A DNA stretch of 64,000 nucleotides, taken from Verrucomicrobiaceae bacterium (GTDB lineage Bacteria; Verrucomicrobiota; Verrucomicrobiia; Verrucomicrobiales; Verrucomicrobiaceae). Positions 1 through 64,000 of the stretch are shown here, one piece after another. Below the pieces are notes generated by a model that searched no databases, had not been told where the DNA came from, and saw nothing but the letters and a program-made list of their open reading frames with translations. Each line of letters begins with the position of its first letter. Within the stretch, counting starts at the first letter, position 1. A program made the position numbers and the translations under genes. Location: assembly GCA_027487315.1 (NCBI GenBank), contig JAIYDW010000131.1, forward strand, positions 1-64,000, in the 5' to 3' direction.

Positions 1-666
1 ATTCGTCCGGGAGGAGAGGCGCTTGTTTTGGCGAAGACCATCCAGGACACTCCGGGGCTGCAGTTTGTTGGGGTGCATGCCTATGACGGGCACATTCATG
101 ATGCTAGCTTGACGGTTCGAGAAGCGAGATGTATGAGCGCGTTTGAGGGCGTTGAGGCTCTGGTTGCTGAATTGCAGAGGAGCGGACTGCGGGTGAAGGA
201 GTTCCTATGCGGGGGATCGCCAACCTTTGGCATTCACGCGCGCCATGGTGAACGCACGCTAAGTCCGGGCACGACCGTGCTTTGGGATTTTGGTTACTCG
301 GACAAGTATTCGGGCGATCTGTGTTTTTTGCCAGCGGTGGTCTTGCTGACACGAGTGATATCCAAGCCCAGTGACACCCAGATTACAGTCGATTTGGGAT
401 ACAAATCAGTGGCAGCTGAGAATCCACATCCGCGTGTGCGATTTGAGGAGCTTGGGGGTGATGTGCCGGTGGTGATGCAGAGCGAGGAGCATTTGGTGTT
501 GGATGTGGGGCAGTCCAAGCGTTTTCACATTGGGCAGGTGTTGCATGGGGTGCCGCGACATGTTTGCCCGACGGTGGCGTTGCATGGGGAGGCGATCGTT
601 GTCCGAGATGGACGGGTGGGGGGGGGGTGGCCGATAACGGCTCGCAATCGCCGGATCACGTTTTAG
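1..666 (+). CDS. D-threonine aldolase / D-serine dehydratase-like PLP enzyme, C-terminal part
   Basis: The reading frame is open from the first base, so the gene starts outside the window; 221 residues remain. The visible part covers the end of the alanine-racemase-like barrel (HAYDGHIHD near the start) and the C-terminal D-ser_dehydrat-type domain with the metal-binding HVCPTV motif close to the end. Enzymes of this family use PLP and a divalent metal to cleave D-threonine or related beta-hydroxy-D-amino acids, or to dehydrate D-serine; which substrate applies cannot be told. A run of eight G lies in the last 50 bases. It is followed tail-to-tail by a minus-strand gene. Confidence 0.8.
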   Translation: MRPGGEALVLAKTIQDTPGLQFVGVHAYDGHIHDASLTVREARCMSAFEGVEALVAELQRSGLRVKEFLCGGSPTFGIHARHGERTLSPGTTVLWDFGYSDKYSGDLCFLPAVVLLTRVISKPSDTQITVDLGYKSVAAENPHPRVRFEELGGDVPVVMQSEEHLVLDVGQSKRFHIGQVLHGVPRHVCPTVALHGEAIVVRDGRVGGGWPITARNRRITF

Positions 667-677
667 CGCCCGTGAAG

Positions 678-1058
678 TCAGCGCTTTCGGAAATCCATCT
701 CGTAGTTGAGCTCCAAATCAACTGGAACGCCGTGAGCGTGGAGGGCAAGGCAGGTCATGCGTCCTCTGGGTCTTTCGGTGCTGACGAGTTCAGACTCGCC
801 ACTCATTGGATTGGGGATGGTCCCAATAGCTGCTCCGTAGAATGAGCCAGCTTCCCAGCGTCCCCACTTCCGGATCGCGTTCCCGTCGGATTCGACGACA
901 AGCCGGTGGGGGTATCGCGACTCGGGATTTTCCTCGTAAACCGCCACTTTGACTTCGCCGTCCGTCCAGGACCCTACGAGCTTGCTTTCGTCTTCCTTAT
1001 GAAGGGAAAACGCAGCAGCCACGAAGGTGGAAGCGAAGAGGAGATAGACGATGTTCAT
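678..1058 (-). CDS. Small exported hypothetical protein
   Basis: 126 residues. The first ~18 residues are hydrophobic (MNIVYLLFASTFVAAAF) and look like a Sec signal or membrane anchor; the rest is polar, with a LVGSW motif typical of small beta-rich lipocalin-like or TIGR03067-type domains, though I cannot assign a family. Starts with ATG, 67 bp downstream of malQ on the same strand, so it may be the last gene of that unit. Function unknown. Confidence 0.55.
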   Translation of the reverse strand: MNIVYLLFASTFVAAAFSLHKEDESKLVGSWTDGEVKVAVYEENPESRYPHRLVVESDGNAIRKWGRWEAGSFYGAAIGTIPNPMSGESELVSTERPRGRMTCLALHAHGVPVDLELNYEMDFRKR

Positions 1059-1125
1059 AGCCGACAGTCACAAAATAGCAAATTATAGTGGATATGGAAA
1101 GATTGATAATGTAAAAAGTATGTTT

Positions 1126-2658
1126 TTAGCGTCCCGAGGCTGAATTGACACCTTTGAGGCGATTTTGGGCGATCTCGGTCAGGGCCTCCCAGGAGAATCG
1201 CCAAGTCCAAAAATCGCCTACCTTTCCAGGGGCGTTCATCCTGGCTTCGCTGCCCAGACCGATCACGTCCTGGAGCGGAGCGATGGCCAGTCGGGCTCGG
1301 GATTGCCAAACGCGCTGGATGTAATCCCAGTTCAGTTCACTTCCGTCAGTGCCAGTGTAGCCCAAAATGGTTCGACGTTCTGCGTCCACTTGTTCCTGGG
1401 TGCGTGTGCTGTCCCCTCCCGCTTCGCTGCGGAAAAGCCCGAGGACGGTATCATTGTCATGGGTGCCAGTGTATGCGACGCATTCGTCAGGGTAGTTTTC
1501 TGGAATGTATTCTTCTGCCAGGGAGTCTGCTCCGAAGGCGAACTGCATGACCTTCATCCCGGGAAAACCTTGGCGCTCCCGCAGGGCGACGACATCTGGT
1601 GTGATGATACCCAAATCTTCAGCAATCACGGCAACGTCACCAAGTTCGGTGCGAAGAGCATCAAAAAGCGCGTCGCCGGGAGCTTCGACCCATCGCCCAT
1701 GGATGGCGGTGGGTTCTGTGCCTGGGATTTCCCAATAGGCGGCAAAACCCCGAAAATGATCGATGCGCACGACATCGACGAGTTCGAAGACCTTTTTCAT
1801 CCGTTCTTTCCACCAGGCAAAGCCGGTTGCCTGGTGGGCTTCCCATTTGTAGAGAGGGTTGCCCCAGCGCTGACCGGTTGCGCTGAAGTAGTCCGGCGGA
1901 ACACCGGCGACGACGACAGGGTTGCCTTTGTCATCCAACTCGAACAATTCCGGGGCGGCCCAGACGTCCGCACTGTCATGAGCAGTAAAAATGGGAATAT
2001 CGCCAATGATGGTGATGCCCAATTCTTTGGCCCGAAGACGAACCTTTTGCCACTGCCGATGGAAGAAGAACTGGAGGACTTTGCATTCCTCCACCTCGGG
2101 TTCCAGGCGGACCATGGCCTCTGCCATGGCTGCGGGTTCACGCAGTGCCAAGGCTGGCGCCCATTCGACCCAGGCGCGGTGGCGGTTTTCCTCCTTGAGC
2201 GCAACAAACAGAGCGAAGTCATCCAGCCAGGAGGCTTCGCGATCACAGAAGACGTCAAATGCCCGTCGCATGAGGGGGCTTTCGTTGCACTGAACGATGA
2301 AGCGCCGCGCGGCGAGTTTGAGAAAGGCGGTGCGGACCTCGATGACACCTCCAAAATCGACATTTCCTTCTGGGAAAGAGGGGATCATGACTAGGTCCTG
2401 AGGCAGTAAGACGCCGTCCATGGCCAATGATTCGAAACTAATGAGCATGGGATTTCCGGCGAAGCTCGAAAGGCTCTGGTAGGGTGAATTGCCATAGCCA
2501 GTTGGGCCGAGTGGCAGCGTTTGCCAGAGTCGCTGACCCATGGAAGCCAGGGTTTCAAGCCAACGAAGCGCCTCGGGTCCGATTTCGCCGATCCCAAATC
2601 GACCTGGGAGAGAGGAGGGATGCAGCAGAATGCCGCTGGAACGGGGAATTTCAAACAT
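1126..2658 (-). CDS. malQ: 4-alpha-glucanotransferase (amylomaltase), GH77
   Basis: 510 residues, the usual length for bacterial GH77. It transfers alpha-1,4-glucan segments between maltodextrins or glycogen-derived chains in the cytoplasm. The N-terminus has the family signature SSGILLHPSSLPG and the GYGNSPYQ substrate loop at ~54-61. Catalytic residues are visible: nucleophile Asp300 in RIDHFRG, acid/base Glu347 in AEDLG and Asp401 in THDND. Starts with ATG. It is divergent from gmk across a 161-bp gap that probably carries both promoters. No other glycogen genes are in view. Confidence 0.96.
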   Translation of the reverse strand: MFEIPRSSGILLHPSSLPGRFGIGEIGPEALRWLETLASMGQRLWQTLPLGPTGYGNSPYQSLSSFAGNPMLISFESLAMDGVLLPQDLVMIPSFPEGNVDFGGVIEVRTAFLKLAARRFIVQCNESPLMRRAFDVFCDREASWLDDFALFVALKEENRHRAWVEWAPALALREPAAMAEAMVRLEPEVEECKVLQFFFHRQWQKVRLRAKELGITIIGDIPIFTAHDSADVWAAPELFELDDKGNPVVVAGVPPDYFSATGQRWGNPLYKWEAHQATGFAWWKERMKKVFELVDVVRIDHFRGFAAYWEIPGTEPTAIHGRWVEAPGDALFDALRTELGDVAVIAEDLGIITPDVVALRERQGFPGMKVMQFAFGADSLAEEYIPENYPDECVAYTGTHDNDTVLGLFRSEAGGDSTRTQEQVDAERRTILGYTGTDGSELNWDYIQRVWQSRARLAIAPLQDVIGLGSEARMNAPGKVGDFWTWRFSWEALTEIAQNRLKGVNSASGR

Positions 2659-2819
2659 GGCGAATGGGGGGTAGCAGCTACTGCATACGGGGGCCGCACT
2701 GGCTGGTCAACCGCCGCAATGCGGGATGGAGGGAGCGGAAATCGGGCCAAAACTGGAAGCAACCCGCATCCTTTGCTCGTTTCCCTTGCAACCCGGCCCT
2801 GCCCCGCTAACCCCTAGGG

Positions 2820-3431
2820 GTGACATTTCCCACCCAGCGTCTTGGTCAACTCATTGTCGTTTCCGGGCCTTCCGGCACGGGTAAGACGACGTTGTGCCGA
2901 AAAGTCTGTGATGCGGGGGAGGCTGTTTTCTCGGTTTCATGCACGACGCGTAAACCTCGGCCTGGTGAGAGAGATGGGATCGACTATTTTTTCTTGGAGG
3001 AAGAGGATTTTTTGACGCGAGTTGAGAGGGGTGAGCTTTTTGAACATGCCCGCGTTCATGATCGCTGGTATGGGACCCTCAAGAGCCATGTGAACGAAAA
3101 CCTCCGGCGGGGCATTGATGTGTTGCTGGATATTGATGTCCAGGGAGCCGTTCAGATACGAGCCTGTGAGGATGAACTCGTGCGACGCTGTTTGCTGGAC
3201 CTTTTCATCCTGCCTCCCAGCCTGGACGAGCTGCGTCAGCGGCTTGCGGGAAGGGCTACCGAAGAGCAAGCGGCCTTTGAGTTGCGCATGAGGAACGCCG
3301 AGGATGAAATGCAGCATTGGGTGGAGTACCAACACGTGCTGATTTCGGACACGCGAGAGAATGACGAATCCCGTTTCCGGGCTTTGCTCGAGGCGGGCCG
3401 GCTTCGCACGAGCTTGTGGGGATCTGACTAG
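2820..3431 (+). CDS. gmk: Guanylate kinase
   Basis: 203 residues, typical for the family. Phosphorylates GMP to GDP with ATP in the cytoplasm. The P-loop GPSGTGKTT is at ~16-24, followed by the GMP-binding segment with SCTTRKPRPGE and YFF, and the DIDVQGA motif around residues 102-108. The only plausible start is GTG at 2820; an A/G-rich AGGGG directly abuts it, which is close for a ribosome site. Converges on the DUF3298 gene with an 18-bp gap that contains a small GTCGC-CGAT-GCGAC hairpin. Confidence 0.95.
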   Translation: MTFPTQRLGQLIVVSGPSGTGKTTLCRKVCDAGEAVFSVSCTTRKPRPGERDGIDYFFLEEEDFLTRVERGELFEHARVHDRWYGTLKSHVNENLRRGIDVLLDIDVQGAVQIRACEDELVRRCLLDLFILPPSLDELRQRLAGRATEEQAAFELRMRNAEDEMQHWVEYQHVLISDTRENDESRFRALLEAGRLRTSLWGSD

Positions 3432-3449
3432 CAGGTCGCCGATGCGACG

Positions 3450-4649
3450 TCACTTGCCGATGACTCGCTCCAGGGCGGATTTTGGTTTGACCCAGTCTTG
3501 TAGCATTGGGAAGGGAATTATCGGCTCGATGAATCCTGCCGCGTAGGGGCCGATTTCATAAGGGTCAAAGGAGAACCCCAGGCCCTCCGGAGTCAGAAAC
3601 CAGTTGTCGTTGAGTTCAAAGACATTTTCAAACAAGGGCCCTTCACCGTTCAGCGCTTCGCCGTCTTTGAGCCCGTGTTGCTTGCGGAGCATCGTTTCTG
3701 CCATCCGGGTCACGGCATCGCGCCAGCCGGGTTTCAGAAGATCATCGAGAGTCAATTCCTCTCCGGATTTCAGGTCAAAGGTCACATGCGCCGCGGCGTG
3801 GTTTGGATGGGCACCCCCGGTATACTCGCTGTGGGCCATTCGCATGCAGAACACCTGCTTTTCATTGAGCATCACCTCGAAGGACTCGTCAAATGTCAGT
3901 GAGGCAAAGTGACTCACCTCCAAATCCTTGAACTCCTCCTCGTCCGGCAGCGGCGCTCGCACGGCTTTCTCCAGCGTTTTCAGCGTCGGCGGTGGCGCTT
4001 TGACATCGGGATTCTCCTCGGAGCCTTCCATCTGCACCAGAGCCAGCAATCGAATTAACCCGTTCACCCGCTGCAGTGTGTCCGACTCGCCGAGCAGTTG
4101 GGGGAAGCTCAGGGACTGCTCGCGCCGCATCTCATCCGAACCGCTTTTGCGCGCATACTCCTCAGCAAATGAATAAAAAGCCAGGCTGGCAACCCCATCC
4201 TCCCGAGTTTCCTTCAGGGAAAAAGGCAACTTTCTCTGCCCGTCCCCCGAAGTCCAACTGCCCTGAAAGCTCGTCTGTCCCGGACCCTCGCCGAAGGACC
4301 AGTTGCCTTCAAAACGACCGGTGACGGTTTCCCCATTGCGGTTGGTGCTTTCCTCCAGAAAGGCCTGATCGCCCTCCAGGCTCCCCGACAAATGGATCGG
4401 CTTGCGCTGGCTCAGGTAGTGATAGGTCCCGCCTAGACTCGTTCCGCCCTCTAGGTTCGGCGTCGTGTTGATGACGGCGCGCACCGCTGCCTTGTCCCCG
4501 ATTTTGCCCGTCAACACGACCTGCCGGATGTCCTCGTTCGGCTGCGGCTCCCGAGGTTCCTCTTGGGCGCGGAGTGAACTTTGGCAGGCAAGCCAAATAA
4601 TGGCCATGCCCGTCAACGGGCGTTTCAGACAAGAAGGAAGAGCAAACAT
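3450..4649 (-). CDS. Exported DUF3298 (RsiV-like) domain protein
   Basis: 399 residues with a signal peptide that ends near SLRAQEE. Residues ~40-140 are beta-rich repeats of the type LSGSLEGDQAF and FEGNWSFGEG. The C-terminal ~110 residues carry the DUF3298 hallmarks EYTGGAHPN, FDLKSGEELTLDDL and GLGFSFDPYEIGPYAAG. In Bacillus RsiV this fold binds lysozyme and controls an anti-sigma factor; here there is no anti-sigma segment or sigma gene nearby, so the role (perhaps binding of a cell-wall ligand or lysozyme in the periplasm) is unknown. Confidence 0.85.
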   Translation of the reverse strand: MFALPSCLKRPLTGMAIIWLACQSSLRAQEEPREPQPNEDIRQVVLTGKIGDKAAVRAVINTTPNLEGGTSLGGTYHYLSQRKPIHLSGSLEGDQAFLEESTNRNGETVTGRFEGNWSFGEGPGQTSFQGSWTSGDGQRKLPFSLKETREDGVASLAFYSFAEEYARKSGSDEMRREQSLSFPQLLGESDTLQRVNGLIRLLALVQMEGSEENPDVKAPPPTLKTLEKAVRAPLPDEEEFKDLEVSHFASLTFDESFEVMLNEKQVFCMRMAHSEYTGGAHPNHAAAHVTFDLKSGEELTLDDLLKPGWRDAVTRMAETMLRKQHGLKDGEALNGEGPLFENVFELNDNWFLTPEGLGFSFDPYEIGPYAAGFIEPIIPFPMLQDWVKPKSALERVIGK

Positions 4650-4983
4650 GGAAGGGACGTAAGACTGACCGGGGTAAGATGCACTCAGGTGATGGTTTAT
4701 GCCAAGTGTCGCCTGAAAAAATCTCTGAGGTTCGGGTTTGTGTCCTCAAAGTATCTCGGTCATTTTCGTCGGCAACGGCTCTTCCACGAATCAAACCACC
4801 GCATCCTATGAAACACCTCACCGCGCTTCTCTTCCCAGGGGGCCTACGTGCCGGGGAGGTGGTGATCGACGATTTCTGAGCGGGATGAGGCACCCGGTCC
4901 TACTATGCATATGCTTATGTTTGAGTCCCCGAGACGGACCGGGTCAGCGTAGGAACTGATGCCGTACGCACATTGGGCTGGGG
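4650..4983. other. Intergenic region downstream of pyk with an inverted repeat
   Basis: 334 bp without a convincing gene. A 9-bp perfect inverted repeat (ACCCGGTCC at 4892-4900 and GGACCGGGT at 4936-4944) encloses a 35-nt loop that itself holds the palindrome GCATATGC. It lies 40 bp beyond the pyk stop codon and upstream of the minus-strand DUF3298 gene. No T-tract follows on either strand, so it is not a standard intrinsic terminator; a leader structure or a protein site is possible. Function unknown. Confidence 0.35.
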
Positions 4984-6411
4984 TTATTCGACTTGGCGTA
5001 GTTGCAGCGTATCGATCACTTTTTCGTGGGCGAGGGCATTGGTAATGACCACGAGCCAACTGCCCGACTGGCACCAGTTTTTGCGCTTCAGTGTTGCGAG
5101 AGCGTTTGTGATCGTTAACTCCGGGTCGTCTGAGAACTCCATGAGAAATGGCTCAACTCCCCAGGGCAAAAGCAGTTGGCGGAAGATCGGTTCGACGTCA
5201 GTGAACGCGTAAATAGGCACGCCTCGCGCGCGCAGGGCTCCGAGGACGTAGGCGAGGAAACCGCTCCGAGTGAAGACGACGATGGCGGAATCGCCCAATT
5301 CTTGGGCTAAGACGGCGGCGGAACGAAGCATTTTGGATTTGGGTTCCTTCAGTTCAATGGCCCGATTCAAGACCCCTTTGACGGAGGGTTCGATGCTTTC
5401 GATGATGTTTTTCATCACCTGAACGGTCTCGAGGGGATACTTTCCGACGGTGGTTTCACCGGAAAGCATGATGGCATCAGCCTGCTCTCGGATGGCGTTG
5501 GAGACGTCGGAGATTTCAGCGCGGGTAGGCATTGGGGAGGTGATCATCGTTTCCAAAAGATGGGTGGCGATGATGACAGGTTTGCCTTCCGCTTGGCACA
5601 TCGAGACGAGTTCGGTCTGGACAAGGGGAAGGCGGTGGTAGTCGATTTCGATACCCAAATCTCCGCGTGCGACCATGATAGCATCCGACTCCTGGATGAT
5701 TTCATGCATGTTTCGAACGCCGGCTTGATCTTCGATTTTGGAGATGATCTTGGCTGAAGAGCCGAGGCTGTCGAGGTAGCGGCGGAGTGTGCGGACGTCT
5801 TCAGCCTGACGAACAAAAGACAATGCCACAAAGTCGATTCCAGCCCGGACACCTGCCTGAAGATCCAGTTCGTCTTTGGTGGTGAGACAGGGGAGATTGA
5901 CGAAAACGCCTGGGAGGTTGATGTGGCGTTTGGAACCGAGGGTTCCTGGGGTGAGAACACGACAGCGGATATGGGTGTCATCCTTGGTTTCAACGCGCAT
6001 CTGAATCAGGCCACTATCGATAAGCACTGTCTTACCTATTTCGAGATCTTGGGGCAAACCTGGGTAGTTTACCGAGACAGAGGGCACATCACCAGTCGGT
6101 TCAGCAGATTCAATGTGAAACTCGAACAGGCTGCCGGCGGTGAGGTCGATGGGGGTTTCGACTTTTCCAGTGCGGATTTCTGGGCCCTTCACGTCCATCA
6201 TGACTGCGACATGACGACCGACTTCGGTGGAAGCTTCGCGAATGAACCACATGGCATCATCCACCCATTGATGGGAGGCATGGGCCATGTTCAGGCGCAA
6301 AATGTCAACACCGGCGAGGATCAGCTTGGCCAGCATCTCCTTGGATTCAGTCGCCGGGCCGAGGGTGGCTATGATTTTGGTATGTCTAAAGTAGGTCGGC
6401 GTAGGTTCCAT
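4984..6411 (-). CDS. pyk: Pyruvate kinase
   Basis: 475 residues, normal length. Makes ATP and pyruvate from phosphoenolpyruvate and ADP at the end of glycolysis. N-terminal TKIIATLGPAT, the barrel motif MDVKGPEIRTG (~72-82), the catalytic lysine loop SKIEDQAG and the metal/substrate motif MVARGDLGIEI are all present, followed by a C-terminal regulatory-type domain. The usual LNFSHG segment reads LNMAHAS, a tolerated variation. Starts with ATG at 6411. Separated by 108 bp from the next minus-strand gene upstream. Confidence 0.96.
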   Translation of the reverse strand: MEPTPTYFRHTKIIATLGPATESKEMLAKLILAGVDILRLNMAHASHQWVDDAMWFIREASTEVGRHVAVMMDVKGPEIRTGKVETPIDLTAGSLFEFHIESAEPTGDVPSVSVNYPGLPQDLEIGKTVLIDSGLIQMRVETKDDTHIRCRVLTPGTLGSKRHINLPGVFVNLPCLTTKDELDLQAGVRAGIDFVALSFVRQAEDVRTLRRYLDSLGSSAKIISKIEDQAGVRNMHEIIQESDAIMVARGDLGIEIDYHRLPLVQTELVSMCQAEGKPVIIATHLLETMITSPMPTRAEISDVSNAIREQADAIMLSGETTVGKYPLETVQVMKNIIESIEPSVKGVLNRAIELKEPKSKMLRSAAVLAQELGDSAIVVFTRSGFLAYVLGALRARGVPIYAFTDVEPIFRQLLLPWGVEPFLMEFSDDPELTITNALATLKRKNWCQSGSWLVVITNALAHEKVIDTLQLRQVE

Positions 6412-6519
6412 TCAAAGCCAAGACAGCAGGAATAGGACCAACCAAGAAGGGAGAGCGAAAGTTCGGATGTGCGCCCATCATTCACTTACGGCGAGAGGGA
6501 CTTCTTCCTCGCTAGGCAT

Positions 6520-7209
6520 TCAAAGGCGTTGGACTACAATTGAGCGAATCTCGCCAACGGTTCGCCAGGAGGCAAATCCTAGGGGCACGCAGGTGTCGAT
6601 TTCGCCAGCGCGCAAGCTTAGCTGTCGGCCTTTGATTGAAACATTCACCATGGGGGCTCCATTGATCCAGACTTGAAGGTCGTCTTCGCGAACTTCGATC
6701 CGAAATTGATACCAAGTGCCATTATTGAATGCCATTTCCCCTCGGGTGTTGTTTTCCGAGGCATCGAGTTGGTCAATGCAGGAGATGCCGACAAGTCCAC
6801 CGCCCCAGCCGCCAACAACGAGCGACACACAGCGGTCGGGGCCTCCAACTGGAAAGGTGCAGGTGGCAAAAAAGTCCTGACCTTCGACCCGGCGCGCCTC
6901 AAAGGTCAATGCGTAGTCGATCCAGGGCAGATTGAGTGCCTCCCAATCGCCAACGAATCGAATGCCCGTCATGGGAAAACCTTCTCCGATTCTCAAACCA
7001 ACCTCGGTGACCTCGGTCGGTCCCTGTTCTGGGATGCCAGAGGCTTGCCACTGAGATTTGAATTCCCTGCTTGAGAGGGAAATGGCCGTCTTCTGGGGTG
7101 GCGTTGGATCGCCGCAGCCGGTGATCAAAAATGCAAAGGTCAGCAGGTAAAGACTGCCGATGGATTGCGGGACAGGGAATTCTGGGCAGGATGAGCATTG
7201 TGACGACAC
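6520..7209 (-). CDS. Lipoprotein with a DUF1080/LamG-like jelly-roll domain
   Basis: 229 residues. A lipobox (LITGCG) follows a hydrophobic stretch at ~19-31, so the protein is probably anchored in a membrane by a lipidated Cys. Residues ~60-225 resemble the concanavalin-like DUF1080 (3-keto-disaccharide hydrolase) fold, with NGTWYQFRIEVREDDLQVWINGAPM as its most typical part (split here only by reading). The best start is GTG at 7209, which overlaps the divergent start of the next gene by 19 bp. Substrate unknown. Confidence 0.7.
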   Translation of the reverse strand: MSSQCSSCPEFPVPQSIGSLYLLTFAFLITGCGDPTPPQKTAISLSSREFKSQWQASGIPEQGPTEVTEVGLRIGEGFPMTGIRFVGDWEALNLPWIDYALTFEARRVEGQDFFATCTFPVGGPDRCVSLVVGGWGGGLVGISCIDQLDASENNTRGEMAFNNGTWYQFRIEVREDDLQVWINGAPMVNVSIKGRQLSLRAGEIDTCVPLGFASWRTVGEIRSIVVQRL

Positions 7210-8321
7210 GTGAACAAAACGAATCCTTACCCCTGCGAAGTTGCATTCGCTGGTGGAGATTGTTTGCCTGGACGTTTTGGGCGGGCATTTTGCTTCTTTG
7301 GCTCCTACGCACCTTCGTTGCGCAATCCCATCTGCTCGCAGCTCCCTTGACCTATTTGCCCCAGATTTTGGTGGGTCCAGCTTTGCTGATGATTGGCATT
7401 CCTGGCTGGTGGTGGGGACGCCGCCTGATGCTCCTATGCATCACCACAGGGATCGGGTTTCATGCATCGTTGTTTGGTGGGTTTTGGAGGCAAAAGGCGA
7501 TTACCTCGGGCGTGCCGCTTAGGGTTGTGTTTGTCAATCGAGGTGATCAAGACCAACTGAAATGGAATGAGTGGGTTGGGAAGCAAAGCCCAGATTTGCT
7601 CGGTCTTACTGATTTGCGCGGAAGAGATGGCCCAAGTTTGACCGTTGGTGCGCCTGCCATCGGGGGATTACCCTATCTCATGCGCATAGGCGAGCATGCT
7701 CTGGCGAGTCGCTATCCGTTTAAAGGGACTCAGGTCGTTAAACCAGACATGCCTTCCGCTGCAACGATTCGAGTGCAATACTTGCCTGCAGCTCGGTTCG
7801 AGGTGGATGCGCCTGGCGGGCCTGTTGCGGTTTACGTCGTTCATGTTCGGTCTCCCAGGGATGCACTGTCCAAGTATGGCTCACTCAAGATGTGGAAATG
7901 GACGCTTTTGGGAGTTCCGGCTCATGTCTCTACTAGCGTGACGATCGGGCACTACTGGGACGAGCAGAAGCTGGTGATTGAAGGCTTGCTCAAGCGGATC
8001 GAGGCGGAAACGCTGCCAACGATTGTGCTAGGCGACTGGAATCTTCCCGATTTTGGACCCCGATATCGGCGATTGACGAAGCAACTCCAGGACGCGCATC
8101 GAGTCACGGGCAAGGGCTTGGGTTATACCTTTCCGGGGGACTTATCGCATTGGTCCGCTTTGGGCAAACCTTGGATGCGCATCGACTATGTCTTGGCGGA
8201 CTGCAAGCATTGGGAGATTCAAGAATGTCTTGTTCAATCAGGACAGGAAGCAGCTCGCTCCCAGCATAGGGCACTGAATGTTGGATTGAAGCGGATTCCG
8301 CAGCTACCTACGAAGCTATGA
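7191..8321 (+). CDS. Membrane-anchored endonuclease/exonuclease/phosphatase family protein
   Basis: 376 residues from ATG 7191, chosen over an in-frame codon at 7131 because the latter would run deep into the divergent lipoprotein gene. Three hydrophobic segments at the N-terminus (~20-100) are followed by an EEP-type hydrolase domain: VFVNRG, PDLLGLTDL, LGDWNLPDFGP, WMRIDYVLA and SQHRALNVGL are the strand ends that carry the metal and catalytic residues (Asp/Asn, Asp, His). Family members cut phosphodiester or phosphoester bonds in DNA, lipids or nucleotides; the substrate is not visible. Confidence 0.8.
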   Translation: MSIVTTREQNESLPLRSCIRWWRLFAWTFWAGILLLWLLRTFVAQSHLLAAPLTYLPQILVGPALLMIGIPGWWWGRRLMLLCITTGIGFHASLFGGFWRQKAITSGVPLRVVFVNRGDQDQLKWNEWVGKQSPDLLGLTDLRGRDGPSLTVGAPAIGGLPYLMRIGEHALASRYPFKGTQVVKPDMPSAATIRVQYLPAARFEVDAPGGPVAVYVVHVRSPRDALSKYGSLKMWKWTLLGVPAHVSTSVTIGHYWDEQKLVIEGLLKRIEAETLPTIVLGDWNLPDFGPRYRRLTKQLQDAHRVTGKGLGYTFPGDLSHWSALGKPWMRIDYVLADCKHWEIQECLVQSGQEAARSQHRALNVGLKRIPQLPTKL

Positions 8322-8613
8322 TGGTGTTTGGAAGCGACATGGATATTGGAAATGAGGGTTCAAGTATGTGGAACTGAGTGCCATCAACGGGGCGAAGTGG
8401 GATCTGAGAGTTGGGAAAAGCGCAGTCAGAGTGTGGGCCGAAATCACACCCGAAATGATCTAAGTTTCGCGCCATTTGATGCCGCTGTTAGCCGAAACGT
8501 TCGCTCGTTTGCACGAGCGGGAGCTGTATGATTGGAATTGTTCAATTTAGAGACAACGTCCAAGAACTCGAGTATTAAAGGGGAGCGGATGGCGCACTCA
8601 TCCGGATTTGAGT
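8322..8613. other. Intergenic region upstream of the GntR/LacI-type regulator
   Basis: 292 bp without a supported gene. It holds an inverted repeat, CGCTCGT at 8502-8508 and ACGAGCG at 8513-8519, with a 4-nt spacer and no T-tract. Its place ~95 bp before the regulator gene makes an autoregulatory operator possible, but a hairpin at the end of the preceding transcript is equally possible. A 67-codon open frame inside shows no family features and is not called. Confidence 0.3.
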
Positions 8614-9657
8614 ATGATTCCCCAGCGTGTCTCAATAATCGATCAAACAGCTACAGTCCTGCGGGAGCGTTTGGATTGCGGAGAATGGCATTCGAGTTTG
8701 CCGGGTGAGATTCAGTTGGCGTCCGAGTTGCAGGTGGGTCGTAACACGGTACGCTCGGCCTTGGCCATTCTAGAAAGTGAAGGAAGACTGAGTCGAAGGA
8801 ATGGTCGGCGCCGAGCGATCAACGGCCAGCCATCGAAGACTGGCTCGAACAAACGCCGAGTGATCTTATTGCTATCGCGTCCGGTGGGAGAATTCACCCC
8901 CTCAACGATCTTATGGATCGCAGAGACACAGAACCGACTGGAGAGCATTGGCTGGCAATTTCAATTGAGCATTGAACCCGCTGCCTATCGCAATCGTCCT
9001 TCCGCTTGCCTCAACTTCTTGACGGCTGGGGCACCGGGAGCGGTATGGATTCTGCATCGATCGACAGTGGCCATGCAGCGTTGGTTTCAGGACCAGGGGT
9101 TAAGAGCGGTGCTGGCCGGATCGCGGCACATCGGTATCACTTTGCCGCAGGTCGATTCTGATTTGAGGGCCGTTTCACGGCATGCTGCAGGACAATTCGT
9201 CGCATATGGTCACCGCAACTTGGCCATTTTGCGTCCAGATGACGCCTTTGCTGGGGATTCTGAGAGTGTGGCCGGATTCCAGGAAGGGGCCCGCGGAGCC
9301 CTAGTACGCGACATCCAATTCCCGAACGAGCCTCGGGGAGTCATTCGCGCAGTGGGCCAACTCCTGCAGTCTTCGAAGCCGCCCACCGGGCTTTACATTC
9401 TGCATCCGGAGCATTGTGTTACTGCGATTAGCTATTTATTGTGCCAGGGGATAGCGCTGCCTGGACGGCTATCAGTGATCTGCCGAGATGATGAGCCCTA
9501 CCTTGCGCTGCTCACCCCGGAGCCAACACGTTATCGACGCAATCCACAAGCCATGGCAAGCAAACTCGCTTCATTGGTGGCAAGACCTACCTTTTCGGGC
9601 AAGTCGATTCGGATCATGCCCATCAGTGTGCCGGGAGAGACGCTAAGTCGTAAGTGA
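8614..9657 (+). CDS. GntR/LacI hybrid transcriptional regulator
   Basis: 347 residues from ATG 8614 (an in-frame TTG lies two codons upstream). Residues ~1-72 form a GntR-type winged helix with LPGEIQLASELQVGRNTVR and LESEGRLSRR as recognition helix and wing. The remainder (~85-340) resembles the LacI/periplasmic-binding-protein sensor domain rather than FadR or UTRA, a domain pairing frequent in Verrucomicrobiota. Such proteins repress or activate sugar genes in response to a bound ligand. The catabolic cluster begins 1.5 kb downstream, beyond a helicase gene on the other strand, with a perfect palindrome ahead of it, so this is the best local candidate regulator (inference). Confidence 0.85.
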   Translation: MIPQRVSIIDQTATVLRERLDCGEWHSSLPGEIQLASELQVGRNTVRSALAILESEGRLSRRNGRRRAINGQPSKTGSNKRRVILLLSRPVGEFTPSTILWIAETQNRLESIGWQFQLSIEPAAYRNRPSACLNFLTAGAPGAVWILHRSTVAMQRWFQDQGLRAVLAGSRHIGITLPQVDSDLRAVSRHAAGQFVAYGHRNLAILRPDDAFAGDSESVAGFQEGARGALVRDIQFPNEPRGVIRAVGQLLQSSKPPTGLYILHPEHCVTAISYLLCQGIALPGRLSVICRDDEPYLALLTPEPTRYRRNPQAMASKLASLVARPTFSGKSIRIMPISVPGETLSRK

Positions 9658-9705
9658 GGCAGCTTGGGCGTGCGGCATTCGCATTTTAGCCTTTTGCTAG
9701 CATAC

Positions 9706-10926
9706 CTAACGCAATCCGTTTTCACGAAGCCTGTCCTTCTTGCTCTTGCGTCGTCCCTTGATGCCGCCTGTCCCTGAGGTTCCCGGGACTTGATTTTGGG
9801 GCTCGAAACCTGAAATTTGCTCGCGGAGCAGGGCAAGTTGGTTACGCTTTTCAATCAAACAAAAATGCGCATTGGACTCGGACGAAATGAAGCTGACCGC
9901 AACCCCGGTCTTTCCGGCACGACCTGTCCGACCAATCCGATGAATGTAGTCTACCGCTGATCGAGGCAGATCGTAGTTCACAACCACTGGTAACTCGATG
10001 ATGTCCAATCCCCGACTGGCAAGATCGGTCGCGACGAGCACATGGATTTGCGAAGCCTTAAACGAGGTCAAGGCCATGCTTCGAGCGCCTTGACTGAGTT
10101 CGCCATGGAATGCCAAGGCACTAATACCATGCCGCCGAAGTTTATCCGCGACATGTTCGGCAGAGTATTGCTTGGCGACAAACACTAACACCCGATTCCA
10201 CCCTTCGGATTTGATCAGATACCGTAACAAAGGGGTGCGCTGCGACTCGTCTACCTCAATGGCCCGTTGCACGGTGACTGGAATCGCATTTGGCGAATCT
10301 TTGACCTCAACTCGAGTAGGATTGCGCAGAAACTTACTTGCTAGGGATTGGAGGGCATCAGGGAATGTTGCGGAAAACAGTAGATTCTGTCTAACCTTTG
10401 GAAGTAGCGAAAGTATTCGCCCCAGTTCGTCTGCGAAGCCCAGATCGAGCATTCGATCGGCTTCATCTAATACGAAACAAGTGACACTCGATAATTGAAG
10501 CGCATTGTGGTCGACCAAGTCCAACAAGCGGCCGGGCGTTGCGATGACCAAGTCCGCGCCACCGCGCAGCGCCATCATTTGAGGATTAATCGAGACTCCG
10601 CCAACGGCGGATACGACTTTCATTCGCCTCGGTAGATAAAGCGCGCAGCTCTTAACCGTTGCGGCCACTTGAGCTGCCAATTCGCGAGTGGGCACGAGGA
10701 TCAAAGTTTGAATGGGGAGTGGATCTTGCCTGGCGTTAGCGAGCCAGTGCTGAAGCAACGGGAGCACGAATGCGATGGTTTTACCCGAACCCGTCTGTGC
10801 CGTGGCCAGCACGTCGCAACCTTGAAGAATGAGCGGGATGGCTGTAGTCTGTATCGGGGTGGGTTTGTCGAACTGGCTGACCGCTCCGATCAGAGGCGAG
10901 GTCACTCCAAGGGAGGTAAAAGACAT
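9706..10926 (-). CDS. rhlE: DEAD-box RNA helicase, RhlE type
   Basis: 406 residues. All helicase motifs are visible: Q motif (PTPIQ), I AQTGSGKT, Ia PTRELA, II DEAD, III SAT, IV/V in VLVATDLASRGLDI and VI HRIGRTGRAG, then a short basic tail (KGRRKSKKDR) typical of RhlE-like proteins that contact rRNA. It unwinds short RNA duplexes, probably in ribosome assembly or RNA decay. It converges with the regulator gene with 48 bp between the stops and is divergent from the sugar cluster. Confidence 0.92.
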   Translation of the reverse strand: MSFTSLGVTSPLIGAVSQFDKPTPIQTTAIPLILQGCDVLATAQTGSGKTIAFVLPLLQHWLANARQDPLPIQTLILVPTRELAAQVAATVKSCALYLPRRMKVVSAVGGVSINPQMMALRGGADLVIATPGRLLDLVDHNALQLSSVTCFVLDEADRMLDLGFADELGRILSLLPKVRQNLLFSATFPDALQSLASKFLRNPTRVEVKDSPNAIPVTVQRAIEVDESQRTPLLRYLIKSEGWNRVLVFVAKQYSAEHVADKLRRHGISALAFHGELSQGARSMALTSFKASQIHVLVATDLASRGLDIIELPVVVNYDLPRSAVDYIHRIGRTGRAGKTGVAVSFISSESNAHFCLIEKRNQLALLREQISGFEPQNQVPGTSGTGGIKGRRKSKKDRLRENGLR

Positions 10927-11057
10927 GTCTCCTTATAGTCACTAACCACTCGGTGGCAAGAAGCCGAAATGCGAAGAATGAAATCGGTTTCCCTGTTTGG
11001 GAGACAACCCCAAGGAACTGAGCCTTCGAAGGCCAAAGTCTTCCTTGTTCATAACCT

Positions 11058-11076
11058 GTTCTCGAATAGAACAGCA
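11058..11076. promoter_or_regulatory. Perfect 19-bp palindromic operator candidate before the catabolic cluster
   Basis: CTGTTCT-CGAAT-AGAACAG: two 7-bp arms with a 5-bp spacer, ending 49 bp before the start codon of the lyase gene in the 199-bp divergent gap with rhlE. The size and symmetry match binding sites of dimeric helix-turn-helix repressors such as GntR/LacI proteins. No T-tract follows, so it is unlikely to be a terminator. Which protein binds is inferred only from the regulator gene at 8614. Confidence 0.55.
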
Positions 11077-11125
11077 AAATCCATGGCGTAATCGCCAACA
11101 AATTGACGTTTTAAGCGGTGACACT

Positions 11126-12043
11126 ATGATAAAACACCGCATACAAGGACTTGTCGCCGCAACCCATACACCGTTTCATCAGGACGGCACACTCCGACTC
11201 GACATCGTCGAAGAACAGGCGGCTCACCTGCACAAAAGCGGGGTGAGCCACGCTTTCATTGGAGGCACCACGGGGGAGAGTAGTTCGTTGACGCTCCAGG
11301 AGCGCACCGCACTGGCAGTGCGCTGGTTTGAAGTCACCCAAGGAGCAGAGCTGAAGGTCATCGTACACGTAGGGTCGAACTGCCTCGCTGATTCGCGCCA
11401 TCTCGCCGCGCAAGCTCAGGAACTCGGTGCTGTAGCTGTGAGTGCGCTGGCTCCGTCGTACTTTAAGCCGGGCAATGTCGCCACGCTCGTCGAAAGCATG
11501 TCAGAGATTGCCTCTGCCGCGCCTGAGTTGCCATTCTACTATTACGAGATCCCAACCATGACCGGATTGACGCTGTTGCCGTCCGAGTTTCTAGCACAAG
11601 CGGCGGATCGCATTCCGAACCTCGCCGGCATCAAGTTCACCAGCAGCAACCTCATGGAATATCAGCTCTGCCGTGATTCGCATAATGGCCGATTCGATAT
11701 CCCGTTCGGTTTTGATGAGATGATGCTCGGGGCGCTCGCCTTCGGCGCCACAGGTGCCGTGGGCAGCTCCTTCAACTTCGCCGCACCGATCTACAACCGC
11801 CTCATCGCGGCCTTCCATTGCGGTGACCTCATCTCAGCACGGGAGGAGCAGATGCGCTCCGTCCGAACCATTCAAAAGCTCGCCGCGCGCGGTTATATGG
11901 GAGCTGCCAAAGCGACGATGAAGATGCTCGGTGTCGATGTCGGCCCTGCGCGTCTGCCTTGTGGAAGTCTGAATGAAGCTCAAACTCAAGCGCTGCGCTC
12001 CGACCTGGAGCAGATGGGCTTTTTTGAATGGGTCAAACCTTAG
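11126..12043 (+). CDS. nanA: N-acetylneuraminate lyase family (DHDPS/NAL superfamily) aldolase
   Basis: 305 residues from ATG 11126. Class I aldolase with the catalytic lysine in GIKFTSSN (Lys170) and the active-site tyrosine in YYYEIP (Tyr140); the substrate carboxylate loop reads GGTTGESSSLT (~46-56), and GFDEM follows. The YxIP form and the sialidases and O-acetylesterase around it point to cleavage of sialic acid or a related nonulosonic acid to pyruvate and an acylaminohexose in the cytoplasm. A different keto-acid sugar remains possible. First gene of the cluster, 12 bp before the next gene. A longer frame upstream of 11126 has no family similarity. Confidence 0.85.
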   Translation: MIKHRIQGLVAATHTPFHQDGTLRLDIVEEQAAHLHKSGVSHAFIGGTTGESSSLTLQERTALAVRWFEVTQGAELKVIVHVGSNCLADSRHLAAQAQELGAVAVSALAPSYFKPGNVATLVESMSEIASAAPELPFYYYEIPTMTGLTLLPSEFLAQAADRIPNLAGIKFTSSNLMEYQLCRDSHNGRFDIPFGFDEMMLGALAFGATGAVGSSFNFAAPIYNRLIAAFHCGDLISAREEQMRSVRTIQKLAARGYMGAAKATMKMLGVDVGPARLPCGSLNEAQTQALRSDLEQMGFFEWVKP

Positions 12044-12055
12044 TTTTTTGCTGTC

Positions 12056-12799
12056 ATGCTCACTCACTCCGACCTTCTTCAGCTCAAGCGCTGGAATACG
12101 CCCACGATTTACAATGGCTGGGAACAAATCACCAAGCGAGATCCCGCTGCTGATGGTTTCAACCTCGAAGAAACCCGAGACTTCATGCCACAGATGGGGC
12201 CGATGGTGGGTTATGCTATCTCGGTCGTGATCGAACCGAGTAACCCGGCGCATCGCGAGGCCAATGAGAATGCTTGGAACGACTATCGCCGATATGTCGC
12301 CAGCATTTCTGGACCCAAGATTGTCTGCGTTCAGGATCTGGACAAGCCACGCACGATTGGTTCTTTTTGGGGCGAGGTGAATAGCAACATGCATCGCGCT
12401 CTCGGTTGTGTCGGCACCGTCGTGGATGGTGCGATTCGTGATGTCGATGAAATGACGAACGCGGGATTCAAGGCGCTCGCTCGCCGCCTCTGTGTCGGTC
12501 ATGCGCATGTGCATCCGGTGCGATGGAACTGCGAGGTCGAGGTTTTTGGCCGCAAGGTGATCCCTGGCGATCTCATCCATGCCGATAAGCATGGTTTCAT
12601 CGTGATCGAACCAGAAGCTCAGCCGCGCATTCTGGAAGCCGCGCGCTTTATGGATGCCAACGAATGCCAGACCGTCGTCCCCGCCGCCCGTGACAGCGCA
12701 GGATTGGGCACGGATCAAATCCTCGCCAACCTCGCCGAAGCAGGAACTCAATTCGGCAAAAATGCCAAAGCGAAGTTTCAACGCCAAGGAGAATGGTAA
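12056..12799 (+). CDS. RraA-family (HMG aldolase-like) protein
   Basis: 247 residues, longer than E. coli RraA (~160) and similar to the RraA-like enzymes of sugar clusters. The core motif GCVGTVVDGAIRD (substrate and metal-binding Arg-Asp) is intact, as is GSFWGE before it. Family members are either divalent-metal pyruvate aldolases or decarboxylases, or RNase E regulators; the former fits here, next to another pyruvate-releasing lyase. It lies 12 bp after the lyase gene, and its stop is 2 bp before the next start, so co-translation is likely. The exact substrate is unknown. Confidence 0.82.
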   Translation: MLTHSDLLQLKRWNTPTIYNGWEQITKRDPAADGFNLEETRDFMPQMGPMVGYAISVVIEPSNPAHREANENAWNDYRRYVASISGPKIVCVQDLDKPRTIGSFWGEVNSNMHRALGCVGTVVDGAIRDVDEMTNAGFKALARRLCVGHAHVHPVRWNCEVEVFGRKVIPGDLIHADKHGFIVIEPEAQPRILEAARFMDANECQTVVPAARDSAGLGTDQILANLAEAGTQFGKNAKAKFQRQGEW

Positions 12800-12801
12800 C
12801 C

Positions 12802-14007
12802 ATGAACTACATTGCCGCCCTCATCATTGCCCTCATCGGTGTCATCCATGCCGCCGAGCCTTTTATCGAAAAACAGGACCTCTTTATCGTGGGTGACAAT
12901 CCAGCTTACAGTCTCTATCACATCCCGGGTGTCGTCGTGACGGCCAAAGGTACGGTGCTGACCTGGTGCGAGGCGCGCAAGCGTGCCGCTGGCGTCAGCG
13001 ATTGGGATGACATCCGCATTCTGCTCCGGCGCAGCACCGACGATGGCAAAACGTGGAGCGTAGCGAGGAGCATCGCCGATGTCCCAGGGCCGAAGACAAA
13101 GAACCCCTTGGCCCTGAAGATGAAGAACGTCGATCCCAATGACGTGACCTACAACAATCCCGTCCTCATCGCTGACAAGGACGGCACGGTTCACATGCTT
13201 TTCTGCCTCGAATACATGCGCGTCTTTTATCAGCGCAGCGATGACGATGGTCTTACATTCAGCACACCCATCGAAATCACAAGTGCGTTCGATGCCTTCA
13301 AGAAGGACTATGATTGGAAGGTGCTCGCCACCGGGCCGAATCACAGCATCCAGCTCAAAACAGGCCGACTCGTCGTTCCCGTTTGGCTTTCCACCGGCAC
13401 CGGTGGCAACGCGCATCGTCCCAGCGTCACCGCCACCATCTATAGCGACGACTCAGGCAAGTCATGGCACGCAGGTGACATCGCCGTTCCATGCACCGAG
13501 GAGTGGATTAACCCGAACGAAACCGTCGCCATTGAACTCAACGATGGCCGTGTCATGCTCAACGTGCGCAGCGAATCCAAAGCCCATCGACGCCTCGTTA
13601 CCACTAGTCTCGATGGCGCGACGAACTGGAGCACGCCAAAGTTTGCCGATGCCCTTCTCGAACCCATCTGCATGGGCGGCATCGTGCGCTACCAACACGA
13701 AGGCCAAGGTTTGATGCTCTTCTCCAACCCCCACAACTTGGATGTCACTAAAGGCAAACCCGAGCCCGGCAAAAGCCGGGCCCGCAAGAACGTCAGCGTC
13801 AAATTGAGCCACGATGAGGCGCAAACCTGGCCCATCAACAAACTCATTGAAGACGGTCCCAGCATGTATTCCGATCTCGCCGTTACTCATAGCGGTACCA
13901 TCCTCTGCTTCTACGGCCGCAGCGGCGACAGCAAAGGCGTCGCAGCTTTTGCGGGTGGTCGACTCACCCTCGCACGGTTCAACCTCGACTGGCTCACAAA
14001 GCGATGA
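12802..14007 (+). CDS. Exported sialidase-family protein with a His in the FRIP position
   Basis: 401 residues from ATG 12802; another ATG at 12793 overlaps the previous stop. Signal peptide to about Ala18. Six-bladed propeller of the GH33/BNR_2 type with Asp boxes STDDGKTW, SDDDGLTF, SDDSGKSW and a degenerate SHDEAQTW. The Asp acid/base region (SDW), NPNE glutamate and YSDLA tyrosine are kept, but the Arg of the [FY]RIP motif is His40 (YHIP). That Arg binds the sialic acid carboxylate in known sialidases, so activity or specificity may differ from that of the tandem copy that follows. Confidence 0.82.
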   Translation: MNYIAALIIALIGVIHAAEPFIEKQDLFIVGDNPAYSLYHIPGVVVTAKGTVLTWCEARKRAAGVSDWDDIRILLRRSTDDGKTWSVARSIADVPGPKTKNPLALKMKNVDPNDVTYNNPVLIADKDGTVHMLFCLEYMRVFYQRSDDDGLTFSTPIEITSAFDAFKKDYDWKVLATGPNHSIQLKTGRLVVPVWLSTGTGGNAHRPSVTATIYSDDSGKSWHAGDIAVPCTEEWINPNETVAIELNDGRVMLNVRSESKAHRRLVTTSLDGATNWSTPKFADALLEPICMGGIVRYQHEGQGLMLFSNPHNLDVTKGKPEPGKSRARKNVSVKLSHDEAQTWPINKLIEDGPSMYSDLAVTHSGTILCFYGRSGDSKGVAAFAGGRLTLARFNLDWLTKR

Positions 14008-15182
14008 ATGGCTTCTCACTGTCCCCCATGAAAACGATCCTTTTCACACTCCTTCTTTCGGCACTGCAACTGGTCGCTGACGAGCCCTTCCTCGAGAAAT
14101 CCGAGGTCTTCCCACCCGAACTGAATGGAATCGCCCGATATCGGATCCCTGGCGTTGTTGTGACGCCAAAGGGCACCGTGTTAGCCTATGCCGAGGCGCG
14201 GAAAAACGGAAGCTCCGACTGGGGTGAGATCGAGATCCATTTACGTCGTTCGACGAACGGTGGAAAGACTTGGGAGGCAAGTAGCCAAATTGCGCATCAC
14301 GGCGCTCGTTTGGAGGGAAACCCGCGAAAGGCTGAAGGCGGTGAGAAAGAGCAGACGGTGAACAACCCCGTCGCCATTATGGATCGCGAGACCGGTGCCA
14401 TTGAGTTCCTCTACTGCATCAACTACGCTCGCTGTTACTCCATGCGCAGCACCGATGACGGAGTCACCTGGAGTGCGCCTGTGGACATCACGGCATCATT
14501 CGAGCCCTTCCGTGCAAAGTATGATTGGAAGGTAATCGCTACCGGACCAGGGCACGGCATACAGATCAGAAGTGGTCGTCTCGTCGTGCCAATCTGGCTT
14601 GCTTATGGCAAGGCAGGCGATCATGCGCCTTCTGCGGCTGGCACCATCTACAGCGATGATCACGGTAAGACCTGGCAGGCTGGCGATCTCTGCCTGCCGA
14701 ACGAAGGCGACTTCGGCAATCCCAATGAAACCATGATTACCGAAGTCTCCAACGGCTGCGTGATGCTCGTTTCGCGCAGCGTGTCGAAGGCAAATCGCAA
14801 AATCGTCACGACCAGCCCTAATGGTGCCACAGACTGGACCACGCCCGTCTTCCATGACCAACTCTGGGAGCCCGTCTGCATGGCGAGCATCATCGCGCAT
14901 CCCTCTAAGCCCGGCACGCTCATCTACTCCAATCCGCACACGCTCAAGCTCGACAAGGACGGTAAAGAAGTCCCCGGTGGTCGTGGCAAACGGGAAAACC
15001 TCTGCATCAAACTCAGCCACGACGACGGCAAGACTTGGCCCATCAATAAGGTCATCGACCCTGGCAAGGCGGCCTACTCCGACCTCGCCGTCCTGCCAGA
15101 CGGCACAGTGCTCTGCCTTTACGAAGCCGACACCAGCATCGTCTGTGCCCGCTTCAACCTTGAATGGATCACAACACCATGA
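14004..15182 (+). CDS. Exported exo-sialidase (GH33-like), tandem copy
   Basis: 392 residues. The ATG at 14004 overlaps the previous stop in an ATGA arrangement; a second ATG at 14028 gives a more ordinary signal peptide (MKTILFTLLLSALQLVA). This copy has the full YRIP motif (Arg39 counted from 14028), SDWGEI, Asp boxes RSTNGGKTW, RSTDDGVTW, SDDHGKTW and SHDDGKTW, the NPNE glutamate and YSDLAV tyrosine. It should release terminal sialic acids from glycans outside the cytoplasm. It is clearly paralogous to its upstream neighbour along its whole length, so the pair arose by duplication. Confidence 0.87.
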   Translation: MNGFSLSPMKTILFTLLLSALQLVADEPFLEKSEVFPPELNGIARYRIPGVVVTPKGTVLAYAEARKNGSSDWGEIEIHLRRSTNGGKTWEASSQIAHHGARLEGNPRKAEGGEKEQTVNNPVAIMDRETGAIEFLYCINYARCYSMRSTDDGVTWSAPVDITASFEPFRAKYDWKVIATGPGHGIQIRSGRLVVPIWLAYGKAGDHAPSAAGTIYSDDHGKTWQAGDLCLPNEGDFGNPNETMITEVSNGCVMLVSRSVSKANRKIVTTSPNGATDWTTPVFHDQLWEPVCMASIIAHPSKPGTLIYSNPHTLKLDKDGKEVPGGRGKRENLCIKLSHDDGKTWPINKVIDPGKAAYSDLAVLPDGTVLCLYEADTSIVCARFNLEWITTP

Positions 15183-16404
15183 GCTTTTTGCACGGCAAGA
15201 GAGGGGAGAGATGCAAGAGATTGAGTTCAATCTTCCTTGCTCTATTAGCTCTTCTTTTGATCAGCAGACTCAACGCTGCTGACGGCTTGCTGCTCGATCT
15301 CATCGTGCCACCTGGAGAGAAAGATCGTTTTCAGCATGCGGAGTTCTCCTGCTGGATCGCGGATGCTTCGAAGCCAGTTAAGGCGGTCATCATTCATCAG
15401 CACGGCTGCACCAATGCCTCGCCGGACAAACATCCACCGATTACAGGCGATTGGCACTGGCGGGCGGTGGCGCGAAAGCACGACGCTGCGCTGCTGGTGC
15501 CGATGTATCATGTGGCGAAGAACTGCGATGAGTGGAACGACCCCGATAGCGGCTCGGAACGGGTGCTTTTCACGGCACTGGAGAACTTTTCGAACCGCTT
15601 CGGTCGCACGGAGTTGAAGGATGCGCCATGGGTTCTCTGGGGACACTCCGGAGGTTCAAGCTGGTCTGCGCAGATGATCTACGTCATCCGGAGCACGTGT
15701 TGGCAGCCTCGTTTCGCGGCGGATGCCACAAGCAGTTCGGCGATCCAAAATTTCGCAGCAAGTTCGGCCTGATTGCCCGCGATCTGCCACTGCTGTTCGT
15801 TTGGGGAAAACGAGAGTCCACGCCACCATCGAGCCATTTCGTTTCGTGGGGGCCGATGAATACGATGTATCGCGAATTGCGCGAGCAAGGCGGCAAAGTC
15901 TGCCGCGTCATTGATCCACGCTCCGAGCATGGCTGTGACGATTCTCGGCTGATGAGCATCAACTTCTTCGACGCCGTTCTTTCAGGCCAGGCCAGCGCCG
16001 AGCCGTCTATGGATGCCACCGTCCCGTGGCAGCCCAACGACTCCTTCGCCGCGCTGTGGAAGGAGTTTTCCGTGCATGGCACGCTGAAGACCCATTCTTC
16101 GCCTCTCCGCGCACCTTCGCTCACAGCCAAACGCGACGCGACTGGAGTTCATCTCGACTGGCGCGTCGTTCCGAACTTGGAAGGTGGCTTGCGAGCGCTC
16201 CGCTTTCATCGCGATGGCAAGTTGTGGCAAGAGATTGGCATTGATGAAGACGCCTTTCTCGCCACCAGCCGCGATTCGACACCTGAGGAACTGCGTACCC
16301 ACAACCTTATGGATGAATCTAAAGAAGCGCATCGTTATACACTAACCTTCATCGACGCCGGCGGCAATGAATCGCCTCCTAGTGCAACCGTCCGCGTGCC
16401 TTAG
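15179..16404 (+). pseudogene. Exported alpha/beta hydrolase, interrupted by a frameshift
   Basis: The start ATG at 15179 overlaps the sialidase stop (ATGA). A signal peptide ends near RLNAADG. The first frame reads to the nucleophile elbow WGHSGGSS (~residue 160) and goes off at MIY; the family-like continuation RHPEHVLAASFRGG is in another frame, open to 16404. Adding one C at 15682 (TAC CGT CAT) would join the two into a ~410-residue hydrolase with LPLLFVWGKRE and a possible catalytic His in SEHGCDD, then a C-terminal Fn3-like part. Either the gene is broken or the base call is wrong. It was probably an esterase for acyl groups on the glycan. Confidence 0.65.
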
Positions 16405-16413
16405 CTTTGAATC

Positions 16414-18090
16414 ATGAAAGCACTCTACACCTTCCTCGTCTTTAGCTCACTTGCGCGTGCTGAAATCATTCAGACAGATCTCTGCATCTACGGTGGCACC
16501 TCTGGAGGGGTTGTGGCAGCGGTGCAGGCGGCACGAATGGGCAGGAATGTCGTGATTGCGGAACCTGGAATGCATCTTGGCGGCATGACGAGCGGCGGTC
16601 TTAGTGCGGTGGACATCGGTGATCCGCGTTCTATCGGCGGCATTGCCCGGGAGTATTTCACTCAGTTGGCTGCCACAGTCGGCGTGACCCTCGCTTGGGA
16701 TCAAGCATTCAAGGGTGATGGCGGCGGTGGCCCGGCCACCGGCGGAGCCTTTGCCATCGAACCGCACAAGGCGGAGCAGGTTTTTACCGATATGGCGAAG
16801 GAGGCAGGTGTGAAGGTGCATTTCGGAGCGCAGCTGGCTTCGGTCGAGAAGGACGGAGCACGCATCACTGAACTTGTCATGAAAAACGGCGACATCTTTC
16901 GCGCAAAGGTCTTCATCGATACGACCTACGAGGGCGATCTGATGGCGAAGGCAGGCGTAAGCTACACGCTTATGCGCGAGGGCAACGCTAAGTATGGTGA
17001 GACGCTAAATGGCATTCACTACACTGAGAAATATCTTCCGCGAACGAACCACCTCAAGCCAGGTTCGCATGGACGCGTGCCGGGAGGGCAGGGCGTTTGG
17101 GATCGAGATTTCCCGCTCGATCCGTATGTGGTGAAAGGCGATCCGAAGAGCGGACTGCTGCCGCTCATCAACGAAGGCGATCCAGGTAAACAGGGTGAGC
17201 CCGCGCCGGGTGTGCAGGCCTATTGCTTCCGGCTTTGCCTTTCCACGAATCCAGCAAATATGATCCCGATCACGGCCCCGTCGGATTACGATCCCAAGCG
17301 CTATGAGATTGTCGCCCGCTTCATTGAAGCCTGCCTCGCCATCGGCGATGACATGGATCTGCGTTGGTTCTCGAAGCACGATCCTCTTCCGAACGACAAG
17401 TGGGATTTTAATACGGCGACCTTCGGGGGCAATCTGCCCGGTGCGAGTCACGGATGGCCGGAGGCGAACTATACCGACCGCCAAAAAATCGCCAAAGAGC
17501 ATGAGAATTACCATCGCGGCCTGCTGCACTTTCTCGCTACTGATCCACGCGTACCGGAAAAGGTGCGAAAGGACATGCAGCGCTTTGGTTTGCCGAAGGA
17601 CGAGTTCACCGACAACGGCGGCTGGCCACACCAAATTTATGTGCGCCAGGCACGGCGCATGGTCAGTGACTTTGTGATGACCGAAAATCACACTTTTGGC
17701 CGACAGCCGGTGGCGAAATCTGTCGGCCTCGGCAGTTATGGTACCGACGTGCATGAGATTCGCCGCATCGTGAAGGACGGCGTGGTCGCTCGCGAGGGCA
17801 AGGTGGCCTCTGGTCGTGATGGTGCGCCACCTTATGCTGTTGGTTACGATTCCATCGTGCCAAAGCGGAGCGAATGCGAGAATCTATTCGTCACCTTCGC
17901 CCTGAGCAGCAGCCACATCGCCTTTGCCAGCATCCGCATGGAGCCGGTCTTTATGGTTACAAGCCAAAGTGCTGCCGCTGCTGCTGTGTTCGCTATGGAT
18001 AACAATCAAGCAGTCCAGGACTTGGACTATGAGACTCTCAAAACCCATCTACTCAAGCACAAACAAATGCTCGAATGGCCACCCCAATAG
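16414..18090 (+). CDS. Exported FAD-dependent oxidoreductase (FAD_oxidored, PF12831-like)
   Basis: 558 residues with a short signal-like start (MKALYTFLVFSSLARAE). The dinucleotide-binding loop YGGTSGGVVAAVQAARMG is at ~25-42 and is followed by HLGGMTSGG, the mark of this family; DTTYEGDLMAKAG and IYVRQARRMV are further family motifs and the C-terminus has SSSHIAFASIRMEP. Members probably oxidise a sugar or polyol hydroxyl with bound FAD; none of the well-known ones fixes the substrate here. It is 9 bp after the hydrolase and 38 bp before the fusion gene, whose C-terminal half is related. Confidence 0.85.
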   Translation: MKALYTFLVFSSLARAEIIQTDLCIYGGTSGGVVAAVQAARMGRNVVIAEPGMHLGGMTSGGLSAVDIGDPRSIGGIAREYFTQLAATVGVTLAWDQAFKGDGGGGPATGGAFAIEPHKAEQVFTDMAKEAGVKVHFGAQLASVEKDGARITELVMKNGDIFRAKVFIDTTYEGDLMAKAGVSYTLMREGNAKYGETLNGIHYTEKYLPRTNHLKPGSHGRVPGGQGVWDRDFPLDPYVVKGDPKSGLLPLINEGDPGKQGEPAPGVQAYCFRLCLSTNPANMIPITAPSDYDPKRYEIVARFIEACLAIGDDMDLRWFSKHDPLPNDKWDFNTATFGGNLPGASHGWPEANYTDRQKIAKEHENYHRGLLHFLATDPRVPEKVRKDMQRFGLPKDEFTDNGGWPHQIYVRQARRMVSDFVMTENHTFGRQPVAKSVGLGSYGTDVHEIRRIVKDGVVAREGKVASGRDGAPPYAVGYDSIVPKRSECENLFVTFALSSSHIAFASIRMEPVFMVTSQSAAAAAVFAMDNNQAVQDLDYETLKTHLLKHKQMLEWPPQ

Positions 18091-18111
18091 ATTCGATTGG
18101 CAATCGAATCT
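18089..18111. repeat. Perfect 10-bp inverted repeat between two cluster genes
   Basis: AGATTCGATT-GGC-AATCGAATCT starts inside the stop codon of the FAD oxidoreductase and occupies most of the 38-bp gap to the fusion gene. No T-tract follows, so read-through is expected. It could be an mRNA processing or stability hairpin that separates expression of the two genes, or a protein-binding palindrome. Confidence 0.5.
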
Positions 18112-18128
18112 GAAATCCAACTTTATCC

Positions 18129-21100
18129 ATGCAACCTCGCATTTTCCCGCCCTTTGTGTTGTTCTGTGTGGTTGGTGGATATCTTCAGGCTGCACCGTTT
18201 CCAGTTGTCGACCTTTCACAAGACACCGCACGCCAAGTCATTATCTCACAAGGCACCGAGAGGGTCTATCAAGGTCATCCGACCACGCTACTGCTGCCGG
18301 ATGGCAAAACGATGTTCTGCGTGTGGACGCATGGGCATGGTGGCACGGCGGGGCCGATGAAGAGAAGCGATGATGGCGGTAAGACGTGGAGCGAGGAACT
18401 GCCGGTGCCGGAGAACTGGTGGAAAGTCAAGAACTGCCCCGCCATTTATCGCCTCACCGACCCTATAGGGGTGTCGCGACTCATCGTGTACGCTGGTCAG
18501 GGGCCGGATGGCATGATGCAACAGGCAGTCTCCAGCGATGAAGGCAAAACGTGGTCGCCGATGCAAAGCAACGGCCTCGTATGCGTCATGCCCTTCTGCA
18601 CGATCATGCCGGTGGAGGGTGGAAAGAAGCTCATCGGCCTTACCAACATCCGTCGCCCAGGCGAGACGAAGGATAGGCTCTCCAACGTCGTCACTCAGAG
18701 CGAATCGACCGACGGAGGCCTGACGTGGAGTTCGTGGCGTGTGCTCGTTGATCTTGGCGATTTGAAGCCCTGCGAGCCGGAGGTCCTGCGTTCGCCGGAT
18801 GGGAGGCAACTGCTCTGCCTCATCCGCGAAAACATTCGCAGCCAGCCCGCGCACTTCATCACGAGCGATGACGAGGGCAAGACTTGGTCTGTAGTGAAGG
18901 CGCTGCCGCCGGGGCTGTATGGCGACCGGCACAAGCACGTTTATCTGCCTGATGGTAGGCTCGTCATCGCCTTTCGCGACATGGGCGAGGACAGCCCCAC
19001 GCGCACTCATTTCGTAGCATGGGTCGGTCGTTACGATGACATCGTCAGTGGCAAGGATGGCGAGTACAAAATCAAGCTGATGCACAGCCACAAAGGCAGC
19101 GATTGCGGTTATCCGGGCCTTGAACTGTTGCCGGACGGCACCATCGTTGCGACGACTTACATCAAGTATCGCCCCGGTGTGGAGCAGAACTCGGTGGTGA
19201 GCACGCGCTTCACGATCACGGAGACGGACAAGGCGGAAAAGACGAGCAACGCGACAGCTGAACGCAAAACAGCGGGCATCGTGCTCGATGACGAAGCAGC
19301 GGAATTCACCGGCGCATGGAAGATGAGCGATAAACACACCCCGCTCGTTGGTTCGTCGTATCGTCATGATGATCGCGCGAAGAAATCGGATGTGCTGGCG
19401 AAATTCACGCCTGAGATCCCGGCAGATGGCAAATACGAGGTGCGGTTGCTTTATATTCATGCCTCGAATCGTGCGCACAAGGCACAGATCACGATTCGCA
19501 GTGCCGATGGCGATGAAGTGATCATGCAGAACCAACGTGAAGCATGTCTTGAGGACGGTATCCCGCGTTCGCTCGGCGTGTTTGCCTTCGTGAAGGGTAA
19601 AACGGGCACCATCGAGATCTCCAATGTGGGCGCGGACGGCTATGTCGTCGTCGATGGCCTGCAAATCGTTCCGGAGGCCGAGGCTATCGTTGAGCGCAAC
19701 ACTCGCGCCGACGCTGGCTTTCCAGTGAAAAAGAGCGCCGCTCCTGTGCCGGTGAAGATTCCTCCACCTATGATGCTGAAGAGCGCCGCGAAAGCGCAGG
19801 ACGTGGATGGAAAGTCCTATGATCTCGTCGTCATCGGCGGCACGCCGGGAGGCATCGCTTGCGCGGTGCGTGCGGCTCGTGAAGGCTTGAATGTTCTGCT
19901 TGTGAATCACACGCAGCACCTCGGCGGCTTTATCACGAGCGGTGCGGGCGGCTGGGAGGCTCCGTATGATGGCCCGCGCTCGCCGATCTACGGTGAGATG
20001 ATTACCGGCGCCGCGAAATATTACGCGAAGACTTACGGAGAAAATTCGCCGCAGCACCTCGCCTCGATGCCGAGCAAGACCAGCCGAGCGCATATTGACC
20101 GTCCGAAAATTGAGCCGCGCATCGCGGAGTTGCTTTTCAATGAGATGGTCGAGAAGGAGAAGACGCTCACCGTCTTGCTCGGTCACATCGTCACCAAAGC
20201 AGAGCGTGAGGGCGCTTTGATCAAAAATGTAACGCTCAAGCCGATGCATGGGGACAGCGCTATCAACGTCATCGGCAAGGTCTTTGCCGATGGCATGTAT
20301 GAAGGGGACCTCATGGCCGTTGCAGGCGTCAAAACCCAAATCGGACGCGAATCCCGTGCGCAATACGGTGAGAAGCACGCGGGTGTCATCTACACCCAAG
20401 AACGGCACAAAGAAACCGGCCAGCGAGGCTTCCCAAAAGCCGCCGACGAAGGCTCATTAAGTATCCGGTACAACAGCCACGCCACCGCCGAGATCGTGGA
20501 AGGACCCAACAGCGGGGAGGCCGATGGCAGTGTGATGGCCTACAACTACCGGCTCATCCTCACACGTGATCCAGGGAATAAGATCATGTTGTCAAAGCCT
20601 GCGAACTTCGATCCCGTCATCGCTAAGCAAGCCATCGGCGGAGGATTTGTGCCAAACCTGCCAAACGGCAAGGTCGCGTGGAATGGCGGCCGCCTCATCG
20701 GTCCTCAGAATGAGTATCCCTCTGCCGACTGGCCCCAGCGCGAGGCGATTTCCAAGGGCTACCTCGATGCCATGCTCATGCGCCTCTGGTGGATGCAAAA
20801 CGACCCCGATGCACCGGAGCGCGAGCGCAAACAGTTCGAGAACTTCGGACTCGCTGCCGATGAGTTCCCCGACAACAACCACGCACCATATGAAATCTAC
20901 GTTCGCGAAGCGCGGCGGCTCGTCGGGCGCTACGTCTTCAAAGAGCAGGACAACGTCATCGCCGAAGGTATCGCCCGCACACCGATCCACCCCGACAGCA
21001 TCGCCATGACCGACTGGCCTGTCGATTCAGTCGCTTGCCTCCCGCGAAAAGCGCCTGGCGGCAACACGGACGGCATCCTCTTCCTCGGTGAAGAATCTCG

Positions 21101-21629
21101 TCCCGCGCAGGTGCCGTATCGAAGCATCCTCGCGAACGAGATCGAGAATCTTCTTGTCCCCGTTGCGATCAGCGCCTCGCACGTTGGCTGGGGCAGTATC
21201 CGACTTGAGCCCACTTGGATGCAGCTCGGTGAAAGTGCTGGCCACGCCGCCGCGCTGGCTGTAAAAGAAAAAATAACGCCTTCAAACCTCGATCCCGACC
21301 TTTTGATCCGAAAACTGGCAGCCAGCCGCCTGTTGATCAGTTTCTTCAATGATGTCGATATCAGCGCCGATGATCCCCATGTCTCCGCAGCGCAGTATTT
21401 TGGCACGAAGGGTTTCATTGCAAGCTACGATGCCAAACTTGGCGCACCTTTGACTCAAAAGTTGAGCCGTATCTGGTTGGAGGCTTTTAAAGAACTGCAA
21501 ATCGCCGAATTTGATCCGATGGAGCTTGCCGCCAAGGTCCAGGCGGCAGATGAAGAAGGCGGCTCGATAATCGACCTCACACGAGGTGAAGCGTTGTTTG
21601 AGATGTGGAACCATCTGAAAGCCAAGTAA
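18129..21629 (+). CDS. Three-domain fusion: sialidase-like propeller, beta-sandwich, FAD-dependent oxidoreductase
   Basis: 1166 residues with a signal-like N-terminus. Residues ~25-375 form a BNR/sialidase-type propeller with Asp boxes SDDGGKTW, SSDEGKTW, STDGGLTW and SDDEGKTW, but without the [FY]RIP arginine (YQGHP instead). Residues ~382-515 are a beta-sandwich like the golvesin/xanthan-lyase C-terminal domain. Residues ~563-1100 are a PF12831-type FAD oxidoreductase: DLVVIGGTPGGIACAVRAA, HLGGFITSG, DGMYEGDLMAVAG, IYVREARRLVG and SASHVGWGSIRLEP. The reading frame is continuous, so the fusion is real unless the assembly is wrong. It suggests coupled recognition or cleavage and oxidation of one glycan. 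It is followed after 3 bp by the beta-helix gene. Confidence 0.85.
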   Translation: MQPRIFPPFVLFCVVGGYLQAAPFPVVDLSQDTARQVIISQGTERVYQGHPTTLLLPDGKTMFCVWTHGHGGTAGPMKRSDDGGKTWSEELPVPENWWKVKNCPAIYRLTDPIGVSRLIVYAGQGPDGMMQQAVSSDEGKTWSPMQSNGLVCVMPFCTIMPVEGGKKLIGLTNIRRPGETKDRLSNVVTQSESTDGGLTWSSWRVLVDLGDLKPCEPEVLRSPDGRQLLCLIRENIRSQPAHFITSDDEGKTWSVVKALPPGLYGDRHKHVYLPDGRLVIAFRDMGEDSPTRTHFVAWVGRYDDIVSGKDGEYKIKLMHSHKGSDCGYPGLELLPDGTIVATTYIKYRPGVEQNSVVSTRFTITETDKAEKTSNATAERKTAGIVLDDEAAEFTGAWKMSDKHTPLVGSSYRHDDRAKKSDVLAKFTPEIPADGKYEVRLLYIHASNRAHKAQITIRSADGDEVIMQNQREACLEDGIPRSLGVFAFVKGKTGTIEISNVGADGYVVVDGLQIVPEAEAIVERNTRADAGFPVKKSAAPVPVKIPPPMMLKSAAKAQDVDGKSYDLVVIGGTPGGIACAVRAAREGLNVLLVNHTQHLGGFITSGAGGWEAPYDGPRSPIYGEMITGAAKYYAKTYGENSPQHLASMPSKTSRAHIDRPKIEPRIAELLFNEMVEKEKTLTVLLGHIVTKAEREGALIKNVTLKPMHGDSAINVIGKVFADGMYEGDLMAVAGVKTQIGRESRAQYGEKHAGVIYTQERHKETGQRGFPKAADEGSLSIRYNSHATAEIVEGPNSGEADGSVMAYNYRLILTRDPGNKIMLSKPANFDPVIAKQAIGGGFVPNLPNGKVAWNGGRLIGPQNEYPSADWPQREAISKGYLDAMLMRLWWMQNDPDAPERERKQFENFGLAADEFPDNNHAPYEIYVREARRLVGRYVFKEQDNVIAEGIARTPIHPDSIAMTDWPVDSVACLPRKAPGGNTDGILFLGEESRPAQVPYRSILANEIENLLVPVAISASHVGWGSIRLEPTWMQLGESAGHAAALAVKEKITPSNLDPDLLIRKLAASRLLISFFNDVDISADDPHVSAAQYFGTKGFIASYDAKLGAPLTQKLSRIWLEAFKELQIAEFDPMELAAKVQAADEEGGSIIDLTRGEALFEMWNHLKAK

Positions 21630-21632
21630 ATC

Positions 21633-23120
21633 ATGAAACAAGTCCTCATCTTCATCGCTTTTTCCATCATCCAGGCTCATGCCGCTGGCCCGGTGGATCC
21701 CGGAAAAGCCACTGCGCAGGCAACGGGTGGATTTGAAGTGCGGGTTCCCGCGCCTGGACCGGAAGTCATTGCTGACGAGGTTCTTCAGCAGGCGATTGAT
21801 CAGGCGGCATCTGCAGGCGGTGGCGTGGTGCTGTTGGGTGCGGGGGACTTCAAACTTTCGCGCCATTCGGACGATGAAACCGTCGTGATCAAGAGCGGCG
21901 TGACGTTGCGTGGTCAGGGATATGCAACGCACCTTTATTTGGACCCGAAAACACCACCCAATGATCTGCGTTACTTCCCGGTGCGCATCGGCACGGCAGT
22001 GGTTCCGGCACATAATGTGGTCATTGAGCACCTGCGCTACACCGGCCATGACACGGCCATCGGCGGTGGCTCCATCATGGGCTTCAATGCACGTTTGGAT
22101 GAGAAGGAATCGCTCCTATTGTCGTGCGACAACATAACTGTTCACCATTGCTGGATCTATGATGCCAAGCAGGCGGTGGGCTGCACCAAGCCGGCCACCG
22201 CCATGTATTTAGCCAAGCATGTCATCCCTGCCGAGGAGGCAAAGGCGGCGGCAGCCGATCAAGAAAAGACGCGCACCGGTTACTTCGACGCCGACCGCAT
22301 GGCCACGCAGTTCAAAAACTGGCAGGTGCATCACAACTACATCGAGACCTGCGGCAACAAGGCGGTCGAATTGGCCGAGTGCAATGGCGGCCTCATTGCG
22401 GACAATCACATCGTCAATGTGGTGGACGGACCGCAAGTGATCTTTGGCAGCCGTAATGTGCAGATTCGCGACAACATCGTCCATTTTACCCGGACGGGCA
22501 TCAACATCACCGAGGGCTCGCATCACATCCGCATCAGCGGCAATCTTGTGGAGCCGATGCCGGAGGTGTCCAAGAAGGCGGTGCTGCCATGCCTGATCTT
22601 CCGAACGGAGCCGCTGCCCTTGCACTCGACAATCAGCGATGTGGTGGTCACTGGGAATATCTTTCGCAACCAGCACACCCATGGCAGATGCACCGTCAGG
22701 TTCGTGACTCGCCCGGAAGCGCTTTCCTGCGTGTATGAGAGCATTGCTTTCTCGGGAAATGTCTTCGATGGGGATGTTCAGTTTTACGATGTTCGCACCT
22801 CAGGCAAGACGAGCATCCGGGACATCGTCTTTGCGGACAATATCTGCGAGGGGGCGCTGCTCTCCGAACCCATGGAGACGATGGCTTCAAGCCATATCGT
22901 GGTGCGTGGAAACATGCTGCGTCAGGCTGGGAACATGATGTTAAAGGCAAGTAACTGGATCTGGAACAGCAACACCCATGTCAACGGCACACTCGAAGTC
23001 GCCCCTGGTGCCAAGGCAAACATTATCCGCGAGAATGTGACCGCCGCTCCCGTCACTGACAAAGGCACGGACAATGTGCTGACCGGCAATGTCGTGATGA
23101 AGAAAATCCAGGTGCCATGA
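21633..23120 (+). CDS. Exported right-handed parallel beta-helix protein
   Basis: 495 residues with signal peptide MKQVLIFIAFSIIQAHA. The body has the short repeated turns typical of pectate-lyase-like or NosD-type helices, such as NVVIEHLRYTG, NITVHHCWIYD, GLIADNHIVNV and NVQIRDNIVHF. Such proteins bind or cleave acidic polysaccharides; no lyase signature is certain. It begins 3 bp after the fusion gene, so it belongs to the same transcript, and it is the last gene before a 350-bp gap. Confidence 0.8.
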   Translation: MKQVLIFIAFSIIQAHAAGPVDPGKATAQATGGFEVRVPAPGPEVIADEVLQQAIDQAASAGGGVVLLGAGDFKLSRHSDDETVVIKSGVTLRGQGYATHLYLDPKTPPNDLRYFPVRIGTAVVPAHNVVIEHLRYTGHDTAIGGGSIMGFNARLDEKESLLLSCDNITVHHCWIYDAKQAVGCTKPATAMYLAKHVIPAEEAKAAAADQEKTRTGYFDADRMATQFKNWQVHHNYIETCGNKAVELAECNGGLIADNHIVNVVDGPQVIFGSRNVQIRDNIVHFTRTGINITEGSHHIRISGNLVEPMPEVSKKAVLPCLIFRTEPLPLHSTISDVVVTGNIFRNQHTHGRCTVRFVTRPEALSCVYESIAFSGNVFDGDVQFYDVRTSGKTSIRDIVFADNICEGALLSEPMETMASSHIVVRGNMLRQAGNMMLKASNWIWNSNTHVNGTLEVAPGAKANIIRENVTAAPVTDKGTDNVLTGNVVMKKIQVP

Positions 23121-23239
23121 ATTGCCCTCCGGTGCCAAAAACAGACGCATAAGCCTGAGTTGTGTCTTGCAGCTTGAGCCCTTTTTGTTTTCTCAAACGG
23201 CCGACAGCGCCTTCTCTCAAAAAGTGAGAAAAGCAACTC

Positions 23240-23416
23240 TTGGTGGACGACCTGATGACCCGCACCAAACTGCAGATCACACGTGTCGTGTATCCAGCCG
23301 GAAAGCTTGATTAGCCCGTTCTCACCGCCGTGGATGACGCCAAGCTTCAGCACCTCAAGAACAAGTTCGGGTTCACCAATAAGAGGGCAATCGTTCAGGG
23401 ATCCGATTTCAGCTGA
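23240..23416 (+). pseudogene. Possible decayed short reading frame
   Basis: In the gap between the beta-helix gene and the O-acetylesterase one frame reads as a protein-like segment (LVDDLMTRTKLQITRVVY...), hits TAG at 23312, and continues in the same frame with PVLTAVDDAKLQHLKNKFGF up to TGA at 23414. The codon usage resembles the neighbours. It may be the remnant of a lost gene with one nonsense mutation, but no family is recognised and chance cannot be ruled out. Confidence 0.25.
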
Positions 23417-23420
23417 AATC
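23405..23420. promoter_or_regulatory. Perfect 16-bp palindrome upstream of the O-acetylesterase gene
   Basis: GATTTCAGCTGAAATC is self-complementary over all 16 bases and ends 50 bp before ATG 23471. It sits in the only long gap (350 bp) inside the cluster, where a second promoter would be expected. It differs from the palindrome at 11058, so another regulator would be involved. Confidence 0.4.
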
Positions 23421-23470
23421 CAGCTGCAGTCCGCGCGTTTCACTAACTTGTGATAACCACCACTGACCCG

Positions 23471-25018
23471 ATGCCAAATAGATTCACTCTGCTCCTCGCC
23501 GCCATGCTGCTTGTGCCGCTGGCTGCACTTCATGCCGCTGACTTCCGTCCCGCCTCGGCGCTCTCGGATCACATGGTGCTTCAGCGGGAGAAGCCGATCG
23601 CAGTTTGGGGTTGGGCGGATGCCGGTGAGACGGTGACGGTTGCTTTTGCAGGTCAGTCAAAGTCGGCCACGGCGGGCGCGGATGGCAAGTGGTCGCTCAA
23701 GCTGGATGCGCTCGCTGCGAGTGCTGAATCTCGAACGCTCGTCGTCACAGGGAAGGATGGGCACAAGGTTGAAGTGGTGGATGTGCTGGTGGGTGAGGTG
23801 TGGCTCGGTTCCGGGCAGTCCAACATGGCGATGACTGTGGCGGGTTGTTACCTCTTCAATCTCGAGAAGACCGCTGCGACGTATCCGCTCATCCGCCACT
23901 ACCGTGAAAGCTCCGGCCCGTCCGAGAAGCCGCAGGCTGAGGGCAGAGGCTCGTGGCAGCTTTGCACACCGGACAACGTCGGGGGGTTCTCGGCGGTGCT
24001 TTATTTCTTTGGTCGTGAGATTCATCGGGAAGTCGGCGTGCCTGTCGGCCTCATTAATACCTCTGTCGGTGGCACGCCCATCGAATCCTGGGTGGCTGCG
24101 GACGTGCAGTCGTCCGATCCTGAGACGAAAGCGAACTACGACACGCGGCTTGATGCCTTTTTGAAGTTCGATCCTGTGACGGCTCCCGCGTTGCACCAAA
24201 AGCAGCTCGCTATTTGGAAAGCCGCGTCGGAGAAGGCCAAAGTCAACGGCACGCCCTTTGTCGTTCCTGCGCCGAAGGACCCGCTCGCCATGCACAAGCT
24301 TAAAGGTGGCCCGGCGGGCCTCTACAATGGCAAGGTCGTCAATCTGGCGCCCTACACCCTGCGCGGCATGCTTTGGTATCAAGGGGAGGGCAATGCAGGA
24401 AAGCCGGAGCTTTATCACAAGCAACTCACGCAGCTCGTTACAAGCTGGCGGGTGCTGTGGCAGGAAGAGGTGCCCTTCGCCTGGGTGCAGCTGCCTAACT
24501 ACACAGCGCCCGGTGAAAGCTGGCCGCGCGTGCGTGAATCCATGTTGAAAACCCTCGCTTTACCGAAGACCGGCATGGCCATCACGATCGACCTCGGCGA
24601 CGCGAAGGACATTCACCCGAAGAACAAGCAAGATGTTGGCAAGCGCCTTTCTTACTGGGCGCTAGGCACGGTCTATGGCAAAAAGGTTGCCGCGACCAGT
24701 GGTCCGCTGCCTGCTGGTGCGACGAATCTTGGCAATGCCATCACCGTGAGCTTCAAGCACACTGAGGGTGGCTTGAAGTCCATCAATGGCGGCCCGCTCA
24801 CGGGTTTTCAGATTGCCGCCGCTGATCAACGGTGGAAGCCTGCTGAAGCTAAGATCGTCGGCGAGACGGTTGTTGTGACCAGCTCCGAAGTTGCGCAGCC
24901 CGTGGCGGTGCGCTATGCCTGGAAAGACTTGCCCGACTGCAGCCTTGCCAATGGCGCCGGATTGCCTGCGTCGCCTTTCCGAACGGATGACTGGCCGGTG
25001 CCCGTGGTGAAGAAGTGA
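23471..25018 (+). CDS. Exported sialate O-acetylesterase (SGNH hydrolase)
   Basis: 515 residues from ATG 23471; an in-frame GTG at 23450 would put residues before the signal peptide MPNRFTLLLAAMLLVPLAALHA. The domains are an N-terminal Ig-like part (~25-105), then an SGNH-type esterase with nucleophile Ser117 in GSGQSNM, the block WYQGEGN, and the catalytic His of DAKDIHPKNK. Removes O-acetyl groups from sialic acids so that sialidase and lyase can act. Start of the second half of the cluster, after a 350-bp gap holding a palindrome. Confidence 0.92.
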   Translation: MPNRFTLLLAAMLLVPLAALHAADFRPASALSDHMVLQREKPIAVWGWADAGETVTVAFAGQSKSATAGADGKWSLKLDALAASAESRTLVVTGKDGHKVEVVDVLVGEVWLGSGQSNMAMTVAGCYLFNLEKTAATYPLIRHYRESSGPSEKPQAEGRGSWQLCTPDNVGGFSAVLYFFGREIHREVGVPVGLINTSVGGTPIESWVAADVQSSDPETKANYDTRLDAFLKFDPVTAPALHQKQLAIWKAASEKAKVNGTPFVVPAPKDPLAMHKLKGGPAGLYNGKVVNLAPYTLRGMLWYQGEGNAGKPELYHKQLTQLVTSWRVLWQEEVPFAWVQLPNYTAPGESWPRVRESMLKTLALPKTGMAITIDLGDAKDIHPKNKQDVGKRLSYWALGTVYGKKVAATSGPLPAGATNLGNAITVSFKHTEGGLKSINGGPLTGFQIAAADQRWKPAEAKIVGETVVVTSSEVAQPVAVRYAWKDLPDCSLANGAGLPASPFRTDDWPVPVVKK

Positions 25019-25136
25019 GTCTGAAGCGCCCTTGGAATCACTGTGCTAGATCGCTATGGAATTAGACGCAGGTTTTGCCGAAAAGCACCCGCGCCCTGGC
25101 CGTACGATCATTCGTTTTGATAAAGCCTCCGATCAA

Positions 25137-26858
25137 ATGAAGCGCATTTTGCTATTCCTCACGGTCTTGCTGCTCACCTCGCTGGCCGCGTTGCACGCCG
25201 CCGAACCCTACCCAACTCCTGTCGCGCTCTGGAAGGACTACGACCCCAATCAGGGCGACTTCAAAGAGGAGATCGTGAAGGTGGAAACAAAAGACGGCAT
25301 CTTCAACCGGGACGCCTACATCAGCGCGTATGTGCTCGGTGAGGAGGTTCGTGTTTACTGCCGCTACCGGGTGAAGACCGGTGCGACGAAAGCTCCGGGC
25401 CTGATGGTGGTGCATGGTTGGATGGGCGCTCCGGAGCCGGACAAGAGGTATGTCGAGGACGGCTGGGCGGTGATGGCGCATGACTACTGTGGCAAGACGG
25501 GAAGCCGGCCTCATTTCACGAAGTATCCGGAGAAGCTGCGGCATGGGAACATGGATCGAACGGTGGCAGGACCGGCGCGGGCGAAGGACCTGGATGGAAA
25601 GGAAATCACCGATCCGAAGCAGACCTCCGACTATGTGTGGTATGCCATCCAGCGGCGGGTGCTGAGCTATCTCGAGCAGCAGAAGGAAGTGGATCGCACG
25701 CGGCTCGGGGCGACGGGCTATTCGTATGGCGGCACGCTGATGTGGAATCTCGCCACCGATCCGCGGGTGAAGGCCGTCGCGGCTTACTTCGGCATCGGCT
25801 ACAACGACTACTACCGCGACAAGCAGGTCTGGCTTTACAACGTGCCTTACGTCGAGCCGCCGAAGTCGCCGGGCGAGGAGATCATCCTGGCTTCCATCGC
25901 GCCTGAGACCCATGTGCCCTTCATCACGGCGGCGACCTTGTTTTTGAATGGCTCAAACGATCATCATGGCGGGCATGAACGCGGCCTGGAGAGCTTCAAG
26001 AAGTTTCCGAAGGGCGTGTCGTGGTCGTTTGCGATTCAAGCACGCGGACATCACGACACCGAGAAGATCGGCCACAACACGAAGTTTTGGTTGGAGAAGC
26101 ATGTGCTCGGCAAAGACGTGGTCTGGCCGGAGCATGCGAAGTCGGAGATCCGTCTGGATGCCGACGGCGTGCCGGAACTCGTCATCACGCCGGCCTCACC
26201 CAATGCCGTGCTCAAGGTGGAGATGTTTTACGCGCTCAAGAACCCATGCAGCTACGCCCGTTCCTGGCGCGACACTCCTAGCGTGCAGCAGGGCCAGCAG
26301 TGGGTGGCCAAGATGCCGGTCCTGAATGTGGACGACTATGTCTTCGGTTACGCCAACATCACTTACGACACGACGATCGTGCGCTCGACCGACTTCAACG
26401 CAGCGATCCCTGCCAAGCTCGGCAAGGCACGGGCCACCGACAAGCCATCGAGCGATCTTTCCGACAGCGGTTACAGCGCCTGGAGCAACATCGCCGAACT
26501 CGAAGGTCCCCAAGGCATCAAGGGATTTCGTCCCACGAACAGCGGTCGCGGCTCCGGCACCGAGCAACTGCACGATCCCAAATGGCAAGCCCCGGCCAAC
26601 TCGCGGCTGAGCTTCAAGTTCTACTGCACCGAGCCGCAGACTGTGGTCCTCACCGCCGCGGATCACAACGCGGTCGAGCTTGAGATCACCGCCTCCGACC
26701 ACTGGCAAGAGATGACCATCTCCCACGAGCGCCTCAGCAACCGCTTCAACCAGAAGCCGATGTCCAACTGGTCCAGCGTGGGCAAAATTCACTTTCTGCC
26801 CAAACAAGGCTCAGATTTGACCAAGGTAATTTTTGCCGATTTCAAGTGGGTGCCCTGA
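25137..26858 (+). CDS. Exported alpha/beta hydrolase (acetylxylan esterase/dienelactone hydrolase type) with C-terminal beta domain
   Basis: 573 residues from ATG 25137, the start that gives a signal peptide ending at LHAAEP; an in-frame ATG at 25056 is less likely. The hydrolase domain (~60-330) has HGWMGAPEP, the nucleophile elbow GYSYGG, the Asp strand LFLNGSNDHHG and the His in ARGHHDT. Residues ~340-570 are a beta-rich domain, probably sugar-binding. Likely removes acetyl or other acyl groups from the glycan; the substrate is not visible. It is 118 bp after the O-acetylesterase. Confidence 0.8.
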   Translation: MKRILLFLTVLLLTSLAALHAAEPYPTPVALWKDYDPNQGDFKEEIVKVETKDGIFNRDAYISAYVLGEEVRVYCRYRVKTGATKAPGLMVVHGWMGAPEPDKRYVEDGWAVMAHDYCGKTGSRPHFTKYPEKLRHGNMDRTVAGPARAKDLDGKEITDPKQTSDYVWYAIQRRVLSYLEQQKEVDRTRLGATGYSYGGTLMWNLATDPRVKAVAAYFGIGYNDYYRDKQVWLYNVPYVEPPKSPGEEIILASIAPETHVPFITAATLFLNGSNDHHGGHERGLESFKKFPKGVSWSFAIQARGHHDTEKIGHNTKFWLEKHVLGKDVVWPEHAKSEIRLDADGVPELVITPASPNAVLKVEMFYALKNPCSYARSWRDTPSVQQGQQWVAKMPVLNVDDYVFGYANITYDTTIVRSTDFNAAIPAKLGKARATDKPSSDLSDSGYSAWSNIAELEGPQGIKGFRPTNSGRGSGTEQLHDPKWQAPANSRLSFKFYCTEPQTVVLTAADHNAVELEITASDHWQEMTISHERLSNRFNQKPMSNWSSVGKIHFLPKQGSDLTKVIFADFKWVP

Positions 26859-26951
26859 GCCCACACGAGTGAGGACATTCGATCCATGAAAACCATTCTC
26901 TGGGTTGAGAGGATTCGACAAGCGCATTCAAAAATGTAATCTTAGCCCCCT

Positions 26952-27914
26952 ATGTCCAAGCCTAGCCGTCGTCGACTTCTTCAACTTGCTGCTTTGGCTC
27001 CGTTCGGGGCCGTGAGAGCACATGCTGCCTATTTGCCGAACCCGAGTACGGGCAAAGCACGCTTCACGTCGACGCTGAATGCGTATTCGTTTCTTGAGCA
27101 GCTCAATGCCAATATCGCCGATCCCAAGATGGGCATCGACCTCTTTGGCGTGTGCGATTTCTGCGTGAAGCATGACATCGAGGCCGTGGATCTCACCGGC
27201 TACTTCTTCCCCGGCTACCCGAACGCACCGTCGGACGATTACATCGCCCGAATCAAGCGCTACACCCATGATCGCGGCATCACGATCAGCGGCACGGGGG
27301 TGAAAAACGACTTCGCCACGGCGGACAAGGCCGTGCGTGCCGAGGGCGTGGCTTTGACAAAGCTCTGGATCGAGGTGGCAGCGCGGCTCGGTGCGCCGGT
27401 GGTGCGTGTGTTTGCCGGTCCGCAGCAAAAGAATCCGAAGGACTGGCAGGGCGCCGCTGGTGGTGCCTCACGTGCCGAGGTGGAGAAGTGGATGGCCGAG
27501 GCGCTGCGCGAGTGCGCGGAGCATGGCGAGAAGTTCGGGGTCATCATCGCCGTTCAAAATCATGGCGACTTCCTCAGCACTGGCCCGGAGCACGTCAGCC
27601 TGTTGAAGCGGGTCGATCACGCCTGGTGCGGAGCGCTTGTGGACACTGGCAAGTATTTCACCGACGACCCGTATGCTGACATCGCGATGATGGTGCCGCA
27701 CGCGGTGAACTGGCAGATCAAGGAAACGCTCGGAAGCAGCCTCAAAACACCGCCCGCCGACTTCAAGAAGCTCGCGAAGCTCATCCACGACGGCGGCTAT
27801 CGCGGCTTCGTGCCCATCGAAACGCTCGCCATGGGCCGCAAGGACTACGATCCCGCCGCCGAAGTTGTGAAAGTGCTCGCGGCGATGCGTGCGGCGATCG
27901 CGGAATTGAAGTGA
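26952..27914 (+). CDS. Exported sugar phosphate isomerase/epimerase-like TIM barrel (AP_endonuc_2)
   Basis: 320 residues. The start SRRRLLQLAALAPFG is Tat-like, with RR followed by a hydrophobic stretch ending at AHAA. The rest is the xylose-isomerase-like TIM barrel: YSFLEQL, IEAVDLTGYF, VRVFAGP, IAVQNHGDFL, ALVDTGKYF and VNWQIKE carry the metal-binding carboxylates and His. Members epimerise or isomerise free or phosphorylated sugars. Export suggests work on a free sugar in the periplasm, perhaps on the product of the FAD oxidoreductases (inference). Confidence 0.82.
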   Translation: MSKPSRRRLLQLAALAPFGAVRAHAAYLPNPSTGKARFTSTLNAYSFLEQLNANIADPKMGIDLFGVCDFCVKHDIEAVDLTGYFFPGYPNAPSDDYIARIKRYTHDRGITISGTGVKNDFATADKAVRAEGVALTKLWIEVAARLGAPVVRVFAGPQQKNPKDWQGAAGGASRAEVEKWMAEALRECAEHGEKFGVIIAVQNHGDFLSTGPEHVSLLKRVDHAWCGALVDTGKYFTDDPYADIAMMVPHAVNWQIKETLGSSLKTPPADFKKLAKLIHDGGYRGFVPIETLAMGRKDYDPAAEVVKVLAAMRAAIAELK

Positions 27915-27942
27915 CAGGCTGTTTGCGCATCCTTTCCCAACC

Positions 27943-28836
27943 ATGAAACTCATCGTCTTGCTCTTTGCGGCTCTTGTTGGCCCGATCATTGCCGCGGAAC
28001 CCATCCGCGTGCTCGTGTGGGACGAGCAGCAGCCGCAGCAAAAGGAGGGCTATGGTGAAAAGTTCCTCGGCGAGACCATTGCCGCGCATCTGGCGAAGCT
28101 GCCGGGGCTTTCGGTGAAAACGGCGAAGCTCGATGAGGCGGATCAAGGTCTTTCCGATGCTGCGCTGGATGCCACCGATGTGATCATCTTTTGGTGTCAT
28201 CGCCGCGTGAAGGATCAGGACGATGCCCGCATGGAAGCCGTCGTGAAGCGTGTGATGGAGGGGAAAATCGGTTTCATCGGTTTGCACTCCACGCATTGGG
28301 GCAAGCCGTTTGTGCGGCTGATGCAGGAGCGGGCCAAGGCGGATGCGGTCAAGGCCTTGCCCGAAGCCGAACGTGCGACGGCGAAGTGGGAATTCCTGAA
28401 TGAATCGCCGTATTACAAGGGCGTCGGTCGTGCAGCCCGCGTCACCCCCTTTGTCGAGAAGAGCGAAGGCAACGTGTGGAAGCTCACCCTGCCAGCGTGC
28501 GTCTTCCCCGTGTATCGCAATGACGGCATGCCCTCACATGTCACCACGCTGCTACCGCAGCATCCCATCGCCGCTGGTTTGCCCGCGAAGTGGGACATCC
28601 CGCGCACGGAGATGTATGGCGAGCCCTTCCACGTGCCTCCGCCCGACGAGGTCGTGTTCGAGGAAAAGTGGGACAAAGGCGAGCACTTCCGCAGCGGCTG
28701 CGTGTGGCAGGTGGGCAAGGGCCGCGTTTTCTACTTCCGTCCCGGGCACGAGACCTATGGCATCTTCAAGCAAGCCGAGACGCTGCGGGTGGTTGAAAAT
28801 GCGGTGCGGTGGATGAGCCCACCCATCAAACCATGA
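27943..28836 (+). CDS. Exported ThuA-domain protein
   Basis: 297 residues with signal peptide MKLIVLLFAALVGPIIAAE. The ThuA fold (class I glutamine amidotransferase-like) follows: IRVLVWDEQQPQQ, DVIIFWCHRR, IGFIGLHSTH, and GRVFYFRPGHET. ThuA proteins occur in trehalose or sugar-use clusters and are linked to keto-sugar metabolism, but the catalysed step is poorly defined. It lies 28 bp after the TIM-barrel gene, and its stop overlaps the start of the next gene (ATGA). Confidence 0.85.
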   Translation: MKLIVLLFAALVGPIIAAEPIRVLVWDEQQPQQKEGYGEKFLGETIAAHLAKLPGLSVKTAKLDEADQGLSDAALDATDVIIFWCHRRVKDQDDARMEAVVKRVMEGKIGFIGLHSTHWGKPFVRLMQERAKADAVKALPEAERATAKWEFLNESPYYKGVGRAARVTPFVEKSEGNVWKLTLPACVFPVYRNDGMPSHVTTLLPQHPIAAGLPAKWDIPRTEMYGEPFHVPPPDEVVFEEKWDKGEHFRSGCVWQVGKGRVFYFRPGHETYGIFKQAETLRVVENAVRWMSPPIKP

Positions 28837-30077
28837 ATACCCGCCGCCAATTCATCACCACTGTTGCTGGAGCTGCTGCTGTCTCGTCGAAGGCCAGTGG
28901 GGCTGAGGAGCCCAAGCCCGAGATTCGTTACTCGATGAATCCCAAGCCGCCGAAGATCGGGCCGCACACGGGGACTTTGGATGTTTTTGTTCAGCAGCTG
29001 AAGCCGCGAGGTGAGCGGCCGCTTTCGTTTCTCAAAGACGAGCATGGGGATCTCGCGACCTGGAAGGCCAAAGCGCGGGCGAAGATGCTGGAGTTGTTTC
29101 ACTACACGCCGGAGAAGTGCGAGCCGCAGGCGGAAGTGATTTCGCGGAAGGACTGCGGTGATTACATCCGCGAGGAAATCTGCTTCAACACGACGCCTGT
29201 GTTTCGCGTGCCGGGCACGGTTTTGATCCCGAAGGGCCTCACCAAGCCCGCGCCTGCGGTGGTGCTGCTGCATTCGCATGGGGCCTACTACATGTGGGGC
29301 CGCGAACGCGAATTGGAGGGCGATGACGTGCATCCCACGCTCATCGAGATGCGGGAATCCTACGGAAAGAAGGCTATCGGCACGGAAATGGTGCGGCGAG
29401 GTTATGTGGTGATCAGCATCGACATGTTTTTCTGGGGCGAGCGCCGCATGGTGCTGGAAGACGATCCCCTGGAGTGGAAGGAGCGGCCTGCGGGCATCAG
29501 CAGCGAGTCGGTGGTGAAGTTCAACCAGCGCAGCAATGCCAGCGAGCAGCTCATGGGTCGCACTTTGCTCAGCGCGGGCGTGACCTGGGCGGGCATCCTA
29601 GCGTGGGACGACCTCCGCACCGTGGACTACCTCGTGACGCGGCCCGAGGTGGACCCGCAGCGTCTCGGCTGCGTGGGCCACAGCGTCGGCGGACTGCGCA
29701 CCGCCTACCTCGCGGCCCTGGATGATCGGATCAAAGCGGCGGTCGTGTGCGGCTGGATGTGCTCCTTTCCAAACCAGCTCGCCAAGCACATCCGCAGCAC
29801 CATCGGCCACACCAAGATCATCCCGGGCATCTACCGCCTCATGGATCACCCCGACATCGCCTCCATCGCGATGCCCACGCCGCTCATGGTCATCAATGGC
29901 ATCCAGGACTTCTTGTTCGAGCCTGATGGCGTCCGTGCCGCTCATGAGAAACTGGCGAAATGCTACGCCAAAGCCGGTGCGCCCGATCACTTCAAAGGCA
30001 TCATCGAAGAGCGCCCACATGAGTTCAATGCCGAACGCCAGGCGGATGCTTGGGCGTGGTTTGATAAGTGGCTATGA
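28833..30077 (+). CDS. Exported alpha/beta hydrolase (acetyl xylan esterase-like family)
   Basis: 414 residues from ATG 28833, overlapping the ThuA stop by the ATGA pattern. A Tat signal (RRQFITTVAGAAAVSS) opens the protein. Family features are VVLLHSHGAYY (oxyanion region), CVGHSVGGLRT with the nucleophile Ser, VINGIQDFLFEP (Asp) and ERPHEFN (His). It resembles the Abhydrolase_7/AXE1 group of secreted esterases. It is the third or fourth esterase of the cluster, which suggests a heavily acylated substrate. Confidence 0.8.
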   Translation: MNTRRQFITTVAGAAAVSSKASGAEEPKPEIRYSMNPKPPKIGPHTGTLDVFVQQLKPRGERPLSFLKDEHGDLATWKAKARAKMLELFHYTPEKCEPQAEVISRKDCGDYIREEICFNTTPVFRVPGTVLIPKGLTKPAPAVVLLHSHGAYYMWGRERELEGDDVHPTLIEMRESYGKKAIGTEMVRRGYVVISIDMFFWGERRMVLEDDPLEWKERPAGISSESVVKFNQRSNASEQLMGRTLLSAGVTWAGILAWDDLRTVDYLVTRPEVDPQRLGCVGHSVGGLRTAYLAALDDRIKAAVVCGWMCSFPNQLAKHIRSTIGHTKIIPGIYRLMDHPDIASIAMPTPLMVINGIQDFLFEPDGVRAAHEKLAKCYAKAGAPDHFKGIIEERPHEFNAERQADAWAWFDKWL

Positions 30078-30171
30078 ATCGACAAAAGAATGGGGACAGA
30101 AGAATCGTCTTTTAATTGTTCCGCCACCATGCTCGTGCCTTTCATGAATTGGAGCGAACAGCACCTACCCC
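30078..30171. repeat. Short intergenic repeat-like segment
   Basis: The 94-bp gap contains AAAAGAATGGGGACAGAAGA near 30085-30105, made of two imperfect copies of an ACARAAGAAT word. It looks like the AATGGGGACAGAA-type repeats scattered in some bacterial genomes, but only one copy is in this window, so this is a weak call. Confidence 0.2.
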
Positions 30172-31488
30172 ATGATCTCGTCCCTCACCCACATCTTGAC
30201 CTTGGCCCTTCTTATCACTGGAAGCCTTCTGCGAGCCGAAATGCCGCCTGAGGTCGCCAAAGCGCTGCTGGAACAAAAAGCCGCCACCCCTTTGCAGCCG
30301 CCCGAAGTCGAGGTGGTGCGTGTCAAGACCAGCGAGGAACTGGAGCAGGCGATCCGGGCCATGAAATCGGGACAAACCATTCTGCTCGCTGCGGGAGAAT
30401 ACCGCATCACCCACGACCTCGTGCTGGGTGCCAATACACCGGAGCCGCTGCGCAACATCGCCTTCCGTGGCGAGACCGGAAAGCGCGAGGACGTCGTCAT
30501 TCGTGGGCCGGGGCAGGAGAACACGGAGGGGAATCCACAGAGCTGCTTCCAGTTCAACAACGTGGATGGTGCGCTCGTCGCCGACATGTCCATCGGCGAC
30601 TTCTTCCATCACCCCATCATGCTGCATGGCCGATTCGGCTGCCGGGCCGTGCGCATGCGCAATCTCCGACTCTTCGACGCCGGCCAGCAGTTTGTGAAAG
30701 GCACCAGCGGCGGATTGGGCCGCATCGGTGCGAAGGATTGCATCGTCGAGTACTGCCTCATCGAATACACCGACATCGGCCCCATCGCGAATCAGGGCTA
30801 CACGCAAGGCGTGGACATCCATCGTGGCGACCGCAACATCGTCCGCGACTGCGTCTTTCGGAACATGCACGTGAAGCCGGGGCTGAGGTTCCAGCACGGG
30901 CCGGCCGTGCTCATGTGGAATGACTCGCGCGACTCCATCGTCGAGCGCTGCGTCTTTCTCGACTGCGACCGCGGTGTCCAATTCGGCGTGAATGAAAAAC
31001 CCAAAGACGGCCCCAGTGACCACTCCGGCGGCGTCATTCGGAACAACTTCTTCTACACCTCACGCCGCATCACCAATGCCGACGCGCCGATTCTGGCCTG
31101 GAACTCACCCGGCACGAAGATTCTGCACAACACCATCCTCACCAATGGCACCTGTCCCAACGCCATCGAGTATCGCTTCGCCAACACCAAGGGCGTGATC
31201 ATCGCCAACAACCTGGCCGACGCCAAGATCCTCTCCCGCAACGACGCTGAAGCGGAGGTGTATGGCAACTTCACCCACGCGACTCCCGCGATGTTTGCCA
31301 ATCCCGCTGCTTGCGATCTGCATTTGAAATCGCCTGTCGCTGGCATCGTCGGCGCTGCGGAAAAGCTGCGCCCGCCTTTGACCGCCGCCGATTGCGCCGA
31401 CGACTTCAACGGCCACCCACGTCGCAAAGATGCCGCCAGCGACATCGGCGCCGCAGAACATCGAAACACGCCCGCCGCGAAGGAGTAA
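30172..31488 (+). CDS. Exported right-handed beta-helix protein (second copy type)
   Basis: 438 residues with signal peptide MISSLTHILTLALLITGSLLRAE. The helix region has SGQTILLAAGEYR at ~66-78, the usual start of pectin-lyase-like folds, then coils with FQFNNVDGALVADMS, CIVEYCLIEY, IVRDCVFRNM, SIVERCVFLDC and GVIIANNLA, and an end piece with FNGHPRR and DIGAAE found in DUF1565/DUF5123-type proteins. Likely binds or cleaves a polysaccharide outside the cytoplasm. Only distantly like the first beta-helix protein of the cluster. Confidence 0.8.
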   Translation: MISSLTHILTLALLITGSLLRAEMPPEVAKALLEQKAATPLQPPEVEVVRVKTSEELEQAIRAMKSGQTILLAAGEYRITHDLVLGANTPEPLRNIAFRGETGKREDVVIRGPGQENTEGNPQSCFQFNNVDGALVADMSIGDFFHHPIMLHGRFGCRAVRMRNLRLFDAGQQFVKGTSGGLGRIGAKDCIVEYCLIEYTDIGPIANQGYTQGVDIHRGDRNIVRDCVFRNMHVKPGLRFQHGPAVLMWNDSRDSIVERCVFLDCDRGVQFGVNEKPKDGPSDHSGGVIRNNFFYTSRRITNADAPILAWNSPGTKILHNTILTNGTCPNAIEYRFANTKGVIIANNLADAKILSRNDAEAEVYGNFTHATPAMFANPAACDLHLKSPVAGIVGAAEKLRPPLTAADCADDFNGHPRRKDAASDIGAAEHRNTPAAKE

Positions 31489-31569
31489 GGGCATGAAGCG
31501 AATGCCTGGACACCTTTCCAACCGACCAACCCATCTCATCACTGCCCACCAGCGGCATTGATCAACCTT

Positions 31570-32763
31570 ATGAAACTGCTTTTCACCCACGTTACGGCCA
31601 TTCTTCCTGACCGCCTCATGGAGGAGGCTTGGGTGCTGTGTGAGAAGGGCAAGATCGTGTCGATCTCAACGAAGAAGCCGAAGGTGACTGCGGAGACGCA
31701 GATCGTGGATGGGCGAGGTGGGTATCTGTCGCCGGGTTTCATCGACATTCATGTGCATGGTGGCGATGGGGCGGACTTCATGGATGGGACGAGTGAGGCA
31801 GTGCGTGTGGCCTGTCGAGCGCATGCACGGCATGGCACGACGACGATCTTTCCGACGACCACCACGGGCTCGCCGGAGCAGATTCATGCGATGCTGGACG
31901 CGGCGAAGGCGGTGCAGACCGAGCGATGCGTTGAAAACGGGGCGCGAATTGCGGGCGTGCATCTTTACGGGCCGTTTTTTGCGGAGGACAAGGTGGGCTG
32001 CCATTCGGTGGAGGGTCGGAGAGAGCCGATGGCGGCGGAGTATCGGGCTTACTTTGAAAAAGGCATCGTGCGCATCGCCACCTGCGCGGCGGAGTTGCCG
32101 GGAGCGGGCGAGTTTTATCGGGAGGCGAAGAAACGCCGCTGTTTGATCACCTGCGGTCACTCGAACGCCAGTTGGCCGGAGATGGCGGCGGCGTTCAAGG
32201 CGGGAATGCGGCATGTGGACCACTTTTGGTGTGCGATGAGCAACGTGGCCTCGGTGCGTTCACGACTCGGCGTGCCGATGCGCGGGAGCATGCTCGAGTT
32301 TGTGCTGGGCACGGCGGAGATGAGCACGGAGGTGATCGCGGATGGCTGCCACCTTGCGCCGGAGTTGCTGGAGTTCGCGTTTCGTCTCAAAGGACCGCGC
32401 AAGCTGTGCCTTGCGACGGATGCGAACCGGGCGCTGGATCTGCCGCCGGGAAACTATCGCTTTGGCGCAGCGGAGGACGGCTCATGGCTGGAGAGCGATG
32501 GCCGCGTGGGCTGGGCTCCGGGTCGCATGAACTTGGCCAGCAGCATTGTGGGGATGGATCACATGGTGAGGCAAATGAAACGGGACACCTCGGCGACGCT
32601 GCCGGAGGTTGTGCGCATGGCCAGCCTCACGCCCGCCGAACTGACGGGCATCGCGAAACAAACGGGCAGCCTCGAAGCAGGCAAAAACGCTGATGTGGTC
32701 CTGTTGAGCCGAAAACTTGATGTTCGCCGCGTCTTCATTGGCGGTAATGAGATGACGCTGTGA
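31570..32763 (+). CDS. nagA: NagA-like amidohydrolase (N-acetylglucosamine-6-phosphate deacetylase family) lacking the metal-ligand Glu
   Basis: 397 residues from ATG 31570. The amidohydrolase barrel is clear: SPGFIDIHVHGG (His61, His63), GHSNA, MRHVDHFWCAMSN, IADGCHLAPE and the catalytic Asp of ATDANRA, then the C-terminal GSLEAGKNADVV strand. The canonical HxEGPF motif reads HLYGPFF: Tyr133 replaces the metal-binding Glu. Family members deacetylate GlcNAc-6-P in the cytoplasm. Here the change implies a different metal centre or another N-acyl sugar. No signal peptide, unlike most of its neighbours. Confidence 0.82.
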   Translation: MKLLFTHVTAILPDRLMEEAWVLCEKGKIVSISTKKPKVTAETQIVDGRGGYLSPGFIDIHVHGGDGADFMDGTSEAVRVACRAHARHGTTTIFPTTTTGSPEQIHAMLDAAKAVQTERCVENGARIAGVHLYGPFFAEDKVGCHSVEGRREPMAAEYRAYFEKGIVRIATCAAELPGAGEFYREAKKRRCLITCGHSNASWPEMAAAFKAGMRHVDHFWCAMSNVASVRSRLGVPMRGSMLEFVLGTAEMSTEVIADGCHLAPELLEFAFRLKGPRKLCLATDANRALDLPPGNYRFGAAEDGSWLESDGRVGWAPGRMNLASSIVGMDHMVRQMKRDTSATLPEVVRMASLTPAELTGIAKQTGSLEAGKNADVVLLSRKLDVRRVFIGGNEMTL

Positions 32764-32807
32764 CTTTTTCAGGTGAAGCCGCCCCCATTCAAATCGCTTA
32801 ACGTCGA

Positions 32808-34484
32808 ATGAAACCCTCCATCGTCTTTCTTACTGCCTTGCTGCTCAAACTCACCGTGGCGCTGCATGCCGAAGATGGTGGGCTTGCATGGATCGTTCAA
32901 TACGAAAGCAAATCCCCGCCCGCATCGCCGTGGAAATCGATTGGCCAAGCAAACGCCAAGCTCGAAGGCGGCGCATTGCATTTGAGTGACGACTCCAAAG
33001 ACGACATGGGTGCCTTTGAAGCCGAGTGGACGGGCGATCTCGATGGCAAGGAGATCATCGTGGAGGCGCGGGTGAAGCTGGTGAGCATGGTCGGGCATCG
33101 GGACTCGCCGACGGCGACGTGGCCGCAGCGGGATGGGGCACCGATTTGCATTCAGGTGAGCGATGGAAAGCATGAAGAGGGCATCTTGCTCACGCCAGCG
33201 CAGGACAAGCACCCCGAGGCCGCGAAAGGGTATGTGCGTACGCTGACGGATCGCTTTGCTCAGGCGGACACGCGGGATGCCTTTCACACCTATCGGCTCA
33301 TCATTCGTGGCGAGGACATGGCAGTCGAGTTGGATGGCAAACGCATCATCGAAGGGCGCGATGCCTTTTGGCGACCCGCGACCTCACCGCGCAAGTTCAT
33401 CCGCTTTGGCTCCACCTCGAAGCCGTTCACGGGCGAGGCGAAGTGGGAGTTTGTGCGGCTCGGTTTGCGGCCTGCGGTGAGTGCGGCCGTGGAGAAGTCG
33501 CCGCTGAAAATCACCGTCAGCGAGCCGTGGCCGCTCAACGTGGACAAAAAGAACACCGAATCGCGCCCCTACCTCTACGACATGGGCCAGGGCCTGCTTT
33601 TGACCAGCAATCCGCAAGGCAGCGATGCCTTGCTGGAGCCCTACATCGTTCGCCGCAGCACGGACGCTGGCAAAACGTGGCAGGCAGTGCCGGGCACCGA
33701 ACAAAACAGCGATTCACCGCAGGAACTCGTGCGCCTCGCCGATGGGCGTATCCTCGGGCCATCGCGTTGGACACGCTTGCAGCCGGATGGCACGCTCAGG
33801 GGCAAGACCTCGCTCCTCGATGCCAAGGCGGAGAACCTCACCATGCACGACAGCACCATCACGCTGCCTGCCGAGTTCATGCCCGCAAAGACCGGTGAAG
33901 TGCTCCTCTTTGAGCGCCACATTTGGGCCGAGAAAGATGGCAGCATTACGGCTGTCGCGTGGAGCCGCACGAATCAACGCGATGCCGAGAGGCGCTTTGT
34001 CGTCACACGCCAGACGCATTTGCTGCGCAGCGCCGATCTCGGCAAAACTTGGACGCACCTCGCGCACGTCGGTCTCGGTGGCGAGCCCGCCGTTGTGCGG
34101 CTGAGCGACAGCGAATGGCTCGCGGTCACGCGGCCCGATGCGCACATGTCGAACCTCCTTCAGCATCGCTCGTTCGATGGCGGCAAGACGTGGAAGTTCG
34201 AGCGCACGCTGGAAGAAGGCAGCGTCATGCCTGACCTCGTGCTCATGAGCAACGGCGTGCTCGCGTGCAGCTATGGCCGCCCCGTTTCCAATCTCATGTT
34301 CAGCCTCGATGGCGGCCGCACCTGGCGTGATCACCGCATCATCTCCGACCGCGCCAATTTCAACTACACCGCCATCCGCGAGATCAGCCCAGGTCGCCTG
34401 CTTTACATGCACGACGGCCAGATTCCCGGGACTCTGGCGCGGATTAACTCGCTCTACATTGAGGTGGAGAAAGTGAAGCCTTGA
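32808..34484 (+). CDS. Exported sialidase-like protein with N-terminal LamG-like domain
   Basis: 558 residues with signal peptide MKPSIVFLTALLLKLTVALHAE. Residues ~22-225 form a jelly-roll of the concanavalin/DUF1080 type, with YRLIIRGEDMAVELDGKRI. Residues ~240-555 are a BNR propeller with Asp boxes STDAGKTW, SADLGKTW, SFDGGKTW and SLDGGRTW and the late YTAIREISPGRLLYMHD segment. There is no YRIP motif, so true sialidase activity is uncertain. Last gene of the one-direction cluster; the next gene is convergent after 50 bp. Confidence 0.8.
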   Translation: MKPSIVFLTALLLKLTVALHAEDGGLAWIVQYESKSPPASPWKSIGQANAKLEGGALHLSDDSKDDMGAFEAEWTGDLDGKEIIVEARVKLVSMVGHRDSPTATWPQRDGAPICIQVSDGKHEEGILLTPAQDKHPEAAKGYVRTLTDRFAQADTRDAFHTYRLIIRGEDMAVELDGKRIIEGRDAFWRPATSPRKFIRFGSTSKPFTGEAKWEFVRLGLRPAVSAAVEKSPLKITVSEPWPLNVDKKNTESRPYLYDMGQGLLLTSNPQGSDALLEPYIVRRSTDAGKTWQAVPGTEQNSDSPQELVRLADGRILGPSRWTRLQPDGTLRGKTSLLDAKAENLTMHDSTITLPAEFMPAKTGEVLLFERHIWAEKDGSITAVAWSRTNQRDAERRFVVTRQTHLLRSADLGKTWTHLAHVGLGGEPAVVRLSDSEWLAVTRPDAHMSNLLQHRSFDGGKTWKFERTLEEGSVMPDLVLMSNGVLACSYGRPVSNLMFSLDGGRTWRDHRIISDRANFNYTAIREISPGRLLYMHDGQIPGTLARINSLYIEVEKVKP

Positions 34485-34534
34485 GCAACCAAGCCTCTGC
34501 ACCTCTCAAGCACCTCGAAATTCGGAATCCGGGT

Positions 34535-35386
34535 TCAGCCTTCTTCGGCGTAGGCTTTGCCGAGGGGGGTGAGGGTGCCGTTGTTGTCGAAGAGGGAGGA
34601 GGTGCCTAGGGCGGCGTTTTTGGGGGTGGTGCAGAACCAGGAGTAGCGATGCACGTGGCTGGCGCGCTCGAGTTTCGGGAGGGTGTCTTGGATGAAGCGG
34701 AGGACGTCTTTTTCGGTGTTTTTGTTTTTGCCGGTCTTGAGGGCGGTCCAGTCGGCGGGGCAGAATTCGGTGAGCCAGATGGGGCGGTCGTAGAGTTTGG
34801 CGATGCGGTCGAGGACGGAGAGGAGCTGAGTGCCGTTGGCGCCGCCGTACCAATGAACGGTGACGAAGTCGATGCGGTATTTCAGTTTGGCGGCCTGCTT
34901 CATGAAGCTGAGCATCCACTCGCCATCCGGTTGCGCGCCTGAGGGGCTGCCGAGGGGGAGGTTGAGGGCTTCGAGTTTGGGCCAGAGTGCGAGTGCTTGC
35001 TCGACGGTCATGTTGGCTTGCTCTTTTCGGTCGGGTTCGTTGAAGCCGAGGAGGGCGGAGGGTTTGGGATTGGTCTGGGCCTGGACTTCCTCGAGGGCTT
35101 TGGCAGCGGGATGGTTGGGGGCGTCGCGATGGATCATGGGCACCCAGTCGATGCCTTCGGGCACGGTGGCGGGGCGTTTGGCGGTCCAGCCGTAAACCCA
35201 TTTGGCTTTGAGCTCGGTGACCATGCGGTCCCACTGCGGTGTCAAGGGGCCGATGGCGTAGCCTTTTTTCTGCCCGGCTTTGGGTGCGGTGAAGGTAGGT
35301 TGCTGGGCGAAGGCGGCGGGGGTGGCGGCGGCGGCGAAGGCGAGCGTGGACTGGAGGAAGTGGCGGCGGGTGGGTGGGGTGTGCAT
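34535..35386 (-). CDS. Exported GH128-like glycoside hydrolase (Asl1-type)
   Basis: 283 residues from ATG 35386, chosen because it opens a Tat signal (RRHFLQSTLAFAAAATPAAFAQQ). Further upstream the frame is low-complexity and not protein-like. The TIM barrel of the Glyco_hydro_cc family is seen in YGWT, WVPMIHR, LLGFNEPD with a catalytic Glu, HWYGG and LTEFCPADW with the second Glu. Known GH128 enzymes cut beta-1,3-glucan. It is 47 bp downstream of the propeller-like protein on the same strand. Confidence 0.85.
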   Translation of the reverse strand: MHTPPTRRHFLQSTLAFAAAATPAAFAQQPTFTAPKAGQKKGYAIGPLTPQWDRMVTELKAKWVYGWTAKRPATVPEGIDWVPMIHRDAPNHPAAKALEEVQAQTNPKPSALLGFNEPDRKEQANMTVEQALALWPKLEALNLPLGSPSGAQPDGEWMLSFMKQAAKLKYRIDFVTVHWYGGANGTQLLSVLDRIAKLYDRPIWLTEFCPADWTALKTGKNKNTEKDVLRFIQDTLPKLERASHVHRYSWFCTTPKNAALGTSSLFDNNGTLTPLGKAYAEEG

Positions 35387-35433
35387 GACGTGCTGCGTGG
35401 AGGAGAGGAATGGGTCAAGTCTGGGATGAGACT

Positions 35434-36951
35434 TCATTCTGTCCGAAATTGGAAGGCGAAAAGATCGGCTTCTTGCAGGACGAAGCGGAGGTGGATGGGT
35501 TTGCCTGTGAGGTGATTGAGGGTCGGGTTGGATTTCCAGGTGACGATGCGATCGATGCTGTCGCCGACGATGGGTGGGCAATCGGTGAGGGTGAAACCTT
35601 CGATGGGGGAACCGGTGGCGTCTTGGATTTCGACGGTGATTGATCCTGCGGCGGAGGTGCTGAGGTTAAGGTGGAGTTGGGCGCCGGTGAAGGTCATGGG
35701 TGGGGTGATGAAGTGGCCTTTTTTGGAGGTGGCGTGGGCGGAGGCAAAGCCGTCGGTGCGGAGGGTGAGGCGGTGACCGCTGCGGGCGTGGTAGAGGGAG
35801 ATCTCGTTGGGGGCGGTGGGAATGAGGTTGAGGGCGAGGTAGTTGGCGCGGCTTTGCCAGCGGTCGGCGTCGAGGCCGGGGCGGATGAAGGCATCTGTGA
35901 AGGGGCGGTCGTAGGTGTTGGAACCTGCGTGGGTGGTCATGAGCAGGATGTCGGTGGAGCCGAGCATGGAGTTGGTTTTTTCGGCGCCGAGGTGTCCGGC
36001 CATGTAGCGGGTGGGGGTGGCGATGTAGAGGTGGGGGGCGCGGAAGTAGGGGGCGGTTTGGCTGGTGTAGAGGTGTTCGCCGGGGAGGTTGGGATTCATG
36101 GCGACGGGGGGGCTCCAGGTGCGGTAGTCGGGGGAGGTGGTGCGGCTGATGGAGCGGAGTGTGCCTTTGGCGCCGGCTTCGGCGTGGGTTTGAGATGGGG
36201 CTTCGGGTTTAGCGGCGGGGTTGGGGCACCAGGTGCGGAAGTAGCAGACGTATTGGCCTTCGGCTTCCGACCAGAAGGAGACGTTTTGGGAGTCGAAGGC
36301 GTGGGACCATGAAGTGTCGTAGGGGATGACGTCCTCTTTGTCGCGGCGCTGCCAGTGGATGCCGTCGGCGGAGATGAAGGCGGCGAGGCCGGTGGCTTTG
36401 ACTTTGCGGTCGTAGCCGGGATGGCCGGCGAGGGCTTTGAAGCGTTCTTTGGGGTCGACGTTGGGGTTTGTGTCGAGGAAGGGGGAGAAGTTGGTGCTGT
36501 AGGGCGGTTGATGGGCGAGGATGACGTTGTTTTCGCGGGTGCCGTTGACTTCGAAGAGGCCGAGTTTGGGGAAGGTCCACTCGTGGCCGTCGCGGCTTTC
36601 GGCGTAGCAGGTGATTTCGCCGGGATGACCGCTGTAGCCTTTGCCTTTGTAGGTGGGATCAACGCCGCGGTAGTAGGCGCGGTAGAGGGGGCAGTCTTTG
36701 ATGACGGTGGCGTAGTGGCCGATGAGGGGGGACTTGGGTAGGGGCTGCTGGACGGGGGTGTGGAGGCGGTGCTCGATGGCGCTGGAGGAGGCGATGAGGC
36801 GGGGGTCGAGGAGGAGCTGCAGTTGGCTGCCGATGTTGAGGACGGTTTTCGGAGCGGGGGCGGGTTCTTTGGCGTGGGTGGGGCAGGCGAAGAGTGCGAG
36901 TGCGAGGAGCAGGCGCGAGAGGCTGAAGGGGGCGATTGGGTGATGGGGCAT
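35434..36951 (-). CDS. Exported beta-propeller glycosidase-like protein, function unknown
   Basis: 505 residues with signal peptide ending at CPTHAKE. Sequence such as YRAYYRGVD, GEITCYAESRDGHEWTFPKLGLFE, GLAAFISADGIHWQR and YVCYFRTW has the strand pattern of five-bladed propellers related to GH32/GH43 enzymes; conserved acidic residues are present, but I cannot assign a family or substrate. The C-terminal ~120 residues are a beta-sandwich (TGAQLHLNLSTSAAGSITVEI). Forms an apparent unit with the GH128-like gene downstream. Confidence 0.75.
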   Translation of the reverse strand: MPHHPIAPFSLSRLLLALALFACPTHAKEPAPAPKTVLNIGSQLQLLLDPRLIASSSAIEHRLHTPVQQPLPKSPLIGHYATVIKDCPLYRAYYRGVDPTYKGKGYSGHPGEITCYAESRDGHEWTFPKLGLFEVNGTRENNVILAHQPPYSTNFSPFLDTNPNVDPKERFKALAGHPGYDRKVKATGLAAFISADGIHWQRRDKEDVIPYDTSWSHAFDSQNVSFWSEAEGQYVCYFRTWCPNPAAKPEAPSQTHAEAGAKGTLRSISRTTSPDYRTWSPPVAMNPNLPGEHLYTSQTAPYFRAPHLYIATPTRYMAGHLGAEKTNSMLGSTDILLMTTHAGSNTYDRPFTDAFIRPGLDADRWQSRANYLALNLIPTAPNEISLYHARSGHRLTLRTDGFASAHATSKKGHFITPPMTFTGAQLHLNLSTSAAGSITVEIQDATGSPIEGFTLTDCPPIVGDSIDRIVTWKSNPTLNHLTGKPIHLRFVLQEADLFAFQFRTE

Positions 36952-36990
36952 CGGCGTGGGGTTGAAGGGTTCAACGCGGATGCCGTGAGA

Positions 36991-37794
36991 TCAACTCCAG
37001 GAACGCAGGTTGAGGGATGCGGGGTTGACGGTGACGTCCATGAAGTTCAATTGGAAGGGTCCGAAGAGGGTGGCGAGGGCGACATCGGCGGCGTCGCGGC
37101 CGTAGGCGACGACGATGCGGTTGCCTTGGGTGACGGACTGCATGGAGTCGAAGGCGTACCAGCGATTGCCGATGTAGGCTTCGAACCAGGCGTGCAGGTC
37201 CATGGGCTGGAGTTCGTGGAGGAAGCCGACGACCATGCGGGCGGGGACATCGAGCGCGCGGCAGAGGGCGATGCCGAGGTGGGCGTAGTCGCGGCAGACG
37301 CCCTGGAGATCTCTGGCGGTGTCGACGGCGGAGGTGGAGGTGTCACTGGAGCCGGGGGTGTAGGCGATGGAGCGGTGGATCCAGTCGTGGATTTTGGCGA
37401 TGTCGTTGTAGGTGAACGAGGGCTGTCCGATGATGGAGTTGGCCAAGGAGGCGAGGACGTCGGATTGGCAATAGCGGCTGGGGAGAAGGTAGTGCAGGAG
37501 GTCGGTCGGGAGGTCCTGGATGGGCATGATGGGGGCGTGGAGATCCATTTCGACCTGGTCCTGGACCTCGACGCGGAATTGGACATCGATTTGGAAATCG
37601 CCCGGGGGCATGACGATGCGCTGGCAGGAGTTGCCGTAGACGTCGGTGAATTCGATAACGGGGACTTGAGGATGGATGTGGAATTGTTCCCGCATGACCC
37701 ACTGGGCCCAGCCGCTGCGCGGGCGGAGCATGAAGATGGCGGGGACCTCCTGGAAGTTGTGGTATTCGATCCGGCAGGAGGCGTCTAGAATCAT
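36991..37794 (-). CDS. Transglutaminase-like cysteine protease-fold protein
   Basis: 267 residues, cytoplasmic in appearance. The N-terminal ~90 residues are the beta domain often found before this fold; the Cys-His-Asp triad is in GVCRDYAHLGIALCRAL, DLHAWFEAY and WYAFD. Such proteins may act as peptidases or amidases; many bacterial ones lack a known substrate. ATG 37794. It lies 39 bp upstream of the propeller-like gene on the same strand. Confidence 0.88.
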   Translation of the reverse strand: MILDASCRIEYHNFQEVPAIFMLRPRSGWAQWVMREQFHIHPQVPVIEFTDVYGNSCQRIVMPPGDFQIDVQFRVEVQDQVEMDLHAPIMPIQDLPTDLLHYLLPSRYCQSDVLASLANSIIGQPSFTYNDIAKIHDWIHRSIAYTPGSSDTSTSAVDTARDLQGVCRDYAHLGIALCRALDVPARMVVGFLHELQPMDLHAWFEAYIGNRWYAFDSMQSVTQGNRIVVAYGRDAADVALATLFGPFQLNFMDVTVNPASLNLRSWS

Positions 37795-37892
37795 GGCTTA
37801 CTTGGGAAGAGAGGGCATGAGACAGGAGGCATGGGGTCCACATCGTCGTCGGGAGTCAATGAGCAAGGGGAATCGCTCGGGCGAGTCGGGGA

Positions 37893-38234
37893 TTAGAACG
37901 GGATTTCTTCGTCGAAGCTGTCTTCGAAGCCGGCGGTGAAGTCGTGGTCCGGGCGGATGACGCCGAGGAAGCAGAGGTCTTCGCGGGAGAGACGATAGGT
38001 TTCGTGGGTCTCGAGGTGATTGGCGAAGAAGTGGAGTTCGGTGACTTTGTTTTTGTGGAAGTCGATGAGGCGGGAGGTTTCGTCTTCGAGTTCGAAGCGT
38101 TCTTCGGTGGATTTGCGGCGGTCGGCGAGTTCCTGGGTGAGTTGCTCGATGCTGGACTGGTGCTGGAGGGCGTGCTGGAGGCAGAGCTCGCGCAACTCAG
38201 CGGCGGTGACGGAAGCTTGGAGTCCTTGGATCAT
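37893..38234 (-). CDS. Conserved-looking small hypothetical protein with coiled coil
   Basis: 113 residues. The first ~75 are strongly helical with charged heptads (SIEQLTQELADRRKSTEERFELE) and suggest a coiled coil; the C-terminus is acidic (DSFDEEIPF). No signal peptide, no enzyme motif. ATG start. It is followed by a 98-bp gap to the transglutaminase-like gene. No function assigned. Confidence 0.6.
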   Translation of the reverse strand: MIQGLQASVTAAELRELCLQHALQHQSSIEQLTQELADRRKSTEERFELEDETSRLIDFHKNKVTELHFFANHLETHETYRLSREDLCFLGVIRPDHDFTAGFEDSFDEEIPF

Positions 38235-38512
38235 GGCGTGGGGTGACGCGGGAGTTTAAGGGGTGGGGGTGGGTTTTCAAATGGATAAGCGGGGGGGAGG
38301 ACGGGCGGCGGGGCCGCCGGAGATGGGAGATGGAAGATAGCAGATCGGGGAGGACGGGGAACGTTGAACTGAGGTACACCGCGGAGGTTGGATGGCCGCA
38401 GAGGAGGGGGATTACGGAGATCTTGGGAGTTGGGGTCTATTAACGGTAGAAAAAAGGGACCACGAATGGCACGAAGGACACGAAGGGGTGGGGGAGAGGG
38501 GGAGTGTGATGG
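38235..38512. other. Intergenic region with GC hairpin and CACGAA repeats
   Basis: 278 bp without a supported gene. It contains a GGCGG-CGGG-GCCGCC type hairpin near 38305-38320 and purine-rich GATGGGAGATGGAAGAT words around 38321-38345. Three in-phase 9-bp copies of CACGAANGR lie at 38461-38487. The HUMPS-family gene ends just downstream, so this is the gap between two minus-strand genes. Confidence 0.4.
38461..38487. repeat. CACGAA 9-bp tandem repeat, three units
   Basis: CACGAATGG, CACGAAGGA and CACGAAGGG follow one another in phase. Arrays of this ACCACGAATGGCACGAA kind are common between genes in Verrucomicrobiota as I know them. Here it lies 26 bp beyond the stop codon of the HUMPS-family gene. 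Confidence 0.65.
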
Positions 38513-39208
38513 TTAGCGGGTGACTTGTTGGGCGTGGATGGCGGTGCAGATGAGGCGGAGGGAGGCTTCGAGGTTGCCGTCGGCGGTTTTGAAGGCGTCG
38601 GCGTCGATGGTGAGGGGGGCGCCGAGGACGACGAGGGGGGCGCCGTATTGGGGGCACTGGATGGCTTGTTCGAGGGTGAGGCCGCCGACGGCTTGGACGG
38701 GGATTTTGACGGCGCGGACGACTTGGCGGAGCTGGTCGAGGGGGCTGGGCATGCGGTGGCCGGCGGCGGCGAGGCCACGGCGTTCGTCGTAGCCGATGTG
38801 GTGGATGATGTAGTCGCAGCCGAGGTCTTCGAGCCATTTGGCGCCGGCGACCATGTCCTCACAGACCATGTTGTCTCCCATGACCTGGCAGCCGAAGTCG
38901 GCGCCGGCTTTGACGACGCATTTGATGGTTTCGGCGTGGGCGCGGGCCATGACGACGACGTGGGTGGCGCCGGCTTTGGCCATCATTTCGGCTTCGAGGT
39001 AGCCGCCGTCCATGGTCTTCAAGTCGGCGACGATGGGGGTGGTGGGGAAGGCGTGGCGGAGGGCGCGGACGCCGTGGAGGCCTTCGGCGAGGATGAGGGG
39101 GGTGCCAGCCTCCAGCCAGTCGACGCCGGCGCGGAGGGCGAGGGCGGCGGTCTCGAGGGCTTCGTCGATGTTGGTGAGGTCGAGGGAGATTTGGACGATG
39201 GGTTTCAT
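38513..39208 (-). CDS. HUMPS-family protein (3-hexulose-6-phosphate synthase / 3-keto-L-gulonate-6-phosphate decarboxylase type)
   Basis: 231 residues from ATG 39208; an upstream ATG adds unlikely residues. OMP decarboxylase-like barrel with VQISLDLTNIDEAL, ADLKTMDGGYLEAEM (the catalytic Asp-x-Lys-x-x-Asp of the family), GATHVVVMA and PVQAVGGLT. Members condense formaldehyde with ribulose-5-phosphate or decarboxylate 3-keto-L-gulonate-6-phosphate; no phosphohexuloisomerase or ascorbate genes lie nearby, so the choice stays open. Divergent from a PAS-AraC regulator, which may control it. Confidence 0.85.
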   Translation of the reverse strand: MKPIVQISLDLTNIDEALETAALALRAGVDWLEAGTPLILAEGLHGVRALRHAFPTTPIVADLKTMDGGYLEAEMMAKAGATHVVVMARAHAETIKCVVKAGADFGCQVMGDNMVCEDMVAGAKWLEDLGCDYIIHHIGYDERRGLAAAGHRMPSPLDQLRQVVRAVKIPVQAVGGLTLEQAIQCPQYGAPLVVLGAPLTIDADAFKTADGNLEASLRLICTAIHAQQVTR

Positions 39209-39287
39209 GGGTGGTTGAAGGGTTGAGGGGCGAAATGCTTGAATGCTTGCAGAGTAGGTGGAGCGGGGCAAGGTCGGGGCGTCAAAG

Positions 39288-40094
39288 ATGATGCGAAATG
39301 CGACAGTGCTAAAGCCGAGGGAGCGTCCGCTGCGGAGCGCGGCGGAGATGCGGCGGTGGAAGAAGGTGCGAGAGCAGTGGGTGGGGGAGCTGGAGCCGAC
39401 GGGGCTGTTTCACCGGCTGTTTGATCATGTGCCGGGGGTGTACTTCTTTGCGAAGAACCGGGAGGGGCATCTGATGTTTGCGAGTGCCGGGCTTTTGCAG
39501 CGCTATCAGATGGCGGATGAGTTTGAGATTCTGGGGCGGACGGATTTTGATTTGAATCCGGACATCATGGCGCAGGCCTATGTGGATGACGACAGGTCGC
39601 TTCTGGCGGGGGAGGTGGCGAAGGTGGAGCGGATCGAGCTGTGGTGGGATCGGCAGGGGATGCCGGACTGGTTTGTGGTGACGAAGCTGCCGGTGGTGGA
39701 CAAGCGGGGTCGGGTGGCGGGGGTGATGGGGATGCTGCGGCGGCCGGATGCGGCGGAGCGGGCGCTGCCGGTGTTTCAGACGGTGGCGCGGGCGGTGGAG
39801 ATCATTCGCCGGGAGTATGCGAAGCCGCTGCTGATTGGGGATCTGGCAGCGGCTTGTGGGGAGTCGGTCAGGCAGTTGCAGCGGCGGTTTCGGGATGCGT
39901 TTGGGAGTACGCCGCAGGAGTTTTTGATCAAGACGCGGATTCTGGAGGCGGCGCGTCTGCTGGAGGAGACGACGCTGTCGGTGGCGGAGATCAGTGCGCG
40001 CTGCGGGTTTGTGGATGCGAGCCGTTTCACGCAGCACTTCCGGCGGCGGACGGGGGTGACGCCGAAGGGGTATCGGGGGAGGGTGGATCAGTAA
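39288..40094 (+). CDS. AraC-family regulator with N-terminal PAS domain
   Basis: 268 residues from ATG 39288; GTG at 39258 is an alternative. Residues ~45-145 form a PAS sensor (VPGVYFFAKNREGHLMFASAG, DWFVVTKLPVVDKRGRVAGVMG). Residues ~165-265 contain both AraC helix-turn-helix units (LIGDLAAACGESVRQLQRRFRDAFG and LSVAEISARCGFVDASRFTQHFRR). Divergent from the HUMPS-family gene with a short gap, a usual layout for local control. The stop codon lies inside a 7-bp tandem array. Confidence 0.88.
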   Translation: MMRNATVLKPRERPLRSAAEMRRWKKVREQWVGELEPTGLFHRLFDHVPGVYFFAKNREGHLMFASAGLLQRYQMADEFEILGRTDFDLNPDIMAQAYVDDDRSLLAGEVAKVERIELWWDRQGMPDWFVVTKLPVVDKRGRVAGVMGMLRRPDAAERALPVFQTVARAVEIIRREYAKPLLIGDLAAACGESVRQLQRRFRDAFGSTPQEFLIKTRILEAARLLEETTLSVAEISARCGFVDASRFTQHFRRRTGVTPKGYRGRVDQ

Positions 40095-40178
40095 TCAGTA
40101 ATCAGTAATCAGTGGGCAGTAAGTGGTAAGTGGGGAGTGGGGAGTGGGGAGTGGGGAGTGGGGAGTGGGGGGATGTGC
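40089..40178. repeat. In-phase 7-bp tandem array that starts in a stop codon
   Basis: Twelve 7-bp units follow without a phase break: CAGTAAT three times, CAGTGGG, CAGTAAG, TGGTAAG, then TGGGGAG six times, and a degenerate tail. The unit changes gradually along the array. The first unit provides the Gln codon and the TAA stop of the AraC-type regulator gene. Slippage could change the array length. Confidence 0.85.
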
Positions 40179-40183
40179 TGGGG

Positions 40184-40567
40184 TTAGTAGGGTCTGACTG
40201 GGATGACGGGGATGCCGCCGCTGACGGTGCAGATGGTGTAGACGGTTTGGCCGTTGATGTAGTAGGGGTAGTAGTAGCTGCCGCCGCAGTAGTAGAAGTT
40301 CACGCCGCGATAGGGGCGGACGACGTAGCCGCCGGGGAGGCCGTACATGTAGCGGTGGGGGTTGCGGGGATCGAAGGGGCCGCGGGGGTCGAAGGGGCCG
40401 CGAGGATCCAGGGGGCCGCGGGGGTCGAGGGCGCCACGGGGATCAAACACGCCGCGCGGGTTGCCGGGGCGATGGCGCGGGGCGGCTTCGGCTTGAGGGG
40501 TGAGGAGGGTGAGGGTGACGGCGGCTGCGATGAGCCGTGCGGTGGAACGAAGAATCGATGAGTTCAT
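40184..40567 (-). CDS. Exported small protein with DPRG pentapeptide repeats
   Basis: 127 residues from ATG 40567. The start MNSSILRSTARLIAAAVTLTLL is a signal peptide ending near QAEAAP. The middle has five in-phase five-residue repeats of the form [FL]DPRG[PA], and the C-terminus is Tyr-rich (FYYCGGSYYYPYYINGQTVY), which resembles small periplasmic or outer-surface proteins of unknown function. Located 26 bp downstream of the DUF2092 gene on the same strand. Confidence 0.7.
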   Translation of the reverse strand: MNSSILRSTARLIAAAVTLTLLTPQAEAAPRHRPGNPRGVFDPRGALDPRGPLDPRGPFDPRGPFDPRNPHRYMYGLPGGYVVRPYRGVNFYYCGGSYYYPYYINGQTVYTICTVSGGIPVIPVRPY

Positions 40568-40593
40568 GAGTGTGGGAGGATGGGGTGGGTGTT

Positions 40594-41337
40594 TCAGCGG
40601 CTTTTGAGCATTTTGACCTTGGTGGAGTCGGCGGCGGGGCGCTTGGTGAAGAGGGTTTCGTCGACCTTGGGGTTGAGTTCCCATTTGGAGAGGCGGATGT
40701 CCCAGGTGGGCTGGCCTTTGAGGTCGGTGAAGGTGAGGGTGTAGCGGCGTGGGAGGCCATCTTTTTTGCTGACCCAGAGGTCTCCGGTCATGCCGTTTTG
40801 TTTGAAGTGCAGGTGATCACAGCGGGTGAAGCCGACCCATTCGGTGCCGATGACGGAGGCGGAGGTGACATCGCGGAAGAGTTGGCTGGAGACGTCGGCG
40901 GCGAGGAGTTCGGCGACGGGGGGGCGGAAGCCGAATTGGGCGTCGATCTGGTCAGCGAATTGCTCGATGGTGGCGGCTTTGAGGGGTTCGAGGGCGTGAT
41001 GCTTGAGGGTGGGGTGCATGACGCAGACGATTTTGCCGTCGAAGGCGAGTTCGCGTGTTTCGTCGCCGGCGTTTTGGAGGACGTAGAAGTGATTGGGGCG
41101 TTTGAGGGTGATGGCGAGCGGGCCTTTTTCCAATTTGGATCCGACGCCGAGGGCGGGGTCGATGGTGTGTTTGGCGGTGAGGCGGAGGGTCTGGGCGGCC
41201 TGGAGTTTGGTGGCGACGGATTGGGCGAGGGCTTTGGCTGCGGGCTCAATTTCGGCTTGGACAGGGGACTGCAGCAGGAGGCCGGAGAGGGCGGCGGCGG
41301 CGAGGAGGTATCGAGGGGTGGAGGGCAGGGTTTTCAT
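40594..41337 (-). CDS. Exported DUF2092 (LolA-like fold) protein
   Basis: 247 residues with signal peptide ending at QSPVQAE. The body matches DUF2092 proteins, which share the LolA/LolB-type half-barrel: LKRPNHFYVLQN, ELAFDGKIVCVMHP, EWVGFTRCDHLHFKQ, DLWVSKKDGLPRRYTLTF. Perhaps binds a lipid in the periplasm; no partner gene is evident other than the small DPRG-repeat protein. A ~170-bp inverted-repeat element ends 75 bp upstream. Confidence 0.8.
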   Translation of the reverse strand: MKTLPSTPRYLLAAAALSGLLLQSPVQAEIEPAAKALAQSVATKLQAAQTLRLTAKHTIDPALGVGSKLEKGPLAITLKRPNHFYVLQNAGDETRELAFDGKIVCVMHPTLKHHALEPLKAATIEQFADQIDAQFGFRPPVAELLAADVSSQLFRDVTSASVIGTEWVGFTRCDHLHFKQNGMTGDLWVSKKDGLPRRYTLTFTDLKGQPTWDIRLSKWELNPKVDETLFTKRPAADSTKVKMLKSR

Positions 41338-41412
41338 GGGAGGGGTGAGTTTGGTTTCGTCTAAGGCTTTTAGCCCAATACTGAAGAAAAAGTCAATGGG
41401 AAGTCCTTACTT

Positions 41413-41582
41413 TAGACCGATTCTCGAAGTGCTTGTCACCTTGCCCGGCGGCGGAGCAGCTTCTTTGGCGGCGTCAGCCGCTGGCCCGTTATCTCTTTGA
41501 TAGCGGGCTGCGCGACTTCCTTGCCACTGAGTCCGCTGCGGTCGCCGGATCCAAATGACCATTCCTTTCGAGAAACGGTCTA
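41413..41582. mobile_element. MITE-like element, copy 1 (terminal inverted repeats, internal hairpin)
   Basis: About 170 bp bounded by imperfect inverted repeats TAGACCGATTCTCGAA and TTCGAGAAACGGTCTA. A central stem CCCGTTATC/GATAGCGGG is present. A second copy lies at 45724-45892 in the same orientation. The right end contains the TAG stop codon of the sulfatase gene at 41580-41582. No transposase is inside, so if mobile it must be moved in trans. Confidence 0.7.
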
Positions 41583-43109
41583 CTTGCCTTCGGCGGCCCA
41601 TTTTTTCATGAGGGCGATGTTGGCTTCGACGATGGGGTCTTTCTTTTTGAGGTATTCGGCCATGTCGCTGTCGTATTGGGCGGGGGTTTCGGGAGCGGGG
41701 TCGCGGGTGGCGGTGAGTTTTGCGTCGAGGAGCTGGCGGTGTTTTTCGAGGGTGTCTTTGAAGGTGGGGTTGGTGGCGAGGTTGGTGACTTGGTGGGGGT
41801 CCTGGAGGGTGTCGTAGAGTTCTTCGGGGGCGCGGGTGGGGCTGAAGAGGAGGTCTTCAGAGACGGAGGGGAGGGTGCCTGCGGTGTGAGCGGCGCGCAG
41901 GGCGATGAGGATGGGTTTGGCGTCTTTGTAGGCGTTGGGCTGGAGGTGGGGGCGCTGGGGGTGGCCGTTGCGGATGTAGAGGAAGCGGTCGGTGCGGATG
42001 GAGCGGAGGTTTTCGGTGGTTTCGTCACAGCGGTCGCGTGCGGCGAAGACTTCGGTGCGGGGGGTGTAGTCTTTGGCGAAGAGGTTGCGGCCCTGGATGG
42101 CGGGGGGGATGGGCAGGTGGGCGGCGGCGAGGGAGGTGGGGGCCATGTCGATCTGCTCGATGAGGTCGTCGCGGACGGTGCCTTTGGCGATGCCTGGGCC
42201 GCGCACGATGAAGGGGACGTGGGTGCCTTCGTTGTAGAGGAATTGTTTGCCACGGGCGTGGGAGATGCCGTGGTCGGTCATGAAGATGATGAGGGTGTTT
42301 TCGAGCAGATTTTCTTTTTCGAGGCGGGCGATGACCTGGCCGACGTGATGGTCGGTGAGGCGGACGGCATCTAGGTAGTCGGCCCAGTCTTGGAGGAGGA
42401 CGGGATCGCGGGGATAGTAGGGGGGGAGGGTGACTTTTTCGGGGTCGGTGGCGTTGCCGAAGGTGGCGATGACGCGTTGGCGGTAGGCGGCGCGTTTTTC
42501 CATGGGGCCTTCACGGAGTTTGCCGCCGTGGAGCTGGACCTGCATGAAGAAGGGTTTGTCACCGTGGTCGGCCCAGTCGGGGCTGTCGTAGATGGCGGGG
42601 TCCCATTCGAAGTTGTAGTCGGTCTTGCCGAGAGTGGCCTGGGTGGATTTGCCTTTTTTGTTTTTCCGTGAGGCGAGATCCTGGCCGGCGTGGTCTTTGC
42701 CGGGGAGACCGGAGCCGATGCAGGTGAAGTAGCCGGCTTTTTGGAAGAGGGCGGGGACGGGGGTGACGCCTTCGGGGAGGTGGATTTTCAGGTCGCCGCG
42801 ACCGCTGCGGTGATGGTGCGCGCCGATGGTGGTTTGATAGAGGCCGGTGATGAGGGCGGAGCGGCAGGTGGAGCAGACGGGGGCGGTGACGTAGGCGCGG
42901 GTGAAGCGGGTGCCTTCGGCGGCGAGGCGGTCGATGTTCGGGGTGGCGATGGTGGTCTCTCCGTAGCAGGAGAAGTGGGGGGACATGTCATCGACGACGA
43001 ACCAGAGGATGTTGGGGATTGCGGATTTCGGATTGGGGATTGCGGATTGGGTGTGGGCGCAAGGGGTGATCGCGAGGGTGAGGAGCAGGAGGAAGAGCAG
43101 GTGTTTCAT
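41580..43109 (-). CDS. Exported sulfatase (type I, arylsulfatase superfamily)
   Basis: 509 residues with signal peptide MKHLLFLLLLTLAITPCAHTQ. Metal-binding VVDDM follows, then the modification site VCSTCRSALITG at ~78-89: the formylglycine Cys and the Arg are there but the usual Pro/Ala is Thr. MTDHGISHARGKQ provides the Asp-His pair. Cuts sulfate esters or sulfamates of glycans; overall it resembles the group of sulfamidase-like enzymes. The segment SAIPNPKSAIPN behind the signal peptide is coded by a 7-bp repeat array. The stop codon falls in the end of a MITE-like element. Confidence 0.9.
   Translation of the reverse strand: MKHLLFLLLLTLAITPCAHTQSAIPNPKSAIPNILWFVVDDMSPHFSCYGETTIATPNIDRLAAEGTRFTRAYVTAPVCSTCRSALITGLYQTTIGAHHHRSGRGDLKIHLPEGVTPVPALFQKAGYFTCIGSGLPGKDHAGQDLASRKNKKGKSTQATLGKTDYNFEWDPAIYDSPDWADHGDKPFFMQVQLHGGKLREGPMEKRAAYRQRVIATFGNATDPEKVTLPPYYPRDPVLLQDWADYLDAVRLTDHHVGQVIARLEKENLLENTLIIFMTDHGISHARGKQFLYNEGTHVPFIVRGPGIAKGTVRDDLIEQIDMAPTSLAAAHLPIPPAIQGRNLFAKDYTPRTEVFAARDRCDETTENLRSIRTDRFLYIRNGHPQRPHLQPNAYKDAKPILIALRAAHTAGTLPSVSEDLLFSPTRAPEELYDTLQDPHQVTNLATNPTFKDTLEKHRQLLDAKLTATRDPAPETPAQYDSDMAEYLKKKDPIVEANIALMKKWAAEGK
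43016..43050. repeat. GGATTNN 7-bp tandem array inside the sulfatase gene
   Basis: Five units (GGATTGC, GGATTTC, GGATTGG, GGATTGC, GGATTGG) run in phase on the + strand. Two 16-bp copies, 43012-43027 and 43033-43048, are exact at a distance of 21 bp, so the frame is kept and the protein gains the doubled SAIPN segment between signal peptide and enzyme. Confidence 0.8.
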
Positions 43110-43166
43110 GGGAGGGAGGGGGCGGAGGGCGAGGAGGAGGAGGAGGAGGGACGGTGGGCGGGGAAG

Positions 43167-43550
43167 TTAAATGCGTTCGTCTTGGCGTTCCGGGGCGTTC
43201 AAACGAAGCAAGCGAACGGTGGCTTGGCTTTTGCTGGTGAGAGGGATGATGAGGGGGCCATCTCGGCGGAAATGATGGAGCCAGATGTCTGTTCGAGGAT
43301 TGAACAGGGGGGCGATTTTTCCGTCATCATCGAGACCGGCAATGTCGGTGCCCTTTGCTCGATTGCAGGTGGCGCAGGAGTAGGCGAGATTTTCCAAGGT
43401 GGAAGGGCCGCCATGTTTTTCACTGATGATGTGATCCACTTCGCAGCCGAAGAAGGTGTCGCTCTCGGCGATTTGGCAATACTCACAGCGGTAGGTTGCG
43501 CGTTCGGCGACTTGAAGCCTGAGTTTGCGATTTATCCATGACTCACCCAT
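43167..43550 (-). CDS. HNH endonuclease
   Basis: 127 residues. Two CxxC zinc knuckles (CEYC and CATC) frame the HNH core EVDHIISEKHGG and LENLAYSCATCNRAKG, as in McrA-type nucleases. A compact stand-alone nuclease that cuts DNA nonspecifically or with unknown preference. Its ATG overlaps the end of the 75-residue gene upstream by 8 bp, so the two are translated together. It sits between two sulfatase genes on the same strand. Confidence 0.87.
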   Translation of the reverse strand: MGESWINRKLRLQVAERATYRCEYCQIAESDTFFGCEVDHIISEKHGGPSTLENLAYSCATCNRAKGTDIAGLDDDGKIAPLFNPRTDIWLHHFRRDGPLIIPLTSKSQATVRLLRLNAPERQDERI

Positions 43551-43770
43551 TTCGGCGAGCGCGTGTTTTGGCCATTCGGATCAGGTGTTCGAGGCGCATG
43601 TAGTCGTCTAGCTCACTGGTTTCTTCCGGAAGCAGGCCGTCGGCTTTTTCCTTTTGGATGAGCCAAGCGACACGCTCACGAGTTTCGTTATCCGCTGCGA
43701 AACGGATGAGATCCTCACGCAGAGCGCCAGTCGCTACGAAATCCACAATTTGGTCAAAGGCTTTGGTCAT
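43543..43770 (-). CDS. Small acidic helical protein paired with the HNH nuclease
   Basis: 75 residues, rich in acidic and helical segments (AADNETRERVAWLIQKEKADGLLPEETSELDDYMRLEHLI). No signal peptide or enzyme motif. It comes first in a two-gene unit and overlaps the nuclease start by 8 bp. The sequence resembles the small proteins often annotated before HNH genes; a role as control or antitoxin-like partner is inference only. Confidence 0.65.
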   Translation of the reverse strand: MTKAFDQIVDFVATGALREDLIRFAADNETRERVAWLIQKEKADGLLPEETSELDDYMRLEHLIRMAKTRARRNG

Positions 43771-43848
43771 AACTGTTGGTGAGGATAACTTCGGGTGTCA
43801 GTTGAGTCGAGAGCGTTTTATCCGAAAAGCCTGGGGGAATGGTTGCGG

Positions 43849-45669
43849 TTATTTTAGGGGGATGGGTTTGGAGTTGAGGTGGTGGAGGGCGGTGGTGATG
43901 TCTTCTCCGACGAAGGCGGCGATGATGAGGGCTTGGGTGGGGAGGGCGGCGGGGACGTCGAAGGTGACTTCGGCGGTGGCGTTGCCTTGGATGTCGATGA
44001 TTTTTCTTTCGATGCGGGTGTTGTCACGTTGTTTGAGAGTGACGTGGAGTTTTTGAGGGCCGAGGTCGTCGTGCAGGGTGTGGATGATGCGGACGGTGAG
44101 CGGGGTGCTGAGGGTGGCGGTGGCGGGGAGGTCGAGGGTGAGGTGATCGCCTTTTTTTGGTGGGATGGCGGCGGCTTTGGCTTTGCCCTTGGGTTTGGTT
44201 TTGTTTTTCTTGGGGGCTCCGCGTTCGGCGGCTGCACCGCGCACGGTTTTCATGAAGGCTTCGCGTGCGGCGGGGTCGTGGCGGTTGCGGAAGACGTTGA
44301 GGAGAGGGTCTTTGGTTTTGACCATCCAGGCTTCGAGGGCGGTGGTGAGTTTGGTTTGTTCGGCTTGGTGCTGGGGTTTGTGGATGAGGTTGGTGAGGGC
44401 GGCGTCGTCGTAGCGGTATTGGTAGAGTTCTTCGGGGACGCGGTGGTCGATGAGATCGAGGCGGGCGGCGATGTCGGGGCGTTCGGGGGCGAGGGCTTTC
44501 ATGCGACGGTAGGTGACGGTGCCTTGGGTGGCGGTTTTCATGATGGTTTTGCCGTCGGACCAGGGGTTGAAGAGGTAGGCGAAGTCGCGGGTGATGATGG
44601 AGCGCATGGGTGAGCGGTCGCCGCCGGAGTTTTCGTTGTATTCGGTGATGACGTGGTCGCGGTCGGTTTGGGTTTCGCCTCGAAGGATGGGGGCGAAGGA
44701 GCGGCCGTCGAAGCCGGGGGGATGCGGGATTTCGACGATGTCGAGCAGGGTGGGGAGGAGATCGACAGCGGAGACGAGGTGTTGGTCATCGACGGCGCCG
44801 GGTTGGGTGATGCCGGGCCAGCGGACCATCAGGGGGGTGCGGGTGCTGTGGTAGTAGAGCTGGGTTTTGGCGAAGGGCAGGGGCATGCCGTGGTCGGAGA
44901 GGAAGAGGATGACGGTGCGCTGGTCTTCGCCGGAATCCTGGAGGGCGCGGAGGATTTGGCCGAGGCAGTCGTCGGCGCGGCGGACGGAGGAGTAGTATTC
45001 GGCGAGCTCGGTGCGGACCTGGGGGTCGTCGAAGAGGAAGCCGGGGATGGGGACTTCGTCGGCGGTGAAGACTCGGGAGGGGACGTGGGGGTCGGGCTTG
45101 CCGCCTTCGGCGTAGAAGGGTTTGTGGGGGTCGGAGATGTTGAGGTTGAGGCAGAAGGGTTTGCCTGCGGCTTTGGCGTTGGCGATGCCGGTTTGGGTGG
45201 AGGTGTAGTAGGAGGCGGCGTCTTTGATGTGGGCTGGGGAGCCGTCGGGGAGTGTGTCGAGGATGATGTCCCAGGCGGGGTAAGGGTGATAGGGGGTGGA
45301 GTGGGAGACTTTGCCGCGGATGCCGGTGTAGTAGCCGGCGGTTTTCATGAGGTCGGAGAGGTGGGGGTAGTCGGGGTCTTTGATTTCGTAGAAACCTTCG
45401 ACGCGGGTGGTGTGGGGGTAGCGTCCCGACCACATGACATTGCGGGAGGGCATGCAGTTGCCGACCTGGACGAAGGCGTGGTTGAAGCGGAGGCTCTGTC
45501 CGGCCAGGCGGTCCATGTTCGGCGTGGTGTCGGGCAATTTGCAGCCGTAGGCGCCGACGGAGTCGCAGCTCATGTCATCGGTGGTGATGAGCAGGAGGTT
45601 GGGCTTTTCGGTGGCGGGGAGGGGATTCGCCAGGAGGAGCGTGGTGAGGAGGGCGGCGGCGAACTTCAT
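43849..45669 (-). CDS. Exported sulfatase (heparan N-sulfatase-like) with extra C-terminal domain
   Basis: 606 residues from ATG 45669, which opens the signal peptide MKFAAALLTTLLLANPLPA. Sulfatase motifs: LLITTDDM, the formylglycine site NCMPSRNVMWSGRYPH (CxPSR), KVSHSTPYH, and FLSDHGMPLP. The fold and motif order are those of SGSH-like sulfatases that remove N- or O-sulfate from amino sugars. After ~residue 500 a Lys-rich linker (KKNKTKPKGKAKAA) leads into a ~90-residue beta domain, absent from most sulfatases. Gap of 78 bp to the HNH unit. Confidence 0.9.
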   Translation of the reverse strand: MKFAAALLTTLLLANPLPATEKPNLLLITTDDMSCDSVGAYGCKLPDTTPNMDRLAGQSLRFNHAFVQVGNCMPSRNVMWSGRYPHTTRVEGFYEIKDPDYPHLSDLMKTAGYYTGIRGKVSHSTPYHPYPAWDIILDTLPDGSPAHIKDAASYYTSTQTGIANAKAAGKPFCLNLNISDPHKPFYAEGGKPDPHVPSRVFTADEVPIPGFLFDDPQVRTELAEYYSSVRRADDCLGQILRALQDSGEDQRTVILFLSDHGMPLPFAKTQLYYHSTRTPLMVRWPGITQPGAVDDQHLVSAVDLLPTLLDIVEIPHPPGFDGRSFAPILRGETQTDRDHVITEYNENSGGDRSPMRSIITRDFAYLFNPWSDGKTIMKTATQGTVTYRRMKALAPERPDIAARLDLIDHRVPEELYQYRYDDAALTNLIHKPQHQAEQTKLTTALEAWMVKTKDPLLNVFRNRHDPAAREAFMKTVRGAAAERGAPKKNKTKPKGKAKAAAIPPKKGDHLTLDLPATATLSTPLTVRIIHTLHDDLGPQKLHVTLKQRDNTRIERKIIDIQGNATAEVTFDVPAALPTQALIIAAFVGEDITTALHHLNSKPIPLK

Positions 45670-45723
45670 GGGAGCGGGGAAACGTGAAAACGGGCCGCTC
45701 ATTTCGTCTGATTGGGCATGCAA

Positions 45724-45892
45724 TTGACCAATTCTCGAAATGCTTGTCACATTGCCCAGCGGCGGAGCGGCCTCATTGGCTGCGTTAGCCGCTTGACCGC
45801 TATTGATTTAATAGCGGGCTGCGCGACATCCTTGCCACTGAAGCCGCTGCGCTCGCCGGATCAAAATGACCCTCTTTTCGAGAACCGGTCTA
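45724..45892. mobile_element. MITE-like element, copy 2
   Basis: 169 bp, about 85% like copy 1 by eye, in the same orientation. Ends are TTGACCAATTCTCGAA and TTCGAGAACCGGTCTA. The internal stem reads CCGCTATT/AATAGCGG: against copy 1, one pair changed C-G to T-A and one T-G to C-G, which keeps the stem. The TAG stop of pdxH (45890-45892) lies in its right end, exactly as in copy 1. Confidence 0.7.
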
Positions 45893-46543
45893 GGGGCTGA
45901 CGCGGAGGCGGGTCCAGTGGTTGCCGTCGCGGACGTAGCGGAGGCGGTCGTGGAGGCGGCTGGTGCGGCCCTGCCAGAATTCGATTTCGTCGGGGACGAG
46001 GGAGTAGCCGCCCCAGTGGGGGGGGCAGGGGATTTCCTGGCCGGCGTATTGGGTTTCGAGTTCGGCGGCGCGGGATTCGAGGTGGGAGCGATCGGGGATG
46101 ATTTGGCTTTGGGTGGAGGCCCAGGCGCCGATTTGGTGGGAGCGGGGGCGGGCGGCGAAGTAGCTTTTGGCTTCGTCGTGGGGGAGTTTCCAGACGAGGC
46201 CGCGGGCGGTGACCTGGCGTTGGCGTGCGGTCCAGAGGAAGCAGATGGCGGCGCGGTTGTTTTCGGCGAGTTCCTGGCCTTTGCGGCTTTGGTAGTTGGT
46301 GTAGAAGTGGAAGCTGCGGTCGTCGAGGCCTTTGAGGAGGACGATGCGGGCGGTGGGGATGCCGCCCTGGCCGATGGTGGCTAGGGTCATGGCGTTGGGT
46401 TCGGGGAGTTGATGCTGGAGGGCGTCGTGCAACCAGTCGTGGAAGAGGATGAAGGGATCGCTGGGGGCGGAGGATTCGTCGAGGGCGTCGAGATCGTAGC
46501 TGACGCGTAAATCCTGGAGGTTTGGTTTGTCAGGAGCATTCAT
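45890..46543 (-). CDS. pdxH: Pyridoxine/pyridoxamine 5'-phosphate oxidase
   Basis: 217 residues from ATG 46543 (ATG 46567 also possible); usual length. FMN enzyme that oxidises PNP and PMP to PLP. Visible motifs are AMTLATIGQGGIPTARIVLLKG, FYTNYQSRKGQEL, LWTARQRQVTARG, and the C-terminal EFWQGRTSRLHDRLRY with the phosphate-binding Arg and His. The last codons and stop come from the end of the MITE-like element, though the protein end RLRVSP is close to the normal family end (usually RLAP). Divergent from hpt with ~100 bp between. Confidence 0.95.
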   Translation of the reverse strand: MNAPDKPNLQDLRVSYDLDALDESSAPSDPFILFHDWLHDALQHQLPEPNAMTLATIGQGGIPTARIVLLKGLDDRSFHFYTNYQSRKGQELAENNRAAICFLWTARQRQVTARGLVWKLPHDEAKSYFAARPRSHQIGAWASTQSQIIPDRSHLESRAAELETQYAGQEIPCPPHWGGYSLVPDEIEFWQGRTSRLHDRLRYVRDGNHWTRLRVSP

Positions 46544-46643
46544 ATCCGTTATCTGGTTTTCAATCATCCTGGGCCGAGGGGGTTGCGAAAGCGAGCTTAA
46601 AGGCGACAGGTTTCGAAAGTCTTACGCTTCCATCGTCCTTCTC

Positions 46644-47195
46644 ATGCCTTCTATTGTCACTGGTATCATTCAAGATCTGAATCGGACGCTGATTGATGCG
46701 GCGTCGATTGAAGCGCGTGTGGCGGAGATGGCGGATGAGATTGAGCGGGATTGCGCGGGGGAGGTGCTTACGGTGGTGGCGTTGATGGATGGGTCGCTGT
46801 TTTTTGTGGCGGATCTTTTGAGGAAGATTGATTTGCCGATTCGGCTGATCACGCTGAGTGCGAGCAGTTACCATGGGGGGACGTCGAGCAGTGGGAGTTT
46901 GCGGGTGGCCTGGCCGGAGGGGATGGATTTGAAGGGGCAGACGGTTTTGCTGTTGGATGATATTCTGGATACGGGTCTGACATTGAGTGAGATTCGGCTG
47001 CACCTGGAGGCGCAGGGGCCACGGTGGCTGCGCTGCGGGGTGTTGCTGAGCAAGAAGCGGGAGCGGGCGCGGGAGGTGGTGGCGGAGTATGTGGGGTTTG
47101 AGATCGAGGATGAGTTTGTGGTAGGCTACGGGATGGATTTTGACGGGCGGTTCCGGAATCTGCCATGCATTGGGGTGCTGAAACTGGATGCTTGA
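46644..47195 (+). CDS. hpt: Hypoxanthine phosphoribosyltransferase
   Basis: 183 residues from ATG 46644, the normal length. Salvages hypoxanthine and guanine to IMP and GMP with PRPP. The PRPP loop VLLLDDILDTGLTL and the flexible-loop segment LSASSYHGGTSSSG are present, with VGYGMDFDGRFRNLP at the end. A longer upstream frame is not needed. Its stop overlaps the start of moaD by 8 bp. Confidence 0.93.
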   Translation: MPSIVTGIIQDLNRTLIDAASIEARVAEMADEIERDCAGEVLTVVALMDGSLFFVADLLRKIDLPIRLITLSASSYHGGTSSSGSLRVAWPEGMDLKGQTVLLLDDILDTGLTLSEIRLHLEAQGPRWLRCGVLLSKKRERAREVVAEYVGFEIEDEFVVGYGMDFDGRFRNLPCIGVLKLDA

Positions 47196-47445
47196 GATGA
47201 TGCGGGTGCGGGTGCTGTTTTTTTCGGTGCTGCGGGATTTGACCGGGGTGGAGGAGCTGGAGGTGGAGGTCGAGGAGGGGGTGAGGCTGGGGGGGCTGAT
47301 GGCGGGGTTGTTTGAGCGGTGGCCGAGGCTGGGGGAGTGGGATGCGAGTTTGTTGCTGGCGGTGGATCAGGAATATGCGGGGCGGGAGGTGGTTTTGAGG
47401 AGTGGGTGCGAGGTGGCGGTGATGCCGCCGGTGCAGGGGGGGTAG
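47188..47445 (+). CDS. moaD: MoaD/ThiS-type sulfur carrier
   Basis: 85 residues (82 from ATG 47197). Beta-grasp fold with the obligatory C-terminal Gly-Gly (PPVQGG) that becomes a thiocarboxylate. FFSVLRDLTG and LAVDQEYA are MoaD-like, so a molybdopterin synthase small subunit is likely. No moaE, moeB or other cofactor gene is near; it may serve elsewhere. It overlaps hpt by 8 bp, suggesting shared translation. Confidence 0.82.
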   Translation: MLEMMRVRVLFFSVLRDLTGVEELEVEVEEGVRLGGLMAGLFERWPRLGEWDASLLLAVDQEYAGREVVLRSGCEVAVMPPVQGG

Positions 47446-47451
47446 GAAGTG

Positions 47452-47472
47452 GAGAGTAGAGAGTAGAGAGAG
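47452..47472. repeat. GAGAGTA 7-bp tandem repeat
   Basis: Two exact units (47452-47465) and a third degenerate one begin 7 bp after the moaD stop codon. Period and purine-rich content match the arrays at 40089 and 43016. Confidence 0.6.
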
Positions 47473-47539
47473 TCGTCAGGGAGAGAAATTGATAGGATGG
47501 GGTTTGGATGGGCGTTTTATTGGGCTTGTTTGATGCTTT

Positions 47540-48352
47540 ATGAAGATTCTTTTTCCGTTTGCGGCGTTGGTGGTTGTTTTGGGTTTTGCTTTTGCTGGCA
47601 ATGAGGCGCCGAGTGGGAAGGCGAAGGCGTTGCGGGTGCTGATGGTGACGGGGGGATGTTGTCACGATTACGAAAATCAGAAGATGATTTTGGCCGAGGG
47701 CTTGAGTGCGCGGGCGAATGTGGAGTTTGAGGTGGTGCATGAGGAGGGGCCGGAGGGGAAGAAGGACAAGACGCACCGGATTTCGATTTATGAGAAGGCG
47801 GATTGGGCGAAGGGGTATGATTTGGTGCTGCACAATGAGTGTTTTGGCGGGATCACGGACAATGCGTTTGTGGAACGGATTGCGAAGCCGCACTTCGATG
47901 GGGTGCCTGCGGTGATGCTGCACTGTTCAGCTCACAGCTACCGGGCGGCGAGCACGGACGAGTGGCGCAAGTGTTTGGGGATGAAGAGCATGAGCCATGA
48001 GAAGAACCGGGATTTGCTGGTGAAGAACGTGGCGGCGGAGCATCCGGTGATGAAGGGGTTTCCGGCGGAGTGGCTCGACAAGGCGGACGAGCTTTACAAG
48101 AACGAGCATTTGTATGAGAACTTCACGCCGCTGGCGAAGGCGTATGGGGAGGACACGAAGCAGGATCATGTGCTGGTGTGGACGAATCAGTATGGGGCTG
48201 GGAAGGTGTTTGCGACGACGATGGGGCACAATAACTCGACGATGGAAGATCCGGTGTTTTTGGATTTGGTGGCGAGGGGTTTGTTGTGGGCTTGCGGGAA
48301 ACTGGATGAGAGTGGGAAGCCGATGGCGGGCTTTGAAGGCCAGCAGAAGTGA
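47540..48352 (+). CDS. Exported ThuA-domain protein (second in window)
   Basis: 270 residues with signal peptide MKILFPFAALVVVLGFAFAGNE. ThuA-type fold: RVLMVTGGCCHDY, YDLVLHNECFGG, GVPAVMLHCSAHSYR, VWTNQYGAGKVFATTMGHNN. Distinct from the ThuA in the sugar cluster; it has the HDYENQK/HCSAHSYR form common in planctomycete and verrucomicrobial proteins. Neighbours give no pathway, so a role with a keto sugar is only inferred from the family. Confidence 0.85.
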   Translation: MKILFPFAALVVVLGFAFAGNEAPSGKAKALRVLMVTGGCCHDYENQKMILAEGLSARANVEFEVVHEEGPEGKKDKTHRISIYEKADWAKGYDLVLHNECFGGITDNAFVERIAKPHFDGVPAVMLHCSAHSYRAASTDEWRKCLGMKSMSHEKNRDLLVKNVAAEHPVMKGFPAEWLDKADELYKNEHLYENFTPLAKAYGEDTKQDHVLVWTNQYGAGKVFATTMGHNNSTMEDPVFLDLVARGLLWACGKLDESGKPMAGFEGQQK

Positions 48353-48512
48353 GGAATGGGTCATTGAGTGAGGGAGGTCTGCCCGGTTAGCGGTTTCCGG
48401 TGCGGATCGCGTGGGTGGCGCTGCATGGGGAAATCCTGATGGCGTGCGACTTTGCGGACGTGACTTTGGAGAAGTGCGGAGGCGATGAAATCTCAGGTTT
48501 CCCAAATTCTTA

Positions 48513-48541
48513 CTTTCAATATGTTTATAAATTGCTATAAT
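48513..48541 (+). promoter_or_regulatory. Candidate promoter of the two-component system
   Basis: An extended -10 box, TGCTATAAT at 48533-48541, matches the sigma-70 consensus. The -35 region about 17 bp upstream (CTTTCA) is weak, as is usual with extended -10 promoters. The gap of 252 bp is AT-rich here against a GC-rich background, and transcription would start ~57 bp before the histidine kinase ATG. Confidence 0.5.
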
Positions 48542-48604
48542 TACGAGAAATATTAGCGAAATTGAAGGTCTGGCTGTGTCAGGCTTGAAAAGGCTCTTTT
48601 GTCC

Positions 48605-50251
48605 ATGTCCCCTCATCGTCCATCCTTACTGCTTGTGTTGCTAGTGGCTATGCCGCTGGCGCTGCTGGTGTGGCTGGGGACGTATTTGCATGCTGACGGG
48701 GAGAGACGGGCGCGGACGACGCGGGAAGCGATTGTGACGGAGCGGTTGGAGGTGGCGAGTCAGCAGTTGCTGGCGGATTTGAAGTTGGCGGTGCGGCAAT
48801 TGGATCAGGCGGCGGAGGTGACGGCGGAGGCGACCCAGAACTGTGTGCTGGTCGATCATCCCTGGATTCGCGCGGCTCTTTGTCAGAGTCCGGGTGGGGA
48901 GCCGATGCTGGCGGGGGATGAGGCTGCGATTGGGATTTTGAAGGGTCCAATGCTGGCCTTTCAGCGTGGGTTTGGGAAAAAGACGAAGTCGCAGGCGGTG
49001 GGCAAGCGGGACCGGGATTTTGAGTTGGTGTCAGCGGGTTTGGAGCAGGGATGGAAGGGGTATCGGCTGGGGCCGATTTTGGCTTCGGTGACGGACACGC
49101 GACTGCCGGGTCAGGATGAGAGTGGGTTGATTGTGCGTGTGATGGGGGATGGGTTGCCGGAGGTGATTCACTGGCATTTGCTGAGTGACGGCCGGATGCT
49201 GGGGGCGCTGCTGGACAGTCAGCGGTTTTTTGGGGCGTTGTTTGAGACGATGCCGCCGGTGGCGCTGAAGACGCTGACGGGCAGGATGAGCCTGGTTTCT
49301 GAGGGGGGAAAGATGCTGCACGGGTGGGGCAATGCGGCGGCCAAAGGACGTGAGGAAGAGGTGGCGAACCTGGCTTGTCCTTTGCCGTTTCAGTCGTGGC
49401 GATTGCAGTATGAGCCGGCGCAGGATGAGTTTCCGTCGGCGGCGTTGTTTCCGATTTTGTTGGGGGTGTCGTCAGGGAGTTTGTTGGTGCCGTCGCTGGC
49501 GTTGCTGTATTTTCGGGAGAACAGCCGTGAGATTCGCGTGGCGCAGCAGCGGGTGAGTTTTGTGAATCAGGTGTCACACGAGTTGAAGACACCGCTGACG
49601 AACATCCGGCTGTATGCGGAGATGGCGAGGGGGCGGGCGGAGGATCGTGATGATGTGGCGTCGGTGCGGCAGTTGGCGGTGGTGGAGTCTGAGACGGCGA
49701 GGTTGAGCCGGTTGATTCAGAATGTGCTGAATTTTGCGAACAAGAAGCGGGATTGTTTGACGGTGACGGAGAAGTCGGTGGATTTGGCGGCGGTGATTGG
49801 GAGGCTGGCGGATCAGTGGAAGCCGGTGCTGGATAAGCGTGGAATCGCTGTGGAGGTGAACGTGCCTGAAAGTTTGGAGGTACAGACGGATCCGGATGCG
49901 GTGGAGCAAATCCTGGGGAACCTGCTCTCGAATGCGGAGAAGTATGCGGTGGATGGGCACTGGGTGGGCATTGAGGCGATGGTGGCGGACGAGGGGCGTG
50001 TGACCGTGGCGGTGGCGGATCATGGACCTGGGATTCCGGTGAGCAAACAGGAGGCGGTGTTTGAGCCGTTTGAGCGGTTGCGTTCGGATTTGCGTGAGGG
50101 GGTGAGTGGGACGGGGATTGGACTGACGATTTCGCGTGAGTTGGCTGGCCTTTTGGGAGGCAGTCTGTTTGTCGATGCGACCTACCGAGATGGATCCCGT
50201 TTTGTTCTGAGCCTGCCGATCACCCCTGTTGCGAAGACTGTCCTTTCATAA
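48605..50251 (+). CDS. Membrane sensor histidine kinase
   Basis: 548 residues from ATG 48605. A membrane segment at ~7-27, a ~250-residue periplasmic sensor domain and a second segment at ~280-305 precede a coiled coil. Then come the H-box VSHELKTPLTN with the phosphorylated His, the N-box LGNLLSNAEKY, and the G-boxes DHGPGIP and GTGIGL. Autophosphorylates and passes phosphate to the response regulator whose gene starts 31 bp later. The signal sensed is unknown. Confidence 0.9.
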   Translation: MSPHRPSLLLVLLVAMPLALLVWLGTYLHADGERRARTTREAIVTERLEVASQQLLADLKLAVRQLDQAAEVTAEATQNCVLVDHPWIRAALCQSPGGEPMLAGDEAAIGILKGPMLAFQRGFGKKTKSQAVGKRDRDFELVSAGLEQGWKGYRLGPILASVTDTRLPGQDESGLIVRVMGDGLPEVIHWHLLSDGRMLGALLDSQRFFGALFETMPPVALKTLTGRMSLVSEGGKMLHGWGNAAAKGREEEVANLACPLPFQSWRLQYEPAQDEFPSAALFPILLGVSSGSLLVPSLALLYFRENSREIRVAQQRVSFVNQVSHELKTPLTNIRLYAEMARGRAEDRDDVASVRQLAVVESETARLSRLIQNVLNFANKKRDCLTVTEKSVDLAAVIGRLADQWKPVLDKRGIAVEVNVPESLEVQTDPDAVEQILGNLLSNAEKYAVDGHWVGIEAMVADEGRVTVAVADHGPGIPVSKQEAVFEPFERLRSDLREGVSGTGIGLTISRELAGLLGGSLFVDATYRDGSRFVLSLPITPVAKTVLS

Positions 50252-50282
50252 ATCCCACCCTTATCCCCCCCAAAAAAACGCC

Positions 50283-50969
50283 ATGAAAATGATGATTGCC
50301 GAAGATGATGACCACACGCGTGAAGCGCTGCGTGAGGTTCTGACGATGGAAGGTTTCGATGTTGTCCCTGCTGCAGACGGACAGCAGGCGTATGATTTTT
50401 TTCGCGATCAGAGGCCGGACTTTGTTTGCTTGGATGTGATGATGCCGGGGTTGAACGGCTATGAGGTGTGCAAGCGGATTCGTCGGTTGGATGAGGAGGT
50501 GCCGATTTTGTTTTTGACGGCGAAGGCGGAGGAGATCGACGCGGTTTTAGGGTTGGAGTTGGGGGCGGATGACTACATGACGAAGCCGTTTGGGGTGAAG
50601 GAGATCATTGCGCGGATTCGGGCGATTTTGCGGCGGACGGCGGCGCGGTCGGTGAAGCCGAATGAGGTGGACGAGTATATGATGGATGATTTGCGGATCG
50701 TGCAGAGTGAGTTGAGGGCCTACCGTGGCAATCATGAGATTCCGCTGAGTCCGAGGGATGCGAAGGTGCTGCGACTGTTGTTTGAGCGCAAAGGCAAGGT
50801 GGTGGATCGCAACACGTTGGCGGACGAGGTCTGGGGGGTGGATTACTTTCCGGAGAGTCGGGCGCTGGACCAGCACATTTCGCAGTTAAGGAAGCGGGTT
50901 GAGGCGGACACGGCACGGCCGAGGATCATTCGGACGGTGCACGGGGCGGGGTATCGGTTTGATGGGTGA
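50283..50969 (+). CDS. OmpR/PhoB-family response regulator
   Basis: 228 residues from ATG 50283. Receiver domain with Asp51 as phosphoacceptor in CLDVMMPG, acidic pair in AEDDD, Thr in LTAKAE and Lys101 in MTKPF. The winged-helix output domain covers ~130-228 (LSPRDAKVLRLLFERKGKVVDRN, HISQLRKRVE, TVHGAGYRF). Cotranscribed with the histidine kinase. Confidence 0.93.
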   Translation: MKMMIAEDDDHTREALREVLTMEGFDVVPAADGQQAYDFFRDQRPDFVCLDVMMPGLNGYEVCKRIRRLDEEVPILFLTAKAEEIDAVLGLELGADDYMTKPFGVKEIIARIRAILRRTAARSVKPNEVDEYMMDDLRIVQSELRAYRGNHEIPLSPRDAKVLRLLFERKGKVVDRNTLADEVWGVDYFPESRALDQHISQLRKRVEADTARPRIIRTVHGAGYRFDG

Positions 50970-51128
50970 ATAAGGTAAAATATGAAAAACAATAAAAATT
51001 TGGTTTCAAGGACTATACCGAGATGTCAACCGTATAAATATTTGTTGCGACGTAGCATCGGCCATGTAGACTAACAAATCCTTGGAATTCGGGGTTCATG
51101 ACTTCAAACAGACTTACAAGTAGATATT

Positions 51129-51341
51129 ATGACAACTTCTTCCTTAGACACCGATCCATCCGATTGCCCGAAGAGTTCTGCGATTTATGTAGAACCTGAA
51201 GATATACTTGTGAGACAAGGCGTTTTCTCCATTGATGGTTTAGATGGGATGACCAAAGAACAAGCCATAAATGCGGCGGCGATTGCATTGCCCATTGCGC
51301 AGGAAAGCTTCGCGCAAGCCCGGCAATTGGGATTGTTTTAA
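51129..51341 (+). CDS. Short hypothetical protein
   Basis: 70 residues, ATG start, no strong ribosome site. The sequence is acidic and without membrane or known motif (VEPEDILVRQGVFSIDGLDG, then an Ala-rich helix). It opens the lower-GC stretch after the two-component system. May be real but rests on open-frame evidence only. Confidence 0.35.
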   Translation: MTTSSLDTDPSDCPKSSAIYVEPEDILVRQGVFSIDGLDGMTKEQAINAAAIALPIAQESFAQARQLGLF

Positions 51342-51417
51342 TATCCGAAAGATAGGTCGGTGTATCCTGCCTGTGGACGAGAGTGGGCGTTGGGTTTTTG
51401 CTTGAAGGGGGATGCGG

Positions 51418-51423
51418 TATAAT
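51418..51423 (+). promoter_or_regulatory. Candidate -10 box upstream of an orphan gene
   Basis: A perfect TATAAT is found 132 bp before the GTG start of the 338-residue gene in a 214-bp gap. No convincing -35 box is at the right distance (TTTTTG only), so this is a weak call. Confidence 0.25.
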
Positions 51424-51555
51424 ACCTTTCGTGATCGTCTATTCGCGAGGAATGTTTGAAAGGTAGATTCGGCATCGCTTTGTGATCATGAGGAAATGTG
51501 GTCATCGAAAATGGCTAGTTGACTTGGCGGATATCAGCGGCTTGAATCGCGCCTC

Positions 51556-52572
51556 GTGAAACGTCATAGTATCCTCACCACGCTCTTCCCCCGATTACCA
51601 TTCGCACGCAAATCCCTCCACGATTTGATCGACGAAGGGGGGGGCGTACTCGAAGAAACTGGTTACCGCGCTCTAAAGCCAGGCATTGGGGTCTTAAAGC
51701 AGAAAAATGGTTCCTTCGACGTTTTTGTTGCTCGTTTCTTGCCAACCCTGGATGTGTGTGGGAAAAAAATTAAGTGTAACCTAAGTTACAGGGAAGTGGG
51801 AAGCGATCATCCACTGGTTAAGGCTTCGGGTAATCTGGCTGTTGTTTTGACTCATCTTTCGGTTGTAGGAGCAAATGGAGAAGACATCGACAATTATGTA
51901 GGAAAGGATTCTGATGTTCGCTATTGGCTGAAGGATGACATTGAAGGGGCAAACAACAGAACGTTGGTATTTCAAATGCTTGGAAGTTTGTTGAGCAATG
52001 AGCATGTTGCGGATCTACATTTCACAATCACTATCTTCGTCGTGCATGATGAGATGGGGGGAGACCGAAAGACGTCGCAGAATGCAGAACGCAGAGAGCG
52101 ATTGGCCAGGGAATTGACTACGGGCTACCGAAGGTTTGTGAGCCTTTTGTTGGTAACGCTATCAGCTGCGGCACACCTAAAGAGTTACCTTAAAGGGAGG
52201 GATTTGCCGCTTGTGCTGAGTCAAATTGATGGGGCAAATCATGTCGAGACTTCGAAATCGGTTGGTGAGGCTACTGACCTTCATTCTACGCGAGAAGATG
52301 CCTGGAGGCTCTTGTGCACTTTTCACACGATTGAAGTCGCGGCAAAAAAAGCGAATATGTTGGGTGGGGCGGGCTCGTCAGACTTCGTGCTAGGATTGCA
52401 AGAGTTTGTTTCGAGTTTGACAGAACTGCCAAATACTGAAGGCCAGCCTGCAACGGCGGTTGAAATCATAGAGGAATTGTATAATTCGAAGGGTATTCTG
52501 AGGACCATAGCACTCCGGAAAACTCTAGAGTACTACATTTTCGAAGCTCTACCTTGCATGCCGGTAACCTGA
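51556..52572 (+). CDS. Hypothetical protein of a low-GC island
   Basis: 338 residues from GTG 51556. No signal peptide or membrane segment and no family recognised. The first ~180 residues look like a mixed alpha/beta domain (FLPTLDVCGKKIKCNLSYREVG, LHFTITIFVVHDEMGG). The rest is helical with a possible basic helix (ARELTTGYRRFVSLLLV). GC content and codon use are clearly lower than in the surrounding genes, which points to horizontal transfer. The next gene, a transposase, is convergent. Confidence 0.65.
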   Translation: MKRHSILTTLFPRLPFARKSLHDLIDEGGGVLEETGYRALKPGIGVLKQKNGSFDVFVARFLPTLDVCGKKIKCNLSYREVGSDHPLVKASGNLAVVLTHLSVVGANGEDIDNYVGKDSDVRYWLKDDIEGANNRTLVFQMLGSLLSNEHVADLHFTITIFVVHDEMGGDRKTSQNAERRERLARELTTGYRRFVSLLLVTLSAAAHLKSYLKGRDLPLVLSQIDGANHVETSKSVGEATDLHSTREDAWRLLCTFHTIEVAAKKANMLGGAGSSDFVLGLQEFVSSLTELPNTEGQPATAVEIIEELYNSKGILRTIALRKTLEYYIFEALPCMPVT

Positions 52573-52659
52573 ACCCAGAAGACGAATTTGATTCGGAGTT
52601 GGATTTTGTTTAGCTAGAGGGGTAGGTGGTTGATTGGAAGCGTTGGTAGTTGTATAGTT

Positions 52660-53562
52660 TCATTTGTCGCCAAGGAGAGCGATAACTTCCTCTAAGCTCC
52701 AAAAGTGCTCCGACACTCCAGCCTGCATCGCGGGTGTCACGCGGAGAGTCTGATGAATGCGGCAGAAGTTGTAAAGCATGTAGTGAAGGGAGATTGCCGC
52801 CATATGGTTCTCGATCTTCTTCGAGAATGCATTTGTCAGGCGGGTAAAGCGGCGCATGGACGCACGCATGGTCAAATTCTGACGCTCAATGTAAGACGTG
52901 AAGACAAGAGACTTGTCGGGGTTGCCGCTGATCTTCACATTCTGGATTCCCGTGCATTCTGCGGGGCTGTAGCGACCTGAAGGAGTGCCAGGAGGGGTTC
53001 CATATTGCTTAACTAGCATAGCGTAATCCACGTCGCCTCCGAATGCGCCATCAACAGCCGTCAAGTAAGCGCGATGTCCATCGGTGGAAAGCTGAACGCG
53101 ACTAGCAAGCCGGGATGCTAGGTCTTCCATGAAGCAAGCGGCGGCGTCCGCATCGCGGGAGCCGACCAGCCATGAACAGACAAGTTTTGCTTCGGCGTCC
53201 ATGCCTACCCATGTCCAGCAATCTCCTTGTCCTTCTCTCTTCTTCTCTTTAGTGGCATTACGTTCTTTACAGCGCACAAACGACCAGATTTCATCGCATT
53301 GAACAAGTTTGCAGGGCAGATTGCGAAGGGTCGTATCTTGGAACGCTTGGCAATCGGCACCAAGATCATTCAGCAACTTCATAATCGTGGTGCGATGAAC
53401 TCCAGTCATGCGAGTTGTGGCGCGCAGGGAGTTCCCCTCGACTAAGCAAGCAACAACTTTGCGGCGTTCTTCAGTGGAGAGTTTGTTCGTGTGGTCAAAG
53501 TAGAATTTATGCTTGAGCATGGAAGCATGAATTACATTTTGTTTTGTGGTGTCATTTTTCAA
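52660..53562 (-). CDS. IS1-like (DDE) transposase
   Basis: 300 residues. N-terminal helix-turn-helix region (LSTEERRKVVACLVEGNSLRATTRMTGVHRTTIMKLL) followed by an RNase H-like DDE core: LVQCDEIWSFV, LSTDGHRAY and the C-terminal SYIERQNLTMRASMRRFTRLTNAFSKK with the Glu. This resembles transposases commonly annotated as IS1 family. TTGATTG occurs on both sides (52630-52636 and 53576-53582) and might be a target duplication, but no inverted repeats could be aligned, so the ends of the element are unknown. Confidence 0.85.
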   Translation of the reverse strand: MKNDTTKQNVIHASMLKHKFYFDHTNKLSTEERRKVVACLVEGNSLRATTRMTGVHRTTIMKLLNDLGADCQAFQDTTLRNLPCKLVQCDEIWSFVRCKERNATKEKKREGQGDCWTWVGMDAEAKLVCSWLVGSRDADAAACFMEDLASRLASRVQLSTDGHRAYLTAVDGAFGGDVDYAMLVKQYGTPPGTPSGRYSPAECTGIQNVKISGNPDKSLVFTSYIERQNLTMRASMRRFTRLTNAFSKKIENHMAAISLHYMLYNFCRIHQTLRVTPAMQAGVSEHFWSLEEVIALLGDK

Positions 53563-53582
53563 GACGGGTGTATTTTTGATTG

Positions 53583-54362
53583 ATGGAATCTCGCGAGTTT
53601 ATTGCACTACGCTTCGCTGGGAATGGCGTTAATCCCGGCACTACGCGGTGTCGGGAGACGGCGGCCATCATCCGTGCAGCAGAGGACATGGTGTTAGCTA
53701 TAATCGCCGATTATGACGATGAAGAAGATTCGGAGGAACCTCTGGGAGAACTCTGCGTGACAAACATCGTTGATGAATCGCTTGGCTACAGGTTTTGGGG
53801 GCCGCGAATGCCCGCCATCCTTTTGGCGTGGCAGATTGTAGCCGCTGCTATCAATACGGGTAGTTTTGAGAAAATTCCTTTGAAGGCGAGGGAGAGTTTG
53901 GGGGAAATCGCCGCGTTTGTCAAGAAACGTGGTGCGCCCGCACAATTGACAGATTCCAATAATGCAGAACCAATTGCTCAAATTAAAACCGACTTTTGTC
54001 TGCCTCACAACTTGTCCTTAAAAGGCGGGACTTCTGTGCTAGGTAAGGTAGTCCGCGTGGGGGGAAAGGAACCAAAACTGCGGCTACAGCTACCATCTGG
54101 GAAAGTGCTCACATGCGAGACATCTGAACCCATCGCAAAGGAATTAGGCCACAAGCTGTATGAGACAGTAGTTTGCAAAGGCGAAGCCACCTGGGAACTA
54201 GAATCTAACGAGATTATCAAATTCCGAATTAAGGAGGTGAAGCCGTTTCGGCAATGCCTAGCTTCGGAGGCTTTTAATGGACTCGCTCGAGCAATGCCTC
54301 TGACTTTGGAGAGGTGGCGTTCTGAAGGTATTGATAACCTGACCATCGCATCCGAATCATGA
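53583..54362 (+). CDS. Hypothetical first gene of a two-gene unit with a PIN-domain protein
   Basis: 259 residues from ATG 53583. N-terminal ~110 residues are helical (TRCRETAAIIRAAEDMVLAIIADY, MPAILLAWQIVAAAIN); residues ~150-230 form a beta-rich part (LRLQLPSGKVLTCETSEPIAKEL, YETVVCKGEATWELES) that may be an OB-like or S1-like fold. It overlaps the following PIN gene by the ATGA pattern, as toxin-antitoxin and defence pairs often do. No family recognised. Confidence 0.65.
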   Translation: MESREFIALRFAGNGVNPGTTRCRETAAIIRAAEDMVLAIIADYDDEEDSEEPLGELCVTNIVDESLGYRFWGPRMPAILLAWQIVAAAINTGSFEKIPLKARESLGEIAAFVKKRGAPAQLTDSNNAEPIAQIKTDFCLPHNLSLKGGTSVLGKVVRVGGKEPKLRLQLPSGKVLTCETSEPIAKELGHKLYETVVCKGEATWELESNEIIKFRIKEVKPFRQCLASEAFNGLARAMPLTLERWRSEGIDNLTIASES

Positions 54363-54934
54363 ACTTAGTGTGCTTAGATTGCCAACTTTTCTCTTGGGGC
54401 GTACTTGGACGCGCAAGCAAAGGCCAAGAAGACAAAATTCCGAGGGCACAATTTCTGATCAAACATCTGGACGAGACAAGAGCCGCCATCGTTATCCCCA
54501 CCCCTGTTGTAACTGAGCTTTTAATGGGTGCTGATCCTAGCGAGCGCGCTAATATTCTTCATGTTCTTGAGGAGCGTTTTTATGTCAGGGAGTTTGATCA
54601 AATGGCGGCCATCCATTCTGCTGACGTGTGGAACAAAAAGAGAAAAGACGGAGTGGAGGCTAGGATTAGACAACACGCCATCGAGGTCATTCCAGGCGAA
54701 GGAAACGGCTGGATGCGTTCAACATTGAAGGTGGACATTATGATCCTAGGCTGTGCTATAGCCGCAAACGTGAGTGCTTTTTACACCAACGATAACAACT
54801 TGAAAAAGTGGGCGGACGGATTTTTGCCAGTGCGCGGGTTGCCGGAAATACCGGAGCAATCTCCAATGCTTCTCAATTTCCCCAACGTTTTGCAGCCGCC
54901 TTCTGCGCAATCTCCCGACGCTGCTCAGCCGTGA
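54359..54934 (+). CDS. PIN-domain ribonuclease-like protein
   Basis: 191 residues. The PIN core is visible: CLDCQLFSWG with the first Asp, TPVVTELLMG with Glu, LKVDIMILGCAIAANVSAFYTND with the late acidic residues. PIN proteins act as VapC-like RNases in toxin systems, but this one is longer than typical VapC (~135) and its partner is far larger than VapB. The last ~18 codons overlap, on the other strand, the 3' end of a broken small gene. Confidence 0.8.
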   Translation: MNLVCLDCQLFSWGVLGRASKGQEDKIPRAQFLIKHLDETRAAIVIPTPVVTELLMGADPSERANILHVLEERFYVREFDQMAAIHSADVWNKKRKDGVEARIRQHAIEVIPGEGNGWMRSTLKVDIMILGCAIAANVSAFYTNDNNLKKWADGFLPVRGLPEIPEQSPMLLNFPNVLQPPSAQSPDAAQP

Positions 54935-55103
54935 GACTGTAGGCCCTTGCCTTTCCTCCCTTTAACCCTCCAAGACGGCCCAGCGCCACAGCGGACTCGT
55001 TCTTTTACGGCTTGGGTGCGGCAGGCGCTTCACTGGTGGACATATCTACTATCAACTTGGCGAGTTGATTTAAATCTCTGGGGCGTTTCGGATTTTTTGC
55101 CAT
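54873..55103 (-). pseudogene. Small conserved protein gene with one in-frame stop
   Basis: From ATG 55103 the frame reads MAKNPKRPRDLNQLAKLIVD, reaches PAAPKP and then TAA at codon 33 (55005-55007). In the same frame KNESAVALGRLGGLKGG and KARAYSLTAEQRREIAQKAA then continue to TGA at 54873. Full-length relatives of this widespread small basic protein have both halves in one frame, so a point change (perhaps GAA to TAA) has split it. Its 3' end overlaps the PIN gene on the other strand. Confidence 0.7.
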
Positions 55104-55149
55104 GCCCAATCATACCAGACCGCTCAAGCATCCGCAAGGGTGCCGATTT

Positions 55150-56625
<1,476 letters not shown>

Positions 56626-56746
56626 AAGGGAGTATTCCCGGAAAGAGCGGGAATGAATCGCCGCCAGCCGACAGTCGTCAAGCAGCAAATTAGGTGCCAG
56701 AATCCAGGAAAACAAGCCGATTTACGGTCTTTTTGGGTGGGGGCGG

Positions 56747-57106
56747 TCAAGAGGCGGGAGGGGTTAGGGACTCGGTGATGAAGTATTCGTTGCCTTCGGA
56801 GTCGCGGATTTGGCCGAGGAGGAAGGGTTCGCCGGGGCGGATGGAGGGGAAGGTGAGGATGCGGCCGCCGGCTTTTTCGATGCGACGGGCGGCGTCGATG
56901 ACGCTTTCGAACTGGAGGCTGAGGGAGGTGGGCTGGGGTGAGCCGTCGTGGCCGCCGTGGAGGGCGATGATGGCATCGCCAAAGGCGAGTTCGCTCCACC
57001 AGTCGGTGATGAGGCGCGGTTCGAGTTCAAACACATCCCGGTAGAAGGCGACGGCGCGATTCATGTCGGCGGCGGCGAGGATGTGTTTGATGACGAGGGG
57101 TTTCAC
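56747..57106 (-). CDS. VOC-family (glyoxalase-like) protein
   Basis: 119 residues from GTG 57106, the single-domain length. Two beta-alpha-beta-beta-beta units: HILAAADMNRAVAFYRDVFEL, ELAFGDAIIALHGG, DAARRIEKAGGRI and IRDSEGNEYFITES. Possible metal ligands are His8 and the late Glu. Family members include glyoxalase, dioxygenases and resistance proteins; no neighbour tells which. Confidence 0.87.
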   Translation of the reverse strand: MKPLVIKHILAAADMNRAVAFYRDVFELEPRLITDWWSELAFGDAIIALHGGHDGSPQPTSLSLQFESVIDAARRIEKAGGRILTFPSIRPGEPFLLGQIRDSEGNEYFITESLTPPAS

Positions 57107-57301
57107 GGGAGAGGGAACCGATAGTTTGGACTGAGGGAATCGGCCAGAGATAATCTATCTTTCTGTCGGGGAATCTTTTTGGGCTGGGGCGAGCGGTTTT
57201 CGGGTTTTCGTTGGAGGGATTTGGGATTGGGGCTTGAAGTGGGGTGGTGGTGGCTCATGGTGAGGAACCGGGATGTCCGGTGAAGACGTAATTGATCCCT
57301 G

Positions 57302-58168
57302 ATGAACACGAAGATTTCTGCCTACGCCCATCCTGAAGTGCTTGTGGATGCGGATTGGTTGTTGGAGCATTTGAATGACCCGAATGTGCGGGTGGTGGAG
57401 AGCAATGAGGACTTGCTGCTTTATGACATGGGTCATATTCCGGGGGCGGTGCACATCGACTGGCGGCGGGATTTGAATGACCAGACGGTGCGGGATTATG
57501 TGGGACCGGAGGGGTTTGCGGCGTTGTGCGAGCGGAACGGGATCGGGCCGGAGACGACGGTGGTGTTTTACGGGGACAAGAGCAACTGGTGGGCGTGCTA
57601 TGCTTTTTGGGTGTTTCAGCTTTTTGGGCATGACAAGGCGAAGGTGCTCGATGGTGGGCGGGACAAATGGGAGGAGGAGGGGCGGCCTTTGACGAGGGAG
57701 GTGGTAGCTTATCCGGCGGTGACGTATCCGGTGCCAGCAGGTCGGAACGATGCGGCGCACCGGGCGTATTTTCAGCAGGCTTTGGAGCACATGCAGGCTG
57801 GGAAGAAGATGGTGGATGTGCGGAGTCCGAAGGAGTTTAGCGGGGAGACGACGCACATGCCGGAGTATCCGCAGGAGGGGGTGCTGCGTGGCGGGCATAT
57901 TCCAGGGGCGAAGAGTTGTCCGTGGGCGCGCGCGGCGAATGCGGACAAGACGTTCAAGACGAGGGAGGAGTTGGAGGCGATTTATGCCGGGGAGTTGGGG
58001 TTGAACGTGGAGGATGATATTGTGGCGTATTGCCGGATTGGGGAGCGGAGCAGTCACACGTGGTTTGTGCTGAAGTATTTGCTGGGGTACAAGCAGGTGC
58101 GGAACTACGACGGGAGCTGGACGGAGTGGGGCAACATGGTGCGGTCGCCGATTGAGAAGAGCCTCTAA
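57302..58168 (+). CDS. Thiosulfate/3-mercaptopyruvate sulfurtransferase (double rhodanese)
   Basis: 288 residues with two rhodanese domains. The first (~10-130) has [17 protein letters not shown] without Cys in the active loop; the second (~150-285) has [22 protein letters not shown] and the active-site loop [13 protein letters not shown] with the catalytic Cys. Moves sulfane sulfur to acceptors such as cyanide or thiols. The next gene, 10 bp after the stop, codes a SufE-like protein, so the pair could feed sulfur to carrier proteins. Confidence 0.93.
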
Positions 58169-58178
58169 CTTCAGCGCC

Positions 58179-58640
58179 ATGGCCTATCCAGCACCTTTGC
58201 AGGAACTGATCGAGCTGTTTGAGTATCTGCCGGAGGCGGAGCGCAGGGAGAGTTTGATCAACTATGCGGATGCGTCGAAGAGCTGCGGGCCGAAGGAGGG
58301 GGAGGTGTTTGATTTGGAGGATGTGAGGAAGGATGAGGAGTGCACGGACACGGTGGGGGTGTTTTTGAGGGCGGAAGAGGGTGACCGGGCGCATTTTGCG
58401 ATTGAGTTGGGGCCGAAGGTGCAGACGCTGACGAAGGCGATGACGGCGATTTTGTGCCGGAGTTTGAACGGGGCGCCGATGAAGGAGGTGCTGGAGGTGC
58501 CGGCGGATTTTGTGCCCCGGATCATTGGGGCTGAGCTGGTGAGGCTGAGGAGTCAGACTGTGTATTATGTGCTGTCGCGGATGAAGACGGCGGTGAAGAT
58601 GCTGCTGGATCGGCGGCGGGCGGCTGAGGGGGGCGGTTAG
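58179..58640 (+). CDS. sufE: SufE-like sulfur acceptor
   Basis: 153 residues from ATG 58179. Helical N-terminus, then the SufE core with the Cys of EECTDTVGVFLR in the position of the active-site CxS of SufE and a second Cys in KSCGP. SufE takes sulfur from a cysteine desulfurase and passes it to Fe-S scaffolds; here the partner could be the rhodanese encoded just upstream. No sufBCDS genes in this window. Confidence 0.85.
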   Translation: MAYPAPLQELIELFEYLPEAERRESLINYADASKSCGPKEGEVFDLEDVRKDEECTDTVGVFLRAEEGDRAHFAIELGPKVQTLTKAMTAILCRSLNGAPMKEVLEVPADFVPRIIGAELVRLRSQTVYYVLSRMKTAVKMLLDRRRAAEGGG

Positions 58641-58655
58641 AGCAAAGTAAAAGGA

Positions 58656-58686
58656 AACGGCAGGGTCTGCGAGAGACCCTGCCGTT
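58656..58686. terminator. Bidirectional intrinsic terminator hairpin
   Basis: Perfect 13-bp stem AACGGCAGGGTCT/AGACCCTGCCGTT with a 5-nt loop, in the 78-bp gap between two convergent genes. On the minus strand it is followed by TTTCCTTTTAC, a fair T-tract, so it ends the beta-barrel transcript; on the plus strand no T-tract follows sufE. Confidence 0.85.
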
Positions 58687-58718
58687 GGTGGGGAGTGGTG
58701 GTTGTTGGGAGAGGGGGA

Positions 58719-59636
58719 TTAGAAGCGGAAGCTGACGTCGAAGGTGAAGCGGTCGTCGAAGAGGCCGGTGGGTTCGACGACGGCTTTTTCGTAGGCGACG
58801 CCGAGGTCGACGTTTTTCATGACGCGGAAGCGGAGGCCGGCTCCGACGGTGGCTTGGGTGACGCCGGCGGAGTTGGAGCTGCCGAAGTTGAAGAAGTCGT
58901 AGCCTTCGGTGTTGAGGGGGATGTTGTTGCCGCTATCGACGACGGTCCAGCCGTTGGCGAAGACGAAGGGGATGAACCAGTTGCAGAAGAAGTAGTCGAC
59001 CTGGAGGGAGTAGTGGAAGGAGGAGCTTTGGGTGGCGCCGTCGTTGGGGAGGCGGAAGCCGGCGTTGCCGGTGATGTGGAGGTCGCCGAAGCCTTTGGCG
59101 GCGGAGAGGAAGAAGTTCCATTCGCCATTGCCGCGGCCGTGGAAGATGTCTTTGTCGCCGGACGGGATGATGAATCCGATGCCGGGGGTGAGGATGAACT
59201 GGTTGGCTTCGTCGTCGATGAGGGCGTATTTGACGCCAAAACCGAGGTCAGCCCAGCCGCCGAAGCTTTCGCCGAAGTCGGGTTTGACTTCGATGTAGCC
59301 GCCTTGATTGAGGAAGACGCCGAGGCGGTCGGTGACGGCGTAGCGGACTTGGACGCCGGCGGCGTGGGCGACGCCCGGGCCGGTGATAAAGCTGCTATCG
59401 ATGTTATGGAGGGCGTAAACGGGACGGATTTCGGTGCGGATGACAGGATCCTCGAAGTTCACGAAATTGGCGACTGGAGAGATGGTGTGCTCTTTCCAGG
59501 TAGCGGCCTCGATGGGTGCCGTGGAGGGGGACTTGGCGAGAGGGGAGCTAGTGCCTGCCTGGAGGGCAGGGGAGAGGAGGGTCAGGATCAGGGGAAATCC
59601 GGACTTGAGGAGGGTGATGGGAGAGATGATTTTCAT
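58719..59636 (-). CDS. Outer-membrane beta-barrel-like protein
   Basis: 305 residues with signal peptide ending at SPALQAG. The body alternates short amphipathic strands (VQVRYAVTDRLGVFLNQGGYI, LGFGVKYALIDDE, WNFFLSAAKGFGDLHITG) and ends in Phe (FTFDVSFRF), as outer-membrane barrels do. Function unknown. Between a strong terminator and a candidate promoter at 59679-59709, so it forms its own transcript. Confidence 0.78.
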   Translation of the reverse strand: MKIISPITLLKSGFPLILTLLSPALQAGTSSPLAKSPSTAPIEAATWKEHTISPVANFVNFEDPVIRTEIRPVYALHNIDSSFITGPGVAHAAGVQVRYAVTDRLGVFLNQGGYIEVKPDFGESFGGWADLGFGVKYALIDDEANQFILTPGIGFIIPSGDKDIFHGRGNGEWNFFLSAAKGFGDLHITGNAGFRLPNDGATQSSSFHYSLQVDYFFCNWFIPFVFANGWTVVDSGNNIPLNTEGYDFFNFGSSNSAGVTQATVGAGLRFRVMKNVDLGVAYEKAVVEPTGLFDDRFTFDVSFRF

Positions 59637-59678
59637 GGCTGTATGGGTGAGCCATTGAAATTATATTAAACACAATAA

Positions 59679-59709
59679 ATTGTAAAGAGAAAATATTCGG
59701 ATCTGTCAA
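59679..59709 (-). promoter_or_regulatory. Candidate promoter of the beta-barrel gene
   Basis: Read on the minus strand: perfect -35 TTGACA (59704-59709), 19-bp spacer, TACAAT (59679-59684); TTTACA with 17 bp is an alternative -10. The start of transcription would be ~35 bp before ATG 59636. Confidence 0.45.
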
Positions 59710-59893
59710 TTGTCTGGTCTTTAGTGGAAATAGCTGAGTGGGACCGGTGAGCGGAGTGCAAGTGTCTCGTTATGAGGGAATTAAGGGGAGGTTGAAAATA
59801 AGGTGCAGGGCGAGTTGGCGAATTGCTTGGGGCGAGTTGTTTCGCAATTGTCAGAAATGAGTATCAAAATATCAACCAAACCAGATATTTTTT

Positions 59894-59921
59894 TTGCATT
59901 TTATTTGGATTTACGTATATT
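59894..59921 (+). promoter_or_regulatory. Candidate promoter of the methyltransferase gene
   Basis: TTGCAT, 16 bp, TATATT in an AT-rich stretch; the leader to ATG 60092 would be ~165 nt. A weak to moderate match. Confidence 0.3.
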
Positions 59922-60091
59922 TAGTGATCAATGAGTGGCTGGGCGGCAAAACTTCGCCTCAAAGCTTCTCGCTTCCCATCAAGTTATCATTATTAGATCG
60001 CAGATTTGACAGACGATACTCGAACGCTCCGCTTGTCCCGATGCGGGATGCGTCTCAAACCCAATCACTCCCTTAACGCGCTTCACTCCCT

Positions 60092-61036
60092 ATGATCTCC
60101 GAACTCCAGCAGCAGTCCTTGGTTGATTTTGATCGGTCAGCCACGTTATCAGGATTTCAGCAAGCGTTGGAGGCGATGATTCGCCGGGGAGGGCCGATGC
60201 CGCAGGAGTATGGGGAGTTGAACCGGGCGATACGGCGTTTGGCGGACGAGGTGCGGGTGGGGAATGTGGCGGCCCAGGAGGTGAAGAGTTTGGTGCGGTC
60301 CGCGACGGAGAATCATTTTCGGGGAACAATGCAGGCGGAGTCGGTTTTGAAGAAGCATGGGTACAGCGGCGATTTTGAGATCATTGATGACATTTACCGG
60401 ATGCGGATTTCGCCGGAGCCGCATTTGAGGCGGTGGGATTTGTTTTTTCACGCGCAGCCGGCGCCGTGCGCGGTGAGGAACCGGAAGGCGTATTTTCATC
60501 AACTGCTGCGGGATTTGACGGCGCGCCAGCCAGGAAAGCCGCTGCGGGTGTTGAACATTGCGAGCGGACCGGCGCGGGATTTGAGGGAGTGGTTTGATGC
60601 GAATCCGGAATCGGAGATACGGTTTGATTGCATCGAGCTGGATCCGACGGCGATTGCGCATGCGACGGCGGTTTGTGCGGCGTATGGGAATCGGATCACT
60701 TTTCACCATCAGAATGCGCTGAAGTTTGTGCCGGTGGAGAAGTATGATCTGATTTGGTCGGCGGGATTGTTTGATTACCTGACGGATCGGCTTTTCACGC
60801 GATTGGTGAGGTCATTGATGCCGTTTGTGAATGTGGGAGGGGAAGTGGTGGTGGGGAATTTTTCCGAGTTTAATGCGAGTCGGGATTACATGGAATTGAT
60901 GGGGGACTGGTATTTGGAGCACCGGAGCGAGGGGCGGTTGAGGGAATTGGCGATGAAGGCGGGTGCGGCTGCGGAGAAGGTGGAAGTGAAGTGGGAGCCG
61001 GAGGGGGTGAATCTGTTTGTGCACGTTGCGGTTTGA
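60092..61036 (+). CDS. SAM-dependent methyltransferase with N-terminal helical domain
   Basis: 314 residues. The first ~120 are helical and of unknown function (SLVRSATENHF, DDIYRMRISPEPHL). The class I methyltransferase core follows: motif I LNIASGPARDL at ~154-164, acidic end FDCIELDP, then YDLIWSAGLFDYLTD. It resembles the PhcB-like group that makes 3-hydroxy fatty acid methyl esters, a signalling molecule, but no phc genes are near. The gap upstream is unusually AT-rich. Confidence 0.83.
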   Translation: MISELQQQSLVDFDRSATLSGFQQALEAMIRRGGPMPQEYGELNRAIRRLADEVRVGNVAAQEVKSLVRSATENHFRGTMQAESVLKKHGYSGDFEIIDDIYRMRISPEPHLRRWDLFFHAQPAPCAVRNRKAYFHQLLRDLTARQPGKPLRVLNIASGPARDLREWFDANPESEIRFDCIELDPTAIAHATAVCAAYGNRITFHHQNALKFVPVEKYDLIWSAGLFDYLTDRLFTRLVRSLMPFVNVGGEVVVGNFSEFNASRDYMELMGDWYLEHRSEGRLRELAMKAGAAAEKVEVKWEPEGVNLFVHVAV

Positions 61037-61105
61037 TCCGGTTTGGAGTGGGGCAGGTAAAGTTTGGCTTTCAATGGATGGGGTCACTTGCCATGATCTG
61101 CGGCC

Positions 61106-62470
61106 ATGAATGCCAGTGAAAATCCGTATGTCGTTACCAATGAGAAGGTGCTTGAGCCGCCAGTTCACTGGTGGGAGAGGCTGAAGTTTTTGGGGCCAGG
61201 ATTGATTTTGACGGCTTCGATTGTGGGCAGTGGGGAGTTGATCACGACGACATTGCTGGGGGCGCAGGCGGGGTTTGTGTGTTTTTGGGTGATCATCGTG
61301 AGCTGTCTGGTGAAGGTGGCGGTGCAGGTGGAGTTCGGGAAGAACGCGATCTACACGGGGCGATCGACGATGTTGGCGCTGAACGGGCTGCCGGGGCCGA
61401 AGTTTGGGAAGGCGAATTGGTCGATCTGGCTGTGGCTGGTGCTGATGCTGCCGAAGATGCTGCAGGTGGGGGGAATCGTGGGAAGTGTGGCGATGGTGTG
61501 CAAAGAGGTGTGGCCGGAGATGGTGACGACGTGGATGGTGTGGCCGGTGGCGGTGACGGCGTCGGTGCTGGTGTGGAAGGGGGGCTACAGTTTGATCGAG
61601 CGGGTGTGTGTGGTTTTGATTTGCCTTTTCACGCTGTTCACGGTGGCGTCGCTGGTGTCGGTGCAATTCACGACGTATGCGTTTTCATGGGCGGAGGTGA
61701 GGAGTGGGCTGACGTTCACGCTGCCGCCGGCGGCGATGATGGTGGCGCTGGGGGCGTTTGGGATCACGGGGATCGGGGGGGACGAGATCATGGCCTACAA
61801 TTATTGGTTGATTGAAAAGGGCTATGCGAGTCACACGGGGCCGAGGCAGGATAGCGAGGCGTGGCGGCGGCGGGCGGCGGGGTGGATGCGGGTGATGCAG
61901 TGGGATGCGATGGTGTCGATGTTTATTTACACGCTGGTGACGGTGGTGTTTTACCTACTGGGGGCGGCGGTGCTGAATCGGCAGGGGTTGGTGCCGAAGG
62001 ATGAAGAACTGATCAAGACGCTGTCGTTCATGTACACCGAGTCGCTGGGGGCGTGGGCGAGCGGGGTGTTTTTGGCGGGGGCGTTCGTGGTGCTGTATTC
62101 GACGGTGATTGCGGCGCTGGCGGCTTGGACGCGGATGTTTTCGGATGCGTTTGCGCAGATTGGGCTGCTGGATTTTCGCAATGCGGCGCAGAGGAACCGG
62201 CTGATTACGATTTTGGCGTTTGTGTTGCCGCTGTGCTGGGTGGTGGCGTTTTTGTTTTACCAGGACCCGGCTTTTATGGTGGTGGTCGGGGGGTTGGTGA
62301 CGGTGGTGATCCTCTTTATCGTGGCGTTTGCGGCGGCGTGGTTTCGCTACAAGGAGTTGCCGCCGGAGTTCAAGCCGGGGAAGCTCTATGATGCGTGGCT
62401 TTGGCTGAGCATCCTTTCGATCAGCCTGGTGGGGATTTACGCCGGGGCGAAGGCGTTTGGGGTGCTATGA
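61106..62470 (+). CDS. Nramp-family divalent cation transporter
   Basis: 454 residues with ~11 membrane helices. The first helix starts at GPGLILTASIVGSGELITT, where classic Nramp proteins have DPGN, and the sixth has ALGAFGITGIGGDEIMAYNY in place of the MPH motif. Both metal-binding signatures are thus changed, as in Nramp-related proteins with other ions such as Mg. Transport in the inner membrane driven by ion gradient (family knowledge). Its stop codon directly abuts the stop of galE, with no base between. Confidence 0.87.
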   Translation: MNASENPYVVTNEKVLEPPVHWWERLKFLGPGLILTASIVGSGELITTTLLGAQAGFVCFWVIIVSCLVKVAVQVEFGKNAIYTGRSTMLALNGLPGPKFGKANWSIWLWLVLMLPKMLQVGGIVGSVAMVCKEVWPEMVTTWMVWPVAVTASVLVWKGGYSLIERVCVVLICLFTLFTVASLVSVQFTTYAFSWAEVRSGLTFTLPPAAMMVALGAFGITGIGGDEIMAYNYWLIEKGYASHTGPRQDSEAWRRRAAGWMRVMQWDAMVSMFIYTLVTVVFYLLGAAVLNRQGLVPKDEELIKTLSFMYTESLGAWASGVFLAGAFVVLYSTVIAALAAWTRMFSDAFAQIGLLDFRNAAQRNRLITILAFVLPLCWVVAFLFYQDPAFMVVVGGLVTVVILFIVAFAAAWFRYKELPPEFKPGKLYDAWLWLSILSISLVGIYAGAKAFGVL

Positions 62471-63475
62471 TTACTTGGTGTAATGGCCCTTGTGGGGCTG
62501 GCACATCCAGTTCCAGGCGGATTGGATGTGGGCGTGGGGGTCTTTGTGCTGGGCTTCCCAGCCGAGGACGGCTTTGGCTTTGGCGGGGTTGCAGATGAGT
62601 TCGGGGGGGTCGCCGGCGCGGCGGGGGCCGTAGCTGACGGGGACGGTTTTGCCGGTGACTTTTTCGGCGGTGGCGATGATTTCTTTGACGGAGAAGCCGC
62701 GGCCGGTGCCGAGGTTGACGGCGGTGCTTTCGCCGCCGTTGCGGAGGTGGGTGAGGGCGAGGGCGTGGGCGGCGGCGAGGTCGTTGACGTGGATGTAGTC
62801 GCGGATGCAGGTGCCGTCGGGGGTGGCGTAGTCGGTGCCGAAGACGGTGATGGTGTCGATGTCGCCCCGGATGGCCATGAGGATGCGGGGGATAAGGTGG
62901 GTTTCGGGGTCGTGGTCTTCGCCGATGCGGCCGTCGAGGTCACAGCCGCTGGCGTTGAAGTAGCGGAGGAAGACGGACTGGAGGCCGAAGGCGGTTTCGC
63001 AGTCGCGGAGGACGCGTTCGAGCATGAGTTTGCTGGCGCCGTAGGGGTTGACGGGGTTTTGCGGGTGGGATTCGTCCATGGGCATGGCGACGGGGTTGCC
63101 GTAGGTGGCGCAGGTGGAGGAGAAGATGAAGCGTTTGCAGGCGTGCTTTTGCATGGCTTCGAGGAGAGTGAGGGGTCCGGAGACGTTGTTGCGGTAGTAT
63201 TTGAGGGGGTCTTCGACGGATTCGCCGACGTAGCAGTAGGCGGCGAAGTGGAGGACGGCTTCGGGTTGGTGCTGGGTGAAGATTTGGTCGAGGAGGGCGG
63301 CGTCATTGAGGTCGCCCTGGACGAAGGTGATGCGGTCGTGGGGGAGGGCGTCGAGGTGGCCGTAGACGAGGTTGTCGAGGACGACGATGGATTCACCGAG
63401 GCTGAGGAGGTGCTGGACGGTGTGGGAGCCGATGTAGCCGGCGCCGCCGGTGACGAGGAGAGGGGGACGTGACAT
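62471..63475 (-). CDS. galE: UDP-glucose 4-epimerase
   Basis: 334 residues from ATG 63475; an upstream ATG would add odd residues. NAD-binding VTGGAGYIGSHTV at the N-terminus, VLDNLVYGH, FAAYCYVGESVEDP, the catalytic Ser of FSSTCATYG and Tyr-x3-Lys in YGASK, NLGTGRGFSVKE and YGPRRAGDP near the end. Interconverts UDP-glucose and UDP-galactose, supplying sugars for envelope glycans. Typical length. Confidence 0.94.
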   Translation of the reverse strand: MSRPPLLVTGGAGYIGSHTVQHLLSLGESIVVLDNLVYGHLDALPHDRITFVQGDLNDAALLDQIFTQHQPEAVLHFAAYCYVGESVEDPLKYYRNNVSGPLTLLEAMQKHACKRFIFSSTCATYGNPVAMPMDESHPQNPVNPYGASKLMLERVLRDCETAFGLQSVFLRYFNASGCDLDGRIGEDHDPETHLIPRILMAIRGDIDTITVFGTDYATPDGTCIRDYIHVNDLAAAHALALTHLRNGGESTAVNLGTGRGFSVKEIIATAEKVTGKTVPVSYGPRRAGDPPELICNPAKAKAVLGWEAQHKDPHAHIQSAWNWMCQPHKGHYTK

Positions 63476-63638
63476 GGGAGGGGAGGGTTGGTTGAGAAGG
63501 ACAGGTAGCTTGTTTTGAGAGAGGAGAGAGTAGAAAATTGAGGGAGGGTGCAATTTGTTGTGGTGGTGACTTGACCGGGGGGGAAGGCGTGGGCAAAGCT
63601 TGGGGCCTGATTTTCAATCCCTAGAACCTGATTTGTTT

Positions 63639-64000
63639 ATGAGCCGGAAAATTCGTTATGGTATGATTGGCGGAGGCCGTGGTGCCTTCATTGGTGGTGT
63701 GCATCGCATTGCTGCGGCGATTGATCAGCAGACGGAGTTGGTGTGCGGTGCGTTTTCGTCCAATCCCCAGAAGTCGAAGGACAGCGGGGCGGATTTGTTT
63801 CTGCCGGCTGAGCGGTGTTACGGAACCTTTGAGGAGATGATTCAGGCGGAGGCGGCTTTGCCAGCGGACAAGCGGATGGATTTTGTTTCGATTGTGACGC
63901 CGAATCACATGCACTTTCCTGCGGCGAAGTTGGCTTTGGAGAGTGGGTTTCATGTGTTGTCCGACAAGCCGGCGACTTTTAACTTGGCGCAGGCGAAGGA
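63639..64000 (+). CDS. Gfo/Idh/MocA-family oxidoreductase, 5' part
   Basis: 120 codons of the N-terminal NAD(P)-binding domain, cut by the window end. RYGMIGGGRGAFIGGVHR is the Rossmann loop and SIVTPNHMHFPAAKLALESG plus HVLSDKPAT (the EKP-like motif, here DKP) are family marks. Members oxidise or reduce sugars and inositols. Starts at ATG 63639, divergent from galE. Confidence 0.88.
   Translation, partial: MSRKIRYGMIGGGRGAFIGGVHRIAAAIDQQTELVCGAFSSNPQKSKDSGADLFLPAERCYGTFEEMIQAEAALPADKRMDFVSIVTPNHMHFPAAKLALESGFHVLSDKPATFNLAQAK

Follow-up and report, generated by a model that had tools for sequence, protein, structure and literature searches.

The array and its genomic setting

The window analysed here is a stretch of 64,000 nucleotides within contig C106 of a genome of 5.87 Mb in 256 contigs (hereafter G000), the near relatives of which are metagenome-assembled genomes (MAGs) of the Verrucomicrobiaceae. 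On the forward strand of this window, positions 39258..40094 encode a regulator with a PAS_4 domain and an AraC helix-turn-helix (start uncertain, 39258 or 39348), presumably XylR-like, a name given by resemblance. Its TAA stop codon lies in the first unit of a heptamer array, 40089..40172, which is G-rich on the forward strand and reads CAGTAAT (three times), CAGTGGG, CAGTAAG, TGGTAAG, TGGGGAG (five times) and TGGGGGG; in the first unit, CAG-TAA-T, the last glutamine codon of the regulator is followed by the stop. A convergent gene on the reverse strand (40184..40561, start uncertain) ends 11 bases past the array, and the gap between the two stop codons is almost wholly taken up by the heptamers. 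This gene codes for a small Gly/Pro/Arg-rich protein, putatively secreted by the look of its N-terminus, that matched no Pfam family; an 18/36-base tandem repeat within it (40364-40444) codes for GPLDPR/GPFDPR repeats. Beyond it lies the gene of a predicted periplasmic protein with a DUF2092 domain (40594..41337, reverse strand).

The first-pass annotation had described twelve 7-base units in one phase starting in a stop codon at 40089, and the reading of the units bears this out. The span given there, 40089-40178, is right at its start but six bases too long at its end; the drift proposed from CAGTAAT to TGGGGAG holds overall, although it is not strictly monotonic, CAGTGGG preceding CAGTAAG. 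Tandem Repeats Finder (TRF) resolves the array into two perfect parts, ATCAGTA at 40087-40113 (3.9 copies, 100%) and AGTGGGG at 40129-40170 (6.0 copies, 100%). Two lag-7 runs with at least 14 self-matches occur in the window, compared with none in three first-order Markov shuffles. A coding role for the array is most likely absent. Its place, past the stop of the regulator and past that of the convergent gene, with the regulator's stop inside the first unit both in G000 and in its sister species G003, is not that of a phase-variable contingency repeat that acts through a reading frame. A known RNA family is likewise rejected as its identity, since no Rfam covariance model matched the window at gathering scores.

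Further 7-base periodicity had been pointed out near 43016 and 47452, and is present at both places. The first is a genuine 38-bp run of ATTGCGG/ATTTCGG/ATTGGGG units (43012..43049, forward strand), antisense within a sulfatase gene of the reverse strand (41580-43109), where it inserts SAIPNPKSAIPN between a signal-peptide-like start and the sulfatase domain. The second is a short run of 23 bp (AGTGGAG AGTAGAG AGTAGAG AG, 47448..47470, forward strand), directly 3' of a ThiS-family gene (47188-47445) and not listed by TRF at a minimum score of 40. Finally, a degenerate array of the AGATGGG class lies at 38319..38345 on the forward strand.

Period 7 and the shared vocabulary of units

In a survey of lag-p self-similarity over 929 kb of G000 (the window and 60 further stretches), 7 was the commonest tandem period, with 28 segments. 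It was followed by periods 21 (seven segments), 6 (six), 14 and 24 (five each), 18 (four), and 3 and 9 (three each), all others reaching two at most. At a stricter threshold, over a smaller subset of 561 kb that includes the window, period 7 was represented by 12 segments and any other period by three or fewer, and one second-order Markov shuffle of this subset contained no period-7 segment. Both surveys support the earlier suggestion of a general period-7 process in this genome, and its possible refutation, a lack of period-7 enrichment in a genome-wide count, therefore fails. Slippage alone does not account for a unit length of 7, given that periods 4, 5 and 8 gave 0, 1 and 0 segments, respectively, in the 929-kb survey. 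Counts of loose sequence patterns were rejected as evidence of enrichment because their reversed controls are also rich: NGTRRKG in three copies gave 39 matches versus 59 for the control, and AGTNNNN in three copies followed by AGT gave 232 versus 124 in G000, 137 versus 85 in G001, 15 versus 47 in G002 and 280 versus 200 in G003. We think that the reversed control is rich partly owing to other heptamer classes, with TGA every seven bases. The case for enrichment is therefore taken from the period survey alone.

Sixty-seven distinct arrays were collected from 1.10 Mb of G000 and assigned to author-defined motif classes: 35 AGTNNNN (at least two of which, L157 and the one at L055 6463, fit by chance of strand), 18 ATTGCGG/AATGACG-like, six AACNTTG, six AGATGG and two GTTCTC, a set enriched for AGT arrays because some of the sampled stretches were chosen for AGT matches. 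The 28 survey segments occupy only 13 of the 1172 possible heptamer classes. When one heptamer was drawn from each array's own flanks as a null, a mean of 0.76 and a maximum of 7 array pairs with a common unit class were obtained over 2000 draws, as compared with 62 pairs among the real arrays. Independent local duplications would not give such a vocabulary.

Turnover of units at orthologous sites

The sister species G003 shares 96.2% DNA identity with the window over 39575-43114, and has an array of 18 units at the site where G000 has 12, so that a length comparison, suggested among strains in the first-pass annotation, does reveal variation between species. The G003 array reads CAGTAAT-type (five times), CAGTGGG, CAGTAAG, TGGTAAG (six times), TAGGGAG, TGGTAAG, TAGGGAG and TGGGGAG (twice); the blocks common to both species stand in identical order, and their copy numbers differ (TGGTAAG 7 in G003 versus 1 in G000, TGGGGAG 2 versus 5). 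Two further orthologous sites also differ in copy number. One of them, C239 in G000, is a degenerate polar seed of few units (AGTAATC ... AGTGGGC AGTGGC), and its ortholog in G003 (C18) has 17 clean units, AGTGATC, AGTAATC (11 times) and AGTGGTC (five times); both start with AGTRATC and end in AGTGGNC AGTGGC, and either state may be the older. The other, C130 in G000, carries seven AGT units versus about two at the orthologous site in G003 and G001. Identical block order with different copy number in G003 therefore supports the gain and loss of units in place.

In G001, a second species, the regulator is followed by TTCTCGG (three times) between related heptamers instead of the G000 array. This genome also lacks both genes of 40184-41337 between the same neighbours, its similarity to the window stopping at 40077 and resuming at 41577, and the array therefore sits at a breakpoint of gene content. 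One edge of the difference (40078-41576) is the heptamer array and the other lies close to a dispersed repeat of 92 bp, described below. Among 26 of the 43 homologous loci, those whose 3' ends were inspected, a heptamer array right after the stop was found only in the two nearest relatives (L093, L122), the others being judged by eye to be without one.

Polar order of the unit types

In all 12 G000 arrays that carry both AGTRATC-type units and other, G-richer AGT-type units (AGTGGNN), the AGTRATC-type stands 5' of the other on the AGT strand, with incomplete separation of the types in three of them (L056, L062 and L209). A two-sided sign test gives p = 0.0005, a value weakened by the grouping of unit types after the arrays were seen. 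The same AGTRATC-first order was read by eye in 12 of 12 two-type arrays of G001, among the 100 listed of 137 matches, some of which may be orthologous to arrays of G000. More broadly, the G content per unit rises from 5' to 3' in 21 of the 35 AGT-class arrays of G000 and falls in four, 10 being uninformative. The 200-base flanks of the 12 polar arrays are unrelated to each other, with two marginal matches of 24-26 bases on the 5' side and none on the 3' side. Polarity is looser in distant lineages, one array of G211, from another family, running the opposite way (AGTGGGG to AGTAATC/AGTGGTC). Stop codons alone were considered as the cause of the polarity and dropped, since the order is also kept in four arrays (L140, L202, L203 and L213) whose 5' edge is not next to a same-strand stop.

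The explanation of the gradient in the first-pass annotation, slippage followed by point changes at this very place, is not supported by these results: the block order predates the split from G003, the same polarity is found at every one of the 12 informative loci, the flanks of which are unrelated, and again in a second species, and the unit sequences are common to many loci far above chance. It is the repeat family as a whole that has the gradient, which is not a local accident at 40089-40172.

Distribution in Verrucomicrobiota and accompanying repeats

Of 387 Verrucomicrobiota genomes sampled, 15 carry the pattern AGTRATC in three copies followed by AGT; they are scattered among 13 of the 198 genera, and one of them, G211, has 114 matches. 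The sample also included six further members of the window's family, none of which has the pattern. The reversed control of this pattern occurs in a single genome of the 387 (G237, 16 matches). Within 57 relatives, ATTGCGG in three copies is found in four (G000, G001, G003 and G006) and its control in none; the arrays are therefore not a trait of the whole family.

Other short repeats were met alongside the heptamers. In G351, five AGTGATC/GGTGATC arrays (L254 3284-3358; L255 2689-2734, 10595-10647, 14036-14068 and 14197-14221) have, by eye, common flanks, GTGCCG or CCG on one side and AAGGCATCGGGGATG on the other, and the heptamers there therefore seem to ride within a larger dispersed repeat. 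The repeat of about 92 bp mentioned above lies in the window at 41415-41506 and 45725-45817 and in L165 at 16918-17009. A search of 1.10 Mb of G000 gave 10 matches, of which one is the query itself and the rest are 81-95% identical to it; G001 and G003 have dozens. The repeat carries internal inverted repeats such as GGCGGCGTCAGCCGC. The L165 copy has no Rfam match at E<=1, and the repeat is a candidate MITE/REP-like element or small RNA. A palindromic dispersed repeat that contains GAGGCCCGCCGGCCTCGCC, or nearly that sequence, comes after ATTGCGG/AATGACG-type arrays (L140 18305-18400, L057 3426-3550 and L221); after others come runs of a GACGAG hexamer. Several families of short repeats are pieced together in the intergenic regions of the window's genus.

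Position at gene ends and a possible function

The 67 G000 arrays comprise 46 in intergenic DNA, 13 that extend over a gene end and eight within a predicted gene. For the 59 that are not inside a gene, adjacency to stops and starts was compared with random placement in the same gaps. The 5' edge of the G-rich strand lies near a same-strand stop (-25 to +15 bases) in 25 arrays versus 8.1 expected, as judged with a simple gene predictor that called 62% of the sample coding, lower than usual for bacteria; in many of these 25, including the window array, the stop codon is inside or touches the first unit. An opposite-strand start is near the 5' edge in 11 arrays (6.7 expected). At the 3' edge, six arrays have an opposite-strand stop nearby (9.1 expected) and two a same-strand start (5.5 expected).

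This placement would suit a selected function at the 3' end, in which a G-rich transcript or G-quadruplex stops RNA polymerase, or stop codons in every frame guard the ends of convergent genes. The window array occupies the space between convergent genes, and 7 equals 1 modulo 3, which, with the TAA in CAGTAAT, would give stops in all frames. The G-rich part (40131..40172, TGGGGAG five times and TGGGGGG) is a predicted quadruplex former, and the RNA of 40086-40182 is predicted by ViennaRNA to fold at -42.1 kcal/mol with the quadruplex term and at -11.6 without it. On the other hand, the array of G003 has fewer GGGG runs and a weaker predicted quadruplex (-20.0 kcal/mol), evidence against a conserved role of the quadruplex here; a different heptamer stands in G001, the more distant orthologues inspected by eye have none, and many G-rich units contain no stop codon. 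Selection for such a function is regarded as an unlikely origin of the arrays.

Origin of the arrays

The array at 40089-40172 is, in our judgement, probably one copy of a lineage-specific, non-coding heptamer family located at gene ends, in which turnover in place is combined with founding from polar seeds. Turnover would consist of the addition and loss of identical adjacent units as blocks, through strand slippage or unequal recombination, with the order of blocks being kept. New arrays would be founded from short polar seeds (AGTRATC units, then AGTGGNN) that are alike between loci, the preferred site being just 3' of a gene encoded on the G-rich strand, next to its stop codon. The simplest source of such seeds would be an existing array, a short part of which is copied by way of heptamer microhomology beside the stop codon. 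The unrelated flanks fit copying restricted to the heptamers, and fit equally a repeated independent origin from sequence preference, no copying event with an identified donor having been caught. The G-rich transcript may have a modest effect on transcription termination between the convergent genes. Loss of mismatch repair was also considered as a cause and is rejected, since all 57 relatives, G000 among them, have MutS (above the family cut-off in 56). Seven-base loops escape MutS, which would explain the tolerance of long units, although not the choice of 7.

A purely local origin would require that a 7-bp duplication at the stop codon expanded by slippage and that point mutations then arose, which continued slippage spread into a gradient. 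Copy number does differ between species at the same sites and repetition is perfect inside blocks, as this model would have it; for the unit order it is contradicted by loci with unrelated flanks that have the same heptamers in the same order, and the recurrence of the AGTRATC pattern in 15 genomes, versus one for its reversed control, also speaks against it. We regard it as quite improbable.

More speculative is the idea, to which we give little credence, that gene ends are the starting point of a directional process with a sequence preference, which begins with AGTRATC-like units and proceeds to G-rich ones, and which, itself or by means of travelling seeds, serves families of Verrucomicrobiota, cyanobacteria and Beggiatoaceae. 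If true, it would account for the common vocabulary as well as for the unit length of 7. A specific generator of this kind, e.g., a telomerase-like enzyme with a short template that runs from an AGTRATC start to G-rich units at gene ends, would agree with the fixed period, the fixed polarity, the small vocabulary and the patchy presence in distant lineages. It is nevertheless very improbable, in view of the reverse order of the G211 array, of block-wise changes at old sites that are explained without it, and of the fact that neither an enzyme nor a template RNA is known as a candidate, related checks having covered MutS and Rfam families. An artefact of short-read metagenome assembly can practically be set aside: G000 to G003 are drafts in hundreds of contigs, some ending near repeats, but in the independently assembled MAG G003 an array stands at this site between flanks that match, and the 84 bp of the array in G000 are fewer than the usual short read.

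Under the favoured reading, a heptamer family with turnover in place and polar seeds, as under any other, polarity, stop-codon anchoring and few unit types form a rule that a mechanism must reproduce. The window's genus offers close species pairs with orthologous arrays of different length; together with this simple rule, they allow three mechanisms to be tested against one another, namely slippage, copying from array to array and directed synthesis.

Comparison with known heptamer repeats

Tandem heptamers at many places of the genome are known from heterocystous cyanobacteria as STRR repeats; the likeness to the present arrays is one of general description, and the phylum is another. In a literature search for heptanucleotide repeats together with Verrucomicrobia, no published report was found. 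Heptanucleotides of Calothrix are cited by Rehm et al. (2015; PMC4692102), who describe G-rich heptamers of the forms GGGNATC and GGGGA(C/T)T in Xanthomonas and Nostoc. In the text of that paper available to us, arrays comprise at least four tandem 7-base units (12 here), and prefer stops on the coding strand as well as, on the non-coding strand, the sites just upstream of ORFs. The former preference is shared by the arrays described here (25/59 versus 8.1 expected), and the latter is echoed by the count near opposite-strand starts (11 versus 6.7). In both cases, lengths vary among close relatives at shared sites. The heptamers of Rehm et al. are capable of forming quadruplexes, whereas here these are a prediction only, and the units differ, GGGGAGT being one base away from GGGGA(C/T)T and CAGTAAT and TGGTAAG standing beside it. 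Several unit types per array in a fixed 5'-to-3' order, as found here, are not reported in the available text of that work (Rehm et al., 2015).

Another example is the TAACTGA direct repeats of Beggiatoaceae, Cyanobacteria and Bacteroidetes (MacGregor, 2015; PMC4679880), which are also heptamer arrays with a patchy presence over phyla. As far as the accessible part of that article goes, they are found in the main genome chiefly at a distance of a few bases 5' of start codons, and indels between two close Cyanothece strains are mostly 7-nt steps. The nearest unit here is TTACTGA (the reverse complement of TCAGTAA), one base away from TAACTGA, and appears in Table 3 of that article as a single set of six units. 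In contrast to the TAACTGA repeats, the arrays of G000 follow stops and carry G-rich blocks, that of the window lying between two stop codons, and a same-strand start is found downstream of only 2/59 (5.5 expected). Those parts of both studies that were available (MacGregor, 2015; Rehm et al., 2015) give no explanation for the preference of many bacterial genomes for tandem units of precisely seven bases. Going by the same parts, repeats of this kind are already well described elsewhere, and what appears to be new here is the lineage and the polar order of the units.
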